From Polyangiaceae bacterium (GTDB lineage: Bacteria; Myxococcota_A; Polyangia; Polyangiales; Polyangiaceae): a stretch of DNA of 64,000 bases. How positions within the stretch are numbered: position 1 is the first letter of the stretch; the number at the start of each line of letters is the position of its first letter. The stretch is from contig JADLEQ010000025.1 of NCBI GenBank assembly GCA_020846005.1, positions 1 through 64,000 on the forward strand, in the 5' to 3' direction. Positions 1 to 64,000 of the stretch are shown in pieces. Below the pieces are notes generated by a model. It was not told where the DNA came from. It saw only the letters and a program-made list of their open reading frames with translations, and made no database searches. The position numbers and the translations under genes are program-made.

Positions 1-183
1 CATCCGGTCCACCTGCTTGACGCCCGCCTTGGGCGTGATGCCGGCCAGACGCGCGTAGGCCTGGCCGATGGCGTGGATGCTCAGCATGGCGGCGTTCAGC
101 ACGCCCGCAACGCCGTTGCCGAGCGACGGCACGCGCATCGCGTGATGCTGGCCTCCGAAGATGCGCGTCCTCTTCGGCGGCAA
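1..183 (-). CDS. IS4-like transposase, N-terminal fragment (runs off window)
   Basis: Reading leftwards from about 183, the minus strand encodes a stretch containing HAMRVPSLGNG, LSIHAIGQAYARL and ITPKAGVKQVDRM, and it is open to base 1. This matches the N-terminal helical region of IS4-family DDE transposases, where an 'IHAIG...PKxxxKQVDR' block precedes the catalytic domain. The start is uncertain. TTG at 183 keeps the conserved HAxRV block, while ATG at 138 would lie inside it. No Shine-Dalgarno sequence is seen at either. The catalytic domain lies outside the window, so it cannot be said whether the element is intact. No terminal inverted repeat could be recognised between here and 434. 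Confidence 0.6.
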   Translation of the reverse strand, partial: MPPKRTRIFGGQHHAMRVPSLGNGVAGVLNAAMLSIHAIGQAYARLAGITPKAGVKQVDRM

Positions 184-434
184 GGGACAGAACGAAGGCG
201 CTCCGCCTCCCTCGGCAGCGAAGCCGCGCGACGGCGCGGACGGGGTGGGCGCGGTGGTCCCCGGGGGCGAGCTCGGGTCGCTCGCCACGCTTGGCGCCCG
301 CCAACGCCGCCCGCCGCCCACCCCGAAGTCCCAACGGCACGGCGCGGCTCCACCTGCTGGGATCCCCGCCCTCCGCTTCGGCCAGGGTGGGTCAGGTGGG
401 TCGGGTGGCTGGTCTCGACTCCTGCGCCCCGTCG
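184..434. other. Intergenic stretch beside the transposase, no gene found
   Basis: About 250 bases between the transposase start and the 3' end of the kinase gene. Open frames here have no recognisable product and look like chance in GC-rich DNA. A run of GGGT/GGGTC motifs lies at about 385-412. If the transposase belongs to a complete insertion sequence, one terminal inverted repeat should lie here, but none can be defined from one end alone. Confidence 0.4.
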
Positions 435-2039
435 TCACGGCGCGCCCGGGCACTGCGCGGGGGGCGGCTCGGTGGGATCGTCCAGGAAGAGGCTCACGAG
501 GTCGATCGTGACTGGACCCTGGAGCCCCGTGATCAACGCGCCCTGACACAGCACGCCTCGGCGATTGGCCGTCACGGTCGCGCGAGCTCGGCGGGCCACG
601 ATCACGCCGCTCGGGTCCTCGACCTCCACGTCGATGCCGTGGCTCCAGAGATCCGCCATCGTGATGTCGAGGCGCGCGCTCGCGCGTCGCCCGGGCAGCG
701 TCTCTTCGACCCCGATGCAGGCGCGCGCGCCGGTCGCGCTCCGCCGCAGACACAGCCTCCCGCCCGGCACGAGCCGGTGCACGGGGACGTGCGTCGCCGG
801 ATCCCGGCCCCGCCCGGCCCCGCCTGCGCGCAGCGCGAACCGCGCGTCGGGCGCGAGGGCCGCGGAGCACTCGCCGCCGAGGCAGCCGTGCCCGGAGGGA
901 CAGCAGCCGCACGGTCTCGCGGCATCGCAGCCGGCGGGGAGGTGCGCCGGCGTGAGCGTGCGGAGCCCGGGTGGGGAGGACACGCCGACCTCGGTGGGCG
1001 CCGGGGAAGTCGAGGCGCCGGCCGACCGCTCGAAATCCGCGGCCCACAGGAGCAGCCCGATCGCGGCGGCCGACGCGAGCACGATGGCCCCGGCGACGAG
1101 CGCCAGGAGCCAAGGTGTTCCCCGGCGCTGCGGCGTCGGCTTCGCCCGACGGTCGGGGGCGAGCGGGGGGCGAACGCGTGGCGCCGGGGGCGTCGCGGCC
1201 GTCGCGGTGATCGCGCTCGCCAGCGCCTGGCCGTCGGGCAGCCGGTGCGCGGGGTTGGTGATCAGGCACGCGCGGAGCCACTCGCCGTCGCCGCCGCGCG
1301 CGATCCGCTCGAGCCAGCGCGCCGGCGCCGCGTACGCGGCGGCGTAGTCCGCGAGCCGGGCGCCTCGCCGACATCCCGTCGGGTGGGCGCCGAACAGCGC
1401 CTCGTGGGCCAGCACCCCGAACGCGAACACGTCGCTCGCCGCGGTCGGCTCGTCGCCGCCCAGGACCTCCGGGGCGAGGAACGCCGCGGTGCCGATCACG
1501 TGGCCCACCGCGGTGAGTCGCGTGCCCCCGGCGACGCGCAGCGCGATCCCGAAGTCGATCAGCTTGACGCCGCCCGGTGCGCCCGGGTCCGCCTCGAAGG
1601 CCCGCGTCACGACCACGTTTGCCGGCTTCAGGTCCCGGTGCAGGATGCCTCGCGCGTGGACGTGCGCGAGCGCGTGGGCGACCTGCACCAGCGCCCACCG
1701 GACGGCCTCGCGCGGCGGCCGGCGTTCGGCCAGCCAGCGATCGAGCGGCAGGCCGTCCGCGTAGTCGAGCACGAGGCCGAGCGCGCCGCTCGAGTAGTCC
1801 TCGAAGAGCCCGAGGCAGGGGACGACGGAGGGGTGGTGGAGCTCCGCGAGCGCACGCGCCTCGCTGCGCGCGCGCTCGACCGCCCACGGCGGGGCGTCCC
1901 GGATCGAGATCAGCTTCAGCGCTCGGCGCTCGCCGCCAGCGAGCGGATCGCGCACCCGCCACACCTCGCCCTGGCCGCCACGCCCGAGCGGCTCCTCGAG
2001 CACGAACCGATCGACGCGCTGGCCCCGCTCGAACGGCAT
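435..2039 (-). CDS. Membrane-anchored Ser/Thr protein kinase (Hanks type)
   Basis: 534 aa. Residues 12-275 form a eukaryotic-like kinase domain: glycine loop GRGGQGEV (19-26), ALK with the ATP lysine at 42, HRDLKPAN (catalytic Asp136), DFG at 162-164 and APE at 189-191. A single transmembrane segment follows at about 310-334. The exported C-terminal part (about 200 aa) has a Cys cluster (CGCCPSGHGC) and a beta-rich tail, plausibly a sensor. The start is ATG 2039: a CACGAT -10-like hexamer lies 6 nt upstream with no Shine-Dalgarno, and the kinase fold begins at once. The open frame extends further upstream to 3539 only as antisense to the next gene. It is divergent from the FHA activator 81 bp away, suggesting a signalling pair, but that link is inference. 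Confidence 0.92.
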   Translation of the reverse strand: MPFERGQRVDRFVLEEPLGRGGQGEVWRVRDPLAGGERRALKLISIRDAPPWAVERARSEARALAELHHPSVVPCLGLFEDYSSGALGLVLDYADGLPLDRWLAERRPPREAVRWALVQVAHALAHVHARGILHRDLKPANVVVTRAFEADPGAPGGVKLIDFGIALRVAGGTRLTAVGHVIGTAAFLAPEVLGGDEPTAASDVFAFGVLAHEALFGAHPTGCRRGARLADYAAAYAAPARWLERIARGGDGEWLRACLITNPAHRLPDGQALASAITATAATPPAPRVRPPLAPDRRAKPTPQRRGTPWLLALVAGAIVLASAAAIGLLLWAADFERSAGASTSPAPTEVGVSSPPGLRTLTPAHLPAGCDAARPCGCCPSGHGCLGGECSAALAPDARFALRAGGAGRGRDPATHVPVHRLVPGGRLCLRRSATGARACIGVEETLPGRRASARLDITMADLWSHGIDVEVEDPSGVIVARRARATVTANRRGVLCQGALITGLQGPVTIDLVSLFLDDPTEPPPAQCPGAP

Positions 2040-2045
2040 CGACCC

Positions 2046-2051
2046 ATCGTG
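2046..2051 (-). promoter_or_regulatory. Putative -10 hexamer of the kinase gene
   Basis: Minus-strand CACGAT lies 6 nt before ATG 2039. It is a weak match to TATAAT, but it has the same spacing and flank as CACAAT before the XRE gene at 3878 and fits the leaderless pattern seen elsewhere in the window. Confidence 0.3.
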
Positions 2052-2107
2052 GCACGAGCGCCGGTGCGCGTGTAGGCAGCCCGCTCCCGCGCAGCCCCTC
2101 GCTCGAC

Positions 2108-2113
2108 TACACT
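2108..2113 (+). promoter_or_regulatory. Putative -10 hexamer, leaderless start of the FHA activator
   Basis: TACACT lies 7 nt before GTG 2121. Initiation 6-8 nt downstream would begin transcription at the start codon. No clear -35 box is seen. Confidence 0.4.
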
Positions 2114-2120
2114 CGCGGGG

Positions 2121-3440
2121 GTGCCCGGCTCCCACGGACCGACCGAGACCGACGAGCTGCCGCGCTCCCCGCGCGGGCCGGCGGCGGCGCCGGCGCTGAT
2201 CGTCGCGTTCCCGCGGCCGGGCGCGCTCCCGGTGCCCCCGCATGGCGAGGCGGTCGGCCGAGACTGGCTGGCCGGGATCGGTATCGCCGACTCGAAGGTC
2301 TCGGCCGCGCACGTCGTCTTCTCGACCCGGGGCGGGACGGTGACGGTCGCGGATCGTCGCTCTCGCAACGGGACGTTCGTCGACGGCGACCGCCTCGAGG
2401 AGGGGCGACCGTGCACGCTCTCGGATGGCGCGCTGCTGCGCATCGGGCACACGCTCCTCGTGTACCGGGACGCGCTCGCCCCGCCGCTCGAGCCGGCGCC
2501 GCCGATCGGCGCGCTCGTCGGGCCGTACGGGCTCCGCTCCGTGGCCGCCGAGCTCTCGAGGATCGAGCGGGCCGCGAGGAGCGTGACCGGTGTGCTCATC
2601 ACCGGGGAGACCGGCGCCGGCAAGGAGCTCCTCGCGCGGGCGCTCGCGGAGCGGCTTCGCCCCAAGCGGCCCTACGTCGCGGTGAACGCCGCCGCGATCC
2701 CCGAGGCGACGTTCGAGGCGCAGCTCTTCGGGCACGAGCAGGGCGCGTTCACGGGCGCGGTCCGCGCCGCCCGCGGGATCGTGCGCGGAGTAGACGGCGG
2801 TACGCTGTTCCTCGACGAGATCGGCGAGCTGCCGGCGGCGGCGCAGGCCCGCCTCCTCCGCCTCCTCGAGGCGCGCGAGGTGCAGCCGATCGGCGGGGCG
2901 CGCCCCGAGCCGGTGGACGTGCTCCTCATCGCGGCCACCCACCGCGGAGCGGAGCCGGGCGCAGAGTCCAACCCGCTGCGGCGAGATCTGCTCGAGCGGT
3001 TCGCGTTCCGTGTCCGGATCCCGTCGCTGGCGGAGCGCCCGGAGGATCTCTTCGCCGTCGCGCGGGCGCTCCTCGAGCGCGAGGGCTACCCGCCGCTCGA
3101 TCCGGCGCGCGTCGAGCCCGTCGCGCTCGAGCGGCTCCTGCTCGCCGACTGGGAGGGCAACGTGCGCGAGCTGCGGAACGTGCTGCTCCGGATCGTCGGC
3201 CGCGACTCTCCCTCGGCGCTCACCGGGGCCTCGGTCGACGAGGCGCTCGGGGCGGCCCCGCCGCCGACCGACCGCAGCTCGTCGCGCCGTCGGGGGGGCC
3301 TGTCGCTCACGCCGACCCGCGTTCGCGAGGCGCTCGAGCGCTGCGAAGGCAACCGCAGCCGGGCCGCGCGCGAGCTCGGGGTCAGCCGCGGAGCGCTGAT
3401 CCGGGCGATCGACCGCGCGGGCGAGCGCGAGCCGCGCTGA
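2121..3440 (+). CDS. FHA-domain sigma-54-dependent transcriptional activator
   Basis: 439 aa. Residues 44-116 form an FHA phosphothreonine-binding domain (VGRD, SxxH and RSRNGTFV blocks). An AAA+ sigma-54 interaction domain follows: Walker A GETGAGKE (162-169), the sigma-54-contacting GAFTGA loop (208-213) and Walker B GGTLFLDEIGE (227-237). The C-terminus is a Fis-type helix-turn-helix (NRSRAARELGVSRGAL). The domain order FHA-AAA-HTH is typical of myxobacterial enhancer-binding proteins that read kinase phosphorylation instead of a response-regulator receiver. The divergent Ser/Thr kinase next door is an obvious candidate partner. The start is GTG 2121, preceded by a -10-like hexamer and no Shine-Dalgarno. 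Confidence 0.93.
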   Translation: MPGSHGPTETDELPRSPRGPAAAPALIVAFPRPGALPVPPHGEAVGRDWLAGIGIADSKVSAAHVVFSTRGGTVTVADRRSRNGTFVDGDRLEEGRPCTLSDGALLRIGHTLLVYRDALAPPLEPAPPIGALVGPYGLRSVAAELSRIERAARSVTGVLITGETGAGKELLARALAERLRPKRPYVAVNAAAIPEATFEAQLFGHEQGAFTGAVRAARGIVRGVDGGTLFLDEIGELPAAAQARLLRLLEAREVQPIGGARPEPVDVLLIAATHRGAEPGAESNPLRRDLLERFAFRVRIPSLAERPEDLFAVARALLEREGYPPLDPARVEPVALERLLLADWEGNVRELRNVLLRIVGRDSPSALTGASVDEALGAAPPPTDRSSSRRRGGLSLTPTRVREALERCEGNRSRAARELGVSRGALIRAIDRAGEREPR

Positions 3441-3478
3441 TCGCGATCGCCGCGACCCGGGGCCGGGTCGATCGCGAT
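3440..3478. terminator. Bipartite hairpin after the FHA activator
   Basis: ATCGCGATC (3440-3448) pairs with GATCGCGAT (3470-3478), and inside it ACCCGG (3455-3460) pairs with CCGGGT (3463-3468) around a 2-base loop. It begins at the last base of the stop codon and lies between two convergent genes. There is no T-run, so intrinsic termination is not certain. Confidence 0.45.
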
Positions 3479-3611
3479 CGGCGGCCGCGCGCGCGCCGAG
3501 GCCCGAATGAGCCCGTCTGGGCCGCCGCCGCGCCGGCACGGGGCGTGCACTAGCTCGCGGCGTGCGCGCTCCACCCCCCGCCTGCGCCCGTGGCGCCGAT
3601 CGAGGCGTCGC

Positions 3612-3878
3612 TCATGTGACCTGGCGTGGCCGACCTCGACGACGCGCCAGCGTCGAGGGCGTGAGCAGGAGCGCGGAGGCGGGCGCGTCGAGCGCGATCG
3701 CCAGCTCGGCCAGCGATCGGAGCGTGAGGTTCTCGCGCCCCTGCTCGATTCGCTGGACGTACTGGACGGACACCCCCAGGACCTCCGCCAGCGCCCGCTG
3801 GGTCCGGCCCTGCGCGCGTCGCAGCTCGGCGACCCGCCGACCGACGCTCTTCACCAACCGGTCCGCTGCTCCGAGCAC
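3612..3878 (-). CDS. Small XRE-family helix-turn-helix regulator
   Basis: 88 aa. Residues 13-68 form a Cro/CI-type HTH: VAELRRAQGRTQRALAEVLG, then VSVQYVQRIEQGRENL as the recognition-helix region, followed by SLAELAIALD. The short Arg-rich tail (RRRGRPRQ) could add DNA contacts. The start is GTG 3878 with a CACAAT hexamer 6 nt upstream. It is convergent with the FHA activator and divergent from the OmpA gene 111 bp away, so it may regulate itself or that neighbour. No toxin partner lies next to it, so a toxin-antitoxin role is not supported. Confidence 0.82.
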   Translation of the reverse strand: MLGAADRLVKSVGRRVAELRRAQGRTQRALAEVLGVSVQYVQRIEQGRENLTLRSLAELAIALDAPASALLLTPSTLARRRGRPRQVT

Positions 3879-3884
3879 GCGCCC

Positions 3885-3890
3885 ATTGTG
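3885..3890 (-). promoter_or_regulatory. Putative -10 hexamer of the XRE gene
   Basis: Minus-strand CACAAT lies 6 nt before GTG 3878, and no Shine-Dalgarno is present. Confidence 0.35.
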
Positions 3891-3989
3891 GCAGCTCCGG
3901 GCCGGATCCGCGACGCCCGGCGGCGAGCGGCGCCTTGCCTCGCCCCGGCGAAACTACTACGCATGGGTACTCTTTTCTGAGGAGGCGAG

Positions 3990-5198
3990 ATGACGGGACG
4001 CAAGTTGGCAGGCAGGCTGGTGCTTGGAGGCTGGGTGGTGGCGGCGCTCGGGTGCAGGGCGACCGTCGGCGCGCGGGGTACACTGCACGCCGGCTCGGAC
4101 GCGAAGGTCGAGGCCGCCCCCTCCGGGTCCGCATCGGGCACCGTGGTCCCAGCGACGCCCAGAATTCGCTACGTCGGCGGCAAGCTGTTCGTCCCGGGGA
4201 AGATCGAGTTCGCGCGCGATCGCGCCGAGCTCGAGGGCGAAGAGACGTTCAACACGCTCGGGGCCGTCCGCGACTACCTGGCGGCGCACCCGGACATGAA
4301 GGTGAAGATCGAGGGCCACACGGACGCCACGGCCACGGACGAGTACAACCTATCGCTATCGCGTCAGCGCGCGGGCGCGGTCCGCAAGTGGCTGTCCGAG
4401 AACGGCATCGCCGCCGCGCGCCTCAGCCACCTCGGGTACGGGGAGTCACGCCCGATCGCGGACAACGACACGGACGAGGGCCGCGCTCGCAACCGGCGGG
4501 TCGAGTTCGTCATCGTCGCCGGGCAGCCCGCGGCAGACGATCCCGAGGACGCGCCTCCCGCCGCCGCGCCGTCGCCCCCGTCGCCGCCGCCCGCGCGACC
4601 CGAGCTGCCGCCGCCGCCCGTCGCGGCACCCGGGCGCGCGTGCCCCCCCCCGGACACCGGCTTCCACCTGAACCTCGGGGGGCCGCGCACGGCGCTGGGC
4701 GCCGCGTTCGCCCACCAGCCCACCTGCTGGCTGGAGCTAGCCCTCGGGCTCGGCGCGAACCGGTTGACCGGCACCGCGACCAGCGCGTCCACCCGCGCGG
4801 ACGCGGAGATCGACGCCGCCGTCGTCCCCGCGCGCGCGCGGTTCTGGCTGGGTCGCCGCCACGCGTTCTTGATCGACGCGGGCGTCGGCGTCATCGCGTA
4901 CGACGCCCGCGCCGAGGTCTCCGACGCGGTCGGCGGGATGGAGTACCGGCGGACGGGCACGCCGCTGCTCGGCTTCGCCGGCGCGGGCTACGGCTACCGC
5001 TCGAGCGGCAGCTTCCGGTTCGCGCTCTTGTTGGGCGGCGCCGTGCAGCAGCGCGCGCTCGACGCCTCCGAGATCTCCGCGAGCGGCGGCTACTCCCTCG
5101 CCGACGCCCTCGAGCTGCGCGCCGCGCTGGACGACCTGACGGACGACCTCGTCACGCCCACGGCCTACCTGGAAGCGTCCTTTGGCTTCTTGTTCTGA
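3990..5198 (+). CDS. OmpA-domain lipoprotein with C-terminal barrel-like region
   Basis: 402 aa. A lipoprotein signal peptide ends at ALGC (Cys22). Residues about 60-180 form an OmpA-like peptidoglycan-binding domain: IEFARDRAEL, the IEGHTDATATDEYN block, LSRQRAGAV and RARNRRVEFVI. A Pro-rich linker (about 182-215) leads to about 180 residues of alternating hydrophobic, Gly-rich strands that end in a terminal Phe, as outer-membrane barrels do. In OmpA the barrel comes first, so this order is reversed. The start is ATG 3990 with a strong GAGGAGG 5 nt upstream, in a locally AT-richer leader (about 3950-3980). It probably tethers the outer membrane to peptidoglycan. Confidence 0.88.
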   Translation: MTGRKLAGRLVLGGWVVAALGCRATVGARGTLHAGSDAKVEAAPSGSASGTVVPATPRIRYVGGKLFVPGKIEFARDRAELEGEETFNTLGAVRDYLAAHPDMKVKIEGHTDATATDEYNLSLSRQRAGAVRKWLSENGIAAARLSHLGYGESRPIADNDTDEGRARNRRVEFVIVAGQPAADDPEDAPPAAAPSPPSPPPARPELPPPPVAAPGRACPPPDTGFHLNLGGPRTALGAAFAHQPTCWLELALGLGANRLTGTATSASTRADAEIDAAVVPARARFWLGRRHAFLIDAGVGVIAYDARAEVSDAVGGMEYRRTGTPLLGFAGAGYGYRSSGSFRFALLLGGAVQQRALDASEISASGGYSLADALELRAALDDLTDDLVTPTAYLEASFGFLF

Positions 5199-5442
5199 GC
5201 CGCTCCGGGCTGCGCGCCGCGAGGCGCTCGGCGCGGTCCGAGATCTGCTCGACTCCCTGACGGGGGACCTCGACGAGGTCGACGCCGCCCTCGCCGCGGG
5301 GCGGTCGATCGGACCGGCCGAGCGGCGCCGCCTCGCGGCGTTCGAGGCCGCGCTCCGCCGCGCCGAACGCGCGCTGGCGGCGGCCCGGCGGTGGTGCCGC
5401 CGCACCCGGCGCGCGCCGCGAGCGCGCCCGGCTCGGTCGTGA
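5182..5442 (+). CDS. Small predicted helical protein of unknown function
   Basis: 86 aa from a TTG start that overlaps the end of the OmpA-domain gene by 17 nt. The composition is Ala/Arg/Leu/Glu-rich and looks helical (LRAARREALGAVRDLL, ERRRLAAFEAALRRAERAL), with a basic C-terminal tail. Codons after the overlap show the strong third-position G/C bias of real genes here. No family is recognised. Translational coupling to the upstream gene is likely if it is real. An alternative is that it is a chance open frame in GC-rich DNA. Confidence 0.45.
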   Translation: MASCSEPLRAARREALGAVRDLLDSLTGDLDEVDAALAAGRSIGPAERRRLAAFEAALRRAERALAAARRWCRRTRRAPRARPARS

Positions 5443-5540
5443 GCTCGACGCCGCCGCCGGGGATCGGCTTCTGGATCCCGCTCGCTTCGCCTACGCTGCC
5501 GCCGCGCGCGCCGACGCGCGGGCGCCGCGCTCCGATCCCC

Positions 5541-6152
5541 ATGCCCTCCTACGAAGCCTTCTCGCGCGTCTACGATCTCCCCCTCGAGCGCCTGTACCGG
5601 AGCGCGCGGCGCGCCGCCGCGGAGGCGCTCGAGCTGCGCGAGGGGCACCGGGTGCTCGACGTGCCGTGCGGCACCGGCCAGAGCTTCGACGCGCTGGTGG
5701 AGCGCGTCGGATCCGGGGGCGACGTCGTCGGGCTGGACCTCAGCCCGGGCATGTTGCGCGAGGCGCGCGCTCGCGTCGCGTCGCGGGGCTGGCGCCACGT
5801 CGAGCCGCGTGAGGCCGACGCGCTGACCGTGACGGATGAGGAGCTGCCCGGCGCCTCGTTCGATCGGCTGCACGTCTTCCTCGGGATGAGCGTCTTCCCG
5901 GAGCCGGCCGCGACCTTCGCGAGGCTCTGGCGGGCGCTCCGGCCCGGCGGGCGCTGCGTCGTCGTCGACGTGCACGCGGCTCGCCCCGGCGTGCAAGGGC
6001 GCCTGGTGAACTTCGTCGCGCGCGCCGACGTCCGTCGCCGCTCCTGGGAGGCGCTCGAGGCGGTCGCTTGCGGCTTCGAGCGCCGCGCGCTGTCCTCGTC
6101 GTGGGTGCACGGCGGCGAGCTCTTCCTCGCGAGCGGCGACAAGCCGGCGTGA
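5541..6152 (+). CDS. Class I SAM-dependent methyltransferase
   Basis: 203 aa. The SAM-binding motif I is VLDVPCGTGQSFDAL (residues 38-52), followed by an acidic motif II (VVGLDLSPGML) and the post-motif region LRPGGRCVVVDV. The start chosen is ATG 5541 (MPSYEAFSRVYD). The frame is open upstream to 5391, but that part is Pro/Arg-rich and unlike the family. The 'YEAFSRVYDLPLERLYRSAR' opening is like small ubiquinone/menaquinone-type methyltransferases. The substrate is unknown. It is convergent with guaB. Confidence 0.82.
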   Translation: MPSYEAFSRVYDLPLERLYRSARRAAAEALELREGHRVLDVPCGTGQSFDALVERVGSGGDVVGLDLSPGMLREARARVASRGWRHVEPREADALTVTDEELPGASFDRLHVFLGMSVFPEPAATFARLWRALRPGGRCVVVDVHAARPGVQGRLVNFVARADVRRRSWEALEAVACGFERRALSSSWVHGGELFLASGDKPA

Positions 6153-6200
6153 GCCGGCGCCCGCGCGCGAGCGGCGGGAGGCCGCGCCGTCCCGGCGCCG

Positions 6201-7682
<1,482 letters not shown>

Positions 7683-7778
7683 TCACGCCGCTCCCCGGTA
7701 TCGGCCTCGCGACCGAGGTTTCAGCTTCGTCGCGAAAGTGCTCGCTCGATGGAAGGTGCCGGCGCGGCGTCGATGCGG

Positions 7779-7794
7779 TGGCACGAGCGCGGCC
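7779..7794 (+). promoter_or_regulatory. Candidate sigma-54 (-24/-12) promoter for the protease gene
   Basis: The sequence reads TGGCACG, four bases, then CGGC. The -24 GG and -12 GC have the required 10-bp spacing and the -24 half is perfect, but the -12 half (CGGC for TTGC) is poor. It lies 50 bp upstream of GTG 7845, giving a leader of about 40 nt that contains the Shine-Dalgarno. Confidence 0.3.
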
Positions 7795-7844
7795 GGTCGC
7801 GTACGGTTCCTCCACTCCTCGACCGTGCCTGCTCGGAGGTCCTC

Positions 7845-9149
7845 GTGACGACTCGCGCTCGACTTGCAAGGCTGCTGCTCCCGCTCTGCTCGATCTCTGC
7901 CGCCGCTTGCGGCGCGTCCCCGGACGCCCCGCCGAGCGGCGAGGTGAGCGAGGAGGTCGTCGGCGGCTACGTCGACGATCAGACGAAGGGCGCGATCGGC
8001 CTGGGGCTCTCCGTGTTCAACGGAGCGTTCTTCTTCGGGCACTGCAGCGGCTCACTCATCCTCCCGAACCTGGTGCTCACCGCGCGGCACTGCGTGTCGA
8101 TGACGAGCGGTGGCGGCCCGCAGAACAGCGTCGTCTGTGGGAGCACCGGCTTCAACAACCCCGCCGCGGGGGACTGGTTCCGCGTGACGGCGGAGACGAT
8201 CCGCCCCGAGAGCGACGGCCCGGCGTTCTTCCACGGAGTCGGCGAGGTCGTGATCCCGCCCAGCAACGATCTGTGCGGCGCCGACGTCGCGCTCATCCTC
8301 CTCGCCGAGAACGTCCCCGCGAGCGTCGCGGAGCCGATCGTCCCGCGCATCGACTCTTACCCGCTCGCCGGGGAGAAATACTCCGCGGTCGGCTACGGGC
8401 TCACGGACCCGAACGACCAGGGCTCCGGCGGGACTCGCTATCGCTTCGACGGCGCGACGGTGACGTGCTCGGGAGACGCATCGCCCGAGAACCCGTACCC
8501 CTGCTCGTCCTCGACGATCTCGCAGATCCAGTCCTCCGAGTGGGAGGGGACGGCGCCGACCTGTCCCGGCGACTCGGGCGGTCCGGCGATCGACGAGAAG
8601 GGGCGCGTCATGGGCGTGCTCTCCCGGGGGCCGCAAGGGTGCCTCTCGAGCGCGTACGGCAACGTCTCGTCGTGGAAGGACATGATCCTCACGACCGCGC
8701 AGCAGGCGGTCGCGCAGGGCGGGTACGAGCCGCCGCGCTGGGTGACCACGGGCTCGACCGAGCCGCCGGCGGGCGGCGCGGGCGGCGCCGGAGGCGCGGG
8801 CGGCGCGGGCAGCACGGGCGGCGCCGCGGGTGGGCCGGGCGGGGGGCAGGGCGAGGCGTGCTCCGCCACCGAGCCGTGCGCGGGCGGCTTCGTCTGCGCG
8901 ACGTCGGCCGGGGGGTACGCTTGCACCGCGGCGTGCTCGGAGTCGATCCCGTGCCCCGGCGATCTCGAGTGCGCCGTGTCGCTCGGCGCGTGCTTCCCCC
9001 CTGCGGCGGGCGGCGACCCCGCGGCGAACGCCGAGGACAGCGGGAGCTGCGCGGTGCTGCCGAAGCGCCCGGCCGGTCCGGTGCGGCCCGTCCCGTGGAT
9101 CGTGGCCGCTGCGCTCGGCGCGCTCGCGCTCAGGCGGCGCCGCGGTTGA
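7845..9149 (+). CDS. Trypsin-like serine protease, lipoprotein with MYXO-CTERM-like tail
   Basis: 434 aa. The signal peptide ends in a lipobox (SAAACG, Cys22). The S1 chymotrypsin fold starts at VVGGYV and holds the full triad: His82 in TARHC, Asp147 in GADVALIL and Ser244 in PGDSGGP. A Gly/Ala/Ser/Thr-rich linker (about 308-330) follows, then a Cys-rich module with eight Cys, and a C-terminus of hydrophobic segment plus RRRRG, like the MYXO-CTERM sorting signal (without the usual Cys). The start is GTG 7845 with GGAGG 5 nt upstream. It is a surface or secreted peptidase, probably self-activated at VVGG. Having both a lipobox and a C-terminal anchor is odd. Confidence 0.92.
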   Translation: MTTRARLARLLLPLCSISAAACGASPDAPPSGEVSEEVVGGYVDDQTKGAIGLGLSVFNGAFFFGHCSGSLILPNLVLTARHCVSMTSGGGPQNSVVCGSTGFNNPAAGDWFRVTAETIRPESDGPAFFHGVGEVVIPPSNDLCGADVALILLAENVPASVAEPIVPRIDSYPLAGEKYSAVGYGLTDPNDQGSGGTRYRFDGATVTCSGDASPENPYPCSSSTISQIQSSEWEGTAPTCPGDSGGPAIDEKGRVMGVLSRGPQGCLSSAYGNVSSWKDMILTTAQQAVAQGGYEPPRWVTTGSTEPPAGGAGGAGGAGGAGSTGGAAGGPGGGQGEACSATEPCAGGFVCATSAGGYACTAACSESIPCPGDLECAVSLGACFPPAAGGDPAANAEDSGSCAVLPKRPAGPVRPVPWIVAAALGALALRRRRG

Positions 9150-9214
9150 GGCGACGCGCGCACCGGTGCCCGTGCGCCCGCGCGGCGCCCCTCCGTTCCC
9201 GAGGCCCGGCGTGG

Positions 9215-9220
9215 TAGCCT
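9215..9220 (+). promoter_or_regulatory. Putative -10 hexamer of the yjfI/pspA-like operon
   Basis: TAGCCT lies 9 nt before ATG 9230, and there is no Shine-Dalgarno in the gap. Confidence 0.35.
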
Positions 9221-9229
9221 GGCGGGCGC

Positions 9230-9631
9230 ATGTCCGAGTCGCTCGACCAAGTGGAGAGGCTGCTGGAGGTGGCGGGCCGGCGCTTCCAGAGGCTGCCGGA
9301 TGACACGATCGTCGTGGCGTCGGCCGGGCGCACGCCGATCGCGCTCCGGCTCGCGGCGCCGGTGCTCGTCGCGACCGTCGTGATCGGCGATGTCCCCGCC
9401 GAGGGCGAGGGCCCGCTGCTCCGGCGCCTGCTCGAGCTGAACGCGGGCGCGCTGCTCCACGCGGCGTACGGGCTCGTCGGTCGCCGCATCGAGCTGTCGG
9501 CCGCGCTCGAGTCGCAGAACCTCGATCTGAACGAGCTCACCGCGGTCCTCGACGACTTCGACGCCGCGCTCACCGAGCAGGTGCCCGAGCTCGTCCACAT
9601 GCTGCCCGCCGCGCCGCCGTCCGGCGCCTGA
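9230..9631 (+). CDS. YjfI/DUF2170-like protein
   Basis: 133 aa, the same length as E. coli YjfI. The pattern matches DUF2170: an N-terminal helix, short strands, a 'LLRRLLELN' helix, AYGLVGRRIELSAALE, and a helical C-terminus (LNELTAVLDDFDAALTEQV). YjfI is encoded next to the PspA paralogue YjfJ in E. coli, and here too the next gene is a PspA homologue 20 bp downstream, which supports the assignment. It is probably a soluble partner or regulator of that PspA protein. The fold may resemble secretion chaperones (CesT/YbjN-like). Confidence 0.65.
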   Translation: MSESLDQVERLLEVAGRRFQRLPDDTIVVASAGRTPIALRLAAPVLVATVVIGDVPAEGEGPLLRRLLELNAGALLHAAYGLVGRRIELSAALESQNLDLNELTAVLDDFDAALTEQVPELVHMLPAAPPSGA

Positions 9632-9651
9632 CCCGCACCCCGAGGACCGTC

Positions 9652-10467
9652 ATGGGGATCTTCGCCCGACTCGCCGCGCTCATCAAGTCGAACCTCAACG
9701 ATCTCATCAGCCGCTCCGAGGATCCGGAGAAGATGCTGAACCAGATCGTCATCGACATGGGGGCGCAGCTCCTCGAGGCGAAGAAGCAGGTCGCGTCGTC
9801 GATCGCGGACGAGAAGCGCCTGGCGAAGCTCGCCGAGGCGGAGGCCGCCAACGCCGCGGAGTGGGAGCGTCGCGCGATGATGGCTGTCCGCGCGGGAGAC
9901 GACGCGCTCGCGAAGGAGGCGCTCGCGCGGCGGAAGGAGCACGACGGGCTCCGCGCGGCCTACGAGCAGCAGTGGCAGAAGCAGAAGGCGGCCGTCGAGC
10001 AGCTCAAGCTCGCGCTCCGCGCGCTCAACTCGAAGATCGAGGAGGCGAAGCGGAAGAAGAACCTGCTCATCGCGCGGAAGAAGCGCGCCGAGGCGCAGCG
10101 CGCCATCCAGGAGACGATGAGCGGCCTGCGGAACGCGAGCGCCTTCGAGGCGTTCGATCGCATGGAGCAGAAGATCACCCAGCTCGAGGCGGAGGCGGAG
10201 GCCGGCGCCGAGCTCGCCGAGGAGTACTCGGGGGACGTGCTGGCTCACAAGTTCAGCGAGCTCGAGGCTACGGCCGGCGCCGAGGCCGATCTCACGGCGC
10301 TCAAGCAGAAGATGGGCCTCGCGCCGCCGCCGCCGCCGCCCGAGGCCGTCCAGCAGGCGCGCGTGGAGCCCGTCCCCGAGCTGGACCAGCGCGAGGCCGA
10401 CGAGCTCGCGCAGGCGCTCGCCGAGCTGGAGGCCGAAGAGCAGGCGCAGGTGAGGATGCGGCGATGA
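9652..10467 (+). CDS. PspA/IM30-family membrane-remodelling protein
   Basis: 271 aa. It begins MGIFARLAALIKSNLNDLI, the amphipathic helix typical of PspA/Vipp1. A long coiled coil (about 25-190) and the family block DLISRSEDPEKMLNQIVIDM follow. After about 215 the chain is Pro- and Glu-rich (a PPPPPPE stretch), longer than E. coli PspA (222 aa). ESCRT-III-like rods of these proteins protect or reshape the inner membrane under stress. It follows the YjfI-like gene by 20 bp and overlaps the next gene by 4 nt, so the three are probably one operon. No PspF-type regulator adjoins it. Confidence 0.92.
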   Translation: MGIFARLAALIKSNLNDLISRSEDPEKMLNQIVIDMGAQLLEAKKQVASSIADEKRLAKLAEAEAANAAEWERRAMMAVRAGDDALAKEALARRKEHDGLRAAYEQQWQKQKAAVEQLKLALRALNSKIEEAKRKKNLLIARKKRAEAQRAIQETMSGLRNASAFEAFDRMEQKITQLEAEAEAGAELAEEYSGDVLAHKFSELEATAGAEADLTALKQKMGLAPPPPPPEAVQQARVEPVPELDQREADELAQALAELEAEEQAQVRMRR

Positions 10468-12404
10468 GGGCCACGCGCTCCGGCGCCTGGGGCGCCGCGC
10501 TCGCCGCCGGCCTGGTCGCCGCTCCGGCCGTGGCGGGCGGCAGGACGATCACCGCCGATCCGTTCCCGAAGAAGCCGAGCCTCGACGGCGTGCTCCGAGA
10601 GTGGAGCGGCTCGATGACGAGCTTCGGCGAGGTGCTCTCGGGCGCCCCGCGCGAGGGCGATCCGCGCGCGGCGGCGTACGTCGGGTACGACGAGCGCGCG
10701 GTCTATGTCGGCGCCAAGATCGTCGACGCTCGGCTCACGCGCACGGCCGCCGCAGGCGAGGCGGACGATCGGATCACTCTCCACCTCGCCTTCCCGAAGG
10801 TGAGCGGTGGGTACCAGGGGTACTCGGTGGACATCTTCCCCGGCGATCCCGGCAAGCTCGCCGGCGTCGTCAAGCTCGGCGGCGCGCCGATCGCGGGGGC
10901 GAAGGTCGTCGAGGCGCCAGAGAAGGGCGGCTACACCGTCGAGGCGGAGATCCCGTGGGCGGCCTTCCGCGAGGCCGCGACGACTCGCGTGGGGCTCCGC
11001 GCGGCGCTCCGCTACACGGACGTGGACGCCGGCGGCGTCACGGCGGTGGTGGCGACCGCGAGCGGTAAGGCCGTGGCCGAGCTGCCGCCGCTCCTGCTCG
11101 AGGCCGAGGCGGGGCTCGACGCGACGCTGCTCCGCGACAAGGGCCTCGCCTGGCCGCCCCGGCTCGAGGTCTACGGGAACGTCGCCGGGGACGCCGCGGT
11201 CGAGCGGGTCGCGCAGCTCGGCGGCTATCTCACCATCACGGGTCACCGCTTCCGTGGCGGCAAGCAGTTCTACTTCGCAGAGCTCGGCGTGCCGGAGCCG
11301 GAGAGCGTGCGACGCCTGGAGCTCGTCGACTTCGACGGCGACGGCCGCGGCGAGATCGTGATCGTCAAGCGGCTCGGCACGGCGACGGCGTACCGCGAGG
11401 CGCTCGTGGCCCTCCGCCTGGGAGACGGCGACGTACCCGCGCCCCTCTTCGCGCACGAGCTCTCCATCGTCACGCCAGAGGGCAGGGTGGTGAACGAGCT
11501 GCGCTTCCCGAGCCAGGGCAAGCTCCGCGCGATCGAGATCGCGCAGGGCGAGGCGAGCGGCTTCGAGCCGGACGCCTACGCCGAGCCGAAGCCCGGCGAC
11601 ATGCCGAGCGCGCTCCTGCCCTGGGAGTCGGTCGGGTCCCGGACCTGGCGCTGGGACGGCAAAGCCATGGCGAAGGTGTCCGAGACGCCGCACGAGCCCC
11701 GCGCGACCGGGCGGCCCAAGCGGCGACCCCCGGCGGAGGAGGGCCCGCCGCCGCCTCCTCCTCCGCGGCCCCCAACGGCCGACGAGCTGCTCGATCGGGT
11801 CTACGCGCTCTACAGGAAGGAGCGGGGCGTGGGCGAGAGCAGGCCCCGCTTCGATTTCGTGACCGACGTGGCGGGCGGCTCCGAGACGGAGCGCGTGCTC
11901 GTCCACCAGCGCGACATCGTGGTCTTCGGCAAGGGGTTCCGCGCGGGGACGAGCTACGCGTTCATCACCGTCGGCGTGGCCGATCCGCGCGACGTGCTGG
12001 ACGCTACCGCCCGCGATCTCACCGGCGACGGCAAGGCGGAGATCCTCGTGCGAGGTGTCCTGCACGCGAAGAGCAGCAAGGAGCTCGGCGAGAAGGTGGT
12101 CGACCGCCACGCGCTGTTCGTCTACCGCGTGGCAGAAGACGGCGTGCGGCGCGTGTTCGCCGCGGAGACGAGCCGGGCGTTCGAGGGTCAGCGGATCCTC
12201 GGCGCCGTGGCCTGGCAGCGGGCAGGCGGCGGGAAGGTGCGCATCGAGCTCCGGCCCGGGCGCGCGCTCGGCTGGACGGAGCGCACCTACCCGTTCCCGA
12301 TCGACACCGCGCCCGCTGGTGGCCTCGAGCCGCTCCTCGTGCCGTGGGGTGGCGTCGAGCGCCGCGTGTACGCGTGGGACGGCGCGGCCTTCACGGCCCA
12401 GTGA
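10464..12404 (+). CDS. Exported protein with CBM9/DOMON-like domain and FG-GAP-like repeats
   Basis: 646 aa with an N-terminal signal peptide (cleavage after AVAGG, about residue 26). The next 170 residues resemble carbohydrate-binding family 9-like beta-sandwiches: LDGVLREWSG, AAYVGYDERAVYVGAKI and VEAEIPWAAF. The middle and C-terminal parts contain two calcium-binding-like loops (DFDGDGRGEIVIVK and DLTGDGKAEILVRG) typical of FG-GAP/VCBS propeller blades, separated by a Pro-rich linker (about 420-435). ATG 10464 overlaps the pspA stop (ATGA), so translation is probably coupled. An exported sensor or binding protein coupled to a PspA gene is unusual. The ligand is unknown. Confidence 0.75.
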   Translation: MRATRSGAWGAALAAGLVAAPAVAGGRTITADPFPKKPSLDGVLREWSGSMTSFGEVLSGAPREGDPRAAAYVGYDERAVYVGAKIVDARLTRTAAAGEADDRITLHLAFPKVSGGYQGYSVDIFPGDPGKLAGVVKLGGAPIAGAKVVEAPEKGGYTVEAEIPWAAFREAATTRVGLRAALRYTDVDAGGVTAVVATASGKAVAELPPLLLEAEAGLDATLLRDKGLAWPPRLEVYGNVAGDAAVERVAQLGGYLTITGHRFRGGKQFYFAELGVPEPESVRRLELVDFDGDGRGEIVIVKRLGTATAYREALVALRLGDGDVPAPLFAHELSIVTPEGRVVNELRFPSQGKLRAIEIAQGEASGFEPDAYAEPKPGDMPSALLPWESVGSRTWRWDGKAMAKVSETPHEPRATGRPKRRPPAEEGPPPPPPPRPPTADELLDRVYALYRKERGVGESRPRFDFVTDVAGGSETERVLVHQRDIVVFGKGFRAGTSYAFITVGVADPRDVLDATARDLTGDGKAEILVRGVLHAKSSKELGEKVVDRHALFVYRVAEDGVRRVFAAETSRAFEGQRILGAVAWQRAGGGKVRIELRPGRALGWTERTYPFPIDTAPAGGLEPLLVPWGGVERRVYAWDGAAFTAQ

Positions 12405-12417
12405 CGGCGCGGCGGCA

Positions 12418-12460
12418 GCGCTCGCGCGTGACCCCAGGCAGCGGCGCTCGCGCGTGACCC
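12418..12460 (+). repeat. Short tandem direct repeat, 17 bp, period 26
   Basis: The 17-mer beginning GCGCTCGCGCG occurs exactly at 12418-12434 and again at 12444-12460, in the 101-bp gap between two plus-strand genes. It could be an operator pair or simply a slippage duplication. Confidence 0.7.
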
Positions 12461-12492
12461 GAGGCGGCGCGCCCTGGGATCGAGGCGTGTGA

Positions 12493-12498
12493 TATCCT
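12493..12498 (+). promoter_or_regulatory. Putative -10 hexamer of the lipoprotein gene at 12506
   Basis: TATCCT lies 7 nt before ATG 12506 with no Shine-Dalgarno. The repeat at 12418-12460 lies just upstream. Confidence 0.4.
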
Positions 12499-12505
12499 CG
12501 CCAGC

Positions 12506-13756
12506 ATGAAGAGGGTCACCACCGTGCTGGGCTGGGCGATCGCGTGCGCGCTGCTCGCGCCGGCCTGCAGCGAGGAGGAGGGCGGGGCCGGCGCGGCCGC
12601 CGCGACCGGGGGCGCCGGCGGCGCGTCGGGCGGCGCCGCCGGAGGCGCGGGCGCCAGCGGTGCGAGCGGCGGCGGGGGTGACGCCGCGGCGAGCGACGCC
12701 CCCGCGGACGCGCCGACCGACGGCGGGCCCGGGTGCGCGACGTTCGATCCGGCGCAGCCGACCGTGAGCTGCCTCGACGTGGCTGGCGGCGATCCCGAGG
12801 TGGTCGCCGGCGCGGTGTTCGCGGTGAGCTACGTGTACGTCGACGAAGACCGGGACCGGCAGAAGGATCCCGACGCCTGGCGCAAGCTCGGCTTCGACGT
12901 GGATGGTCAGGCCACGGACGCCTCGAGCGCGAACCACTGCGCCCCGTACGGCGGCGCGGACGTCGCCTCCGTGAAGACGGACGGCGACTCCGGGATCGAC
13001 AACGGCTTCGTCAAGTCGCTCGCGCCGGTGATCTCGGGGCTGTCGTCGGGCTGGGTGGAGAGCTGGAACCGCGCGCTCGCCCAGGGCAGCGGCACCATCC
13101 TCGTCCGTGTCCCGGGGCTCGACGCGTCGAGCGGGGGTGCCCTCCCGGCCTACGGATACTCGTCCGTCGAGGCGTGCACGGACTGGCCGCTCCCGCCCGA
13201 CGGCGGCCTCGACGCCGGCGGCGCGGACGCCGCAGTGGGGGAGGGGGGTACAGGGTCGCGGCGCGCCGTCGCGCTGGACCGCACGAGCGTGTGCGAGGGG
13301 GACGTGGAGCGGCCGCTCTGGTCGGCGCCGGGCGGCACGCTGACGGGCGATCGCTGGGCCTCCGGGGTCGTCCCCGAGGCGTTCGTGGCGATCCCGCTCT
13401 CGGACGCCACGCTCGTCGTCCGCCTGAGGAGTGTCCGCCTGGAGATGACGCTCTCGGCCGACCGAGAGAGCGCGACGCTCGGCGTGCTCTCCGGCGTGGT
13501 CGACGTGGAGGAGCTCGTCGCGCAGCTGATCCGCATCAAGGGCGCGCTCACCCAGCTCGCGTGCACGATCCCCTCGCTGATCGACGGTTACCTCGAGACG
13601 GTGCGGAGGGCCGCCGACATCCTGCCGGATGGCACGCAGGACCCGACGAAGACCTGCGCCGGGCTCACCCTCGGCCTGGGCTTCGACGCCCGGCGGGTCG
13701 ACGTGCGCGCGGTGGCGCAGACGCCGCTGCCCGCCGACACCTGCGACGGCGGCTGA
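12506..13756 (+). CDS. Lipoprotein of unknown function
   Basis: 416 aa. The signal peptide ends LLAPACS (Cys21). A long Gly/Ala/Ser linker (about 25-65) precedes a mature domain rich in Asp and short strands (SYVYVDEDRDRQKDP, DGDSGIDNGF). The C-terminal 200 residues contain VFAVSYVYV-like and SVRLEMTLSADRESA strands and a helical region ending ADTCDGG. I do not recognise the family. It is predicted to be exported and anchored in a membrane. The linker is shared in style with three other exported proteins in the window. It is convergent with prfB. Confidence 0.8.
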   Translation: MKRVTTVLGWAIACALLAPACSEEEGGAGAAAATGGAGGASGGAAGGAGASGASGGGGDAAASDAPADAPTDGGPGCATFDPAQPTVSCLDVAGGDPEVVAGAVFAVSYVYVDEDRDRQKDPDAWRKLGFDVDGQATDASSANHCAPYGGADVASVKTDGDSGIDNGFVKSLAPVISGLSSGWVESWNRALAQGSGTILVRVPGLDASSGGALPAYGYSSVEACTDWPLPPDGGLDAGGADAAVGEGGTGSRRAVALDRTSVCEGDVERPLWSAPGGTLTGDRWASGVVPEAFVAIPLSDATLVVRLRSVRLEMTLSADRESATLGVLSGVVDVEELVAQLIRIKGALTQLACTIPSLIDGYLETVRRAADILPDGTQDPTKTCAGLTLGLGFDARRVDVRAVAQTPLPADTCDGG

Positions 13757-13801
13757 TCCGGCCGGGACTGGGCCCGCCGCCCTCGTGCGCCGCGCCTCGT
13801 C

Positions 13802-14945
13802 TCAGTCCGTCGGGGCGTTCCGCAGCGGGACGAAATCCCGCTGCGCGCCCCCGGAGCGCATCAGCAGGAAGGCCTCGATGAAGTCGTCGAGGTCGCCGTC
13901 CAGGACGCCGCTCACCGCGCCCGTCTCGTGCTCCGTCCGCAGATCCTTCACGAGCTGGTACGGCTGGAGCACGTAGCTTCGGATCTGGTTCCCCCAGGCG
14001 ATCTGGCCCTTCTGTGCCTCGTACGCGGCGTGCGCCTGCTCGCGCTTCTGCAGCTCCATCTCGTAGAGCTTCGCCTTCAACATCTTGAGCGCCATCGCGC
14101 GGTTCTGGTGCTGGCTGCGCTCGGCGCGGCACACGATCATCACGCCGGTCGGGAGGTGGCGCAGGCGTACGGCCGTCTCCACCTTGTTCACGTTCTGACC
14201 TCCCTTGCCGCCTGCGCGCATCGTCGTGATCTCGAGGTCTCCCTCCTTCACGTCGATCTCGATCTCGTCCTCGATGTCCGGCGTCACCTCCACCGCGGCG
14301 AAGCTCGTCTGCCGTCGCGCGTTGCCATCGAACGGGCTGATGCGCACGAGCCGGTGCACGCCCATCTCGGCCCGGAGGTAGCCGTAGGCGTTCGGCCCGG
14401 TGACGGTGAACGAAGCGCCGTCGATCCCGGCCTCCTCGGCCGCCTGGTAGTCGACCAGCTCCGTCTTGAACCCGCGCCGTTCGCACCAGCGGAGGTACAT
14501 CCGGAGGAGCATCTCAGCCCAGTCCTTGGCGTCCGTCCCGCCGGCGCCCGGCTGGATGCTGACGATCGCGTTGGCGTGGTCCGCAGGGCCGGACAGCATC
14601 CGCGCGAGCTCGGCGCTGCGCACGCGCCTGGCGAGACCCTTGGCCTGCGTCGCCACGTCGGCGAGCGTCGCGTCGTCGCCCTCGGCGGCCGCCAGCTCGA
14701 AGAGCTCGCGCGCGTCCGTCGCGTCGCGCACGAGCGATTCCATGGCGGCGAGCTTCTCGGCGGCCGCCGCTCGCTTGCGCAGGAGCGCCTGCGCCTTCTC
14801 CTGATCGTCCCAGAAACCGGACTCGCTCGAGAGCTGATCGAGCTCGGCTACTTCGCGTTCGAGCTGAGGGACGTCAAAGAGACCCCCTTAGCGCGTCGAC
14901 GCGCCTTGAGAGGTCCTCGAGGAGATTGCGGGTGTCCGAGACCAT
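13802..14945 (-). CDS. prfB: Peptide chain release factor 2, with programmed +1 frameshift
   Basis: Translation starts at ATG 14945 and reads 23 codons ending LRGSL before an in-frame TGA at 14874-14876. A +1 shift on CTT TGA C then continues as [12 protein letters not shown] to 13802, giving 380 aa. The site (AGG GGG TCT CTT TGA C, with AGGGGG as an internal Shine-Dalgarno-like stimulator) is the classic prfB autoregulatory frameshift: low RF2 slows termination at UGA and favours shifting. RF2 hallmarks are SPF ([11 protein letters not shown]) and GGQ ([12 protein letters not shown]). RF2 releases peptides at UGA and UAA. Plain gene calling would give a truncated 313-aa product from 14743. 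Confidence 0.95.
14868..14888 (-). promoter_or_regulatory. prfB programmed +1 ribosomal frameshift site
   Basis: On the minus strand, AGGGGG (14883-14888) sits 3 nt before CTT (14877-14879), followed by TGA (14874-14876) and C. This is the same arrangement as in E. coli prfB (AGG GGG TAT CTT TGA C), with one codon changed. Confidence 0.93.
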
Positions 14946-15002
14946 GGCGTCGCTCCTCTAGCCGACCCGGCGCCCCCGCGCCACCCGGCGCCATCGCCCG
15001 CG

Positions 15003-16172
15003 TCATTCGCGCATCGCGACGGACGGGGACACCCGCGCCGCCTGGAGCGCCGGGGGGAGCCCGCCGACGAGGCCCATCAGCGTCGCGAAGACCATCGCGC
15101 CGACCATCGCGCTCGTCGACGGCTCGAACCGGAAGACCACCTCGGCGAAGGTGTTGAAATTGGTGGTCGAGAACTTCGCCATGCCGAGGAGGTTGGAGGC
15201 GGCCGCGCCCACGGCGCCCCCCGCCACGCAGAGCAGGATCGACTCGAGGAGGAACGACAGGAGGATGACCCGGCGGCGGAACCCGAGGGCCCGCAGCACG
15301 CCGATCTCGCGCTTCCGCTGCGCGACCTGCGCGTACATGGTGATCATGGCGCCCACCATCGCGCCAGCGGAGAAGAAGATCGCCACCATCATCCCCAGGA
15401 TCTTGATGAACTTCGCGAGGCCGTCCGACTGGTCCTCGTGGTACTGCGTCTCGCGGAAGACATCGACCTTGAGGCGAGGGTCGGCCTCCAGCCGGGCCTC
15501 GAGCGCAGTGAGCGCGCCCTCGTCGCGCATCCGCCCGGTGATCGACGAGTAGACGCCGGACCTGCCGAACATCGCGCGCAGCACGTCCACGTCGCCCCAG
15601 AGCTCGCTCTCCACGCCGGCGCCCTTGGCCTCGAAGACCCCGACGATGGTGACCTCGCGCCCGGCGCGGACCTTCACGCGCCGCCCGATCGCCGTGCCCT
15701 CGAAGCGCTCGGTCGTCGCCCGACCGACGATCACCTCGTCCGTCCCGGGCTGGAAGCGGCGCCCCTCCACGATCCGGACGTTCTCCCGGAGGCGGAAGCT
15801 CTCGTCCCTCACGCCCCGCACCGTGAGGTTGCTCATGCCGCCGCCTTGGATGGGCAGCGTCATCACCATCACCAGCTCCCCGGCCGCGAGCGCCGCGCCC
15901 GTCTCGGTGCGGGACAAGCCCTCGTCGTCCAAGATCACGCGGGCGTCTTCGTCCGTGATGCCGCTCTGGAGCTCGACCTGCGACCCCTTGCGGAGCACGA
16001 TGACGTTCGCCGGGCTGCCCGAGGAGCCGAGCGTCTTGCGGATGCCGTCCGAGAGCATGGTGACGGCCGAGAAGACGAACACCACGAGCCCGACGCCGAG
16101 CGCGGTGGCCACCGTGGTCCCTCGGCGCGCGAGCAAGCTCCGGACGTTGTAGCCGACGGGTACGAACGCCAT
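15003..16172 (-). CDS. ABC transporter permease, MacB/FtsX type (second permease)
   Basis: 389 aa. There is an N-terminal transmembrane helix (about 20-42, VATALGVGLVVFVFSAVTML), a large periplasmic domain (about 45-250), then three C-terminal helices with the FtsX signature (KREIGVLRALGFRRRVIL). It starts at ATG 16172, 1 nt after the stop of the preceding permease, so the two are probably translationally coupled and form a heterodimer. It is the last gene of a four-gene operon. The substrate is unknown. The architecture fits MacAB/LolCDE-like mechanotransmission rather than import. Confidence 0.9.
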   Translation of the reverse strand: MAFVPVGYNVRSLLARRGTTVATALGVGLVVFVFSAVTMLSDGIRKTLGSSGSPANVIVLRKGSQVELQSGITDEDARVILDDEGLSRTETGAALAAGELVMVMTLPIQGGGMSNLTVRGVRDESFRLRENVRIVEGRRFQPGTDEVIVGRATTERFEGTAIGRRVKVRAGREVTIVGVFEAKGAGVESELWGDVDVLRAMFGRSGVYSSITGRMRDEGALTALEARLEADPRLKVDVFRETQYHEDQSDGLAKFIKILGMMVAIFFSAGAMVGAMITMYAQVAQRKREIGVLRALGFRRRVILLSFLLESILLCVAGGAVGAAASNLLGMAKFSTTNFNTFAEVVFRFEPSTSAMVGAMVFATLMGLVGGLPPALQAARVSPSVAMRE

Positions 16173-16173
16173 C

Positions 16174-17334
16174 TCAAAGCCTCCGCAGCGCCTGGACGAC
16201 CTCGAGCCGCGCGGCGGACCACGCGGGCACGAGCGACGCCACGAGCCCGATGATCGCGGCCAGCCCCAGGCCGAGGAACACGCTGGTCGTCGACATCGAG
16301 TAGTAGGGAAAGAACTGGCCGAAGTTGTCCTCGAGCCACTTGCCGAAGGCGTTGACCACGACGAGGGACGCGGCGACACCCACGACGCCCCCGGCGATCC
16401 CCATCACGAGCCCCTCGCCGCCGACCAGCAGGGCGAGGTGGCGTGGCTGGAAGCCGATGGCGCGGAGGACACCGTACTCGTGGGTGCGCTCCCGCACGCC
16501 CATCGCGATCGTGTTCGCGAGGATGAGCCCCATGATGCACAGGATCACCACGCTGACTACGTCCAGCGCCTTCAGCACCGTGGAGAACATGCTCAGGAAG
16601 GAGAGGTTGAACGCCCGCTCGCTCTCGGTGAGCGTCTCGGTGTCGCTGTTGGCGAAGAGCTCGTCCACCGCGCGCGCGATCGCCGGGCCCTGGGATGCGT
16701 CAGCCACGCGGATGCCGAGGAAGCCGATCTGGTCCTTGCGCGACGCATCGGCGATCTCGTTCAGGTACTTCCAGTGGAAGAAGAGCGTGCTCTTGTCGAA
16801 GGTCTTGCGCTTGGTGCCGTAGATGCCGCGCACCGTGAGCTGGAGGTCGCCTGGATAGATCGTCCCTCGCAGCGTGATCCGGTCGCCGACCTTCCAGCCC
16901 TTCTGCCCGGCCAGCGCTTCGCCGACGATGCAGCCCGTCGGGTCGGTGCGCCACTCGGCGAGCTGCCCCGGCGGGATCACGACCTCGTCGTACGTCTCGA
17001 AGTACGTCTCCCCGTCGACGGCGAAGTTGGCGAAGAACGCCCGCTCGTCCTTCGGGTCGACGGCGCCGACCCAGTTGGCGTACGTGACGGCGGTGATGCC
17101 CGTCACGCGGTCCTTCACCTTCTCGAAGTATGCCCGCGGCATGGGGAGCGTGATGCTCACCTTGTGGCGCGTGGCGAGCCGATCCTGGGACGCCGCGTCG
17201 ACCCCCGCGTACCAGGCCTCGATGGTGGTGCGCAGGAACGTGAAGGCGAGGATGGCGATGGCCACGCCGAGCAGCGTGAGGACGCTCCGGAAGAGGTTCC
17301 GGAGCATGCCCTTGGCGGCGAGGAGGAACAGCAC
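16174..17334 (-). CDS. ABC transporter permease, MacB/FtsX type (first permease)
   Basis: 386 aa. N-terminal transmembrane helix ([18 protein letters not shown]), periplasmic domain (about 40-260), then three helices including the FtsX-type [22 protein letters not shown] 17334 has GAGGAG about 9 nt upstream, overlapping the end of the ATPase gene (12-nt gap). It is paralogous in layout to the downstream permease, and both should pair with the ATPase encoded upstream. Confidence 0.9.
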
Positions 17335-17346
17335 GGTGGGGGCTCC

Positions 17347-18027
17347 TCAGGCGACCAGCAGCTTGCCCTTGTCCATGCGCCGCACGACCTTCGCGCGCTC
17401 GGCGGCGAGCGGGTCGTGCGTGACCATGAAGATCGTCTTGCCGAGCTCGTCGTTCAGCTTGGCGAACAAGCCGAGGATCTCCTCGGCGCTGTGGCGATCG
17501 AGGTCGCCGGTGGGCTCGTCGGCCACGATGATCTTCGGATCCGTCGCGATGGCGCGCGCGATGGCGACGCGCTGCTCCTGCCCGCCGGAGAGCTGGCGCG
17601 GCAGGTGATCCATCCGGTCGGCCAGGCCGACGATGCGCAACGCCGTGGCGACGTGCTGCTTGCGCTGCGCGGTGGAGAGCGGCGAGAGCACCAGCGGGAG
17701 CTCGACGTTCTGCGCGGCCGTGAGGACGGGGATGAGGTTGAACGCCTGGAACACGAAGCCGATGTTGCGCGCCCGCCAGTCCGCCAGCCCGCCCTCCGAG
17801 AGCCTGCCCAGATCCTCGCCCGCGACGCGGAGGGTGCCGGCGGTGGGCCGGTCCAGCCCGGCGATGAGGTTCAGCAGCGTGCTCTTGCCGGAGCCGCTCG
17901 GGCCCATCAGCGCCTCGAACGAGCCGGCCTCCACCGTAAGGTCGAGGCCGTCCAGCACCTTCACGGGCTGGCGCCCGCGGGTGAAGGTCTTCTCGACCGC
18001 GCGCAGCTCCACGATCGGATCCGCCAA
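17347..18027 (-). CDS. ABC transporter ATPase, MacB/LolD type
   Basis: 226 aa, the usual length. Walker [10 protein letters not shown] (43-51), Q-loop [14 protein letters not shown], signature [14 protein letters not shown], Walker [13 protein letters not shown] and switch THD are all intact. The long '[17 protein letters not shown]' block is typical of LolD/MacB ATPases. The start is TTG 18027 (reading M-ADPIVEL) with GAGGAG about 9 nt upstream. It powers the two permeases downstream. It is separated from the membrane fusion protein gene by 151 bp that hold a short GC-rich repeat. Confidence 0.93.
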
Positions 18028-18080
18028 GGTGCTTCGCTCCTCAGACCGGGGTGTGGCCCGACAGAGCCGCGCGCCGCGCG

Positions 18081-18105
18081 GCCCGAGCCGGCCCGAGCCG
18101 GCCCG
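18081..18105 (-). repeat. GC-rich 10-bp tandem repeat between efflux genes
   Basis: GCCCGAGCCG is repeated 2.5 times. The GCCGGC units are self-complementary, so RNA from this spacer can fold, possibly acting as an attenuator or partial terminator between the fusion-protein gene and the ATPase gene. The regulatory role is speculation. Confidence 0.55.
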
Positions 18106-18178
18106 TTACATGGCGCAGCGGGCGGGCGTGCGCAACTGGAGGGACGCCGCCCTGCGGGGCCGGCGGCTCGGCCGGGTG

Positions 18179-19426
18179 TCAGGTCGCGCCCTTCTCCTTC
18201 ACCGCGGCGCCGTCGCCGAGGTCCGCCGGGGGGGCGTCGATCAGCCGGGTGCCCGAGGGGGGCCCCTGCAGGAGCTCGAACGCCGCCCCGATGGCCGAGC
18301 CGACCGTGACCGGCGCCTGCACCGCCTTGCCCTCGCTCAGCACGAACACGACCCGCTGACCGCCGCGCTCCGCGAGCGCCGAGCCCGGTACGACGAGCTT
18401 GGGCTTGGCGCTCAGCGCCACTGCGTCGAGCGGCTTGGTGAGGAAGCGCACCTTGGCCGCCATGTCGGGCAGCAGGCGGGGCGGGGTGTCGACCAGCTTC
18501 ACCCAGACGATCGCGGTGGCCTTGGCGCGCTCGACCGTAGGGCGGACGCCGCTCACCTCGCCGCGGAAGCGCTGGTCCGGATAGGCGTCCAGCACGATCT
18601 CGGTGGGGGTACCCGCCGCGAGGGTGGCGAGGCGTGACTCGGTGACCTCCGTCTCGATCTCGAGGCTGCCGAAGTCCGCGAGCAGCGCGATGCCGCCGGC
18701 CGTGAGGGTCGCCCCCACCGCGCCTCCGCCCGCCACGTACTCGCCGACCTCGGCCAACTTGCGCACGATCACGCCGGAGAACGGCGCCGTCACCACCGCG
18801 GCCTCCACGCCTACCTTGGCCACCGGGATCGCGGCGGCAGCGGCGCCGGCCTCCGCCTTGGCGGCTCGCTCCGAGGCCTCCGCGGCGTCCACCCGCGCCC
18901 GCGCGGTGGCCAGCACGTCCCGGGTCGACGCGCCGCTCGAGACCAGGCGCTCCTCGCGGTCGAGCACGCGCCGCGCCTCCGCCACGTCGGCCTGGGCGAC
19001 CTTGATCCGCGAGCGAGCCGCGCTGGCCGCCGCCACCAGGCGTGTCTGGTTGGCGCGGGCGTCGTCAGCGTCGAGCTCGGCGATGCGGTCCCCGGCTCGG
19101 ACCGTCTGCCCCTCCTCGACGAGCACCCTGACGAGGCGCCCCGGCACGCGAGGCGCCACCACGGCCTTGCGTCGCGCGACGACGTAGCCGGTCGCGGTGA
19201 AGGCCACGTCCGCCTGCCCGGCCGCTACCTGGGTCACCTGCGTCACGGCGACCTCTCGCCGTACGAGCCGCTGCTCGATGCGGTCCTTCGCTGCCCAGGC
19301 GCCCGCCGCGACGGCGCCGAGCGCCGCCAACCACCCGAGCCGACGCGCCCAGGAGCCGCCCCCAGAGGGCGCGTCGCGGTGGATCCTCAGCGACGCCAGG
19401 TCCTGGCTGAGCTCGTCGTTCTCCAT
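18179..19426 (-). CDS. Membrane fusion protein (HlyD/MacA family) of an ABC efflux system
   Basis: 415 aa. There is one N-terminal transmembrane helix (about 30-47, WLAALGAVAAGAWAA). Lipoyl-like halves flank an alpha-helical hairpin: VVAPRVPGRLVRVLVEEGQ VR... and VVTAPFSGVIVRKLAEVGEYV. The hairpin (about 110-200) is Ala-rich and coiled coil. A beta-barrel and membrane-proximal domain follow (IVLDAYPDQRFRGEVSGV). It should span the periplasm and link the ABC complex downstream to an outer-membrane channel, which is not encoded here. It is the first gene of the operon. Confidence 0.9.
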   Translation of the reverse strand: MENDELSQDLASLRIHRDAPSGGGSWARRLGWLAALGAVAAGAWAAKDRIEQRLVRREVAVTQVTQVAAGQADVAFTATGYVVARRKAVVAPRVPGRLVRVLVEEGQTVRAGDRIAELDADDARANQTRLVAAASAARSRIKVAQADVAEARRVLDREERLVSSGASTRDVLATARARVDAAEASERAAKAEAGAAAAAIPVAKVGVEAAVVTAPFSGVIVRKLAEVGEYVAGGGAVGATLTAGGIALLADFGSLEIETEVTESRLATLAAGTPTEIVLDAYPDQRFRGEVSGVRPTVERAKATAIVWVKLVDTPPRLLPDMAAKVRFLTKPLDAVALSAKPKLVVPGSALAERGGQRVVFVLSEGKAVQAPVTVGSAIGAAFELLQGPPSGTRLIDAPPADLGDGAAVKEKGAT

Positions 19427-19707
19427 CGCGCGGCGTCAGCATGGCACCCGGGTCCGCGATCGTCCACGGGCACCCCGGGACGCGCCGGGCGCGCGCTGCC
19501 GGCTGCGCGCTCCTCGCCCCATGAGCGACGGGTGGGCCTCCAGCCGCACGGGGCGCGGCCCGTGCCAGGCCCACCAGCACCGAGCTCGCGCTCCTCGAGA
19601 CGTGGCTCGCCTGCGCCGTTACGGCGCCGACGGTCGCCGCGGTGTTCGCCGAGTAGGGTACGTCCCACGCCCCGCCCGCCGGCTGCGGGCGAGCGCTGGG
19701 CGCGGGC
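19427..19707. other. Intergenic region, no gene recognised
   Basis: 281 bases upstream of the membrane fusion protein gene and downstream of the propeller gene, both on the minus strand. Open frames here lack recognisable products. A GGGTCCGCG-rich segment and a CGGGCGCGGCCCG-like inverted stretch are present. It presumably holds the efflux operon promoter, but no convincing -35/-10 pair was found. Confidence 0.4.
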
Positions 19708-21780
19708 TCAGCGGAGCGCGACGCTGCGGACGACGACGTTGCCGGCGGTGTCGTATACGCGAAGGGTGAGGAGCGCCGGACCTTGCGGCGACAAGCCGGA
19801 CACGTCCGCGTCGAACTCCTCGCGGGCCTCGTCGAAGATGCCGTCCGTCGGCTCGAAGGGGAACCACTCGTCGGTGCCGACGACGCTGAACTCGATACGC
19901 TGGATCGGGCCGATGCCGTCGAGCGCGACGCCGGAGACCCGACGCCCGTTCACCTTCAGCGCCTCGACCGTCGGTGCGGTGTTGTCCACCAGCACCACGC
20001 CGCTCTCGCGCGAGTGCTTCTTCACGCGGCCCGGCGGGTTGCTGAGCTCGTCGCTCACCGTCACGCGCACCTTGTAGCGGCCCTCTGGCAGATCGGCGGT
20101 CTCCCAGGAGTACGAAGTCCCGGTGAGCTTCTCGGTCGGCTTCGTGAGCTCGTACCACGCGTTCGCGCCGAGCACCCGGTACTGCAGCCGGTAGCGCAGC
20201 TCGTCCTGATCGGGGTTGTCTACGCGCCACGTGAGGTTGACGCGCGTGTCCGAGGACTTGGCGACGGCGCCTCCCGAGGCGCGCACGCCCGTCTGTACGC
20301 CCGACGACGAGCGCTTCGCTGCGCTCGAGGCGTCGACTCCCGTGATCGTCGCGCGGAGATTGTCCGTCACGAACGCGAGGTCCAGCGCCGTCAGCACGAC
20401 GCTCGGATCCTGCGTCCAGCGAGCGCGGACCTGGACGAAGCGCCCAGGCGGGCTGTCGACGGCGCCGGGCGCGGTGATCCCCTTGCCCCAGGGGCTCCAG
20501 GTCGAGTCCGGTGTGGTCGTGTTGCCCGTGCGCGTGGAGAGCTCGAGCGTCCCGCTCGACTCCCAGCGGAGGCGCCCCCACTTCGCGCGGAGCCCGGCGT
20601 CGAGCACCTTGCTCGTCCACACCGCGTCGGCGCCGCCCACGCCGCGGACGGGGTGGAGCACCGCCGCGTCGCTCGCGGCGACGAAGGGATCCTTGCCGCC
20701 GAGCGCGAGGGCGGTGACCTGGCGCTCCTCCACGTCCGCGAGGAGCACGTTGCCGTGGTCGTCGTCGACCTCATAGACGCGGCCCTCGCCGCCCGTGCCG
20801 ACGTACGCCTTGCCGTCCGCGAGCTGGAGGCTGGTGAAGTGCTCGCTCGAGTCCTCGAACAGCGTGTCCGGGACGCCGTCGCGCTCGACGCGGACCAGCA
20901 CGCCGCGCCCGCGCGGCCCGCCGCCCCCGCCCCCCGCGCCCGGCGACGGCATCATCCCGGGCGCCATGCCGCCCATCGGGCGCATCGGCGCGACGAACCC
21001 GCCGGGCATCTCGTTGGCGATGGCATAGACGCTGCCATCCGCGCCGACGGCGATGGAGCGCACCTCGGTGCGACCGAAGTCGTAGAACACCGTGCCCCGC
21101 CCCGGCGCCGTCACCTGGTAGAGCTTCGCCTTGTCGCCGCCGCCCGTGTAGACGGTGCCGTCCGCGCCGACCGCGACGCTCATCAGGTGCTCCTCTTCCG
21201 CGTCGAAGTGAACCTGGGCGTCGCCCGTCTTGCTGACGCGCCACAGCTTGCCCTGCGGTCCCGTGGCGGCGAACACGCTGTCCGTCCTCTTGTCGTAGGC
21301 GACCGCCCAGACGTGCGCCGTCTCCTTCAGCGTGGCGAGCTCGGTGAGCTTGCCCTTCTCCCACTTGAAGAGCTTGCCGTCGGGGATCGTCGCGAGGATG
21401 ACGGCGCCCCACGCCTCGGTCATGGACGTGATCGCCAGCGCCTTCGTCTCCGCGACGACGGCCGGCTTGTCGCCCTTCACCTCGAACAGCTTGCCGTCGT
21501 TGCCCGTACCGAGCAGGACGCCGCCATCGGCGCGGCGGAGCGCGCTCCAGATGGTCGTGGTCTCCGGGACGGGGGTCGCCCCGAGCGTGAGGCCCGCGCG
21601 GACCTCGCCGCGTGAGGTGACCGCGGTGCCGGTGAGGTCTCCGCCCTTGAAGTCGTCCGCCTGCTCCAGCTCGAAGCGGCGGGTGCCGACGGCCGCTGCC
21701 TGGACGGCCACGAGGGCGAGGGCCAGGCCGGCGCCGAGGAGCGGGGTGCGGACGCGGGGGAGGAGTCGAGGGCGCTGCAT
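19708..21780 (-). CDS. Exported beta-propeller protein with fibronectin-like C-terminus
   Basis: 690 aa. A signal peptide spans about residues 1-30 (LLGAGLALALVAVQAAAVG). Residues 60-400 contain repeated 'GxDGxVYxGxG.D.xLYxV' blades (ILATIPDGKLFKW, VFAATGPQGKLWRV, VGADGTVYTGGGDKAKLYQV, IAVGADGSVYAIA), a propeller with a Gly/Met/Pro-rich insertion (about 255-290). The C-terminal 300 residues look like beta-sandwich (FN3/Ig-like) domains, with LTWRVDNPDQDELRYRLQYRV and VDNTAPTVEALKV. It is probably a periplasmic or surface scaffold. The family is common in myxobacteria but its function is not known to me. Confidence 0.85.
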   Translation of the reverse strand: MQRPRLLPRVRTPLLGAGLALALVAVQAAAVGTRRFELEQADDFKGGDLTGTAVTSRGEVRAGLTLGATPVPETTTIWSALRRADGGVLLGTGNDGKLFEVKGDKPAVVAETKALAITSMTEAWGAVILATIPDGKLFKWEKGKLTELATLKETAHVWAVAYDKRTDSVFAATGPQGKLWRVSKTGDAQVHFDAEEEHLMSVAVGADGTVYTGGGDKAKLYQVTAPGRGTVFYDFGRTEVRSIAVGADGSVYAIANEMPGGFVAPMRPMGGMAPGMMPSPGAGGGGGGPRGRGVLVRVERDGVPDTLFEDSSEHFTSLQLADGKAYVGTGGEGRVYEVDDDHGNVLLADVEERQVTALALGGKDPFVAASDAAVLHPVRGVGGADAVWTSKVLDAGLRAKWGRLRWESSGTLELSTRTGNTTTPDSTWSPWGKGITAPGAVDSPPGRFVQVRARWTQDPSVVLTALDLAFVTDNLRATITGVDASSAAKRSSSGVQTGVRASGGAVAKSSDTRVNLTWRVDNPDQDELRYRLQYRVLGANAWYELTKPTEKLTGTSYSWETADLPEGRYKVRVTVSDELSNPPGRVKKHSRESGVVLVDNTAPTVEALKVNGRRVSGVALDGIGPIQRIEFSVVGTDEWFPFEPTDGIFDEAREEFDADVSGLSPQGPALLTLRVYDTAGNVVVRSVALR

Positions 21781-21911
21781 GGGCGAAGGTGGGCATTGGT
21801 AGCACGGTCTGGACGGGGGCGGACCAGGCCACCGGCCGGGCCCGCTCGGGTCGGCGGGATCCGCGGCCGCGCCCGCGCCAAGGGTGCGCCAGGGGTGCGC
21901 CCGCCCGCCCG

Positions 21912-23321
21912 CTATCGCTTCGCCGCCGCTCTCAGCCGGGCGCGGAGGCGGGACGCGTAGCCGAGCTTGTTCTCCTGCTTCGTCCGCCCGATGGCCAGCG
22001 CGTCGGCGGGCACGTCGGCGGTGACGGTCGTGCCCGTCGCCACGTATGCACCCTCCCCAATCGTCACGGGCGCGACGAGCTGCGAGTCGCTGCCGATGAA
22101 GGCCCCGGCGCCGATGACGGTGCGGTGCTTGGCGAAGCCGTCGTAGTTGCAGAAGATGGTTCCGGCGCCCACGTTGGCGCCCTCGCCCACCTCACCGTCG
22201 CCCAGGTACGCCAGGTGGTTCGCCTTGGCGCCGCGACGCAGGCGCGTCTGCTTCGTCTCCACGAAGTTGCCGACGTGCGCCTCGGCCTCGATCACGCTCC
22301 CGGGGCGGAGGTGGGCGAACGGCCCGATCCGCGCGCCCTCGCCGACCACGCTCTCCGTGACGACGCTGTACGGCAGCAGCGTCGCGCCCGGACCGATCTC
22401 TGCGTCGGTGAGCACGCAGCCCACGTCGATCACGGCCCCCGCCCCGATGCGAGTCCGCCCGCGCAGGCGCGTCGCGGCCTCGACGGTGGCGTCCGGCCCG
22501 ATCTCGACTCCGTCGTCGATGCGCGCGTCCCCGCGGACCGTCACGCCCGCGAGGGCGTGGCGGTGCGCGATCTCTCGGTAGAGCGCGTCCTCCGCGGCCG
22601 CGAGCTGGGCCCGGTCGTTCACTCCGACGACGGCGTCGGCGCCCCCTACCACCGCCGCGGCGCCGCCCCGGGCCGCCGCCGCCGCCACCACGTCCGTCAA
22701 GTAGAGCTCCCCCTGCGCGTTGTTCGGCTGCAGGCCCGCGACGGCCGCCCGCAGGAACGGCACCTGGGCCGCGTACACCCCCGCGTTGATCTCGCGGATC
22801 GCGCGCTCGGCGTCCGAGCCGAGGTCTCGCTCCTCCCGGATCCCGAGCGGCGCGCCGCCCGGTCCGCGGAGGACGCGCCCGAAACCCCGTGGGTCGTCGA
22901 GGACGCAGGTGAGGAACGCGAGCGGCGCGCCCCCAGCGAGCCCCGCCACCACGCGCTCCAGATCCGCGAGCGCCAGGAGCGGCGCGTCGCCGCAGAGGAC
23001 GAGGACCCGGCTGGCCTCGACGGCCTCGAGCCCGGCCCGTGCGGCGTCGCCCGTCCCCCGCGGCTCCGCCTGCACCGCGGTGGTCACCCGGTCGCCGAAG
23101 GCGGCGGCGAGGTACGCCTCCAGCTCGGCGCGCCCGGCGCCTCCCACCACGACGACCACGCGCGAGGCGCCCGCCTCGAGCGCGGCGCGGACCGGGAAGT
23201 GGACGAGCGGGCGGCCGCAGATCGGGTGGAGCACCTTGGGGAGGGCGCTCCGCATGCGCTTACCCTGGCCGGCGGCGAGGACGACGGCATCCAGGGACGA
23301 CACAGCTGTGCGGGACGACAT
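21912..23321 (-). CDS. glmU: Bifunctional UDP-GlcNAc pyrophosphorylase / GlcN-1-P acetyltransferase
   Basis: 469 aa. The N-terminal half is a nucleotidyltransferase with LAAGQGKRMRSALPK at 14-28 and the LCGDAPLL uridyl site. The C-terminal half is a left-handed beta-helix of hexapeptide repeats (IGAGAVIDVGCVLTDAEIGPGATLL) with acetyltransferase residues in HLRPGSVIEAEAHVGNFVETK and NHLAYLGD. It makes UDP-GlcNAc for peptidoglycan and LPS. The start is ATG 23321 (MSSRTAV), supported by TAGAGT 7 nt upstream. The longer frame to 23462 crosses that promoter and the divergent gene's start. Confidence 0.96.
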   Translation of the reverse strand: MSSRTAVSSLDAVVLAAGQGKRMRSALPKVLHPICGRPLVHFPVRAALEAGASRVVVVVGGAGRAELEAYLAAAFGDRVTTAVQAEPRGTGDAARAGLEAVEASRVLVLCGDAPLLALADLERVVAGLAGGAPLAFLTCVLDDPRGFGRVLRGPGGAPLGIREERDLGSDAERAIREINAGVYAAQVPFLRAAVAGLQPNNAQGELYLTDVVAAAAARGGAAAVVGGADAVVGVNDRAQLAAAEDALYREIAHRHALAGVTVRGDARIDDGVEIGPDATVEAATRLRGRTRIGAGAVIDVGCVLTDAEIGPGATLLPYSVVTESVVGEGARIGPFAHLRPGSVIEAEAHVGNFVETKQTRLRRGAKANHLAYLGDGEVGEGANVGAGTIFCNYDGFAKHRTVIGAGAFIGSDSQLVAPVTIGEGAYVATGTTVTADVPADALAIGRTKQENKLGYASRLRARLRAAAKR

Positions 23322-23328
23322 GGCCGTG

Positions 23329-23334
23329 ACTCTA
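23329..23334 (-). promoter_or_regulatory. Putative -10 hexamer, leaderless glmU start
   Basis: Minus-strand TAGAGT lies 7 nt before ATG 23321. No Shine-Dalgarno is seen in the gap. Confidence 0.45.
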
Positions 23335-23442
23335 CTCGACGCGCCGTGGAGGTGGTCGGCTGGGACGCCGCCGCGCTCGACGCCATGGCACTCGACGCTT
23401 CGCGTCATGCATTTCGTCCGTCCGAGGGCGGGTGTTCCCGGG

Positions 23443-23448
23443 TATGCT
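23443..23448 (+). promoter_or_regulatory. Putative -10 hexamer, leaderless start of the giant lipoprotein gene
   Basis: TATGCT lies 7 nt before ATG 23456. The alternative starts at 23432 and 23444 would lie upstream of or inside this hexamer, so it helps to choose 23456. Confidence 0.45.
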
Positions 23449-23455
23449 TCAGACG

Positions 23456-26400
23456 ATGTCACGTCGAGCGGCAGGGGTTCGCACGTCTCTCGGGCTGGTG
23501 GTCGCCCTCGCGGGCGCGTGCTCTACGGACTTCGACGGCACGCGCCGTGTCCCCGAGCGGGCGTCCCTCGGCGCCGAGATCTACGGTGCCATCTGTGATC
23601 GCGTCGGCGCGTCGGCGCTCACCGAGGATCTCGCCGGTCGCTCGTACCGTCGCGTGTGCCACCCCGATCTGCAGGGTGAGTACTCCGATACGGTCGACGT
23701 GTCCGTCCTTCCGCCCGTCAGCGGGAGCGCCGCGATCGCGCGGACGCTGGCCGTCGCGAAGCTGGAGGCGCTCGCGCGGCGCCGCGCGGAGCTCGTGCGC
23801 GCGCTCGACGCGACGTTCCCCAAGGAGTCGCTGCTCGTGCCGCGCGGCGGCGGCGAGACGATCGACAGCCACGAGGCGCTCTCCCAGTTCCTGCGCGCGC
23901 TCATCCCGCTGCAGGAGGGCAACCCCGTCGATCCCACGACGGCCGAGCCGCTCCTCCCCGCGGCGACGCGCGCGACCGGTCGGCTGTTCGCGTCGCTCGG
24001 CGGACCGGGCGGCGACGCCTTCACGCGGACGGCCGACGCCGCGCGGGCCGCGAAGGCGCAGGCGGCATTCGCGCGGCTCAGCGGGCGGCAAGGCTACCGG
24101 CCGGTCCGCGTGGTGCTGGGCGCGGTCCGCCCCGCCGTCGCCTACCCCGAGCTCCGCGCGCTGGCGCAGGTGCTCGGGCCACGCCTCGGCCCCGGCGGCG
24201 CGATGCGCGACGCGTTCCAGGACGTGCTCGGCATGGCGGAGTCGGAGCTCTCGACCTCGGTCGTCCAGCCGCTCCCGCCGCCGTGGGCGCTCGCGGACCC
24301 GACGCGCCTGCAGCCGACCCGCCCGCGGACGACGCCGGAGGTCGCGGCGGCGGCGCTGCTCGCCGAGCACGTCGCCTTCGCGACGCCCGGGCAGGACGCC
24401 CGGTACATCGTGCGGCGCGACGTGCGGGGCTTCGCGCTGCCCGCCAGCGCGTCGCCGGGCGCGTTCGGCGCGCCCTTCGCCGACACCGACGCAGACGGCC
24501 TCGCCGACGTGGACGCGCTCGGGCGCTTCGTCGGGTCGAGCGGGGCGCTCGCGCCGATCGATCCGCCGTTCGTCGTCCCCGGGTGGCCACGGATCGAGGC
24601 GCCGGACTCCCACGGGCGCGCGCTCGGGGGGAGCGGCGCGCCGGTCTACGGCTACGTGGACACCAGCCGGACCCTGCTGAACGCCCTGCTCCGCGACCTG
24701 CAGCCACTCCTCGACCCCGACTCGGGGGACGAGACGCTCGCCGACCTCTTGAGCGGAGCCTTCCTCCTCTACGGTGATCCCGTGGAGCGGCAGGCTTCGT
24801 GGGCCTCCGGAGGTTCGTACTCGAGCTTCGACGCCCACGCCTCGCCCCTCGCCGATCTCCTGCACGCCACCGGTCAGGTCCTCGCCGACCCGAAGAGCGA
24901 CGTGGCGCTCGCGGTGGTAGAGAAGCTCTTCGTCGAGCACGAGGCGCTGATGGCGCGCATCATCGGCGCCGCGCTCCGCCTGCGCGAGGTGAGCAACCAG
25001 CACCCCGAGGCGCGCCTCAGCCCCCAGGACGTGTTCTGGGACGACCTCCTCGAGGTCCTGGTCCGCGTGCTGAAGAAGCCGGCGCTCTTCAAGGATGTCG
25101 TCCGCGCGTTCAAGGATCCGCGCGTGAACACCACGCTCGCGCGCGCCTTCTCCGAGTACTCCAAGTACACGGACATGGTCACCTACGACCCGAACGACCT
25201 GAACGGCGGCACCATCAACCTGACCGTCGGCGGCGGCTCGACGCAGCCGCCCGTGTCGCGGCCCGTCGATCGCGCCACGCCCGACGCCCTGCTGCCGGAC
25301 GGCACGGAGAACCGCAGCGGGTTCCATCGCATCCTGCAGATGATCCACGACATGGACGGCGTGAACGCCTGCAACAAGCAGGGCGCCGTGATCCGACTCA
25401 AGCTGGGAGCGCTCGATCTCAAATGGCCGCTGGTCGGCTCCTACTCCGAGTGCGACCTGTTCGTGTTCCGCGACATCGGCCTCATCTACCTCGACAGCGT
25501 GCTCGACGACGTCTACTCGCGGAACCCCCCGCAGGCGGAGCTGCCGATCGGCGACGCCACGCTGAACGGCATCATCGGGCTCCTCGGTGGCGTCATCAGC
25601 ATCGACCAGGCGTTCCAGGACTCCAGCAACATCGACGGCCTGTCGCTCAACCCGACGCCCCGCGCGTTCCATCGGCTCGTGTACTTCGGCACGACGAGCG
25701 GCCGCTTCGACTCCTTCTTCGGCGGGCAGATGCCCGATCGAGATCCGTTCCTCGGCGCGGGGCAGAGGAACGCGCTCACCAACACGTTCGTCAGCTCGCT
25801 CATCGAGCCGCTCGCCACCTCAGTGTGCCCACCGCGCATGGTCGCCGGCCTGCCCGTCGCGGACTGCGCCGCGGACACCTCGGCCTCGTTCCCCAGCGGC
25901 CGGAAGGGCACCCCCTACGATCTCCTCCGGGTCCGAGATCGCGGCGGGATCTTCCTCTGGGAGCACTTCGACTTCCTGAACGGCGTCGCGCCGCTCGCCT
26001 ACGCCTTCGACGTCCACGACGAGTCCCAGCTCTTCCTCGACCTCCTGCAGGCGCTCTATCGCCACTGGCCGAGCGAGCAGCACGGCGCAGAGTGCGAGAA
26101 GACGGGCACCTGGTACAAGGATCGCCCGGACTACAACCCGCGCTACTGTGCGGAGTCGGGGCTCTCCCGCTACGAGCCGGTGCTGACGGAGCTCTACGAG
26201 GGTGACCTGCTCCCGGCGATTGGCGATCTGCTCACCCTGATCGACACGCCCGGGTTCGTGACGGACGAGCGCAACGGCGGCACGCCCCGCCACGGGCTGG
26301 ACGTGGTCCTCGATCTCGCCGAGGCGCTGCTCGATCCCGACTACGCTGCGCAGGGCGGCGTCCGGGATCGGTCGGGCCAGGCGGCGACGACGTGGGCCGA

Positions 26401-27325
26401 CGGCACGACGCCCAAGGCGCAGGTCACGCCGATCGATCTGTTCGCGCGCGCGCTCCGAGGCATCGACCAGCGGCTCGAGGGCAACCCGCGCCACGCGCGC
26501 TGGCTCTCCGCGCGCTCGCGCCTGGTGGACACCTTCCTCGCCGTCGAGGGGACGGGATCGGCGGCCCGGTTCGTGAATCCCGGCACGCCGAAGGCGATCC
26601 CCGTCTTGGTCCGCGTGCTGCGCGAGCAGCTCAACGCGAACTGCCCCGACCGGGAGACGTCCCCCACGCGCTGCGCGTGGCCGATCGAGGCGCTGCCGCA
26701 GAAGACGATCACCACGATGGAGGCGGCGCCGTTCTCGGCGATGATGCACCTGCTCGATCGCATCGATCAGGATGCGGGCGCGCGCCTCGTCGTGCAGCGG
26801 CTGCTCGCGTACCTGCTCGCCCAGGCCAGCGGCAACGACGCGCAGCGCGCCACGCTCGCGTCGGTCGCGGACCTCCTCCAGCTCCTCGGCGACGACACGA
26901 ACCTGCCGCCCATCTACAACGCGCTCGCGCTGGCGGCCGCGCCGGCCACGACCCAGGCCGACGGCCGCCCCGCCCCGGGCGCCGCCGACCGCATCTTCGA
27001 GCTGGTGAACGCGCTCACCCGCGAAGCGGACGCGAGCGGCGCGCCCGCCGACAACGCGTTCGATCGCCACCACGTCGTCGACTGGATGCTGCGCAACCTC
27101 TTCACGCCGATGGACACCTCCGACCCGGAGAGCCTGACGCCGATCGAGGTCTTGATCGACGTGATCGCCGAGGTGAACCGGACCGACTCCGGCCTCCCCC
27201 GAGAGACGCCGCTCTCTGCCCAGGATTTCAGCTACGTGTTCGGGACGCTCCGTGACTTCTTCACGGGCGAGACCCGAGGGCTCGAGCAGTTCTACGAGAT
27301 CGTCCGCCACCGTGACGGGCGCTGA
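23456..27325 (+). CDS. Very large lipoprotein of unknown function
   Basis: 1289 aa. The signal peptide ends LAGACS (Cys22 from ATG 23456). The mature chain is mostly helical and Leu/Asp-rich. A Ca-binding-like DTDADGLADVD loop sits near residue 342, and there is a Gly/Ser/Thr stretch (about 590). Further blocks resemble each other: LLDPDSGDETLADLLSG, LLHATGQVLADPKSDVA and VLDLAEALLDPDYAAQGG. This hints at repeated helical units. No domain is recognised. The FadL-like gene starts 15 bp downstream, so the two are probably co-transcribed. A role as a periplasm- or surface-facing partner of that porin is inference only. Confidence 0.82.
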   Translation: MSRRAAGVRTSLGLVVALAGACSTDFDGTRRVPERASLGAEIYGAICDRVGASALTEDLAGRSYRRVCHPDLQGEYSDTVDVSVLPPVSGSAAIARTLAVAKLEALARRRAELVRALDATFPKESLLVPRGGGETIDSHEALSQFLRALIPLQEGNPVDPTTAEPLLPAATRATGRLFASLGGPGGDAFTRTADAARAAKAQAAFARLSGRQGYRPVRVVLGAVRPAVAYPELRALAQVLGPRLGPGGAMRDAFQDVLGMAESELSTSVVQPLPPPWALADPTRLQPTRPRTTPEVAAAALLAEHVAFATPGQDARYIVRRDVRGFALPASASPGAFGAPFADTDADGLADVDALGRFVGSSGALAPIDPPFVVPGWPRIEAPDSHGRALGGSGAPVYGYVDTSRTLLNALLRDLQPLLDPDSGDETLADLLSGAFLLYGDPVERQASWASGGSYSSFDAHASPLADLLHATGQVLADPKSDVALAVVEKLFVEHEALMARIIGAALRLREVSNQHPEARLSPQDVFWDDLLEVLVRVLKKPALFKDVVRAFKDPRVNTTLARAFSEYSKYTDMVTYDPNDLNGGTINLTVGGGSTQPPVSRPVDRATPDALLPDGTENRSGFHRILQMIHDMDGVNACNKQGAVIRLKLGALDLKWPLVGSYSECDLFVFRDIGLIYLDSVLDDVYSRNPPQAELPIGDATLNGIIGLLGGVISIDQAFQDSSNIDGLSLNPTPRAFHRLVYFGTTSGRFDSFFGGQMPDRDPFLGAGQRNALTNTFVSSLIEPLATSVCPPRMVAGLPVADCAADTSASFPSGRKGTPYDLLRVRDRGGIFLWEHFDFLNGVAPLAYAFDVHDESQLFLDLLQALYRHWPSEQHGAECEKTGTWYKDRPDYNPRYCAESGLSRYEPVLTELYEGDLLPAIGDLLTLIDTPGFVTDERNGGTPRHGLDVVLDLAEALLDPDYAAQGGVRDRSGQAATTWADGTTPKAQVTPIDLFARALRGIDQRLEGNPRHARWLSARSRLVDTFLAVEGTGSAARFVNPGTPKAIPVLVRVLREQLNANCPDRETSPTRCAWPIEALPQKTITTMEAAPFSAMMHLLDRIDQDAGARLVVQRLLAYLLAQASGNDAQRATLASVADLLQLLGDDTNLPPIYNALALAAAPATTQADGRPAPGAADRIFELVNALTREADASGAPADNAFDRHHVVDWMLRNLFTPMDTSDPESLTPIEVLIDVIAEVNRTDSGLPRETPLSAQDFSYVFGTLRDFFTGETRGLEQFYEIVRHRDGR

Positions 27326-27340
27326 GCCCGACCTCTCCCC

Positions 27341-28846
27341 ATGGCCCAGCCTCCCCGTCCCGCAACGCTCCGCTCGTGGTGCGCCCGCCGCGCGCTCGCG
27401 TGCTCCGCCCTCGCCGCGGCTGCGCTCGGCTCCGCCTCGCCGGCCCGAGCGGCCGGGCTCTACTTCTCCGATCGTGGCGTCCGCCCGCTCGGCCGCGGCG
27501 GCGCGTTCGTCGCCGGTGCCGACGACGGCGGCGCCGTCACCTACAACCCGGCGGGCCTCGCCTTCGCCGGCAACCAGCTCCTCGCGGACTTCTCCTGGCT
27601 CCAGTACTCGAGCACCTACCAGCGCAAGACGATCGTGCGGCAGGTGGACCCGAACACCGGGCAGCCCACCGGCTTCGAGTCGATCCAGACGTTCCCCGAG
27701 GTCGAGGGGACGAGCCCCGTGCTCCCCATCCCCACGCTGGTCTACTCCCATCCGATCGGCGATCTGGTGGTGGCTCCCGCGGTCTGGGCGCCCTACGCCG
27801 CCATCACCAGCTACCCCGAGCGCGTCGGGGGCCAGCCGGCTCCCCAGCGGTACTCGCTGATTACGCTCGACGGCTCGGCCCTCGCCGTGGGCGGGCTGTA
27901 CGCCGCGTACCGGTTCGGCGAGACGCTGGCCATCGGCGCCGGCGTGGAGGCGCTCGCCGGCTACTTCCAGACCAGCGTCGCCTTCAGCGCCTGCGTCCCC
28001 GACCGCTTCCTCTGCGCGCCCGAGCAGCCGGACTACGACGCCTACTCCCAGCTCCGCGTCGGGCCCATCGTCGCGCCGAGCGGCATCCTCGGCGCCACCT
28101 GGGTCGCGAGCGACGCGCTCCGCGTGGGAGCTTCGTTCCACCTGCCGTCGTGGATTGACGCGCCGGCCACCGTCGACGTGCGACTCCCGACGGCGAGCGT
28201 GTTCGACGGCGCTCGGCAGGACGGCAACCGCGGGCGCGTCGCGTTCGAGCTGCCGTGGATCGCGCGGGCCGGCGTCGAGGTGCGACCGGCCGAGGCGCTC
28301 CGCGTCGAGGCGGCCTTCGTCTACGAGGCGTGGAGCGTGCATGACTCGATCCGCCTTGAGCCGGAGGGCGTAGCGCTGCTGAACGTGCAGGCGTTCCCGG
28401 AGCGCTACTCGGTGGCGCCGATCGAGCTGCCGCGCGGGTTCCAGGACGCCTGGAGCGTCCGCGTCGGCGCCGAGTACGGCTTCGAGCTCGAGGGGTATCG
28501 GCTCGTCTCACGAGCTGGCGTCAACTACGAGAAGAGCGCCATCCCGCCGGAGTACCTGTCGGTCACCACGGTCGACCTCGACAAGGTGACGCTCGCGATC
28601 GGCGGTGGCCTGCACATCGGCCGGTGGCGCTTCGACGCCGTGGTCGGCCAGGTGCTCGGGGCGCCCCAGAAGGTGGATCCGCGCCGCGCCGCGATCGCGC
28701 AGGTGAACCCGGTGCAGGCGAACCCGTCCGAGAACCCGAACATCGTGAACGGCGGGAGCTACGGCGCGAACGCCGGGGTCTTCGGCGTGGGGCTCGTGTA
28801 TCAGCTCGACTCGCCGGAGGAGCCCAAGACGAAGCCGGGAGGGTGA
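27341..28846 (+). CDS. FadL/OMPP1-family outer-membrane transporter
   Basis: 501 aa. The signal peptide (about 1-38) ends ASPARAAG. The OMPP1/FadL/TodX signature follows: GLYFSDRGVRPLGRGGAFVAGADDGGAVTYNPAGL (residues 39 onward), the N-terminal hatch region. The rest is alternating amphipathic strands with aromatic ends (ADFSWLQYS, AVWAPYAAIT, GVGLVYQL). FadL-type barrels take up long-chain fatty acids or hydrophobic compounds across the outer membrane. It is downstream of, and close to, the giant lipoprotein gene. The ligand is unknown. Confidence 0.9.
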   Translation: MAQPPRPATLRSWCARRALACSALAAAALGSASPARAAGLYFSDRGVRPLGRGGAFVAGADDGGAVTYNPAGLAFAGNQLLADFSWLQYSSTYQRKTIVRQVDPNTGQPTGFESIQTFPEVEGTSPVLPIPTLVYSHPIGDLVVAPAVWAPYAAITSYPERVGGQPAPQRYSLITLDGSALAVGGLYAAYRFGETLAIGAGVEALAGYFQTSVAFSACVPDRFLCAPEQPDYDAYSQLRVGPIVAPSGILGATWVASDALRVGASFHLPSWIDAPATVDVRLPTASVFDGARQDGNRGRVAFELPWIARAGVEVRPAEALRVEAAFVYEAWSVHDSIRLEPEGVALLNVQAFPERYSVAPIELPRGFQDAWSVRVGAEYGFELEGYRLVSRAGVNYEKSAIPPEYLSVTTVDLDKVTLAIGGGLHIGRWRFDAVVGQVLGAPQKVDPRRAAIAQVNPVQANPSENPNIVNGGSYGANAGVFGVGLVYQLDSPEEPKTKPGG

Positions 28847-28902
28847 GGGGGCGGGGGCGCGCGCGGGGGCGCGGGGGTGGGGTGGCGGGGGCGGGGTGAG
28901 GG
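28845..28902 (+). other. G-tract-rich spacer with quadruplex potential
   Basis: At least eight runs of four to six G on the plus strand follow directly after the porin stop codon and precede the aldo/keto reductase gene. Such runs satisfy the simple G-quadruplex rule in both the coding-strand DNA and the read-through RNA. They may act in 3'-end formation. Confidence 0.55.
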
Positions 28903-28927
28903 CGCTAGGTCCGGGCGAGGAGCCACC

Positions 28928-29953
28928 ATGGAATTTCGAAATCTCGGTCAGTCTGGGCTGAAGGTGCCCGTCCTCTGTCTCGGGGCGATGACGTTCGGGG
29001 AGGCGGACGAGAAGTCCTTCATGCATCGCGTCGGGGCCGATCAAGCGACATCTTTCGCGATGATGAGCCGGGCGCTCGAGGCGGGCGTGAGCTTCATCGA
29101 CACCGCCGACATCTACGGGCAGGACGGCCTCTCGGAGCGCGTGGTCGGCGCTTGGATGAAGGAGGCCGGGACTCGCGAGCGCGTCGTGCTGGCGACGAAG
29201 TTCCGCTTCCGCATGGAGGATGGGCCCAACGGCACCGGCGCGTCACGTCTCCGCATCGTGCGCGCGGTCGAGGCGAGCCTCCGGCGCCTCGGGACGGACC
29301 GCATCGATCTCTACCAGATCCACATGCAGGATTTCGACACGCCCGAGGAGGAGACGCTCCGCGCTCTGGACGACCTCGTCCGGGCGGGGAAGGTCCTCTA
29401 CCTCGGCGCGAGCAACTACGCCGCGTACCGCCTCGCGGACAGCCAGTGGATCTCCCGGACGGAGCACCTCCACCGCTTCGTCGCGCTGCAGGCGCAGTAC
29501 TCGCTCGTCGTCCGTGAGCTCGAGCGCGAGCACGTCCCGCTGTGTCAGCGGTTCGGGCTCGGCGTCCTGCCGTGGTCGCCGCTCGCGGGCGGGTTCCTCT
29601 CCGGCAAGTACGACCGGGACGCGCCGCCGCCCGCGGGGACGCGCCTCGAGCGGTGGAGGGAGCGGCTCGCTGGCTTCGACACCCCGCGCAACTGGCGCAT
29701 CCTCGACGCGTTGAAGGCCGTCGCGCGCGAGCGGGAGTCGACCCCTACCGCCGTCGCCCTCCGGTGGACGCTCCAGAAGCCAGGCGTCTGCTCCGCCATC
29801 TTCGGAGCGCGATCGGTCGCGCAGCTCGAGGACAACCTCGAGGCCGCCGAGCTCGTGCTGAGCGCAGAGGAGATGAAGCGCCTCGACGACGCCAGCGCGT
29901 TCGAGCTCGGCTATCCCTACGCGTTCATCGCGAACGTGCAGTCTCGCTGGTGA
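28928..29953 (+). CDS. Aldo/keto reductase
   Basis: 341 aa, a TIM-barrel NADPH oxidoreductase. The tetrad is visible: Asp58 (FIDTADIYG), Tyr63, Lys91 (VLATKF) and His132 (YQIHMQD). The C-terminal cofactor motif is AIFGARSVAQLEDNLEAAEL. It belongs to the subgroup with GMTFG-like 'LGAMTFGEADE' starts, as in predicted yhdN/Tas-type reductases. ATG 28928 has GAGGAG about 8 nt upstream, and the frame upstream of it is part of the G-rich spacer. The substrate is not predictable. It is convergent with the zinc-ribbon/propeller genes. Confidence 0.93.
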   Translation: MEFRNLGQSGLKVPVLCLGAMTFGEADEKSFMHRVGADQATSFAMMSRALEAGVSFIDTADIYGQDGLSERVVGAWMKEAGTRERVVLATKFRFRMEDGPNGTGASRLRIVRAVEASLRRLGTDRIDLYQIHMQDFDTPEEETLRALDDLVRAGKVLYLGASNYAAYRLADSQWISRTEHLHRFVALQAQYSLVVRELEREHVPLCQRFGLGVLPWSPLAGGFLSGKYDRDAPPPAGTRLERWRERLAGFDTPRNWRILDALKAVARERESTPTAVALRWTLQKPGVCSAIFGARSVAQLEDNLEAAELVLSAEEMKRLDDASAFELGYPYAFIANVQSRW

Positions 29954-29963
29954 TGCGCGGCGC

Positions 29964-29986
29964 TCGGGCGCGCGCTCAGCGCCCGA
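29964..29986. terminator. Hairpin between convergent genes
   Basis: TCGGGCGC (29964-29971) pairs perfectly with GCGCCCGA (29979-29986) around a 7-base loop that includes the stop codon of the minus-strand gene. It is well placed to end transcription from both sides. There is no T-run. Confidence 0.5.
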
Positions 29987-31052
29987 TCCGCGTCGCGTCG
30001 TAGCGCAGGAGCGTCCCCGAGGCCGACAGCGCGACCACGCCGCCGGCGTGGTCCGATGCGAGCGCGCGCAGCGCGAGCCAGGCCGGGCGGCGCCCGGGCA
30101 GCGCTGACGCGCTCCCGTCGGCGAGCACGCGGAGGACGCCACGGTCCGTCTGCAGGACGAGCGAGCCGTCCGGCAGCGACGCGACGCTCGAGTCGATCCG
30201 GTCCCAGCGGCGCGCGATGGACGTGATCGCGCCCGTCCCAGGATCGACCCACCACAGCTCCCCGGTGAGGCGGTGGGAGACGACCAGGCGGTCCTCCTGG
30301 ACGAACGCGAGGTCGAGGTGCTCCAAGGTGCTCGCCACAGGCGGGAGCGCCAGCCGGCGGCGCTGCTCGGGCAGCCCGTCGCTGCCCAGGCGGACGAGCT
30401 CCTGCCCGCTCGTGACGCAGTAGACCGCGCCGCGCGGATCGCTCGCGATGGGTCCGTAGACGCGGCGCGCGGCGTCCACCGGGAGCGCGGGACCGACGCT
30501 GCTGCCCGAGACGTGCAGGACGGCGCCGCCGAGGCTCACGAAGAACCCCGCCGCGCCATCACGCGCGAGGCCCGCGACGCGCGCACTCGGCGCGGGGAGC
30601 GGCAGGACGAGCGACCGGAGGGGTCGACCCTGCGCGTCGACGACGACCAGCCTCCCCGTAGCGGACGCCACGACGACGGTGGAGTCGGCCAGGGCGAGCA
30701 CGGCCTCGTGGGAGTCCAGCGGTTCGGGGCTCCGGGCGAGATCCACCACGAAGACGGCGTCCGCCGCCAGGTCGTCGGCGTTGGAGTCTGAGAGGTACGT
30801 GAGCGCGAGCGTCGCGACGAGCACCACGGCCAGCGCGCCCGCCACGCGCAGCGCCAGTCCGAGGAAGCGGCCGCCGCTCCGCGCCGCGAGCCAGATCACA
30901 GGAGCTCCGTCGGCGCCCCCCGCGGGGGCGGCCGAGCCCGCGCGCTCCACTCGCGCGCGGGTCCCGCAGTGAGGACACGTCGCCTCGCGCGCGTCCGTGC
31001 GCATTCGGAGCGGTGCCCCGCATACGGGGCACTGGACGGCGAGCGCGCTCAT
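29976..31052 (-). CDS. Zinc-ribbon, membrane-anchored propeller protein (paralogue 1)
   Basis: 358 aa. An N-terminal zinc ribbon (CPVCGAPL at 9-16 and CPHCGTRA at 26-33) is followed by a transmembrane segment (about 66-85, ALRVAGALAVVLVATLALTYL). The remaining 270 residues are short strands with Asp/Gly turns like propeller blades (VLALADSTVVVASATGRLVVVDAQGR, VASLPDGSLVLQTDRGVLRVLADG). Its start is 4 nt from the stop of a paralogue upstream. The ribbon would be cytoplasmic and the propeller exported. No catalytic site is evident. Function unknown, possibly sensing or scaffolding. Confidence 0.82.
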   Translation of the reverse strand: MSALAVQCPVCGAPLRMRTDAREATCPHCGTRARVERAGSAAPAGGADGAPVIWLAARSGGRFLGLALRVAGALAVVLVATLALTYLSDSNADDLAADAVFVVDLARSPEPLDSHEAVLALADSTVVVASATGRLVVVDAQGRPLRSLVLPLPAPSARVAGLARDGAAGFFVSLGGAVLHVSGSSVGPALPVDAARRVYGPIASDPRGAVYCVTSGQELVRLGSDGLPEQRRRLALPPVASTLEHLDLAFVQEDRLVVSHRLTGELWWVDPGTGAITSIARRWDRIDSSVASLPDGSLVLQTDRGVLRVLADGSASALPGRRPAWLALRALASDHAGGVVALSASGTLLRYDATRIGR

Positions 31053-31056
31053 CGGA

Positions 31057-32142
31057 TCACCACCGGGAGCTGGCGCGATCCCACCGCGCGAGGTGGCCGA
31101 GCTGACCGGCGACGATCAGCCCGCCGTCCGGCCCCAGCGTGACGTCGCTCACCCATCCCCAGCGGTCCCTCCGTGCCTTCGGGCCTTCGCGCTCGGCGAA
31201 GTCGGGCCCGAACAGTCGGAGCCGGTCGTAGTGCCCTACGACCACCGAGCCGTCCTCGAGCAGCCCCAAGCCGCGGTACTCCCCCGGGCCGGCCGGCGCG
31301 TGCCTGCGCACGAGCTCGCCGTTCTGCGCGAAGACGTAGATCGCCGACGCCTCGGCGGGCGTCATCCAGATCCGACCCCCGGCGTCGACGGCGAGGCTGC
31401 CGCAGCCGTGGTGGCGTGCCTCGCGCGACGTCATCGGGGTGTTCGACCGCGAGCGAACCCCGCCTCGGGGGTCGAGCAGCACCAGGTCGTCGCGGCTCGT
31501 CATCGCCCACAGCGTGCCGCCCTGGCCCATGGCCAGGCACCGCGGGTGCTCCCCCTCGGGCAACGGCCGGAGTCGTTCGATCACGCGCAGCTCGGTCGTC
31601 GAGACGACCAGGAGCTCGTCCCCGTGGCTCACGTACACGCGGCCCCGTCCGTCGCCTGCGATGCCGTGCGTGCTCCCCCACCCGTGACGATCTGCGGGAG
31701 CGGGTGGCGTGCGCGGCAGCTCGATCGAGCCGCGCCATGCACCCCGCGCGTCGATCGCGCACAGCCGATCCCACCGGCACGCGAGCCAGAGGCTGCCATC
31801 GGGGAGCGCCGCGACGCGCCCCACCCCGAGGAGCGTCGGGACCGGGGCCGGGTGGACGTCGCCGATGTGGACGACTCGATCGGCGTCGTCGCGGAGGGAG
31901 AGCTCCTCGAGCAGCAACCCCGCGCCAACGAGCAGCGCGATCCCGGCGACGAGCGCCCCGAGGACGCGCCCCACGTGCGGCGACGAGGATCCCGGGTGTC
32001 GCGCCTCGTCGGCCGGCGCCGACCGCGCGGGCGGCTCGGTGACCGCCCCACAGAACCTGCATCGGAACGACCGCCCTGCGTCGCTGTCCCACTCGGTCGG
32101 CGCGCCGCAGCCGGCGCAGGGGGTGACGACCAGTCGAGCCAA
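31057..32142 (-). CDS. Zinc-ribbon, membrane-anchored propeller protein (paralogue 2)
   Basis: 361 aa with the same plan as its downstream neighbour: CAGCGAPT (9-16) and CRFCGAVT (28-35) zinc ribbon, a transmembrane segment (about 59-79, VLGALVAGIALLVGAGLLLEE), then blades such as RVAALPDGSLWLACRWDRL, GIAGDGRGRVYVSHGDELLVV and SLAVDAGGRIWMTPAEAS. These resemble NHL/SMP-30-like propellers. The start is TTG 32142, supported by TAGCGT 9 nt upstream. The alternative start further in would lose the first zinc knuckle. The pair looks like a tandem duplication that has since diverged. Confidence 0.82.
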   Translation of the reverse strand: MARLVVTPCAGCGAPTEWDSDAGRSFRCRFCGAVTEPPARSAPADEARHPGSSSPHVGRVLGALVAGIALLVGAGLLLEELSLRDDADRVVHIGDVHPAPVPTLLGVGRVAALPDGSLWLACRWDRLCAIDARGAWRGSIELPRTPPAPADRHGWGSTHGIAGDGRGRVYVSHGDELLVVSTTELRVIERLRPLPEGEHPRCLAMGQGGTLWAMTSRDDLVLLDPRGGVRSRSNTPMTSREARHHGCGSLAVDAGGRIWMTPAEASAIYVFAQNGELVRRHAPAGPGEYRGLGLLEDGSVVVGHYDRLRLFGPDFAEREGPKARRDRWGWVSDVTLGPDGGLIVAGQLGHLARWDRASSRW

Positions 32143-32151
32143 GCCCGACCG

Positions 32152-32157
32152 ACGCTA
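32152..32157 (-). promoter_or_regulatory. Putative -10 hexamer of the zinc-ribbon/propeller pair
   Basis: Minus-strand TAGCGT lies 9 nt before TTG 32142, with no Shine-Dalgarno between. Confidence 0.3.
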
Positions 32158-32210
32158 CCGGCGATCGCGCCGGCGGGCGAGCGGCGCCCTGGCTCCCCCC
32201 GCGTGATGCC

Positions 32211-32594
32211 TCACCCCGGGGTCGCGCACGCCTCCGAGCACCGCCCGGTGAGGCGCAGGCGGTTGGCCGCGAACCGCTCGTAGCCGAAGTCCAGCGCCTG
32301 CCGGACCCCGGGGAGCCGGCTCATCGCGACGAGCGCACCGAACCCGACCGCGCCATACAGCCGGCGGAACACCTCGACCCCCTCGATCCACGTACCGTCG
32401 GACAGCCGCCCCTGGATACGCCGCATCAGCGCCTCTTGCGTGGAGCCGATCGAGGCCGCGTCGAACTCCGGCGCCGCGATGTCCGTGAACCGGATGCGAC
32501 CCGCGCGATCGAGCCGCCGGAGCATGCGAATCTCCCGCGCGCAGAGCGGACACTCGCCGTCGAAGAAGACCTCCACATCGTGCTGAGCTGCCAT
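32211..32594 (-). CDS. DCC-family thiol-disulfide oxidoreductase-like protein (DUF393)
   Basis: 127 aa. [16 protein letters not shown] at residues 10-25 is the family's D-x-x-CPxC signature, followed by FTDIAAPEF and the conserved helix region [21 protein letters not shown] proteins have a thioredoxin-like redox motif (CPLC) but their partners are poorly known. It is divergent from the seven-gene radical SAM operon with 116 bp between. A functional link to that operon's redox chemistry is possible but unproven. Confidence 0.88.
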
Positions 32595-32696
32595 GCCCGT
32601 CTCGTGCGGCCGTCGTCCGGAAGCGTCAAGGCGCCCCGCGCGCCAGGCGCGCGCGCGATCGAGGCCGCGCCCGCGAGGCCGGCGGCCGGCATCTGT

Positions 32697-32702
32697 TAGA
32701 GT
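32697..32702 (+). promoter_or_regulatory. Putative -10 hexamer of the radical SAM/glycosyltransferase operon
   Basis: TAGAGT lies 8 nt before ATG 32711 with no Shine-Dalgarno. It is the only promoter candidate seen for the seven overlapping genes. Confidence 0.4.
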
Positions 32703-32710
32703 GCCGGCTC

Positions 32711-33049
32711 ATGGTGACGGAGCAGGAAGGCGTCGAGCTGCTCGCCGGGATCTTCCGGGGAGCGGGCCTCGAGATCGTGGAGAGCTTCGATTTCCGCGAG
32801 GGCGGGGTGGTCGTCTCGCTCGATGGCTTCGATCCCGTGGCGCGGATCGGCTTCGAGTACATCACGACCGAGGCGGGAGACCGCGAGGAGCTGACCCCGG
32901 CCGTGCTCGCCGAGCTCGAGCTCCGGATGCGCGCCGAGGAGCTGTTTCTGTTCCTGGTGGACGAAGGCGACATCCCGGACCTCGCCGCGCTCGCCGCGGC
33001 GGCGCGCGGCTTCCTCGCCCTGCTGCGCGATCGGGGCAGGCTGCCGTGA
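32711..33049 (+). CDS. Uncharacterised 112-aa protein, first gene of the operon
   Basis: 112 aa, acidic and soluble, without a signal peptide. It has an alternating helix/strand pattern: GVELLAGIFRGAG, GGVVVSLDGFDPVARIGFEYIT, then EELTPAVLAELELRMRAEELFLFLVDE. No family is recognised, and it does not look like a modified-peptide precursor (no core rich in Cys, Ser, Thr or Gly at the C-terminus). It starts seven plus-strand genes that overlap at every junction. Its stop overlaps the next GTG start by 4 nt (GTGA), which implies coupled translation. Confidence 0.78.
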   Translation: MVTEQEGVELLAGIFRGAGLEIVESFDFREGGVVVSLDGFDPVARIGFEYITTEAGDREELTPAVLAELELRMRAEELFLFLVDEGDIPDLAALAAAARGFLALLRDRGRLP

Positions 33050-34353
33050 GCGCGTACGGCGTCGCGCAATTCCTCCAGGCGGCCGCGCACCAGCGGCAGG
33101 CCCTGCTCCACGAGGCGGGCGTCGCAGAGCACTACGGCTCCATCCACCGCCAGCGGCGCGCCGAGCTGGAGCGGGCGCATGTACAGGCGGTCGCCGACGT
33201 AGGGGTCGTGCTCCTGCGGGAGCTCACGCCAGAGTGGCTGGACTACGCGGTCCGAACGACCGGGCTCGCCGCCCTCGCCGCCGAGAACCCGATCTCGATG
33301 CGCGAGGCCGAGCGCCAGAAGCGCCGGCAGCGCCTGGCGCAGATCGAGGCCGATCCACGCTTCGCCCAGCGCGAGCTGCTCCGCCACCCGCGCACCGGTT
33401 CTCTGCCGCGCGGCATCGCCGAGATGCACGAGCACCTGGCACCGATGGAGGCGATCCTCAACGCGTGCCAGCACCCGCGCCTCGATCGGCTCCTGCAGTC
33501 AGGGTACGGCACCCCGTCGTACGAGACGGGGTTCTGGCGGCTCAGCTACTACGCCGACTGGAAGGCCGGCGACGAGATCCTGGCGCGATTCCCCGACCGA
33601 CAGTTCTTCTCTCAGGTGCGGGACGAGTATCTCCGCGCGTGGCACGCCCTCGGGCCACTCCGAGCCGAGCTCGAGCGCCTGCGAGCGGAGGTGGCGGCGG
33701 GCGAGGCGCTCGAGCGTGAACACGCCGAGCTCGGCGCCGGCCTCGCGACGCTCGACGAGCGCTGGCTCGGCCACGTTCGCCAGCGCCTCGCGGCGTTCCT
33801 GACCGAGTGCCCGCCGGAGTCCATCGGCCCGCGGCTCTCCGGGCAGCCGGAGCTCGAACTCGCGTACAAGCGTCTGCTCGGCGTCGCGGCGAAGACTCGT
33901 TACCTCGACGGCATCCACGCTCACTATGTCGCCGAGGCGCAGCGCGAGATCACGCTCGCCATCAACCGCCTCGACCGCGACGTGGGCAAGGCGCAGCGCC
34001 CGAAGAACGCGCGCATGACGTTCCCGGCCGCGACCTTCCAGAAGCGCTTCCGCGACCGTGCGCCTGCGTACGGCAAGCGCTGGGCACGGTTCGAGAAGAC
34101 GTACGGCACCGTCCAGGGGTTCCAGGCCTACCACCTCGCCGCGCTCGGCGCGGGCTTCCTCTGGTGGGATCTGATGACGGACGGGCGCATCCTCGGGGAC
34201 TTCCTGCCGGAGGTGCGGTCGTTCCGAGACTCCCACCCGGGGTATCGCTGGCAGGCTCCGGCGGACGCGGCGGACGAGGACGACCTGCTCGCCGCGGCGA
34301 CGGCCGCCGGCGTCCCCGACGATCCGCTCCGCCCGCGGGGCGACTACTCGTGA
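33046..34353 (+). CDS. Uncharacterised 435-aa protein, second gene of the operon
   Basis: 435 aa, soluble and rich in Arg, Glu and aromatic residues. It opens with a predicted long helix (AAAHQRQALLHEAG, RQRRAELERAHVQAVADV). A middle region, WRLSYYADWKAGDEILARF, is followed by a coiled-coil-like segment (LGPLRAELERLRAEVAAGEALEREHAEL). The C-terminal part has FRDRAPAYGKRWARFEKTYG and GFLWWDLMTDGRIL. There is no signal peptide and no known motif. The start is GTG 33046, overlapping the previous stop. It could be a substrate, a scaffold or a novel enzyme of the operon; the sequence does not say which. Confidence 0.8.
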   Translation: MSAYGVAQFLQAAAHQRQALLHEAGVAEHYGSIHRQRRAELERAHVQAVADVGVVLLRELTPEWLDYAVRTTGLAALAAENPISMREAERQKRRQRLAQIEADPRFAQRELLRHPRTGSLPRGIAEMHEHLAPMEAILNACQHPRLDRLLQSGYGTPSYETGFWRLSYYADWKAGDEILARFPDRQFFSQVRDEYLRAWHALGPLRAELERLRAEVAAGEALEREHAELGAGLATLDERWLGHVRQRLAAFLTECPPESIGPRLSGQPELELAYKRLLGVAAKTRYLDGIHAHYVAEAQREITLAINRLDRDVGKAQRPKNARMTFPAATFQKRFRDRAPAYGKRWARFEKTYGTVQGFQAYHLAALGAGFLWWDLMTDGRILGDFLPEVRSFRDSHPGYRWQAPADAADEDDLLAAATAAGVPDDPLRPRGDYS

Positions 34354-35813
34354 GCCGCTCGCTCCGCGTGGTGGCCTACGCGGTGAACGGCGCCGGCGCC
34401 GGACACCTCGTCCGGCTGGTGGCGATCGCGCGCTGGCTCCGCCGGTACGCCGCGTGGTCCGGCGTGCGCCTGGAGGTGTTCTTCCTCACCTCGAGCGAGG
34501 CGGATGGCCTCCCGCTCTCGGAGCGCTTCGCCTCGTTCAAGCTGCCGTCCAAGACGATGGTCGCTGAGGCGCGGATCGACAAGACGACCTACCTCGCGCT
34601 CGCCAAGCAGTGGGTGTGGCAGTCGATCGCGCTCCTGCGGCCGGACCTCTTCGTGGTCGACACCTTCCCGGCCGGCGCGTTCGGTGAGCTCGTGAGCGCG
34701 CTCGACCTCTGCCGGCGGCGCGCGATCGTCTACCGCCCGATGCTCGAGGAGCACGCGCGGCGCCCCGAGGTGCAGGCGCTGCTCCCGCTGTACGATCGCA
34801 TCCTGATCCCGGAGAGCGAAGATCACGGCGGGGTGCTGGTGCCCGCGGCGGCGCGCGGCCGGTCCCGGTTCGTCGGCCCCGTCGCCGTGCGCGACCGCGT
34901 GGAGCTGCCGAGCCGTGAGGAGTCGCGCGCGCGCCTCGGGCTCCCCGCCGAAGCGCGCGTCGCCTACGTGTCCGCTGGGGGCGGGGGGGACGCGCACGCG
35001 GGGCGCCAGCTCGCGGCGGGGGTCGAGGCGCTGCTCGCGGTCGATCCGGAGCTCCGGGTGGTGCTCGGGGCCGGCCCGCTCCATCGGGGTCGCCTGCCGC
35101 GCGGCCCACGCGTCACGCCGCTCGTGCACGAGGTCGCCGCGGAGCTCGCGCCCGCCTTCGACCTCGCCGTGAGCGCGGCCGGGTACAACGCGTTCGTCGA
35201 GCTGATGCTGGCCGGCGTGCCGACGGTCTTCGTCCCGCAGCCCAAGATCGCGGACGATCAGGCGGCACGAGCACTCCGCGCGGTCCGCGCCGGGGCCGCG
35301 CGCGTCGTCGAGGATGGAGCGCCGGCGGCCGAGCTCGCCGCCGCCGCTCGCGCGCTGCTCGAGCCCGCGGCCGCCCACGCCGCGTCGCTCGCGGCGCGCG
35401 CGCTCGTGCCGAGGAGCTGCGCCCGCGTCGCCGCTGCTGAGCTCCTGCGGCTCTGCCTCCCCGCGCCCGAGGTGGATCGCGCGGAGGCGGCCGTGACCGA
35501 CGCGTTGCTCGGGCGCGCGGGCGCGCTCGGCGTCCCCGAGGAGCTCCTCGTCGAGCTCATGCACGCGCTCGACGGCGACGGCGGGCACGCCTCCCCGGCC
35601 CGGGAGCTCGGATCCCTGCTCCGCGCTGCCGGCGCGATCGTCGAGCTCGCGCGCGCGGAAGGAGCCCCGCTCGAGACGCTGGGCGCTGCCGCGCACGACG
35701 CTGTGCGGCGCCTGCGCGACGCCTCCGTCGAGGACCGGCGCTCGGCGATCGAGCGCGTCGTCCTCCGCGAACGCGGAGCCGCGGGAGGGGCAGGGGAGGC
35801 GCGGCCGTGCTGA
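34350..35813 (+). CDS. GT-B glycosyltransferase-like protein (MurG/GT28 type)
   Basis: 487 aa. The N-terminus VVAYAVNGAGAGHLVRLVAIARWLRR is the glycine-rich acceptor-side motif of MurG-like GT-B enzymes. Around 273-305, VSAAGYNAFVELMLAGVPTVFVPQPK matches the donor-binding 'S-x-G-x-x-x-x-E...G-x-P' block, followed by DDQAARA. The last 100 residues are Ala/Glu/Leu-rich helices beyond a normal GT-B. GTG 34350 overlaps the previous stop by 4 nt. The acceptor and sugar are unknown. Placed between an unknown protein and three radical SAM enzymes, it probably decorates the same product. Confidence 0.82.
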   Translation: MSRSLRVVAYAVNGAGAGHLVRLVAIARWLRRYAAWSGVRLEVFFLTSSEADGLPLSERFASFKLPSKTMVAEARIDKTTYLALAKQWVWQSIALLRPDLFVVDTFPAGAFGELVSALDLCRRRAIVYRPMLEEHARRPEVQALLPLYDRILIPESEDHGGVLVPAAARGRSRFVGPVAVRDRVELPSREESRARLGLPAEARVAYVSAGGGGDAHAGRQLAAGVEALLAVDPELRVVLGAGPLHRGRLPRGPRVTPLVHEVAAELAPAFDLAVSAAGYNAFVELMLAGVPTVFVPQPKIADDQAARALRAVRAGAARVVEDGAPAAELAAAARALLEPAAAHAASLAARALVPRSCARVAAAELLRLCLPAPEVDRAEAAVTDALLGRAGALGVPEELLVELMHALDGDGGHASPARELGSLLRAAGAIVELARAEGAPLETLGAAAHDAVRRLRDASVEDRRSAIERVVLRERGAAGGAGEARPC

Positions 35814-36883
35814 GCGACGAACGCTCGCGCGTCCTCCAGGGCATCGAGCGGGGCGCGCCGTTCCACGGTCCGGAGACGATCCACGTCGACGTGACCAACG
35901 CCTGCCACGCGAGCTGCGTCACCTGCTGGGATCACTCGCCGCTGCTGCGCGTCGCGCGCGCCCCCGAGTGGAAGCGCCGACGGATGGCCCCGGAGCGCCT
36001 CGAGGCGCTCCTCGACGACGCCTCGACGCTGGGCGGCCTGCGCAAGATCATCCTGAGCGGGATGGGCGAGCCGTTCGGCCACCCCGACATCGAGCGCCTG
36101 ATCCAGGCGGTGAAGTCGCGCGGCCTGCACCTGACGGTGATCACCCACCTGACGCTCGCCGATCCGGCGCGCGTGGTGGAGCTCGGGGTCGATCAGCTGC
36201 TCGTCGGTGTCCACGCCGCGAGCGAGGCCGCCTATCGCGCGTTCCATCCTGGTTTCCGCGGCGACGAGTGGCGGCGCCTCGTCGCCGCGCTCGGGGTGTT
36301 CCGCGCCGCGGGGCGTCGGTTCAAGCACGTGCAGGTCATCTGCAGCACGAACGCGCACGAGCTCCCCGAGATGGTGCGCTTCGCCGACGAGCACCGCGCG
36401 CACGGGATCACCTTCAAGCTGGCGAGCCTGCGGGACGGCACGGAGGCTCGTCGGATCACCGAGGACCAGCGCGCGACGCTCGTCGCGGACGGCGTCCCCC
36501 GGGCGCGGGCGCTCTCGGCAGAGCTCGGCGTCGCGACGAACCTGGACGTCTTCGCCCGCCAGCTCGCTGCGGGCGGCGCGGAGACGGCGCCGATCTCGGA
36601 GATCGGCTGCTTCATCGGGTACACGTACGCGCGCGTCACCGTCGACGGTACGGTGCTCTACTGCTGCGATCCGGCGATCGTGGTCGGCCACCTCGACGAG
36701 GCGAGCTTCAGCGAGCTGTGGTCCGGGCCCCGGTGGGCCGAGCTCCGCGCCCGCTTGCGCCGTGGCGAGTACCTCCCGCGGTGCGGCCAGTGCGGGAAGC
36801 TCGCGCAGAACGTCGAGCTGCGTGAGCGCTTCACGCAGAGATACGGCGAGGACCGGGCGCGCGCCGTGACGGGGGCGCGGTGA
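35807..36883 (+). CDS. Radical SAM enzyme with SPASM-like C-terminus (RS1)
   Basis: 358 aa. The [4Fe-4S] triad is Cys33-Cys37-Cys40 (NACHASCVTCW). LSGMGEPFGHPDI is the GGEP-equivalent SAM site. After the barrel come further Cys residues: GCFIGYTYARVTVDGTVLYCCDP and LPRCGQCGKL, the pattern of SPASM/twitch auxiliary clusters used in peptide or cofactor modification. GTG 35807 overlaps the glycosyltransferase stop by 7 nt and the next start overlaps this stop by 4 nt. The reaction is unknown. It is not closely similar to the next two radical SAM proteins. Confidence 0.9.
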   Translation: MLSDERSRVLQGIERGAPFHGPETIHVDVTNACHASCVTCWDHSPLLRVARAPEWKRRRMAPERLEALLDDASTLGGLRKIILSGMGEPFGHPDIERLIQAVKSRGLHLTVITHLTLADPARVVELGVDQLLVGVHAASEAAYRAFHPGFRGDEWRRLVAALGVFRAAGRRFKHVQVICSTNAHELPEMVRFADEHRAHGITFKLASLRDGTEARRITEDQRATLVADGVPRARALSAELGVATNLDVFARQLAAGGAETAPISEIGCFIGYTYARVTVDGTVLYCCDPAIVVGHLDEASFSELWSGPRWAELRARLRRGEYLPRCGQCGKLAQNVELRERFTQRYGEDRARAVTGAR

Positions 36884-37728
36884 GCCGCCAGCCGACGGTC
36901 GAGTGGCAGGTGTGCGGGACCTGCAACTACGACTGCAGCTACTGCATCCAGAGCCGGAAGTACCGGGTGGGGCACCCATCGGAGGCCGAGATCGATCGGT
37001 TCCTCGAGTTCTACGCGGGGCTCCCCGGGGGGTGGGAGATCAAGATGACGGGCGGCGAGCCGTTCGCGTTCCGCGGGTTCCTCGCGCGGATCGTCCCCGG
37101 GCTCGTCGAGAGGACGCCCCACCGCGTCTCGGTCCTCACCAACCTCTCCGCGCCCGTGACGGCGCTCGACCGCTTCGCCGAGCTCACCCGGGGGCGGCTC
37201 GAGATCGTGAGCGCGAGCCTCCACCTGGAGCAGGTGGACGTGGTGGACTTCCGAGACAAGGCGCTCCGGCTCCGCGAGCGGATCGACGCGCGCGCGCGCC
37301 TGATCGTCAACGCGGTGCTCGTCCCCGGTCGCCTGGAGGCCGTGGAGCGCGCGAAGGAGCTCCTCGAGGCCGTTGGACTGCGCCTGTACCCGCAGGTGAT
37401 GAAGACGAAGCATGGGGTCTCCGCGTACGGAGGCGCCGACACGCAGCGGCTGCTTCAGCTGCTCGGCCCCGCGCCGACCTCTCGCACGGCCAACGTCGCG
37501 CCGAGCCACCACGGTCGCGCCTGCTGGGCCGGAGCGGAGTACCTGGTGGTGACGCAGGCGGGTGACGCCTGGCGCTGCCGAACCGCCCGGCGCGCGGGCG
37601 AGGGCCACCTGGGCAACGTCCTCGAGGGGACGGCCCGGCTCGCGGGCGGGCCGTCGCCGTGCCCCTACACGATCTGCCCGTGCGCCGTGCCGGAGAACCG
37701 CGGGATGATCGAGGGGCGCCCGGCGTGA
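36880..37728 (+). CDS. Radical SAM enzyme (RS2), sister of RS3
   Basis: 282 aa, short for the superfamily. Cluster Cys15-Cys19-Cys22 (GTCNYDCSYC), then KMTGGEPFAFRGF as the SAM site. The barrel includes VSASLHLEQVD. The C-terminus has CWAGAEYLVVTQAGDAWRC, then a PCPYTICPCAVPENRGM block whose Cys could hold an auxiliary cluster. This C-terminal plan (CWAG...C...PC..-C-C-VP..RGM) recurs in the next gene. GTG 36880 overlaps the RS1 stop. The substrate is unknown. Confidence 0.9.
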   Translation: MSRQPTVEWQVCGTCNYDCSYCIQSRKYRVGHPSEAEIDRFLEFYAGLPGGWEIKMTGGEPFAFRGFLARIVPGLVERTPHRVSVLTNLSAPVTALDRFAELTRGRLEIVSASLHLEQVDVVDFRDKALRLRERIDARARLIVNAVLVPGRLEAVERAKELLEAVGLRLYPQVMKTKHGVSAYGGADTQRLLQLLGPAPTSRTANVAPSHHGRACWAGAEYLVVTQAGDAWRCRTARRAGEGHLGNVLEGTARLAGGPSPCPYTICPCAVPENRGMIEGRPA

Positions 37729-38675
37729 CGACGCCTGCTGGCGCGCCGCCCCGCCCCGCCGAGGGCGTCGTCGCGTGGAACGTCGGCACGGCGTGCAACT
37801 ATCGCTGCTCGTACTGCACGCAGCGGGGGAAGGCGGACCGCGGGCGCTGGGCCGAGGACCTCCCCGCGTTCCTCCGCGGGTTCGCGCGCCTCGAGGGGGA
37901 CTGGGAGGTGAAGCTCTCGGGCGGCGAGCCCTTTCAGCACCCGCGGATCGTCGACCTCGTCCGTGGGCTCGCCGCGCTCGGGCGGCGGGTGTCGGTCGTG
38001 ACGAACTTCTCGGTGTCCGAGGCGGTCCTCGAGCGGTTCGTCGACGCGGTGGGCGATCGCGCGGGGACGTTCTCGGCGAGCCTCCACCTCGAGTACGTGC
38101 GTGACCCCGCCGCGTTCGCTGCGCGCGCGGCGCGCCTGCGGCGCGAGCTCCGCGCGCGCGCCGGGCGGTCGTCGCCGCCGCCGGGCGTCAACGTCACGGT
38201 CGTGGCGACGCGCGCCGCGCTCGAGCGGCTCTCCGCGCTGGATGCGTGCTTCGCCGCGGAGGGCCTCGCGCTCAAGCTGCAGCCCGAGCGTGAGGATGGG
38301 CGCCGCATCGCCTACACGCCGGCGGAGCTCGCGATGATCGCGGACCGGGGCGGGCACCAGGGCCTCGGCGACGTCACCCACGGGTTCTTCGGGCGGCCCT
38401 GCTGGGCGGGCGCCAGGTTCTTCATCCTCGATCACCGGGGCGAGGCGTATCGCTGCTACCCGGCGCGCCGGGCCGTGCTGGCGCCGCTGCGCGCCTCCGG
38501 CGGACGGATCGCCGATCCGGAGCGCGAGCGCACGCTGGGCCGGCTGGGCTCCTTCCTGGATCCGGCGTTTCGGCTCCCCGGAGCGCCCGCGCCGTGCTTG
38601 CATCGGAGCTGCTACTGCTCCGTCCCGATCGCGAGAGGGATGATGGCGCGAACACTCCCCGAAGAGGTGGCATGA
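37725..38675 (+). CDS. Radical SAM enzyme (RS3), sister of RS2
   Basis: 316 aa. Cluster Cys24-Cys28-Cys31 (TACNYRCSYC), SAM site KLSGGEPFQHPRI, and SASLHLEYV matching SASLHLEQV in RS2. The C-terminus has CWAGARFFILDHRGEAYRC and then a PCLHRSCYCSVPIARGM block, clearly paralogous to RS2. GTG 37725 overlaps the RS2 stop by 4 nt (GTGA), and this gene's stop is overlapped by the lipoprotein ATG. Tandem sister enzymes suggest two similar steps on one substrate, or one heteromeric enzyme. Confidence 0.9.
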   Translation: MTTPAGAPPRPAEGVVAWNVGTACNYRCSYCTQRGKADRGRWAEDLPAFLRGFARLEGDWEVKLSGGEPFQHPRIVDLVRGLAALGRRVSVVTNFSVSEAVLERFVDAVGDRAGTFSASLHLEYVRDPAAFAARAARLRRELRARAGRSSPPPGVNVTVVATRAALERLSALDACFAAEGLALKLQPEREDGRRIAYTPAELAMIADRGGHQGLGDVTHGFFGRPCWAGARFFILDHRGEAYRCYPARRAVLAPLRASGGRIADPERERTLGRLGSFLDPAFRLPGAPAPCLHRSCYCSVPIARGMMARTLPEEVA

Positions 38676-39196
38676 AGTACACGACGTTCCGGGCGCTGGT
38701 CGTCGCTGGCGTGGTCTTCGCCGCGCTGGGCAGCTGCGCCACCTGCGTGGTGGTCCTGGGCTCGACCGATTCGCCCCCGCCGCCGAGCACCACCGCGCCG
38801 GGTGCGCCGGCGACCACGATCGGCGCGTCCATGGCGGGTGGCGGCGCGCCCAGCGTCACCGCGACACCCGGCGCGCCGCCGGCGTCGGTGGGCGCGAAGG
38901 AACTCGCGGTGTCCGCCTTCGAGCGCGACGTGCTCGCGGTCGCGGCTCGCCCGCTGTCCGGCGACAAGGGCAAGGACGCGCTCGGCCCGCGGGGGCCGAA
39001 GGTGAACCTGTACCGCGACGCGGGCGAGCCGAAGGTGAACCGTGCGAAGGTGGATCTCGATCGCGACGAGCGTTGGGACGAGAAGTGGACGTTCGAGCGC
39101 GCGGGCGGCGTGAAGCGCCAGATCGCTCCTGCAGACGACGAGAGCTATACCGTGGAGTACGAGCTGGCGGGTGGGCAGTGGCGACGCACGCGGTGA
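38672..39196 (+). CDS. Small exported protein or lipoprotein, last gene of the operon
   Basis: 174 aa. An N-terminal hydrophobic segment (TFRALVVAGVVFAALGSCATCVVVLG) holds Cys residues in a weak lipobox (LGSC). It may equally be a membrane anchor. A Pro/Thr/Ala/Gly-rich linker (about 30-75) follows, then a charged domain (PKVNLYRDAGEPKVNRAKVDLDRDERWDEKWTFE) with Asp-rich, calcium-binding-like spacing. ATG 38672 overlaps the RS3 stop by 4 nt. Being translationally coupled to the radical SAM genes, it may be the operon's envelope-facing component. The function is unknown. Confidence 0.78.
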   Translation: MKYTTFRALVVAGVVFAALGSCATCVVVLGSTDSPPPPSTTAPGAPATTIGASMAGGGAPSVTATPGAPPASVGAKELAVSAFERDVLAVAARPLSGDKGKDALGPRGPKVNLYRDAGEPKVNRAKVDLDRDERWDEKWTFERAGGVKRQIAPADDESYTVEYELAGGQWRRTR

Positions 39197-39209
39197 GCGC
39201 CCGCGCGGC

Positions 39210-39590
39210 CTAGCGCGCCTCGCCAGCGGAGCCCGGGTCCGCGCCGGACTCGAACCTCACGAGCACGAGCGTCCGCGCTTGGAGGAGCTCCGCACCGAGC
39301 CGGACGGGGATGGGCCGCGCAGCGAGCTCGCGCGCCCGCTCGAGCGGGACGAAGAAGATGGCCTTGAGCGGCTGGAGCGCCTGGCCGACTGGCTCCGCCG
39401 GCCAGCCCTCGGCCACCAGCGCGGCGGCCGCGTCTGCGTCGGCGGCCCACGCGTGGCTCGCGTGGGCGAGGGTGCGGCGGAGCTGGTCCCACGTGCCGAG
39501 CGCGTGGCGCTGCTGGCGCAGCTCCCACGCGCGGAGCCGCGCTCGGCGCCTCACGGCCTCGGCGCTCCGCCGGATCGCGTCCGGGCTCAA
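39210..39590 (-). CDS. Uncharacterised 126-aa protein coupled to the broken gene upstream
   Basis: 126 aa. The N-terminal half is Arg/Ala-rich helix (AIRRSAEAVRRRARLRAWELRQQRHALGTW), then HASHAWAADADAAAALVAEGWPAEP and a C-terminal strand-rich part (AIFFVPLERARELAARPIPVRLG, RTLVLVRFE). No family is recognised. ATG 39590 overlaps the stop of the frameshifted gene by 4 nt, so the pair was probably translated together. If the partner is dead, this gene may now be poorly expressed. Confidence 0.65.
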   Translation of the reverse strand: MSPDAIRRSAEAVRRRARLRAWELRQQRHALGTWDQLRRTLAHASHAWAADADAAAALVAEGWPAEPVGQALQPLKAIFFVPLERARELAARPIPVRLGAELLQARTLVLVRFESGADPGSAGEAR

Positions 39591-40299
39591 GGGGCCGCCG
39601 CCTCCACGCGGCCCAGCAGCTCCGCGACGCGCCGGCGGTTGGCCGCCGGATCGGGCATGCCGTCGACGGGCTCGAGCGGCGAGAGGATCGCGAGGTTCGA
39701 TCGCGCCGCCTCGCGCAGCTCACGGGGGAGGCCGCGCAGCTCGTCGACGGCCTCGGACAGATCGGGCTCCGTCGCCACGACGAGCAGCCCGAGCACCACC
39801 AGCAGGTCCCGGTCGCCTTTGCGGCCGCGCCGCTCCGTCACCAGCTTCTCGAACAGGAGGCCGGCGATGCGCGGCACCGGGAGGCGGAGCCCCTCGATCT
39901 CGAGCGGCGGCCCCTCGCGCAGCAGCGACGGCAGCCCGAACGCCATTCGTGCCAGTCGGTCGTTCTCGAGCACGTAGGGCTCGTCCGAGGTGCGTATGGA
40001 CCGGTCGTTCCCGACGAAATTCACCTCGATGAGCCCGGGCGTCACCGGGACCCAGACGCTCGGCTCCTCGGGCGAAGGCGCGGGCCCTCGGACGCCCCCG
40101 AGCCGTCGCTTGACCTCCGCCTGGGAGCGATGGGTACACCCACGTGGACGCTCTGGGAGACGACCAGCGTGGACGCGGCGTGCGGCTCGAGCAGGTTCGG
40201 GATCTCCGAGCCGACGAGCGGGACGCCGGGCACGCCGAGGACGGGCTCGATGGCGCGTAGCGTGTCGACCCAGCGTGTCCGGAACTCTACGGCGGGACC
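39587..40299 (-). pseudogene. Frameshifted gene, possibly nucleotidyltransferase-like
   Basis: One frame reads GVPGVPLVGSEIPNLLEPHAA, then VVSQSVHVGVPI, to about 40125. The natural continuation (QAEVKRRLGGVRGPAPSPEE, then VPVTPGLIEVNFVG and on to 39587) is in another frame. The switch lies near 40115-40135, consistent with one lost base. At the 5' end a TAG (40300-40302) precedes the first frame with no obvious start near it. The G-S...VSQxVxxG layout recalls nucleotidyltransferases, where the Ser and His of SVHVG would usually be acidic. The family assignment is tentative. It could be a sequencing error or real decay. Confidence 0.55.
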
Positions 40300-40371
40300 C
40301 TAGCGCTCCGCTCCGGCCGGGGCAGCGCCCGTGGCCCCTGGCCTCGCACGGCCGCGCGGTGGGCGTCCGCC

Positions 40372-42636
40372 TCAGGACCCCTGCGGCGGCGCCTCGGGCT
40401 CCTGCGTGTCGGACGTCGCTCCGGCGGGCGCGTCGGCGCCACCGACGGCCGCGGGCGCGTCGCCGGGAGCCTGTGCGGCGGCCTCCGCCGGGGCGGCGGC
40501 GCCCTCGGGCGCGGGTGCCGCGGGCTTCGGTGCCTTCACGTACACGATGACGGTCGCCCCCGGCGCCAGGCGCTTGGTGCGGGGCATGCGGTTGATCCGC
40601 TCCATCCACCCGACGCTCATCCCGTGGCGCCTGCCGATCGACTCGAGCGTGTCACCGACGGCCACCGTCACCACCAGCCGCTGGCGGCCCTGCAGGGACT
40701 CGAAGTAGTCGATGAACTCCGGCGTCCCCGCTACGAGGACGCGGGTGTCCGTCTCGCGGACGTGGCGAACGTGGCCGAGCGAAGCGCCACGCCGCACCCA
40801 CACCTGCAGCATCATGTCGGGCTGGAGCCGGGCGGCCGGGTCGAGCGCGTTCCAGGCGAGGAGTTCGCTCCGCCGGACGCCGAACGCGTGGGCGACCCGC
40901 GCGAGCGTGTCGTTCGCGCGCACGCGGTAGAACACGCGGTCGCGATCCGCGTAGCGTATGTCCTGCGCGGGGACGACGACGACCGGCTCCACGTCCGCTG
41001 CGAACTCGGCCTCGTCGCTCCGGGGGACGAGGAGCACGGTGCCCGCGTCCAGCACCTCGTCTCTCCCGATCTGGTTCAGCTTGCGGATCGCGCTCTCTGT
41101 CGTCCGCCGGCGCGCGGCGATGCTGGCGACCGTGTCGCCGAAGCGCACCACGTGCACGTCGTGCTCTCGCTCGGGATCTCCCGCGCGCGCCAGAGCGCGG
41201 CCTGCGCTCTCGCCGGAGCCAGCCGGGACGCGCACGCGCCACCGCGCCCGCGACGCGGACGGCGACGCGGGCGGGACGCGCGCCGCGAGGTAGGACGGGT
41301 TCAAGCGACGGAGCTCCGAGAGCGACGTGCCGGCCGCCGCGGCGACCGTCTCGAGCGGTGTCCCCGGACCCACGAGCAAGGTATCGAACGCCTCGGGCGG
41401 ATCGGGGGTCACGTCCTCGAGCCCGAACGCGCGGAGGTTGTTCATCACGATCGCGAGCGCGAAGATCTTGGGGACGTAGAGCGTCGTCTCCCACGGGAGT
41501 GCCGCCTCGAGGCGCGCGAGCTCCCAGAAGTCGTTCGAGTTGAACTTCTGGATCACGCGCGCCATGCCCCCATGCCCCATGTTGTAGGCGCCCATGGCGA
41601 GCTCCCAGGTGCCGAAGCGCTGGTGCAGATCGCCCAGGTAGCGCACCGCCGCCTCGGTGATGCGCTCGGGATCGTAGCGCTCGTCCACCCACCGATCGAC
41701 GACCAGCCCGTACGCCCGGGCGCTGTCCGGCATGAACTGCCAGAGCCCCGCCGCGCCGGCGGAGGACACGATGGTCGGGTTGTGTCCGCTCTCGATGAGG
41801 GACAGCCACACGAGATCGGCGGGGAGCCCGGCCCTCACGAGCGCCGCCTTGAGCGCCGGGGCGAAGCGACCGCTCTTCTTCGCCCAGACGCGCGCGATCG
41901 CCTTGCCGCGCGCGTCGTCGCGGTAGAACTCGAGGTACTTCACCACCGCCGGCTCGAGCCGCACGGGGAACCCGGGCAGCGCGAGCGATCGCAGCCACTC
42001 GGCGTGGGCGGCCTCCGGATCGGTGGCGCCCGGAGGGGTGTCCGGCACGGGCCCGGGAGGGAGGGCGCCGTCGTCCTGCTCGGGTGGGGCCGGCGCGGCT
42101 CCAGCCGGGGGCTCCCACACCCACCCCGGGGTGAGCCCGGGGAGGAGCTTCGGGAACATCGCCCGATCCGCCTCGTGGAGCGCGCGCAGCTCGGGGTCGT
42201 CCGCCGCCGCCGTCGCTGTCGAGCCGGGAGGGGTGGCTTCACTCCCCGGGCCAGCGGGGCGGGGCGCGCCCGGCGGCAGGCGAGGGCTGGGCTGGCTCGG
42301 AGGCTTCCCCTTCTGGTGGGGCAGGCGGGACGCCGCCGCGCTCGCCTTGCGCGCCCTCGCCGCAGGGGCCGCCGAGCGCTTCCGCGCGGAGGGGGACGCC
42401 GGGCGCGGGGTCGGCCCGTCCAGCTCCGGTCCACGCGCGCTCCCCGGCGGTGCGGCCGCCGGTGGCGCCTGCGTCGAGGCGGGCGGCGCGGCGCTCCGTG
42501 CGGCCGGCGCCGCCTCGGACGCGGCCGGGGCGTCGCCTCCGGCCGGCCGCGCGCCGGCGGCGCCCACACCCACCACGAGCGGGAGCGCGATCGCGCCCGT
42601 GGCCAACGCGCGCAGCGTGGGGCGAGGCCGGGCCAT
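40372..42636 (-). CDS. Lytic murein transglycosylase with LysM repeats (MltD-like)
   Basis: 754 aa. The signal peptide is followed by about 170 residues of low-complexity Pro/Ala/Ser linker. The SLT domain holds the catalytic Glu in [24 protein letters not shown], with [23 protein letters not shown]. Three clear LysM units follow ([44 protein letters not shown] and [22 protein letters not shown]), plus a weaker one earlier ([22 protein letters not shown]). It cleaves peptidoglycan to anhydromuropeptides. The start is ATG 42636 ([11 protein letters not shown]), where the hydrophobic signal begins. The frame to 42717 lacks support. Confidence 0.92.
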
Positions 42637-42800
42637 GGTGCATAGGTACCGCCCGCGTCCAGAGGCGGTCAAATCGCTGCCGCGGAGGCCGGGGAACTTG
42701 GCCCTCCGGCGCCGCACCGGGCCGGCGGCGCCGGCCCCGAACCGCGGGGCGTGGCGCGTCGCGCTTGATCCCAGGCGCTGGCGCGGGCAAGGCCCTCCCC

Positions 42801-44195
42801 ATGACGACCCGCACCGAGAAGGACACCTTCGGCCCCATCGAGGTCCCTGCCGACCGCCTCTGGGGCGCGCAGACCCAGCGCAGCCTCCAGAACTTCCGCA
42901 TCTCGACGGAGCGCATGCCCCGTGAGCTCGTCCACGCGCTCGTGCTGGTGAAGAAGGCCGCGGCGCTCGTGAACCTGGATCTCGGGCAGCTCGACTCGAA
43001 GATCGCTGGCGCCATCGTCGCCGCGGCCGACGAGGTGCTCGCCGGGCGGCACGAGCAGGAGTTCCCGCTCGTGGTCTGGCAGACGGGCAGCGGCACGCAG
43101 ACGAACATGAACGTCAACGAGGTGCTCGCCAACCGGGCGAGCGAGCTCCTCGGCGGCGAGCGGGGGGAGGCGCGCCTCGTCCACCCGAACGACCACGTGA
43201 ACCGCGGGCAGTCGTCGAACGACGTGTTCCCGACCGCCATCTCGCTCGCCTGCACGCGAGCGGTGCGCGAGGACGTGCTCCCGAGCGTGGGCCGCCTGCG
43301 CGACGCGCTGGACGAGAAGGCGCGCGCCTTCGCCGAAGTCGTGAAGATCGGCCGGACGCACCTCATGGACGCGACCCCGCTCACGCTCGGCCAGGAGATC
43401 TCCGGCTGGGTGGCCCAGCTCGACCACGGGCGCCGCCACCTCGAGAGCTCGGTGGCGCACCTCGCCGAGATCGCGCTCGGGGGCACGGCGGTCGGGACGG
43501 GCCTGAACGCGCACCCGGAGTACGCCGAGCGCGTCGCGCTCAAGCTGTCCGAACTCTCGGGCCACCCCATCACCACGGCGCCGAACAAGTTCGAGGCCCT
43601 CGCCGCCAACGACGCGGTCGTCTTCGCCCACGGGGCGCTGAAGACGCTCGCGGCGAGCCTCACGAAGATCGCCAACGACGTGCGCTGGCTCGCGAGCGGG
43701 CCACGGTCCGGCATCGGCGAGATCCGCATCCCGGAGAACGAGCCGGGGAGCTCGATCATGCCGGGGAAGGTGAACCCGACGCAGTGCGAGGCCATGACGA
43801 TGCTCTGCGCGCAGGTGCTCGGCAACGATGTCGCGATCAACCTCGGCGGCGCGAGCGGCAACTTCGAGCTGAACGTGTACAAGCCGCTCCTCGGGCACTG
43901 CTTCTTGATGAGCAGCCGCCTCCTCGCGGACGGCTGCGACAGCTTCCGAGAGAACTGCGCGGTCGGCATCGAGCCGAACCGGGAGCGCATCACCGAGCTC
44001 GTCGAGCGCTCCCTCATGTTGGTCACCGCGCTGAACCCGCACATCGGGTACGACGCCGCGGCGCGCATCGCGAAGAAGGCGCACCGCGAGGGCAGCACGC
44101 TGCGGGAGGCCGCTACGGGGCTCGGCTTGGTCTCCGCGGAGGACTTCGACCGCTGGGTGCGGCCGGAGGACATGGTGGGTCGCACGCGGAGCTGA
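42801..44195 (+). CDS. fumC: Class II fumarate hydratase
   Basis: 464 aa, the usual length. It interconverts fumarate and malate in the TCA cycle without an iron-sulfur cluster. Signatures: [12 protein letters not shown] at 20-31, the [15 protein letters not shown] site, [17 protein letters not shown], and the catalytic loop [15 protein letters not shown] at 317-331. ATG 42801 is chosen because the upstream extension of the frame (to 42450) is antisense to the transglycosylase gene start. It is divergent from that gene and convergent with the vWA lipoprotein gene. Confidence 0.97.
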
Positions 44196-44220
44196 GCGGC
44201 GGAGCGGGCGGACGCGGTGG

Positions 44221-44251
44221 ACGTGGTGCGGGCCTGGGGCCCGCGCCACGT
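44221..44251. terminator. Strong bidirectional hairpin between fumC and the vWA gene
   Basis: ACGTGG-T-GCGGGCC (44221-44234) pairs with GGCCCGC-G-CCACGT (44238-44251) around a TGG loop. This is a 14-bp stem with one non-Watson-Crick pair, 26 bp after the fumC stop and 3 bp before the stop of the opposing gene. No T-run is present on either strand, as is common in very GC-rich genomes. Confidence 0.65.
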
Positions 44252-44254
44252 GGC

Positions 44255-45463
44255 TCACTCGATCTTCGTCTCGCAGCCGAACACGATGTCGACCTTCCCC
44301 TGCGTGTCGGCCTTCACGGTGTCACACGTCGCCCCGCAGAGTAGGATCTGCGACTTGTCTGCGGAGTACTGCCACCCCGTCGTGCAGTCGGACGCCGAGG
44401 GATCCTTGAAGATGTCCTGCGGCGGGCCGCCGCCGCCCGGCGTGTAGACGACGTTCACCTTGCCGAGGTCGAGCTGGCTGCCGTCCGGCGGTGCGGGGAT
44501 CGGGTACGAGCAGGACAGCGCCGCGCCGCTGATCGCCGCCAGGGCGTCTGCGAACGCCTGCCCGAGATCCGGCGCCGTGGTCATGTCGAAGTGGCAGTAG
44601 TTGGGGCCGCTGTCGCTGCACCCGGGGCTGGCCGTGCCCCCGACGGACGCCATCTGCGAGAGCGTGTTGCGCGCCGCCTCGCTGCCCGGTGAGCCGACGA
44701 CGAACGTCCGCACGCCGCCCGCCGCGGCGTTCTGCACCTGCGAGACGAGCGCCGCCGTCTGCTGTGCGTTGATCGGATTCGAGCCCGTCCCGTTGCACCC
44801 GAGCGCGTAGGTCGGGATGCCGTCGGTGATCAGCACCACGAACTTGTTCCCCGGGAGCGTGCTCGCCACGACGTGGTTCAGGCCGAGGAGATAGCCGTCG
44901 TGGGTCGGTGTGCCGCCCTCGGCCGACTGCGCCTGGAAGGACTGCTGCAGCGAGGCGCGCTGGTTCTGATCCAGCAGCCCGAGCGACACGTCGATCTGGG
45001 AATCGATGCACGAGCCGAAGAGCGGGTTGGTGTCGGGATAGAACACGACGCCCACCGCGTAGTCGTTCGGCATCTGCGCCATCGCCGTCCCCAGCGCTGA
45101 ACGTGTGACTTGCCACTTCGATCCGCCGCCGCCTGGGGCCGAGTCGTTCATCGAGCCGCTGGTGTCGACCACGAGCATCAGCAGTGGCGGGAGGCGGTCC
45201 GCTGTCTTCGACGCGCTCGCGCACCCGGCGTCGGCCGATCCGCCACTGCCCGAGTCGAGCTGGAGCCCCCCACCGCTGGCCGCGGAGCCACCCGTCCCTG
45301 CGAAGCCACCCGGCCCGCCGCCACCCGCTGCGGCGCCCCCTGCCCCCGTCGCGCCCGAGCCGCCGGTGCCGTAGAGGTCTCGCTCGTTCTGTTCGTTCGA
45401 CGCGCTCGAGCAGGCGAGCGCGACAGCGAGCGGGACCGTGACCGGGAGTGAGCGCAGCGACAT
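44255..45463 (-). CDS. Lipoprotein with von Willebrand factor A domain
   Basis: 402 aa. The signal peptide ends VALACS (Cys18). A Gly/Ala/Ser linker (about 33-80) leads to a vWA domain with an intact MIDAS motif DTSGSMN (about 101-107), a Thr/Asp pair in EGGTPTHDGY, and VLITDGIPTYA. The C-terminus has several Cys residues (SCSYPIP, DCTTGW, CGATC). ATG 45463 has AAGGAGG 5 nt upstream. It is probably a surface metal-dependent adhesion or assembly protein. Domain and linker style are common in myxobacterial exported proteins. Confidence 0.9.
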   Translation of the reverse strand: MSLRSLPVTVPLAVALACSSASNEQNERDLYGTGGSGATGAGGAAAGGGGPGGFAGTGGSAASGGGLQLDSGSGGSADAGCASASKTADRLPPLLMLVVDTSGSMNDSAPGGGGSKWQVTRSALGTAMAQMPNDYAVGVVFYPDTNPLFGSCIDSQIDVSLGLLDQNQRASLQQSFQAQSAEGGTPTHDGYLLGLNHVVASTLPGNKFVVLITDGIPTYALGCNGTGSNPINAQQTAALVSQVQNAAAGGVRTFVVGSPGSEAARNTLSQMASVGGTASPGCSDSGPNYCHFDMTTAPDLGQAFADALAAISGAALSCSYPIPAPPDGSQLDLGKVNVVYTPGGGGPPQDIFKDPSASDCTTGWQYSADKSQILLCGATCDTVKADTQGKVDIVFGCETKIE

Positions 45464-45608
45464 GGGGCCTCCTTGCCGCGGAGCTTACCCCGCGGGCGTC
45501 GCCCCGCCACGCCTCCCTTCCGCCCCCCGTCCGCGCGTGCCCCCTGCTCCCACCGGGCCCCGGCCCGTGGGCGAGCCGAGCGGGAAGATTCCGCCGCGGC
45601 GGTCGCCC

Positions 45609-46265
45609 TCAGCCGTCCCGGCCGTAGGTGCCCGTCAGATCGTTCGGGAGGAAGTGGCGCATCCGCTCCCGCTTCACCGAGAGGTAGCCCGCCGAGTGCG
45701 CGTTCGCGGCGATCAGGAGCGGGATCCGGCGCTCGACGGTCACGCCCAGCTCCTGGAGCCGCTCGACCTTCTCCGGGTTGTTGGTCATCAGCTCGACCGA
45801 CGCCACGCCGAGATCCGCCAGCATGGCCGCAGCCACGCCGTACTCCCGCGCGTCCACCGGCAGGTGGAGCAGCTCGTTGGCCTCGATCGTGTCGGCGCCG
45901 GCCGCCTGGAGCGCGTACGCCCGGACCTTGTTCGCGAGGCCGATCCCGCGACCCTCCTGCCGCAGGTACAGCACCACCCCGCGCCCGCGCCGAGCCACCT
46001 CGGCCTGCGCCCGGTGCAGCTGCTCCCGGCAGTCGCACTTCAGCGATCCGAGCACCTCGCTCGTCAAGCACTCGGAGTGCACGCGGACCGGCACCGCCCG
46101 CTCGCCCCGCACGTCTCCCATCACCAGCGCGAGGTGCTCGTCGCTGAGGTCGGGGTGCGCGGACGGATCACTCCACCGGAAGACGTGGAGCTGGAAGACT
46201 CCGAAGCGAGTCGGCAAGGGAGACTGGGCCAGCGGTTCGAGACGACGGTCGGCGACTGCGTGCAT
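45609..46265 (-). CDS. ribA: GTP cyclohydrolase II
   Basis: 218 aa from ATG 46265, close to the family's usual 195-220. It opens GTP in the first step of riboflavin synthesis. The zinc-binding Cys are in SECLTSEVLGSLKCDCREQL, the substrate loop is QEGRGIGLANK, and TNNPEKV is present. AGGTGAAGGTG precedes ATG 46265 at a good distance, but ATG 46298 and GTG-type starts to 46322 would add up to 19 residues. No ribB domain is attached. ribF lies about 1.3 kb away on the other strand, so two flavin genes are near each other without forming an operon. Confidence 0.93.
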   Translation of the reverse strand: MHAVADRRLEPLAQSPLPTRFGVFQLHVFRWSDPSAHPDLSDEHLALVMGDVRGERAVPVRVHSECLTSEVLGSLKCDCREQLHRAQAEVARRGRGVVLYLRQEGRGIGLANKVRAYALQAAGADTIEANELLHLPVDAREYGVAAAMLADLGVASVELMTNNPEKVERLQELGVTVERRIPLLIAANAHSAGYLSVKRERMRHFLPNDLTGTYGRDG

Positions 46266-46359
46266 GTCGTTCACCTTCACCTGAGCGCTCGGGAACATGG
46301 GCGCGTGCCCCCGGGAGGTCAAGCGTGGCGCCGAGCGCGCGCCGCGGCCGCCGGGGCGC

Positions 46360-47466
46360 TCACGCGGGCCGGGCGACCCCCGCCCCGGAGCACAGCTCGA
46401 TCAGCGTCTGCTCCACGCAGGCCGTGTCCGTCCGGCGCGAGCCGCCCTTCAGCGCGAAGTCGAGGCGCGCGAGCGTCTCCAGCCACCGCTCGAGATCGGC
46501 GCGCGGGATCCGGCGCGCCTGGTCGACGACCTCGCGCGCCTTGAACGGCGGGGCGCCGGCCGCGACGGCTGCGCCCTCGGCGTCGGCTCGCCGGCGGAGC
46601 GCGGACTCGGCAGCGAGGAGCTGGCGGGTCGTCCGCGCGAGCATGCCGACCAGCTTCGGGCCGCTCTCCGAGGCGTCGACCGCAGCGTGGGCGGCGAGCG
46701 TTCGCCCCAGGTCCCGCCGGGACAGCGCGCCTACGAGCTCCCAGACGGTCGCCGCCGGGGTCCGCTCGAGGCACGCCGCGACGTGCTCCTCGGTGACCTC
46801 TGCGCCGGGGCCCGCGTACAGGGTGATGCGCTCCACGGCGTCCGCGAGCGGCCCGAGCTGGGTACCGGCGAGCCCCACGATGAGCTCTGCGACGCGCGTG
46901 GACATCGGGTTCCCGTGCTGCTTCGCGGCGCGCGCGACCCACCCTGGCAGGGCGTTGCGGTGGGGGGCCGAGCACTCGACCAGGGCGCCCGCCGCGCGCG
47001 CGGCCGTGAAGAGCCGCCGGCGGCCGTCGAGGCGCTCGGCCGCGAGCACGAGGAGCGTCGAAGGGCTCGGGGCGGCGAGGTACTCCGCCAGCCGGTCGAG
47101 CTCGCCGAGCGGCTCGGCGCGCGCGCCGTCCTGGCGGCCCTTCCCAGCCTTGGCGCGCGTGGGCTTCGCCGCGGCGGCGCCTCGCGAACCGCGGGCGTCC
47201 GGCTCCCACCGCTCGAGCGAGCGGACCACGACGAGCCGGCGCCTCGCGAGCATGGGAAGGGTCCGGACGGCATCCAGGACCGTTTCGACGCGGGCCTCGC
47301 CGGCGACCAGGTGATCCTCGTTCAGGCCCGGCACTCCACCCTCGAGCGCGGCGGCGCGCGCCGCCGCGAGCACCTCTCGGACGAGCACCAGCTCCGCTCC
47401 CACGAGCAGGTAGACGGGCCGCGCCTTCCCTGCCCGGAGCTCGGCCACCGCTTCGTCGGGGTTCAC
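46360..47466 (-). CDS. holA: DNA polymerase III delta subunit
   Basis: 368 aa, GTG start at 47466. The N-terminal ATPase-like fold begins with RPVYLLVGAELVLVREVLAA, followed by LPMLARRRLVVVRSLERW. Then comes a charged insertion (about 95-115), LLVLAAERLDGRRRLF, and the C-terminal collar region (LVGMLARTTRQLLAAESALR and WLETLARLDFALKGG). It loads the beta clamp as the clamp-opening wrench. The Lys/Arg insertion (PTRAKAGKGRQDGARAE) is longer than usual. It is divergent from ribF. Confidence 0.9.
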   Translation of the reverse strand: MNPDEAVAELRAGKARPVYLLVGAELVLVREVLAAARAAALEGGVPGLNEDHLVAGEARVETVLDAVRTLPMLARRRLVVVRSLERWEPDARGSRGAAAAKPTRAKAGKGRQDGARAEPLGELDRLAEYLAAPSPSTLLVLAAERLDGRRRLFTAARAAGALVECSAPHRNALPGWVARAAKQHGNPMSTRVAELIVGLAGTQLGPLADAVERITLYAGPGAEVTEEHVAACLERTPAATVWELVGALSRRDLGRTLAAHAAVDASESGPKLVGMLARTTRQLLAAESALRRRADAEGAAVAAGAPPFKAREVVDQARRIPRADLERWLETLARLDFALKGGSRRTDTACVEQTLIELCSGAGVARPA

Positions 47467-47603
47467 GGGTCGCCGGCATAGGGCGGACGATCCGCGGGCG
47501 CAACGCGCCGAGGTGCGCGCGAGCCGCGCCCGCGGCCGGCCTCGCCGGCCGGGGCCGCCCCGCCTTGGCTCGCTCGCGCCGGCCGTAGTAGAGCGCGCGC
47601 CGC

Positions 47604-48569
47604 GTGGACGATCGCCGCCCCACGAGCCCGCCGTCTCTCGTCGTCATCGGCAATTTCGATGGCGTGCATCGCGGGCACGCCGCGGTCTTGCGCGCTGCCT
47701 CCGAGCTCGCGCAGCGGGCGCGGCTCACCCCCACGCTGCTCACGTTCGATCCCCACCCGGTCGAGGTCCTGCGAGGTCCCGAGGCGGTGACCCGGCTCAC
47801 CTCGACGCCGCGGAAGGTCGAGCTCGTGGAGCGCTCGTTCCCAGGCTTCCGCGTGGTGGTCGAGCCCTTCACTCACGAGCTGGCCAGCGTGGCGGCGGCC
47901 GATTTCGCCCGTGGGATCCTCGCCGAACGGCTGGCGGCTCGCCACGTCGTCGTGGGGGAGGACTTCTGCTTCGGTCGCGGGAGATCGGGCGACGTGACGC
48001 TCCTCCGCACGCTCGGGGCCGGCCTCGGCTTCGAGGTGCACGCCCAGGCGCTCGTCGGCGACGCCACAGGGATCTGGTCCAGCAGCCGCGCGCGCCAGGC
48101 GCTCGCGACCGGAGAGCTGGCGGCGCTCGAGTCCATCCTGGGCCGCCCCCACTCGGTCGCCGGGCGGGTCGTCGAGGGCGCGCGCCGGGGCCGGACGCTC
48201 GGCTTCCCGACGGCGAACGTCGCCGACCTCCGCGAGGCGCTGCCGCCGGATGGCGTGTACGCCTGCGCGGTGGACGTCCCGGACCCGGCGGGTGGTGCGC
48301 GCGCCGCGCTCCATCGAGGCGTCGCGAACCTGGGGGTACGCCCCACGCTGGGCGGGGGCGGAGCGCGCGTGCTCGAGGTCCACTTGATCGACTTCTCGGG
48401 AGATCTCTACGGGCGCACGCTCCGCGCGCACCTCGTCGCCCGGCTCCGCGAGGAGCGCCGCTTCGACGGCCTGCCGGCGCTGACCGCCCAGATCGCTCGG
48501 GACACGGCCGACGCGCGGGCCGCGCTCGAGCACCGTGTGCCCGATCCGGACGCGCGCGGCTGGTACTGA
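47604..48569 (+). CDS. ribF: Bifunctional riboflavin kinase / FAD synthetase
   Basis: 321 aa, GTG start. The N-terminal FMN adenylyltransferase half has VVIGNFDGVHRGH (12-24), FDPHPVEVL and VVGEDFCFGRGRSGD. The C-terminal flavokinase half has GRRGRTLGFPTANV-type block and GVYACAV, then GVANLGVRPT. It converts riboflavin to FMN and FAD. A TAGTAGAGC run (47586-47594) sits 9 nt before the start and may contain the -10. There is no Shine-Dalgarno. The next plus-strand gene begins 41 bp downstream. Confidence 0.95.
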   Translation: MDDRRPTSPPSLVVIGNFDGVHRGHAAVLRAASELAQRARLTPTLLTFDPHPVEVLRGPEAVTRLTSTPRKVELVERSFPGFRVVVEPFTHELASVAAADFARGILAERLAARHVVVGEDFCFGRGRSGDVTLLRTLGAGLGFEVHAQALVGDATGIWSSSRARQALATGELAALESILGRPHSVAGRVVEGARRGRTLGFPTANVADLREALPPDGVYACAVDVPDPAGGARAALHRGVANLGVRPTLGGGGARVLEVHLIDFSGDLYGRTLRAHLVARLREERRFDGLPALTAQIARDTADARAALEHRVPDPDARGWY

Positions 48570-48598
48570 GGCCCTGACGTGACGAGGCGAGGCGGGTG

Positions 48599-48604
48599 TA
48601 GGAT
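48599..48604 (+). promoter_or_regulatory. Putative -10 hexamer, leaderless start at 48611
   Basis: TAGGAT lies 6 nt before GTG 48611, with no Shine-Dalgarno. Confidence 0.4.
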
Positions 48605-48610
48605 GCTCGC

Positions 48611-49570
48611 GTGAGCCATGATCTCTCTGCGCGGCGTAAGCTCGAGGCCCGCGCCCGGCGCCTGGGGGTCGTGCGCCCCGATCTGCTGACGCTCGACGAG
48701 CTCGAGGCGGAGGTGGCGCGCCTCACGGCGGCAGAGACACCTCGCCCCGAGCGCCCGAAGGGCTGGCTCGGCGTCGCGCGTGACCTGCTCGCGAGCGTCG
48801 TGGAGCAGGGCCTGCACCTGCCGGACGCCGCGGCGCTGATCCGCGGCGACACGCGGCCCCTCGAGCGCAAGCCTATCGCGCCCGTCCCGACGGTCACGCT
48901 CGCCGAGATCTACGCTGCGCAAGGGCACACGGCGCGCGCGCTCGCGACCGTCGACGAGGTCCTCGCGCGAGAGCCAGCGCATGAGGCGGCGCAGCGGCTG
49001 CAGCGCCGCCTGCGGGCAGCGCTCGCCGAGAAGGAGGCGCGCCACGCTTCGCGGGCGTCTGGTGCGACAGCGCCGACCGCGCCGCCGCCGGCGGAGGACT
49101 CGCCTCGGCACGTGGGCGACTCGCCACCCGCGTCGCCCGTCGAGGTCTCCTCTCTCGCCGCTGGGGCGCCGCCGCCTCCCGGCGAACCGCTGGCGCCGCC
49201 CGGCGAGGCGGGCGCTGCCGCCGAGTGTCCGGCGCTGGCGTCCCCTCGCCTCCACCTGCTCTCGCTCGCGGCGGGCGAGATCTGGGCGTCGTGGGATCTG
49301 GGGGGCCTCGGCTGCGCCGCTGCGCGGCTCGAGGTCGTGCACTTCGAGGCGCACCCCGCCGGCGCCCAGCGCGTGGACGCCGCCGCGCAGCTCGCGGAGC
49401 CGACCGGCGCGCAGCGGTTCCTGCGCCCCGCCCGCGCCGTCTCGCGCGCGAGGCTCGTCCTGTCGGCGACCGGGCGGACGCTCGTGGTCGCGGTCGACGA
49501 GCTCGCTCAGCCGCGCGCGGGAGATCCCGAGACGCGCGCGGCGTTCGAGCGGGCACGCGCGCGCCGGTGA
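48611..49570 (+). CDS. Uncharacterised protein with TPR-like segment and C-terminal beta domain
   Basis: 319 aa. An N-terminal helical block (ARRKLEARARRLGVVRPDLLTLDELEAEVARL) is followed by PTVTLAEIYAAQGHTARALATVDEVLAREPAHEAAQRLQRRL (about 92-135), which reads as a single TPR-like hairpin. A Pro/Ala-rich linker spans about 145-205. The last 110 residues (LHLLSLAAGEIWASWDLGGLG, LVLSATGRTLVVAVDE) are strand-rich and resemble the DUF4912-like/beta-sandwich 'W.D' type. There is no signal peptide. Function unknown. It precedes the exported protein gene by 55 bp. Confidence 0.75.
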   Translation: MSHDLSARRKLEARARRLGVVRPDLLTLDELEAEVARLTAAETPRPERPKGWLGVARDLLASVVEQGLHLPDAAALIRGDTRPLERKPIAPVPTVTLAEIYAAQGHTARALATVDEVLAREPAHEAAQRLQRRLRAALAEKEARHASRASGATAPTAPPPAEDSPRHVGDSPPASPVEVSSLAAGAPPPPGEPLAPPGEAGAAAECPALASPRLHLLSLAAGEIWASWDLGGLGCAAARLEVVHFEAHPAGAQRVDAAAQLAEPTGAQRFLRPARAVSRARLVLSATGRTLVVAVDELAQPRAGDPETRAAFERARARR

Positions 49571-49625
49571 ACGGCGCTGGCGACCGACCGCGCAACTCGG
49601 CGCGGCGGAGGCCGACGCGGGAGAC

Positions 49626-50627
49626 ATGCAGCGCCGAATCGTCCGTTCCGTCTTCGCGAGCCTCGTCCTCGGCTTGGGCGGCATCTCGCTCGCGAGCCGT
49701 GCCGCCGCGTCCGGTCCGGCGGTCGCGATCCGGTCGCGCCTGCAGGAGGTGGGGAGGTCGCGCACCGCGACCACGGCCGTCGTCGAGCTCGAGTGGCCGC
49801 TCGGGCGCGATCAGGGCGCGCCGGAGGGGCGTCCGTTCATGGCTCCCCGCCAGGCGCGATCCCAGGTCCCGCCGGCCGCGCCCGTCGATGAGGCGTCGCC
49901 GCCTCCCCCCGAGCCGCCACCCTCGTCGCGGACCGGCCCCGGTCGACCGGCGATCCTCGTGACGCCTCGGCTCGCGCGAGCGGCGCTGCGAGCGGCGTCG
50001 CGCGCGGCGGGCGCCGGGGAGAGCTGGGCCCGCCTCGCCGACCTGGCCGGGCGAGCGCGCTCCAGCGCCCTGCTGCCCGAGCTGCGGCTGGCGGGGGGCC
50101 GCACGACGGACGAGGCGCTGCGCTTCGCGCCGACGGTCGACGACCCGGGGCGGTACACGGCGACCGGCGAGGCGCGGCTGTTCTTCGAGGCGCGCCTCGC
50201 GTGGCGGCTGGATCGTCTCGTGTTCGCGGACGAGGAGCTCGGCGTCGAGCGCCTGCGCGGCGCGTGGCTCGCCGCGCGCGCCGCCCTCGCCCGCCAGGTC
50301 CTCGGGGCGCTCGTCGCGTGGCAGCGGGCCGCGCTCCGGGTCGCGGACGCGGACCTCGACGACGCGAGCCGCGCCGAGGCGCTCGTCGACGCCGTCGAGG
50401 CCGAGATCACCCTGGACCTGCTCACCGGCGGCTGGTTCAGCCGCAACGTGCGGAGCGTGACGGCGGGCACGCAGACGCACCCGGGCCCGGGCGCCCACGC
50501 GGCGGTCCCCGGCCCGGCGGCGCGGTGTGCTCGCGGGGGCGCCGGCGCTGAGTGGAGCGGCTTGGTGGCGCGGCGGGCCGCGAGTAGACTTCTCGGTGGC
50601 TCGTGCGTCCGGCCCATGTGCGCGTGA
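49626..50627 (+). CDS. Exported Ala/Arg-rich protein of unknown function, C-terminus doubtful
   Basis: Up to 333 aa. The signal peptide (RSVFASLVLGLGGISLASRAAA) is followed by LQEVGRSRTATTAVVELEWPL, then a Pro-rich linker (about 85-110). A mostly helical domain (VTPRLARAALRAASRAAG, FEARLAWRLDRLVFADEELGVERL) ends at TGGWFSR (about residue 275). The last 55 residues (from about 50450) are Gly/Ala/Arg/Cys-rich and unlike the rest, and a good promoter for the next gene sits inside them at 50562-50590. The true end may be nearer 50455, through a frameshift, so the annotated end is uncertain. Confidence 0.6.
   Translation: MQRRIVRSVFASLVLGLGGISLASRAAASGPAVAIRSRLQEVGRSRTATTAVVELEWPLGRDQGAPEGRPFMAPRQARSQVPPAAPVDEASPPPPEPPPSSRTGPGRPAILVTPRLARAALRAASRAAGAGESWARLADLAGRARSSALLPELRLAGGRTTDEALRFAPTVDDPGRYTATGEARLFFEARLAWRLDRLVFADEELGVERLRGAWLAARAALARQVLGALVAWQRAALRVADADLDDASRAEALVDAVEAEITLDLLTGGWFSRNVRSVTAGTQTHPGPGAHAAVPGPAARCARGGAGAEWSGLVARRAASRLLGGSCVRPMCA
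50562..50590 (+). promoter_or_regulatory. Sigma-70-type promoter for the lipoprotein gene at 50680
   Basis: TTGGTG (50562-50567), 17 bp, TAGACT (50585-50590). It is the best -35/-10 pair seen in the window. It overlaps the doubtful 3' part of the preceding open frame and would give a leader of about 80 nt with AAGGAA before ATG 50680. Confidence 0.5.
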
Positions 50628-50679
50628 GGGTGGTCCTCCGTTCACACGGGGCGGTCGCTAGCGGCCTCCAAGGAAGCCC

Positions 50680-51102
50680 ATGCGCATCGAACCGCTCGTC
50701 CTCGCCACGCTCGTAACGGTCGCTCCCCTGCTCGCGTGCAAGGGCGCGAAGAAGGTGAGCGAGTGCAACGCGTTCATCGAGAGGGTCAACACGGGCATCA
50801 AGGAGGTCGAGTCCGCCACGAAGGGCGATGATCCGGCGAGCTTCGAGAAGGCGGCGGGGGCCTACGACAAGCTGGGCGCGGACGTCGGGGCGATGAGCTT
50901 CGACACCCCGGAGCTGAAGGCGCACGCTGCTTCGTACAAGGCGATGTGCGACTCCGCGGCGAAGACCTTGCGTGAGGTGAGCGCCGCGCTGGCCAAGGAG
51001 GACATCAAGGCCGCGACGGACGCCCAGGGGAACTTCGCCACGCTCGAGAAGCAGGAGAACGAGCTCGTGGCGAAGGTCAACGGCTTCTGCACGGGCCAGT
51101 GA
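50680..51102 (+). CDS. Small helical lipoprotein
   Basis: 140 aa. The signal peptide ends TVAPLLACKG (Cys20). The mature part is a helical bundle-like sequence of 120 residues: SECNAFIERVNTGIKEVESATKG, FEKAAGAYDKLGADVGAM and SYKAMCDSAAKTLREVSAAL. There are three further Cys residues (SECN, AMCD and GFCTG). The pattern resembles small myxobacterial outer-membrane lipoproteins of unknown function. ATG 50680 has AAGGAA nearby. Its stop overlaps the GTG start of the amidase gene by 4 nt. Confidence 0.82.
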   Translation: MRIEPLVLATLVTVAPLLACKGAKKVSECNAFIERVNTGIKEVESATKGDDPASFEKAAGAYDKLGADVGAMSFDTPELKAHAASYKAMCDSAAKTLREVSAALAKEDIKAATDAQGNFATLEKQENELVAKVNGFCTGQ

Positions 51103-52544
51103 GTCCGCTCGAGCTCACGCTGACCGAGCTGACGGCCGCGCTTCGCCGGCGCGAGGTGTCGGCCGCGGAGGTCATGCGCGAGACGCTCGCTCGCATCGAC
51201 GCCAGTCACGACGCGCTGAACGCGATCGTCGCGCGGCGTGACCCGGAGCAGTGTGTGGCGGACGCGCGGGCGGCGGACGAGCGCCTCGCGCGCGGCGAGG
51301 GGCGCCCGCTCGAGGGCGTCCCGCTCGCCGTGAAGGATCTCGAAGACGCGGCGGGGCTCCCCACGTCGCACGGCTCCCGGCTGTTCGCGGGTCGCGTGGC
51401 GTCGCGCAGCTCCGTGCAGGTCGAGCGGCTGGTCGCGGCCGGCGCCGTCGTCGTGGGGAAGACGAACGCGCCCGAGCTCGGCTCGGCCGCCATCACGAAG
51501 AACCTCGTCTTCGGCGTGACGCGCTCCCCCTGGGACGGCGAGCGCTCGCCCGGGGGCTCGAGCGGCGGCGCGGCGGCCGCGCTGGCAGGCGAGGTCGTCC
51601 CGCTGGTGACGGCGAGCGACGGGGGCGGGTCGATCCGCATCCCAGCGAGCTTCACCGGAGCGTTCGGGCTCAAGCCGTCGCACGGGCGCATCCCCCGCGG
51701 GCCGCTCGAACGCTGGGACACCAGCATGACGGCGGTCGATGGGCCGCTCACCAAGACGGTCGCCGACGCCGCGCTCTTCCTCGACTGCGTGGCCGGTCCG
51801 AGCCACTACGATCCGGTGAGCCTGCCCTCTCCTGGATACTCCTACCTGGAGCGCCTACGCGAGCCGGCGCCGACCGGCCTGCGCGTCGGCTTCAGCCCCG
51901 ATCTGGGGTACGGGGTCGTACAGTCCGACGTGGCGGCCGTCGTCGAGGAGGCGGCCCGGGCCGTCGGCGCCCTCGGCCATCGGCTCGTGCCCATCGCGGG
52001 CGGCCCGCCGGAGCTGGGGGGCGCTTGGGGGCTGCTCGGTGCGTTCGAGCTCGCGGGGCGCCTCGCGGACGACCTGGACACGCGGCCCGAGCAGCTCTCG
52101 CGCGGCCTGCTGGACACGGTCCGCTTCGCCTCCGCGCTCGGACCGCGCAAGTGGGACGAGATCGCCGAGGCGCGGGCGCGCCTGGTCGAGTGGGTTGCGC
52201 GCACGTTCGAGCAGGTCGATCTGCTGTTGACGCCGACCGTGCCCTTCGACCCGCCGCCCGCCCGCGGTCCATTCCCGAGCGAGGTCGAGGGCAGACTCCT
52301 GCCGACCGCGGCCGTCGCGGTCTTCACCATCCCGTTCAACCTCGCCTGGTGCCCGGCCGCGACCGTGCGGGCGGGCCTCTCGCGCGTGGGGCTGCCGGTG
52401 GGCCTGCAGATCGTCGGGCCGCGGCTCGCCGACGACCTGGTCCTCGCGGTCGCCGCCGCCTTCGAGCGGGCGCGACCCTGGCATCCCGCGTGGCCGTCGC
52501 GGCGCGTCGGCGGGCCCATGGCGGGATCGGATCCGGGGCGCTAG
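51099..52544 (+). CDS. Amidase signature family enzyme
   Basis: 481 aa, the normal length. The Ser-cisSer-Lys triad is present: Lys in LAVKDLED (about residue 78), cis-Ser in SPGGSSGGAAAAL (about 153) and the nucleophile in DGGGSIRIPASFTGAFGLKPS (about 177). Such enzymes hydrolyse amides. Members include GatA, but here the neighbouring gatB/gatC genes are absent, and the C-terminal NLAWCPAATVRAG...GLPVGLQIVG fits a stand-alone amidase. GTG 51099 overlaps the lipoprotein stop (GTGA). The substrate is unknown. Confidence 0.92.
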   Translation: MSPLELTLTELTAALRRREVSAAEVMRETLARIDASHDALNAIVARRDPEQCVADARAADERLARGEGRPLEGVPLAVKDLEDAAGLPTSHGSRLFAGRVASRSSVQVERLVAAGAVVVGKTNAPELGSAAITKNLVFGVTRSPWDGERSPGGSSGGAAAALAGEVVPLVTASDGGGSIRIPASFTGAFGLKPSHGRIPRGPLERWDTSMTAVDGPLTKTVADAALFLDCVAGPSHYDPVSLPSPGYSYLERLREPAPTGLRVGFSPDLGYGVVQSDVAAVVEEAARAVGALGHRLVPIAGGPPELGGAWGLLGAFELAGRLADDLDTRPEQLSRGLLDTVRFASALGPRKWDEIAEARARLVEWVARTFEQVDLLLTPTVPFDPPPARGPFPSEVEGRLLPTAAVAVFTIPFNLAWCPAATVRAGLSRVGLPVGLQIVGPRLADDLVLAVAAAFERARPWHPAWPSRRVGGPMAGSDPGR

Positions 52545-52669
52545 GCTGCCCGAGCGCCCGTTGGCCCGCCCTCCGCGCCGAGCGCGCGGTGCGCTCCGAC
52601 GCTCCGCCCTCGGCCCGCCGCGACCCCTCGCGCGGGGGAGCGGCGAGCGAGCCCCTCCCGAGAACCAGC

Positions 52670-53338
52670 ATGAACGACGACCGACTCGTACCCCTTCGCC
52701 GCAACGCCGACGATCCCATCCACCGGGACGCCGAGAAGCACGATCACGACGAAGGCATGTCCCCGATGGACCCGCCCGACGCCTACTCGCCGCCGACGCT
52801 CGCGGAGTCCGTGCCGTACGAGGAGATGCACCCGTTCCTCCGCGAGCTCCGCGACGAGCACGAGGGCTTCGTCCGCGAGCTCGATACGTTCGACGAGCTG
52901 CTCACCAAGATGCTGGAGGTCGGCATCGATCGTCCGACCTACGAGGCGATGCACTCGTTCTTCGGCGTCGTCGACTCCCAAGTGATCCCGCACAACCGTC
53001 GCGAGGAGCGCGTGCTCTTCCCGCTGTTGGCGGCGCGCCTGCTCGAGCACGGTGAGCACAGCCGCGGCTCGACCAAGACGACCGCGGTCGACGTGCTCGA
53101 GCGCGACCACCTGCAGGTGATCCAGCACTCGGCCGTCATCCTGAACTTCTTCGGCATCGCATCGCACATCCCGGACCCGACCTCGCGAGGGGTCGTGCTC
53201 GAGACGGCCATTCAGCAGGGCAAGGCGCTGGTCGAGATGCTGCGCCTCCACATCTTCCGTGAGGACCACCTCGTCTTCTCGCTCGCCCACCGCTACCTCT
53301 CGACGGAGGAGCTCGACCGGATGCGGTCGCAGCTCTGA
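52670..53338 (+). CDS. Hemerythrin-like domain protein
   Basis: 222 aa. A hydrophilic N-terminal extension of about 55 residues rich in His and Asp (DAEKHDHDEG) precedes a four-helix hemerythrin HHE domain. The iron-ligand-like residues are in MHPFLRELRDEHEGF, HNRREERVLFP, LERDHLQVIQHSAV and LHIFREDHLVF. Such proteins bind O2 or NO, or store iron. The start ATG 52670 is followed by the coding-biased region. The frame upstream is antisense-type noise. The 125-bp spacer after the amidase gene holds no gene. Confidence 0.88.
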   Translation: MNDDRLVPLRRNADDPIHRDAEKHDHDEGMSPMDPPDAYSPPTLAESVPYEEMHPFLRELRDEHEGFVRELDTFDELLTKMLEVGIDRPTYEAMHSFFGVVDSQVIPHNRREERVLFPLLAARLLEHGEHSRGSTKTTAVDVLERDHLQVIQHSAVILNFFGIASHIPDPTSRGVVLETAIQQGKALVEMLRLHIFREDHLVFSLAHRYLSTEELDRMRSQL

Positions 53339-53351
53339 GCCGCCCGCGTCG

Positions 53352-54566
53352 ATGGAGCCGCCGGCGATCGCCGCAGCCTCGAGCGCTGCGCCTGGCTGGC
53401 AGCCTCGGACGTTCTGCTGGCGCTGCGCCAAGCCCGGCGACGCCTGCGTGTGCGCCAGCGTGCCGCGGGTCGAGAACCGGACGGAGGTGGTCGTCCTGCA
53501 GCACCCGAGGGAGCGGTTTCACCCGATCGGCACCGTGCGCTTCGTCGAGCTCGGGCTTGCCCGAGCGCGCGTCGAGGTGGCGCGCGCGGGGGGCTTCACG
53601 CGGCGTCCGCCGTGGATCGGGCCCCGCGCGGCGCTCCTCTATCCGGCGCCCGGCGCCGTCGAGCTCGCCCAGCTCTCGCCCGCCGCGCGGCCCGACCAGC
53701 TGGTGGTGCTCGACGGCACGTGGCACCACGCGAAGACGCTCCACCGCGACCTCGCCTGGCTCCGCGAGCTTCCCGCCCTCCGTCTCGCGCCGACCACCCC
53801 GAGTCGCTACCGGCTCCGACGAGAGCCGACGCCCGAGGCGATCTCCACCGTCGAGGCGGTCGTGGAAGCGCTGCGCTTGCTCGAGCCCGAGACGGGCGGC
53901 ACCGAGCAGCTGCTCGGTGCGTTCGATCGCATGATCGACCAGCAGATCGAGCACGTCCGGCGGGGGGGCGGCGGACGGCGCGTCGAGCGGAGCCGGCCGC
54001 GACCCTGGCGCTCTTATCCTCGCGGGCTCGTCGAGGAGTGGGACGCCCTCGTGATCGTGTACGCCGAAGGCCTCCGGGGCGTGCGCGCTGGCGCTCGAGC
54101 CGCGCGATGGCCCGTCCACGTCGTCGCGCACCGTCCCGCGACGGGCGCGACGTTCGAGTCGCTGGTGAGGGTGCCTGGCGACTGCCTCGAGGGACCGGCG
54201 CTCCGTCACGCTCGGCTGGCCCCGGAGGAGGTGGCGCTGGCGCCCGACGCCGTCGCGGCCGTCGCGGCGTTCGAGCGCTTCCTGCCCAGTGGCGCGGTCG
54301 TCGCGGCGTGGAACGCGACGACCCTCGACCTCGTGCTCCCCGGCGGGCGCGAGCGTCGCGGCGTGCTGGTGCTGAAGTCCGCGTACGGTTCCGCCACGGC
54401 GCAGGCGGCGGGCGTGCTGGAGGAGGCCACCGCGGCCCTCGGGCTCATCCCCCCGGAGCTCCCGGTGCGCGGCCGCGCGCGGGAGCGGCTCGCTGCGGCG
54501 GTGGCGATGGCCGCGTGGCTCCGCGCGCGCGCGCTGGGCGAGGCGCGCCCGCGCCCGCCGATGTAG
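53352..54566 (+). CDS. DTW-domain tRNA-uridine aminocarboxypropyltransferase with extra C-terminal domain
   Basis: 404 aa, about twice the usual DTW protein. Residues 20-210 form the DTW domain: Cys-rich start CWRCAKPGDACVC (22-34), VLQHPRERFHPIGT, then VVLDGTWHHAKTL (DGTW 121-124). DTW proteins add acp groups to uridine in tRNA. Residues 228-404 form a second domain (DALVIVYAEG, HVVAHRPATGATFESLVRVPG, FLPSGAVVAAWNATTLDLVLPG). It resembles DEDD/RNase H-like exonuclease folds in its strand order and its acidic and AWN..TLD positions. That second assignment is inference. It starts 13 bp after the hemerythrin gene. Confidence 0.88.
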   Translation: MEPPAIAAASSAAPGWQPRTFCWRCAKPGDACVCASVPRVENRTEVVVLQHPRERFHPIGTVRFVELGLARARVEVARAGGFTRRPPWIGPRAALLYPAPGAVELAQLSPAARPDQLVVLDGTWHHAKTLHRDLAWLRELPALRLAPTTPSRYRLRREPTPEAISTVEAVVEALRLLEPETGGTEQLLGAFDRMIDQQIEHVRRGGGGRRVERSRPRPWRSYPRGLVEEWDALVIVYAEGLRGVRAGARAARWPVHVVAHRPATGATFESLVRVPGDCLEGPALRHARLAPEEVALAPDAVAAVAAFERFLPSGAVVAAWNATTLDLVLPGGRERRGVLVLKSAYGSATAQAAGVLEEATAALGLIPPELPVRGRARERLAAAVAMAAWLRARALGEARPRPPM

Positions 54567-54629
54567 CCCGGGCCTCGCGGCGGGCGGGGTGGGTGGTGTC
54601 CCGCGCGCGGGGTGCTAGGGAGGCTGGTG

Positions 54630-56198
54630 ATGGCCAGGGCGTTCGCGTGGATGGCGGCGATGGTCGCCGGGTCGGGGCTGGTTGGAGCGTGCGGTGGGTC
54701 GGAATTCGGGAGCGCGTCCAGCCAGGGGCTCGACGCGAGCAGCGACTCGGGCTCGTCGGGCTCCGCAGGTCAGGACGGCAGCGCCGGAGGATCGGGGACG
54801 GGCGGCGCCAGTGGCAGTTCCGGGGCGGGAGGATCCGCCGGGGCAGATGGTGGCGGCGCCGATGCTTGCGCCCCGCCGCCGTGCGAGGCCCTCGGCGCGG
54901 AGTGCGGCGAGGTCGCGACCGAGTGCGGGATCGTGGACTGTGGCGCCTGCGGGGCCGGCGAGTCGTGCGGCGGCGACGGCCCCAACCGGTGCGGCACGCG
55001 GCCCTGCGTGCCTCGCACCTGTGGCGACTACAGCGCGACCTGCGGCCAGCTTGCCGACGGCTGCGGCAAGGTGCTGCAGTGCGGAGCGTGCGACGCGGGG
55101 CACCAGTGCACGACGGACGGCACCTCGTTTCATTGCCAGTGCGCGCCCCGCGCCTGCGGGGAGCTGGGGGCCAGCTGCGGCGTGGTGGACGATGGCTGTG
55201 GCAAACCCCTCGACTGTGGCGCCTGCTCCGACCCGGAGACGTGCGGGGGAGGCGGCATCGAGAATCGCTGCGGGTGCCAGGCGGTCACGTGCCAGCAGGT
55301 CGGCGCGGAGTGCGGCGACATCGAGGACGGCTGCGGGCAGGTGATCCCGTGCGGTACGTGCCCCGGTACGGCGTCGTGTGGCGGCGCGGGGCCGAACCGC
55401 TGCGGCAATCAGAGCTGCGTGCCGCGTACCTGCACCGAGGCAGGGTACGAGTGCGGCGTGTGGACGGACGGCTGCAGCGGCACGATCGACTGTGGCGGCT
55501 GCGATCCCGGCGAGAGCTGCGGGCAGGACACGCCCGGGCGGTGCGCGTGCGTCCCGCAGACGTGCGGCCAGCTCGGGGCGACTTGCGGCACCCCGCCGAA
55601 CGGCTGCGGGGGCACGCTGCAGTGCGGGAGCTGCGGCACGGGCACCTCGTGCGGCGGCGGCGGGACGCCGTACGAGTGCGGATGCACGCCGACGAGCTGC
55701 CCGGCGCTCGGCGCCACCTGCGGCGACTACCCGGACGGCTGCGGTGGCGTGCTCTACTGTGGGAGCTGCCCCACGGGGCAGATCTGCGGCGGAGATCGCC
55801 GCTGTGGGGCCGAACCCTGCGAACCTGCGACCTGCCCCGAGCTCGGCTGGACGTGTGGCTCGTGGCAGGACGGGTGCGGCGGGACGGTGAGCTGCGGCAC
55901 CTGCTTGCCGCCCGACACGTGCGGCGGCGGAGGCGTCCAGGGCCAGTGCGGCTGCACCCCCCAACAGAGCTGCGAGCCGGGCGGGGTTCGCGTCTGCGGC
56001 ACCTTCTCCACCTGCGGATCGACCTACACCTGCGCGTGCGGGCCGCTCGAGGTCTGCGCCAACGGGCAGTGCGTGCCGGACGTGATCGGCTGCACGGGCT
56101 GCCTCATTGGAGAGTGCTGCAACGGGCAGTGCTGCTCGTGGTCGGATCAGTGCTGTCCCGAGGGCTGCGTGCCGGCCGGGATGCCCTGCATGATGTGA
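54630..56198 (+). CDS. Cys-rich repeat lipoprotein
   Basis: 522 aa. The signal peptide ends LVGACGG, a lipobox. A Ser/Gly/Ala linker (about 30-80) precedes eight clear repeats of about 45 residues and a degenerate ninth. A typical unit reads C-P-R-T-C...LGA-CG...DGCG..L.CG.C..G..CGG.G..RCG. A distinct Cys-dense C-terminus (CTGCLIGECCNGQCCSWSDQCC) follows. Disulfide-rich repeats of this kind occur in myxobacterial surface lipoproteins and could bind ligands or form rods. ATG 54630 is chosen over GTG 54612: GGGAGG lies 6 nt upstream. Confidence 0.88.
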   Translation: MARAFAWMAAMVAGSGLVGACGGSEFGSASSQGLDASSDSGSSGSAGQDGSAGGSGTGGASGSSGAGGSAGADGGGADACAPPPCEALGAECGEVATECGIVDCGACGAGESCGGDGPNRCGTRPCVPRTCGDYSATCGQLADGCGKVLQCGACDAGHQCTTDGTSFHCQCAPRACGELGASCGVVDDGCGKPLDCGACSDPETCGGGGIENRCGCQAVTCQQVGAECGDIEDGCGQVIPCGTCPGTASCGGAGPNRCGNQSCVPRTCTEAGYECGVWTDGCSGTIDCGGCDPGESCGQDTPGRCACVPQTCGQLGATCGTPPNGCGGTLQCGSCGTGTSCGGGGTPYECGCTPTSCPALGATCGDYPDGCGGVLYCGSCPTGQICGGDRRCGAEPCEPATCPELGWTCGSWQDGCGGTVSCGTCLPPDTCGGGGVQGQCGCTPQQSCEPGGVRVCGTFSTCGSTYTCACGPLEVCANGQCVPDVIGCTGCLIGECCNGQCCSWSDQCCPEGCVPAGMPCMM

Positions 56199-56225
56199 GC
56201 GGGAGCCCCGCCGAGGCGCGCCGCG

Positions 56226-59902
<3,677 letters not shown>

Positions 59903-59906
<4 letters not shown>

Positions 59907-60919
59907 CGGTCGGGGCTCCTGGGACGTGCGGGGCGGGCTCGGGCGCGAGGCGACGGACGGCCTGCGGGGACGGGACGCTCGCGAGCGCGCGTCCCCCGGC
60001 GGGTCCCGACGGCGGTGACGACGGCGAACCCGGGCGGGCGAGCCTCGCGGCAGGTGACGCCACGCGGCTCGACGCTCAGCCCCGCGCGCGACAGCAGCCC
60101 GCGCAGTGCCCGCGCGTCGATCCCGGTGTTCACGTGCCCGTAGGTGGCCGTCACGTCGGCGTGCTGGTGGGGCGCCAGCGCCACGACGGAGAGCGTGCCG
60201 CCCTCCCGGAGCACGCGCGCGGCCTCGGCGACGGCGTGCGGCGGCGACTCGCTGTACGCGAGGACGTTGAAGAGCGTCACCGTGTCGAACCGCTCCCGCT
60301 CGAACGGCAGCGCGTGCATGTCGCCGACCACGAACCGGACGTTGCGGACGCCCGAGAGCCGCCGCCTCGCGGCCGCGATGACGCGCTCGCTCCGGTCGAG
60401 GCACGTCACCCGGGTGGCGCGCGGAGCCAGCAGCGCCGCGAGGACGCCGTCTCCCGATCCGACGTCGAGCACCTCGCCGAGCCGCACCAGGCCGAGCAGG
60501 CCCCGGAGGGTCGCCTCCCACGTGCGCCCCGGGGAGTAGTGACGGTCCATCCTCCCGGCGACGAGCTCCGGCCAGCCGCTCCCGGAGCGAGCGCGCACGA
60601 CCTCCCCCGCGCGCTCCCGGTCGACGGCGAGCAGCGGATCGTCGAGGCGGCCGGCGACCGCCTCCCACGTCGCCCGGGCGCCGCCCGTGGCCTCGGCACC
60701 GAGCGAATAGAACGAGGCCGCGCCGGATCGCCGGTCCTGGACCAGCCCCACGTCCTTCAGGCGCGCGAGGTGCGTCGAGACCCGTGACTGCCCGAGACCG
60801 GTCACGCGGACGAGCTCCGCCACCGTCAGCTCCTCGTGGGCGAGGAGCGCCAGGAGTCGGAGCCGGCTGGTGTCCGCCAGGGCGCCCAGCGCGGCCGTGG
60901 TCTCGGCGAGAGGCATCAT
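59903..60919 (-). CDS. ArsR-type regulator fused to SAM-dependent methyltransferase
   Basis: 338 aa. Residues 1-90 form an ArsR winged helix: [44 protein letters not shown]. There are no metal-binding Cys in the usual recognition-helix position. Residues 120-290 form a class I methyltransferase with [20 protein letters not shown] (motif I) and [15 protein letters not shown]. It precedes metH with a 4-nt overlap. ArsR-family regulators such as SahR control SAM-cycle genes in response to S-adenosylhomocysteine. The fused SAM/SAH site here makes such sensing plausible. A dyad over the promoter (60916-60943) suggests autorepression. A basic tail ends the protein. Confidence 0.9.
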
Positions 60920-60969
60920 CCGTTCATCCGAATGGGCGGATGATATCGTGCCGCGCGCTCGGGCGCCAA
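60916..60969 (-). promoter_or_regulatory. Promoter and operator-like dyad of the ArsR-methyltransferase/metH operon
   Basis: On the plus strand TCATCCG occurs at 60916-60922 and 60924-60930, and its inverse CGGATGA at 60937-60943. The last two form a perfect 7-bp dyad with a 6-bp spacer. On the minus strand a -10 TATCAT (60940-60945) overlaps the dyad and TTGGCG (60964-60969) lies 18 bp upstream. Half-sites thus cover the -10 and the start codon, as expected for an ArsR-type repressor site. Confidence 0.6.
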
Positions 60970-61027
60970 CCCCTCGCCGGGACCGGCGGCGATCGGCGGG
61001 GCGGCGGCCACGCGGGCCGCGGCCGCG

Positions 61028-61483
61028 TCAGCCCTCGACCTCGATCTCCTTGCCGGCGAGCGCTTCGCCGCCCTCCAGACAGATCAGCCGCACTCGGCCC
61101 GAGGACACGGCGCGCCCCTGCTCGTCTCGGACGGTGCACTCCCACACCTGGGCGCGGCGCCCTCGCTGCAGCGGCACGGCGGTGGCGGTGAGCTTGCCCC
61201 CTCGTACGGCGCGGAGGAACGCCGTCGAGTTCTCCAGTCCGACGGCGGATCGGCCGTGGCGGCCGGCGAAGATCGCAGCGCCCGTCGAGCAGCAGGCCTC
61301 GATCACGCCGGCGTGCACCCCGCCGTGCACGATGCCGTACGGCTGCTTGTGCACGCCGCTCACCTCGAGCTCGGCGACGACCTCGTCCGCGGTGGCGACC
61401 CGGAACACGAGCCCCATGGCGCGGTTCCAGCCGCCGGTGACGGCGTTGATGGTGTCGGCGAGGTTGGGCTCGGCGTCTTGCAT
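61028..61483 (-). CDS. Hotdog-fold thioesterase (PaaI/YdiI type)
   Basis: 151 aa. The hotdog active-site block YGIVHGGVHAGVIEACCSTGAA (about 48-70) has the catalytic Glu/His surroundings of PaaI-like acyl-CoA thioesterases. AVGLENSTAFLRAV and ECTVRDEQGRAVSSGRVRL follow as in the family. It hydrolyses acyl- or aryl-CoA thioesters in the cytoplasm. It lies 108 bp upstream of the ArsR-methyltransferase start, in the same direction, but the dyad and promoter between argue for separate control. The exact CoA substrate cannot be read from sequence. Confidence 0.9.
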   Translation of the reverse strand: MQDAEPNLADTINAVTGGWNRAMGLVFRVATADEVVAELEVSGVHKQPYGIVHGGVHAGVIEACCSTGAAIFAGRHGRSAVGLENSTAFLRAVRGGKLTATAVPLQRGRRAQVWECTVRDEQGRAVSSGRVRLICLEGGEALAGKEIEVEG

Positions 61484-61556
61484 GTTGGCTGATCCGTGGA
61501 GCGTTACGCCCGACGCATACAGCGCCGCGCGCGCCTCGCCAAGGCGAGCGTCGAGG

Positions 61557-62708
61557 TCACTGCCCGCGGAGGAGCTTCGCCCCGCTCGTCGGGCCCGCGC
61601 GGACGCCTCGATGCAGGACGATCGTCGCGCCCGCGGCGCGGCCCTGGGCGAACGCCGAGGATCTCGCGGAGGACCGCGACGCGATGCTCCGGATCCGCGG
61701 GTGGCGACGGCGGAAGTAAGCCTCGAGCTCTCCGTCTCCCACCCAGACCAGCCCCTCCGCGCGGGTCTGCTCGCGCTGGGCGTCGAGCTTCGCCCGGAAG
61801 CCCGACATCACCCCGGCGAGGAACCGGCGGCGATCGGCGTCTCCCCGCGCGCCGACCCGGCGCTTGTGGTCCCTCCACAGCCGCTCTGCCGTGTGGAGGA
61901 GGAACGAGTAAACGTACTCCGCGATCTCCACGTTCTCGCGCGTGCCGCATACCTCCAGGACGGTGCCCCGCATCCCGCGCTCGACGATCCAGACGCTCAC
62001 CCACAACGGCTCGACGAAGAAGTGCGAACCGAGCAGGGACGCCAGCACGCGCTCGGGCTCCTGGACGCGGCCGCTCGGCGATCCGAGGTGGCGGTGCACG
62101 AACTGGCGCGCGCGGGGCGAGTCGCCGACCTCCAGGTTGTGCTTGAGCAGCAGGCGCTGCGCGGCGGCCATGGCCGCCTCCGCCTCGTGCGGGTTCGGGC
62201 TCTCCGCCAGCGCGAGCAGCTTCGTGATGCGCTCCAGCACACGGCTGCGCTCCTCGCCGGGATCCGTCGGATCGCGTGGGAGGCCGCTCGCCGCCGCGTC
62301 GATCCCGAGGGTGGCGCACACGGTGCGAAAGGCGGGGCCATGCGCCGTCTCGTCGCGGATCCCCAGGACCTCATCCACGTACTGGTGCGCGATCTCGTGC
62401 TTGAGCACCTCGAGGACGGCCCCCCACGGCTGCGCGAGCAGCCCGCGAGCGATTTCGAGCGTCCGGGTGAGGCTGATCCAGCGCCCCAGGAAGGCGTGTG
62501 AATCGCCGAGGCAGATCGCCGGGGGCCGCAGGGCCTCGCGAAAGTGCATCCAGTTGAGGCGCGACCACTCCTCGGCGAGCGCTCGTACGGCCGCGGCCTC
62601 GAGCTGCACGGAGAGGCGAGGGAGGGCGTCCTTCGTCACTCGCGTCGGAATAGGCCGCCCGCGGGCCGACGTCCACCGGGCCCTGACGGGCGGGCGCGGG
62701 CGTGCCAT
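61557..62708 (-). CDS. SprT-like/DUF2786 metallopeptidase-like protein
   Basis: 383 aa as drawn. A SprT-like domain with the zinc motif KHEIAHQYVDEVLG (HEIAH at 104-108) is followed by a DUF2786 segment (VLERITKLLALAESPNPHEAEAAMAAAQRLLLKHNL, about 156-195) and about 180 more residues with YSFLLHTAERLWRDHKRR. SprT-type proteases act on DNA-protein crosslinks. The SprT plus DUF2786 pairing is seen in myxobacterial proteins, but its role is unclear. The start is uncertain: ATG 62708 lies only 11 bp from the divergent S1 gene, while GTG 62639 would remove 23 basic residues. It ends in a basic tail. Confidence 0.82.
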   Translation of the reverse strand: MARPRPPVRARWTSARGRPIPTRVTKDALPRLSVQLEAAAVRALAEEWSRLNWMHFREALRPPAICLGDSHAFLGRWISLTRTLEIARGLLAQPWGAVLEVLKHEIAHQYVDEVLGIRDETAHGPAFRTVCATLGIDAAASGLPRDPTDPGEERSRVLERITKLLALAESPNPHEAEAAMAAAQRLLLKHNLEVGDSPRARQFVHRHLGSPSGRVQEPERVLASLLGSHFFVEPLWVSVWIVERGMRGTVLEVCGTRENVEIAEYVYSFLLHTAERLWRDHKRRVGARGDADRRRFLAGVMSGFRAKLDAQREQTRAEGLVWVGDGELEAYFRRRHPRIRSIASRSSARSSAFAQGRAAGATIVLHRGVRAGPTSGAKLLRGQ

Positions 62709-62711
62709 GCT
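62706..62711 (+). promoter_or_regulatory. Putative -10 hexamer of the S1-domain gene
   Basis: CATGCT lies 8 nt before ATG 62720, with no Shine-Dalgarno. It is similar to TATGCT at 23443. Confidence 0.3.
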
Positions 62712-62719
62712 GCGCCGCC

Positions 62720-64000
62720 ATGGCGGCCGACGACTTCGCCTCGCTCTTTGCCGGATCCTCGAGCGCCGAGCGCGCGCCGCGCGCCGGCCACTCTCCCGGG
62801 CAAGTCGTGGAGGGGAGGGTCGTCCAGGTCGACGGCGAGAGCGTCTTCGTCGACATCGGCGGCAAGGCGGAGGCGCGCCTCCCCCGGCGCGAGATGGAGG
62901 ACGCGCGGGGTCGCTCGTCCGTCGCGCCGGGAGACCTCGTGCGCGCGACGGTCCGCGCGGTCGTCGAGGGAGCCATCGAGCTCACGGTCGCGTCCAGCCG
63001 ACTGGAGCACGCCGACACCGCGGCGCTCGAGCTCGCGCGCGACGCAGGTACTCGGCTCGAGGTGAAGGTCACCAAGGCGGTGAAGGGCGGGGTCGAGGTC
63101 GACGTCGGCGGGACGCGCGCGTTCTGTCCTGCGTCGCAGCTCGAGATCGGTCACGCCGGGGAGCTCGAGCCGTGGGTGGGGCGAACGCTGGAGGTGCGGA
63201 TCCTCGAGGTGCGTGACGCGGGGCGCTCCGTCGTCGTGTCTCGGCGCGCCGTGCTCGAGGCCGAGCGCGCCGAACGCGAGGCGACGCTCCGCGAGACGCT
63301 CGTCGCCGGGGCCGAGGTGGAGGGCACCGTGAGCAGCCTGGGTAGGCACGGCGTGCTCGTCGATCTCGGCGGGGTCGAGGGCTTCGCCCACGTCTCGGAG
63401 CTCGGGCCGGGGCGAGTCGAGCGCATCGAGGACGCGGTGAAGGTCGGCGAGGTCGTGCGCGCGCGGATCTTGTCGGTGAAGGACGGTCAGCGCGGCCTCG
63501 ACGTGCGCGTTTCGCTCCGGGCTGCCGGCGAGGCCGCGGCCAGCGCGCCCGAGCCGGACGAGGTCCTCGAGGGGACCGTCACCCGTCACTCGACGTTCGG
63601 GCTGTTCGTCGCGACGCCGAAGGGCGAGGGGCTCGTACCGCTCTCGGAGCTGGGGCTCGCGCCGAGCAGTGACCCTCGGCGCGCGTACCCCGTAGGGGGG
63701 GCGCTGCCGGTCGTCCTCCTCTCGCGCGACGCTCGCAACGGCAGGCTGCGGTTCAGCGCGCGTAACGTCGCGCGGGTCGAGGAGCGGCGGAACTTCCGCG
63801 AGTTCGCCGCGGGCACCGCGCAAGCGTCTACGCTCGGCAGCCTGGGCGACGTCCTCCGGCGCAAGCTCGGCCTCCCCGACGCCCCGCCCGAGCCGCCGGC
63901 CCCTCCCGCGCCGGCGCCCGCCGCGCCCCCCGCGCCGGCACCGAGCGCCGCTGCGCTCCCGCCGGTGCCTCCCGCCGCGGCCGTCGAGGTCGCGCGTTCC
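62720..64000 (+). CDS. Four-S1-domain RNA-binding protein, 3' end outside window
   Basis: 427 codons are visible without a stop, in frame to base 64000. ATG 62720 opens MAADDFASLF. Four S1/OB units are recognisable: VVEGRVVQVDGESVFVDIGGKAEARLP (about 28-100); LEVKVTKAVKGGVEVDVGGTRAFCPASQLE (110-175); VEGTVSSLGRHGVLVDLGGVEGFAHVSELG (195-265); and VLEGTVTRHSTFGLFVATPKGEGLVPLSELG (280-350). A SLGDVLRRKLGL block and a Pro/Ala-rich tail follow. It is shorter and more divergent than ribosomal protein S1 (rpsA has six domains), so it is probably an accessory RNA-binding or translation protein of a type frequent in deltaproteobacteria. Confidence 0.88.
   Translation, partial: MAADDFASLFAGSSSAERAPRAGHSPGQVVEGRVVQVDGESVFVDIGGKAEARLPRREMEDARGRSSVAPGDLVRATVRAVVEGAIELTVASSRLEHADTAALELARDAGTRLEVKVTKAVKGGVEVDVGGTRAFCPASQLEIGHAGELEPWVGRTLEVRILEVRDAGRSVVVSRRAVLEAERAEREATLRETLVAGAEVEGTVSSLGRHGVLVDLGGVEGFAHVSELGPGRVERIEDAVKVGEVVRARILSVKDGQRGLDVRVSLRAAGEAAASAPEPDEVLEGTVTRHSTFGLFVATPKGEGLVPLSELGLAPSSDPRRAYPVGGALPVVLLSRDARNGRLRFSARNVARVEERRNFREFAAGTAQASTLGSLGDVLRRKLGLPDAPPEPPAPPAPAPAAPPAPAPSAAALPPVPPAAAVEVARS

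Follow-up and report, generated by a model that had tools for sequence, protein, structure and literature searches.

In the mycofactocin system (MftA-F), a radical SAM/SPASM enzyme modifies the C-terminal residues of a ribosomal product; its operon also encodes a glycosyltransferase, and the genes always co-occur (PMC7491314, PMC3023750). The precursor, MftA, is a peptide of ~30 aa with a Val-Tyr core, the glycosyltransferase belongs to GT2, and the peptidase MftE and the dehydrogenase MftD are further components of the system. In the TglA / PEARL and AmmA systems, too, the product is built on the C-terminus of a scaffold made by the ribosome (PMC9016710, PMC11117183); this scaffold is a short peptide, and synthesis begins with the addition of an aminoacyl group from tRNA.

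In this study, a cassette that bears a likeness to these systems was analyzed in the window, the whole stretch of 64,000 nucleotides from which it comes. A sequence-only reading had described a seven-gene overlapping operon, and its coordinates and overlaps proved to be exact: seven open reading frames, here called P1, P2, GT, RS1, RS2, RS3 and P7 in order, occupy 32711-39196 on the + strand, with junction overlaps of 4, 4, 7, 4, 4 and 4 nt. The sole noncoding gap upstream is a divergent intergenic region of 116 nt (32595-32710, + strand), the presumed promoter region, beyond which a gene at 32211-32594 is oriented in the opposite direction. Dozens of divergent genomes share this gene order, with junctions that are likewise tight or overlapping, so that the operon is beyond chance. 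We propose, with somewhat less than even confidence, that the cassette encodes a protein-tethered glycosylation and radical-tailoring pathway in which P2 is the carrier and its C-terminal serine is the acceptor for GT.

About 50 collinear copies of the cassette, whole or partial, occur in Myxococcota and Acidobacteriota, and in single metagenome-assembled genomes (MAGs) of other phyla; genome contigs were searched with RS2 as the query. Most of the acidobacterial sequences fall into one supported clade, together with one MAG named as cyanobacterial and one unnamed; spread to at least the Acidobacteriota thus looks real, which counters bin contamination as the cause of the cross-phylum distribution. 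Spread beyond it, as suggested by single MAGs named as Spirochaetes, Cyanobacteria, Anaerolineae and others, is uncertain.

Within this distribution, P2 and full-length GT are strictly paired. They occur in an identical set of 18 genomes of the order (18 of 179-184; Fisher p = 4e-25) and in an identical 37 of the ~370 genomes of the phylum sample, so that the P2-GT core is found in ~10% of the sampled Myxococcota genomes; it is also found in Acidobacteriota. P1 is missing from about half of the loci; of the 18 genomes in the order, 15 have a strong match to it, and 11 have RS1-RS2-RS3-P7. The other seven carry P1-P2-GT or P2-GT alone, without any RS or P7 gene. The cassette is accordingly two nested modules, namely a P2-GT core to which P1 and RS1-RS2-RS3-P7 are added as layers. 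In one genome (L053) both P2-GT and RS-P7 are present although they are not adjacent, which speaks for a joint pathway; the MAG of locus L057, which has RS2 and RS3 with no detectable P2, speaks against it. The conserved gene set expected from the sequence-only reading therefore stands, but not as a single seven-gene unit. That reading had also held that finding its two unknown proteins (P1 and P2) without radical SAM genes would count against it, and in the seven genomes of the order this is partly the case. No widely shared gene that would name the pathway was found in the flanks of the cassettes.

P2 (33046-34353) has 435 aa and is predicted to be all-helical (pLDDT 93.7), with a flexible C-terminal tail of 14 residues (422-435, 34309-34350; pLDDT < 50) that is predicted to be disordered. 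As with P1 and P7, it matched no Pfam family, and a fold search gave no confident PDB match, only generic helical ones (best Foldseek E-value 0.065). The most informative feature of P2 is its last residue. Each of the 62 P2 sequences that are paired with a GT (46 in the first set, eight and two added later, and six divergent ones) ends in serine, mostly as D-x-S-COOH, and in the first set the last position is serine in 46 of 46 and position -3 is aspartate in 36 of 46. The residue before the serine varies widely, the flexible tail that precedes it is hypervariable, and in an alignment of 45 rows only L149 and the terminal serine are invariant. By comparison, among 251 further proteins encoded by these cassettes, 30 (12%) end in serine and eight (3%) in [D/E]xS. 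In the window the D-Y-S terminus is encoded by GAC TAC TCG (34342-34350), the proposed acceptor or recognition site. Across homologues the serine is encoded by TCT, TCA, TCG, TCC or AGC, all three stop codons occur, and the gap between P2 and GT ranges from -4 to more than 1200 nt; the terminal serine is thus not a by-product of gene overlap. Furthermore, it is kept in the seven genomes without RS and P7 genes, which ties it to GT and not to the radical enzymes. A single P2 paralogue without a GT within 14 kb (L180) has lost the tail and ends in PRPTAAG.

No small open reading frame is conserved in the cassette flanks, and a separate precursor peptide was accordingly rejected. The earlier statement that a precursor peptide with a modifiable core could not be seen nevertheless needs amending, as the P2 tail has the anatomy expected of one; the invariant serine lends real weight to the accompanying suggestion that the 435-aa protein itself may be the substrate.

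The partner of P2, GT (34350-35813; 487 aa), is a MurG/UGT-like GT-B glycosyltransferase of the GT28-like kind (Glyco_tran_28_C, PF04101, 32.4 bits against a cutoff of 22), in which the donor-site residues N280, E284, Q297, D302 and Q304 are invariant in 47 sequences. It scores 35.8 bits against the MurG model TIGR01133, far from the cutoff of 250.25. The P2-paired enzymes have a C-terminal extension (residues 371-487, 35460-35810) that the strongest GT relatives in P2-less genomes lack; the relatives in G133, G134, G156 and G157 match positions 2-373 of 547 only. Plasmid and viral collections yielded no informative relative of GT. Serine-ending partners are not confined to P2. In four genomes a protein unrelated to P2, W1, lies directly upstream of GT relatives and ends in DYDVS or DYDIS; in these systems GT28-like, GT4 and radical SAM/SPASM domains are fused in one protein of 1235 aa, followed by a second radical SAM/SPASM gene. 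A third candidate carrier type, a Cys-rich protein of 129 aa also unrelated to P2 and directly upstream of a GT relative, is a single case (L181) that ends in EQDMGAS, with Gly and not Asp at position -3. A general logic, in which structurally unrelated carriers share a flexible D-x-Ser arm, a dedicated MurG-like enzyme builds a sugar on the serine and radical SAM enzymes rearrange that sugar, is somewhat unlikely on this evidence; in it, the C-terminal serine would be the attachment point of a swinging arm, like the prosthetic group of acyl carrier protein.

The D-x-S terminus could instead be a docking or stability signal, recognized by GT, a protease or another partner, and not a glycosylation site; P2 would then be a scaffold for GT and the radical enzymes, whose substrate would be a free sugar nucleotide, a lipid or a small molecule. 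MurG and the UGTs, the closest characterized glycosyltransferases, act on lipids and small molecules, and this counts against P2 as the acceptor; the GT relative YjiC, like MurG, takes a lipid or small acceptor. In addition, RS1 and RS3 gave weak matches to the sugar-nucleoside decarboxylase BlsE, and P2 is helical with coiled-coil-like matches; its best structural Z score, 9.6, lies among helical bundles, for which values below ~13 mean little. However, docking motifs rarely require one exact last residue across such divergence, and the same terminus is found on unrelated proteins beside related GTs. We consider the scaffold explanation rather unlikely.

The three radical SAM enzymes all carry an intact CxxxCxxC cluster-binding motif and match PF04055. 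RS1 (35807-36883; 358 aa), described earlier as SPASM-like, indeed matches Radical_SAM with 51.8 bits and SPASM (PF13186) with 43.3 bits, and C33-C37-C40, C268, C286, C287, C326 and C329 are invariant in 44 sequences. RS2 (36880-37728; 282 aa) and its sister RS3 (37725-38675; 316 aa) are 37% identical and are fused as a single 613-aa reading frame in L080. Neither matches SPASM, and their C-terminal cysteine patterns are different: the invariant residues are C15-C19-C22, C215, C233, C266 and C268 in 44 RS2 homologues, and C24-C28-C31, C226, C244, C291, C296 and C298 in 40 RS3 homologues, in agreement with the shared CWAG...C...C-x4-C-x-C-x-VP..RGM plan noticed previously. RS2 is a distant relative of STM4011 (54.6 bits, cutoff 200). 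Anti-phage defense by a viperin was rejected, as the pVip matches from PADLOC are confined to the radical SAM core (RS3 15-97, RS2 6-91) and viperin_w_prok reaches 38 bits against a cutoff of 180.

P7 (38672-39196; 174 aa) has an N-terminal membrane anchor (MK[FY]xTFR...) and an EF-hand-like DLDRDxxWDEKW domain, present in one to three copies in homologues; in the window the acidic loop, located from the alignment, is D-L-D-R-D-E-R-W-D-E (39053-39082), and its sequence suggests that it may bind calcium. Where the contig extends far enough, P7 comes after RS3 in nearly all cassettes, and genomes of the order with RS genes have one copy each. RS1-RS3 could act on this strict companion rather than on P2, modifying the repeated domains before export as in a RiPP-like pathway, with P2-GT as a separate accessory module. 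The repetition of the domain recalls multi-core precursors, and RS-P7 also occurs away from P2-GT. However, such a pathway would leave the terminal serine of P2 unexplained; the conserved acidic loop, of apparent EF-hand type, would have an ordinary structural role, and P7 has a membrane anchor with no obvious leader or protease site. This explanation is unlikely. A mycofactocin-like route, in which P2, once modified, is cleaved so that its terminal residues become a small glycosylated redox cofactor, is very unlikely: both systems combine a C-terminal core with a SPASM enzyme, a glycosyltransferase and a small helper protein (PMC7491314, PMC3023750) and RS1 matches the mycofactocin maturase model TIGR03962 weakly along its length (31.4 bits, cutoff 265), but the precursor would be a folded protein of 435 aa with a variable residue before the serine, the glycosyltransferase is not GT2, and the cassette has neither a peptidase nor a dehydrogenase gene, with none conserved in the flanks.

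P1 (32711-33049; 112 aa; model pLDDT 92.7) has the alpha-beta-beta-beta-alpha-beta core topology of PD-(D/E)XK restriction-endonuclease-like proteins, with the I-Bth0305I catalytic domain as the best structural match (Z 9.5, 3.3 A over 96 residues). The catalytic lysine of (D/E)xK was sought in 25 homologues, and no conserved Lys or His follows E49 or occurs elsewhere.

In the protein-tethered pathway that we favor, P2 would be a carrier, with a folded helical body from which a long flexible arm extends to a D-x-Ser-COOH terminus. GT would dock on P2, probably through its C-terminal extension, and move a sugar from a nucleotide-sugar donor onto the terminal serine. In full cassettes, RS1 and the RS2/RS3 pair may then alter the tethered sugar or the terminal residues by radical chemistry, and membrane-anchored P7, with its EF-hand-like domains, may receive, present or depend on the product at the envelope; P1 would be an accessory protein with a nuclease-like fold. 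If this is correct, GT would be dedicated to the final residue of a protein, which would make this a new kind of protein glycosylation and might provide a tool for labeling C-termini. An undescribed pathway that uses three radical SAM enzymes holds promise for the discovery of new radical chemistry, and the terminal serine makes the question directly and cheaply testable.

The earlier statement that no described pathway has this gene set is borne out, as no described pathway was matched at a curated cutoff; no paper on the set, or on STM4011/STM4012, was found in the literature. STM4011, of the STM4011-STM4012 radical SAM locus (NCBIfam NF038073), is matched distantly by 42 of 44 RS2 and 39 of 40 RS3 members, whereas the relatives in L090, L098 and L104 lie in another neighborhood without P2, GT or P7. 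In contrast to mycofactocin, the cassette combines a folded 435-aa protein with a GT28-like enzyme and three radical SAM enzymes, and it lacks a peptidase; no short precursor with a Val-Tyr C-terminus lies in its flanks, P2 ending in D-x-S, and MftE and MftD are absent from the seven genes and from the recurrent flanking families. Unlike TglA / PEARL and AmmA, it contains no ligase that would add an aminoacyl group from tRNA. GT shares with MurG and the UGTs (GT28, GT1) the GT-B C-terminal domain and the conserved E/Q donor-site pattern, but differs in its extra C-terminal extension and its strict pairing with P2. Because the membership tests for the known kinds failed, the gene system and its architecture are, on sequence comparison, new; they are assembled from known protein superfamilies, and the chemistry is what we infer for them.

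The operon at 32711-39196 (+) encodes, in order, P1 (112 aa), P2 (435 aa), the 487-aa MurG/UGT-like GT-B glycosyltransferase (GT), the radical SAM/SPASM enzyme RS1, the sister radical SAM enzymes RS2 and RS3, and P7 (174 aa); the seven genes and six overlaps described in the sequence-only reading proved exact when checked on the window sequence. Pfam placed a radical SAM domain in each of RS1-RS3, SPASM in RS1 and the GT28 C-terminal domain in GT, and gave no match for the 112-, 435- and 174-aa proteins. No NCBIfam model approached its cut-off with any operon protein, the best scores against the cut-offs being 68/380 for RS1 (W_rSAM_matur), 55/200 for RS2 (STM4011) and 36/250 for GT (MurG). 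The CxxxCxxC motif and additional cysteines are kept in all three radical SAM families, as is the MurG/UGT donor-site pattern in GT (N280, E284, Q297, D302 and Q304 invariant). P1 has a nuclease-like fold in which the catalytic Lys is absent. The divergent neighbour (32211-32594, - strand), recognized by eye, presumably resembles DCC1/DUF393 thiol-disulphide oxidoreductase-like proteins.

A search of GTDB species genomes with RS2 yielded 70 loci with about 45 close relatives, every record of the latter being titled a MAG, and P2 searches of whole genomes contributed further loci. Iterative profiles on the collected loci revealed a collinear cassette, P2-GT-RS1-RS2-RS3-P7 with or without a leading P1, with mostly overlapping or adjacent junctions. 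Most hosts are uncultured Myxococcota or contribute sequences to a supported, largely Acidobacteriota clade, and a few are single MAGs of other phyla; the hosts are mostly metagenome bins, and phylum names resting on single bins are uncertain. RS2 and RS3 form one fused reading frame of 613 aa in L080:9941-11779, and the RS block is separate from P2-GT in three loci, for two of which P2 is located elsewhere in the genome. Related genes for a 366-aa lipoprotein-like protein are inserted immediately 3' of RS2 in two divergent loci (L073:2392-3492 and L074:10908-12008). An Elusimicrobia MAG contig (L089:174-12712) carries around ten radical SAM genes in a row, several of them distant RS2/RS3 relatives.

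The sequence-only reading had proposed a single seven-gene pathway, against which homologues of its unknown proteins occurring without the radical SAM genes would count; this was found in part, P2-GT occurring without them, and the operon is instead a core with an extension. Among the sampled genomes of the host's order, P2 and full-length GT occur in the identical 18 genomes (184 genomes sampled for one and 179 for the other), and in the identical 37 of the phylum sample. Of the P2-GT genomes of the order, 15/18 have a strong P1 match and 11/18 have RS1; the remaining seven also lack P7, and no RS2/RS3 relative in them scores at the level of the cassettes. Other radical SAM proteins are matched weakly in three of the seven, and P7 marginally in one. 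P2-GT therefore forms the core, to which P1 is accessory and RS1-3 with P7 are an added layer. In genomes without P2, GT relatives match positions 2-373 alone of the 547-position model; the C-terminal extension of GT thus goes with P2 and may be the P2-binding part. Near two P1-P2-GT loci without RS1-3 lies a different radical SAM enzyme of the CPQCPRN type (L011:12752-13822 and L033:1082-2143), and members of one family weakly similar to GT2 are found near such P2-GT loci in L013, L033, L037 (1500-3326) and L041 (11032-12507).

The predicted structure of P2 is all-helical (pLDDT 93.7), with disorder limited to the last 14 residues. In an alignment of 45 homologues with a mean column identity of 30%, no column but those of L149 and the terminal Ser is invariant. 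This Ser ends P2 in 46/46 loci, with Asp at -3 in 36/46, a mostly hydrophobic residue or Ala at -2 and a variable, Ala/Asp/Ser-rich tail before it; P2 sequences are related, so these counts are not independent trials, but the tails have diverged past alignment. The terminal Ser is encoded by five different codons and followed by three different stop codons, the P2-to-GT gap ranges from -4 to >1200 nt, and in L013 and L041 the order is reversed, with GT upstream. A further 16 P2 homologues are also Ser-ended, including eight from loci collected after the pattern was seen and six from divergent genomes; among other proteins of the same cassettes, 12% end in Ser and 3% in [D/E]xS.

Three further, independent cases point the same way. 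In four genomes with GT relatives but without P2, W1, a protein of 196-207 aa with no detectable relation to P2, lies directly upstream and has a variable stretch followed by a terminal DYDVS or DYDIS; its neighbours are a GT28-like gene, a gene whose 1235-aa product combines GT28-like, GT4 and radical SAM/SPASM domains, and then a second radical SAM/SPASM gene (L170:4106-10807, with equivalents in L169, L171 and L172). In genome G472 (L181:579-1993), a Cys-rich protein of 129 aa, whose D/H/S-rich tail ends in EQDMGAS, is encoded directly upstream of a distant GT relative. Genome G363, which has a normal P2-GT pair, carries a second P1-P2 pair with no GT within 14 kb (L180:5890-7459), whose P2 stops after the conserved body at PRPTAAG, the tail and terminal Ser being lost. 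Their agreement suggests that the Ser-ended tail belongs with GT.

In the simplest account, GT would glycosylate its carrier at the C-terminal Ser, and any radical SAM enzymes present would act on the product while it is tethered; the natural GT-GT-radical SAM fusion supports such action in series on a single substrate. Alternatively, P7, which combines a conserved membrane-anchor segment with one to three EF-hand-like domains and whose presence is tied to the RS genes, may be the substrate. The DLDRDxxWDEKW domain is present two or three times in the P7 homologues of L045, L049, L051, L060, L063, L066, L080, L083 and L084.

RS2 and RS3 are distant relatives of STM4011, and the STM4011-like relatives found occupy another neighbourhood. 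Although the short precursor, peptidase, matching maturase and aminoacyl-tRNA-dependent ligase of mycofactocin and C-terminal scaffold pathways are absent from the cassette and its GT is of a different class, these pathways are the nearest to it in working logic (PMC7491314, PMC3023750, PMC9016710, PMC11117183).

Follow-up and report, generated by a model that had tools for sequence, protein, structure and literature searches.

The window analysed here, a stretch of 64,000 nucleotides from a Polyangiaceae bacterium, carries two tandem genes, RS2 and RS3, whose products we assign with high confidence to the Twitch-type radical SAM enzymes, and whose five-Cys C-terminal domain very probably binds one auxiliary Fe-S cluster ([2Fe-2S] or [4Fe-4S]), as judged from sequence conservation. 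Both genes are part of an overlapping operon on the forward strand, with the order A112 - B435 - GT28 - RS1 - RS2 - RS3 - lip (Table 1), corresponding to a widespread gene set that has apparently gone undescribed so far; no account of such a cassette was found in open-licence papers. The cassette order is conserved over 75 loci distributed among Myxococcota, Acidobacteriota, Cyanobacteriota and other phyla, and its hallmark is a conserved serine tail on the protein encoded next to GT28, which is probably the site modified by the gene set. The whole model, in which the Twitch enzymes would carry out late steps in the maturation of a specific protein, with a sugar from GT28 on the tail followed by radical edits, is plausible at somewhat less than even likelihood.

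Table 1. Features of the operon in the window.
Feature	Coordinates	Strand	Description	Basis
A112	32711..33049	+	First operon gene; 112 aa, family unassigned	ATG start; GTGA overlap with B435
B435	33046..34353	+	Helical, 435 aa; tail ends D-Y-S	
D-Y-S codons, B435 C-terminus	34342..34350	+	Proposed acceptor site	Tail conservation across loci
GT28	34350..35813	+	GT-B glycosyltransferase, MurG/UGT type; extra C-terminal part	PF04101
RS1	35807..36883	+	Radical SAM enzyme, SPASM/Twitch C-terminus	PF04055 and PF13186
RS1 SPASM/Twitch region, residues 268-329	36608..36793	+		PF13186
RS2	36880..37728	+	Radical SAM enzyme, very likely Twitch type	PF04055, model, structural matches
RS2 cluster motif CX3CX2C, C15-C22	36922..36945	+		Invariant in alignment
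RS2 SASLHLE, residues 111-117	37210..37230	+		S111, S113 and H115 invariant (69 rows)
RS2 Twitch Cys block, C215-x12-G-x4-C233-x27-C261-x4-C266-x-C268	37522..37683	+		69-row invariance; SkfB spacing
RS3	37725..38675	+	Radical SAM enzyme, very likely Twitch type; RS2 paralog	PF04055; 55 loci
RS3 cluster motif CX3CX2C, C24-C31	37794..37817	+		Invariant in alignment
RS3 SASLHLE, residues 117-123	38073..38093	+		Translation
RS3 Twitch Cys block, C226-x17-C244-x46-C291-x4-C296-x-C298	38400..38618	+	19-residue insertion	Five Cys invariant, 55 rows
lip	38672..39196	+	N-terminal hydrophobic anchor, Pro/Ala-rich linker, one ~75-aa conserved domain	ATGA overlap with RS3

RS2 and RS3 as tandem paralogs

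The original prediction described two tandem sister radical SAM genes sharing a SASLHLE motif, and these were recovered at the expected place, with the motif present in both products (Table 1). RS2 (282 aa) and RS3 (316 aa) are paralogs displaying 41% identity and a profile-profile E-value of 1e-89; both pass the PF04055 cut-off of 29.5 (37.9 and 42.8 bits, respectively), and the radical SAM motif CX3CX2C, predicted to hold the SAM-cleaving [4Fe-4S] cluster, is invariant in the two alignments. The likely start of RS3 is the GTG at 37725, overlapping the RS2 stop as GTGA; an alternative ORF from 37659 is 22 residues longer, and that position was not taken as the start. In a tree built from every second RS2 and RS3 sequence, with L089, L095 and L101 omitted, each enzyme forms its own set, and the root is unsure, given a bootstrap that did not converge and very long branches to the outgroup. 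Searches returned no relative of RS3 among viral contigs and no match to RS2 among plasmids. A viperin/pVip identity was discarded, as NF038283 aligns with no more than residues 5-90 of RS2 (25.8 bits vs 180) and the PADLOC pVip match likewise covers only its N-terminal part.

The CWAG, the later single Cys and the terminal PC-x4-C-x-C-x-VP-x-x-RGM block were all found in both proteins. They had been described as equally spaced, which holds for the first interval, between the CWAG Cys and the lone Cys (x17 in both), but the next one, up to the PC block, differs, being x27 in RS2 (C233-C261) and x46 in the window RS3 (C244-C291), the latter because of a 19-residue insertion that is missing from most other RS3 proteins. 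Across the family, excluding the window copies, L086 (a fused ORF) and L040 (an extended RS3), the lone Cys is separated from the C of CxC by x32 in 56 of 67 RS2 and by x32 or x33 in 52 of 53 RS3. Furthermore, the five C-terminal Cys (C-x12-G-x4-C ... C-x4-C-x-C) were detected by pattern check in 70/70 RS2, a count that takes in the fused L086 ORF, and in 56/56 RS3, and none of them varies across the alignments of 69 RS2 and 55 RS3 rows, from which L086 and L040, respectively, were dropped; as read from these alignments, their conservation exceeds chance.

A probable Twitch domain of known layout

The C-terminal block had also been thought to depart from the standard SPASM spacing. This applies to its second half, since CX2CX5CX3C occurs in none of 69 RS2 and none of 56 RS3, but the opening half is standard: CWAG...G-x4-C corresponds to the SPASM/Twitch opening CX9-15GX4C and aligns with positions 1-36 of PF13186, the only stretch of its 67 positions matched by RS2, with a domain score of 15.1 bits that lies below the cut-off of 21.5. 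The five-Cys layout is shared with the Twitch domain of SkfB, the Bacillus subtilis sactisynthase (PDB 6efn), given in PMC6231123 as C333-x17-C351-x28-(C380)-x4-C385-x-C387, where C380 is deduced from the CX4CXC of that paper; SkfB has x28 where RS2 has x27. As families, RS2 and RS3 both follow this arrangement of C-x17-C and then C-x4-C-x-C, with about 33 residues from the second Cys to the CxC. The SkfB fold matches the RS2 model (Z 17.4, rmsd 3.9, 246 aligned residues, model 1-267 to chain 25-386), whereas the sequence match of RS2 and RS3 is limited to residues 10-75 (E 0.0013), and both are shorter than SkfB and lie in another gene setting. A C-terminal profile search by sequence did not recover SkfB; the likeness rests on the published Cys numbers and the structural alignment.

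The STM4011 family (NCBIfam NF038073) provides a second example, aligning with RS2 residues 14-269 (E 9e-15) and being matched by 59 of 61 C-terminal domains; a true member (L022) displays C-x12-G-x4-C ... P-C-x4-C-x-C, as do RS2 and RS3. Open-licence papers yielded none that mentions STM4011 together with radical SAM. RS2 (54.6 bits) and RS3 (20.4 bits) fall short of the family cut-off of 200, RS2 by about 145 bits, which, together with their own sets in the tree, marks them as a distinct subfamily.

The RS2 model (pLDDT 95.7, pTM 0.92) yielded full-length matches to SPASM/Twitch enzymes, returned as residue ranges only. The best Foldseek match was CteB, a SCIFF thioether maturase (PDB 5wgg/5why; E 1e-9), whose first SPASM half shows a residue-for-residue alignment with RS2 214-254; CteB carries two auxiliary clusters, according to PMC6231123, whereas RS2 and RS3 lack the half of the motif on the Aux II side. 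In VIA-align, the top rows included BlsE (Z 18.9), MoaA (17.4), SkfB (17.4), SuiB (17.1), CteB (16.6) and BtrN (15.0), of which BlsE and BtrN, Twitch-type enzymes of sugar/aminocyclitol routes, have a similar full-length fold but only 15-18% identity to RS2 and an unrelated gene setting. Several of the top matches act on sugars or peptides and, as the nearest ones comprise both peptide maturases and sugar enzymes, the fold leaves the type of substrate undecided.

The proposal of a subfamily with a different auxiliary cluster was thus borne out as regards the subfamily and not as regards the cluster. A new kind of cluster would agree with the lack of CX2CX5CX3C, but is highly improbable given that SkfB and STM4011 already display the layout; with its alignment to the CteB SPASM and to PF13186 as well, the block largely shows the correspondence to a known SPASM subfamily that the prediction had named as speaking against it.

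The glycosyltransferase, RS1 and the distribution of the cassette

GT28 surpasses the cut-off for the glycosyltransferase family 28 C-terminal domain (PF04101, 32.4 bits vs 22) and stays far below that for MurG (TIGR01133, 35.8 bits vs 250). Its profile matches UGT/MurG structures, with which it shares the donor-binding half, whereas type I GT28 has an extra C-terminal part. RS1 lies above the cut-offs of both PF04055 (51.8 bits) and PF13186 (43.3 bits), with CX2C in 64/64 sequences and CX2CX5CX3C in none of the 64. Homologs of A112, for which no match was obtained in Pfam, NCBIfam or PADLOC, are present in 17 of the 75 loci.

RS3 is found in 55 loci. Type II cassettes encode an unrelated TPR tail protein (F5) in place of B435, and contain RS1/RS2 without RS3 and lip; in the G403 family, F5 is present in each of the 14 RS2-bearing genomes and, on its own, in one more. 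Hyalangium versicolor, a cultured species, carries a type II cassette (L100). RS2/RS3 also occur without a nearby GT28 or tail protein at L045/L183 (about 8 kb upstream of RS1 covered) and at L186, where the gene set may be split or incomplete; the flank of L182 is too short to judge.

Proteins with a conserved C-terminal serine

All 52 readable loci encode, ahead of GT28, a protein with the C-terminus [D/E/Y/F]-x-Ser; the GT28 loci L042, L087 and L089 do not enter this count, as their contigs begin at GT28, and at L054, L062 and L064 the gene for the tail protein does not directly adjoin GT28. The same ending was observed in 18/18 loci of a second set, 15 of them new, with overlapping ORFs in other frames disregarded as spurious. 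The background is a C-terminal Ser in 2 of 74 ORFs, taken from every family in at least three loci outside the cassette and possibly including antisense ORFs; it is fairly common in A112 (6/18). Among the B435 homologs, all 38 end in Ser, window copy included, and the residue preceding it in type I varies (A 13, L 6, F 4, V 4, I 4). B435 and F5 are unrelated (hhalign probability 0.2%), and an F5 paralog of G403 without an adjacent GT28 ends in SREQG. In the AlphaFold2 model of B435 (mean pLDDT 93.5) the tail blocks fall from 72 to 43, suggesting that the tail is probably disordered. No Pfam family matched B435, its sequence profile retrieved nothing from the PDB below E 0.02, and the Foldseek hits of the model were for the most part helical proteins and long coiled coils, none better than E 0.049; B435 may still have a known fold.

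The tail is retained in G011 (A112-B435-GT28) and G007 (GT28-B435), both without RS2/RS3, and in G1261 (F5-GT28-RS1), where the remaining 767 bases of the contig contain no RS2. Since the first two genomes keep the tail and GT28 without RS2/RS3, the tail tracks GT28 and is not necessarily a target of the radical SAM enzymes, and the view that it is their substrate in its own right became less convincing. This bears on an alternative in which the D-x-S peptide itself is the target of radical SAM chemistry (a RiPP-like crosslink, epimerisation or oxidation), with the GT28 sugar added later or in parallel. Such a role would suit a short, conserved and probably flexible tail, and SkfB (the closest solved Twitch enzyme by Cys layout) and many of the best fold matches (CteB, SuiB, EpeE and anSMEcpe) are peptide maturases; however, besides the persistence of the tail in G011 and G007, the variable type I residue before Ser and the lack of a short precursor peptide among ORFs of 45 aa or more at the loci, where no recurrent family had a mean length below 100 aa, make it rather unlikely.

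The fact that two unrelated bodies have only the tail in common would also be expected if B435 and F5 were carriers or scaffolds, with GT28 building a small molecule (as part of a natural product or cofactor route) on their C-terminal Ser and RS1-RS3 editing it. BlsE, MoaA, DesII and AbmM, enzymes of small-molecule routes, are among the fold matches; however, the families of at least three loci, judged by first residues only, include no obvious gene for release or export, and we know of no carrier of the B435/F5 kind, so that this reading is quite doubtful. In addition, GT28 could act on something other than the tail.

The lip protein and its association with RS3

The lip domain is defined by the motif KxKD ... 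NLY ... RxKxDxxRDxxWDEKW ... DDExY ... W, with one copy in the window protein and one to four per protein elsewhere; the family alignment (30 rows) contains eight invariant residues, and no meaningful relative was found in the PDB. lip tracks RS3: it accompanies it in 51 of the 52 RS3 loci whose flank is long enough, is absent from all 13 type II loci (3 kb or more of downstream sequence being available in 11 of these), occurs in 4 of 59 relatives, every one an RS3 bearer, and is a single copy beside RS3 in its own genome. These observations, along with the domain copies and invariant residues, would agree with a role of lip as the substrate of RS3, perhaps also of RS2, whose repeated and nearly invariant Lys/Arg/Asp/Trp motifs would be modified before export. 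Conversely, lip might simply be a folded domain rich in Asp, and L099 has RS3 without lip over 9 kb of downstream sequence; moreover, because type II has RS1/RS2 without lip, the notion of lip as the main substrate lost weight, and we regard lip as substrate as an unlikely explanation.

Discussion

A bolder reading, which we hold to be less likely than not, is a widespread and undescribed protein-maturation system in which GT28 would read the C-terminal D-x-Ser of either of two unrelated proteins and place a sugar on the Ser, one to three Twitch enzymes would edit that sugar in place, and the fullest version would also act on lip. In the model that we prefer, GT28 would first add a sugar to the C-terminal Ser of B435, or of the TPR protein in type II, at the end of the flexible D-x-S tail; RS1, then RS2 and, in the fullest cassettes, RS3 would introduce radical edits in the sugar or the tail peptide, and lip, present only with RS3, might be a second substrate or a cell-envelope partner.

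We know of one solved enzyme with the SkfB layout, and the RS2/RS3 orthologs would place this layout in a large family across many phyla, the Cys block itself being of a known type. The candidate acceptor is a single tripeptide common to two unrelated proteins, which constitutes a concrete test case, and natural variants without one, two or three radical SAM steps would allow the contribution of each enzyme to be read from one tail. To our knowledge, radical SAM editing of a protein-attached sugar would be without precedent.

Results

Organization of the cassette in the window

The tandem radical SAM genes RS2 and RS3 lie in a conserved operon displaying Twitch-type Cys blocks and two associations, that of a C-terminal tail with the glycosyltransferase GT28 and that of the anchored repeat protein lip with RS3. 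In the window, whose source assembly (G000) comprises 5.7 Mb in 119 contigs, seven genes overlap end to end: A112 (112-aa first gene), B435 (435-aa serine-tailed protein), GT28, RS1, RS2, RS3 and lip. RS3 likely starts at the GTG at 37725, its overlap with the RS2 stop reading GTGA, and is joined to lip by ATGA. Also in the window, two adjoining genes, possibly tandem duplicates, encode similar-looking products, in each of which a zinc-ribbon-like CxxC pair at the N-terminus is accompanied by a hydrophobic segment and the rest is repeat-like; a small protein with a CPLC motif, which we take to be thiol-oxidoreductase-like, belongs to a family (F14, 3 loci) also found near the cassette in locus L058.

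Coordinates of the cassette genes and related features
Feature	Location	Strand	Length	Remarks
Seven-gene operon	window 32711-39196
RS2	window 36880-37728		282 aa	radical SAM score above cut-off
RS3	window 37725-38675		316 aa	radical SAM score above cut-off
Similar-looking gene pair	window 29976-32142	reverse
CPLC protein	window 32211-32594	reverse
RS2-RS3 single ORF	L086:10019-11779		587 aa
Further radical SAM protein	L025:7314-8312	reverse
Minimal cassette, A112-B435(TDAS)-GT28	L214:4617-7600			genome G011
Minimal cassette, GT28-B435-like(TDAS)	L215:3564-6646			genome G007
Two small ORFs	L054:5562-6181
lip relative	L082:2859-4343		495 aa	Planctomycetota bin

Cysteine blocks of RS2 and RS3

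The motif of the original prediction is real: the block reads C215-x12-G228-x4-C233-x27-C261-x4-C266-x-C268 in RS2 and C226-x17-C244-x46-C291-x4-C296-x-C298 in RS3, with the five Cys invariant in 69 RS2 and 55 RS3 alignment rows. The same spacing claimed for both proteins holds across the family and not strictly for the window pair, because the window RS3 carries a 19-residue insertion that is missing from most relatives.

The first half of the block corresponds to the SPASM/Twitch signature CX9-15GX4C, and aligns residue by residue with the SPASM domain of CteB. The SPASM family PF13186 matched 36 of 61 domains scanned (E up to 1), the window copy covering positions 1-36 only, below the gathering score; the second SPASM half was absent from all RS2 (0/69) and RS3 (0/56). 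According to its structural report, SkfB bears a Twitch domain with five Cys in total, among them Cys333, Cys351 and, as the last two Cys of a CX4CXC motif, Cys385 and Cys387; its [2Fe-2S] cluster is bound by Cys351, Cys385 and Cys387, with Cys333 ~12 A away (PMC6231123); the RS2 layout differs from it by one residue in one gap. The same layout as in RS2/RS3 was found in L022, a true STM4011-family protein of a related genome (392 bits, cut-off 200), and the best structural neighbours of the confident RS2 model (pLDDT 95.7) are mostly SPASM/Twitch enzymes, matched across most of its length. The proposed non-standard subfamily with a different auxiliary cluster is thus mostly accounted for by a known Twitch layout. 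L025 encodes another radical SAM protein in which C-x12-G-x4-C is paired with a C-terminal C-x3-C-x3-C block, so that its second half is of a different kind.

In the tree, 29 RS2 formed one supported set (98/98), beside which the 10 RS2 of the second cassette form (type II), where RS3 is absent, constituted a separate set (100/99); 28 RS3 were placed apart from RS2, a single RS3 clade not being resolved. In L086, RS2 and RS3 read as a single ORF in which both halves retain a radical SAM motif and a Cys block; one residue close to the start of the ORF is ambiguous, and the fusion may be an assembly matter.

Distribution of the cassette

A scan of genome contigs, from which the best 80 of 247 relatives were kept, yielded 75 cassette loci, in records named Myxococcota, Acidobacteria, Planctomycetota, Spirochaetes, Ozemobacteraceae, Betaproteobacteria and others, with cyanobacterial loci in Gloeomargaritales and Gloeobacterales. 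By tblastn of the seven window proteins, type I loci follow the order A112-B435-GT28-RS1-RS2-RS3-lip, some genes being undetected in some loci, and type II loci display GT28-RS1-RS2 alone. Under strict cut-offs, RS2 was present in 36/377 sampled genomes of the window's phylum, 8/396 of the phylum of L048 (Blastocatellia bin), 14/96 of the family of L100 (Hyalangium), and 1/369 of the class of L094 (Propionivibrio bin), the one being L094's own genome. A single Rhodoferax bin carries the type II cassette twice (L088/L089).

The serine tail and its natural controls

A conserved C-terminal tripeptide adjoins the glycosyltransferase. B435 ended in Ser in 38/38 cases, the third-last residue being D (32), Y (3), E (2) or F (1). 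In type II its place is taken by F5, an unrelated TPR/zinc-ribbon-like protein whose body showed no similarity to that of B435, and which ended in D-H-S in 10/10 cases; with four further loci where the gene adjoining GT28 ends in Ser and no B435 was BLAST-visible, the tail occurred in 52/52 readable loci (three more were unreadable). Among loci not used in finding the pattern, all 18 that included GT28 had a [D/Y]-x-S end; 15 of these lie on contigs new to the analysis (two near-identical). As background, C-terminal Ser was found in 2/74 ORFs of other recurring families at the same loci, and within the cassette in GT28 (9/55), RS1 (7/64), RS2 (3/70), RS3 (2/56), lip (2/51) and A112 (6/18). The B435 model is confident to about residue 400, then scores 43-53 in the last blocks. 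In L054, two small ORFs that by eye resemble an antitoxin and a PIN-type toxin separate B435 from GT28, otherwise neighbours.

B435 was present in 7/59 relatives, five with RS2/RS3 and two (G011 and G007) without; both of the latter kept GT28 and a tail ending in T-D-A-S. Another radical SAM gene lies ~1.2 kb downstream of the G011 minimal cassette, on the other strand. In the family of genome G403, F5 was found in 15/96 genomes and RS2 in 14, all 14 common to both; the lone genome with F5 and not RS2, G1261, carries F5 (D-H-S), GT28 and RS1, and no RS2 was seen in the 767 bases remaining on its contig. The F5 of G407 ends in E-H-S, and a second F5-like protein of G403, with no GT28 alongside, has no tail. 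The tail goes with GT28, since G011, G007 and G1261 keep both and the GT28-less protein lacks it. Cassettes can be ranked by their radical SAM steps: none, RS1, RS1-RS2, and RS1-RS2-RS3.

Association of lip with RS3

lip goes with RS3: it was found in 51 of 52 RS3 loci with flanking sequence versus 0/13 type II loci, and in 4/59 relatives, all RS3-bearing, two more RS bearers stopping at a contig edge. In the lip relative of L082, the lip domain occurs four times in tandem.

Discussion

The tail would serve as the acceptor, with GT28 as a putative sugar transferase and RS1-RS3 as candidate editors of the sugar or the peptide. The part worth following is the wider cassette rather than the Cys motif, whose layout is of a known Twitch type.
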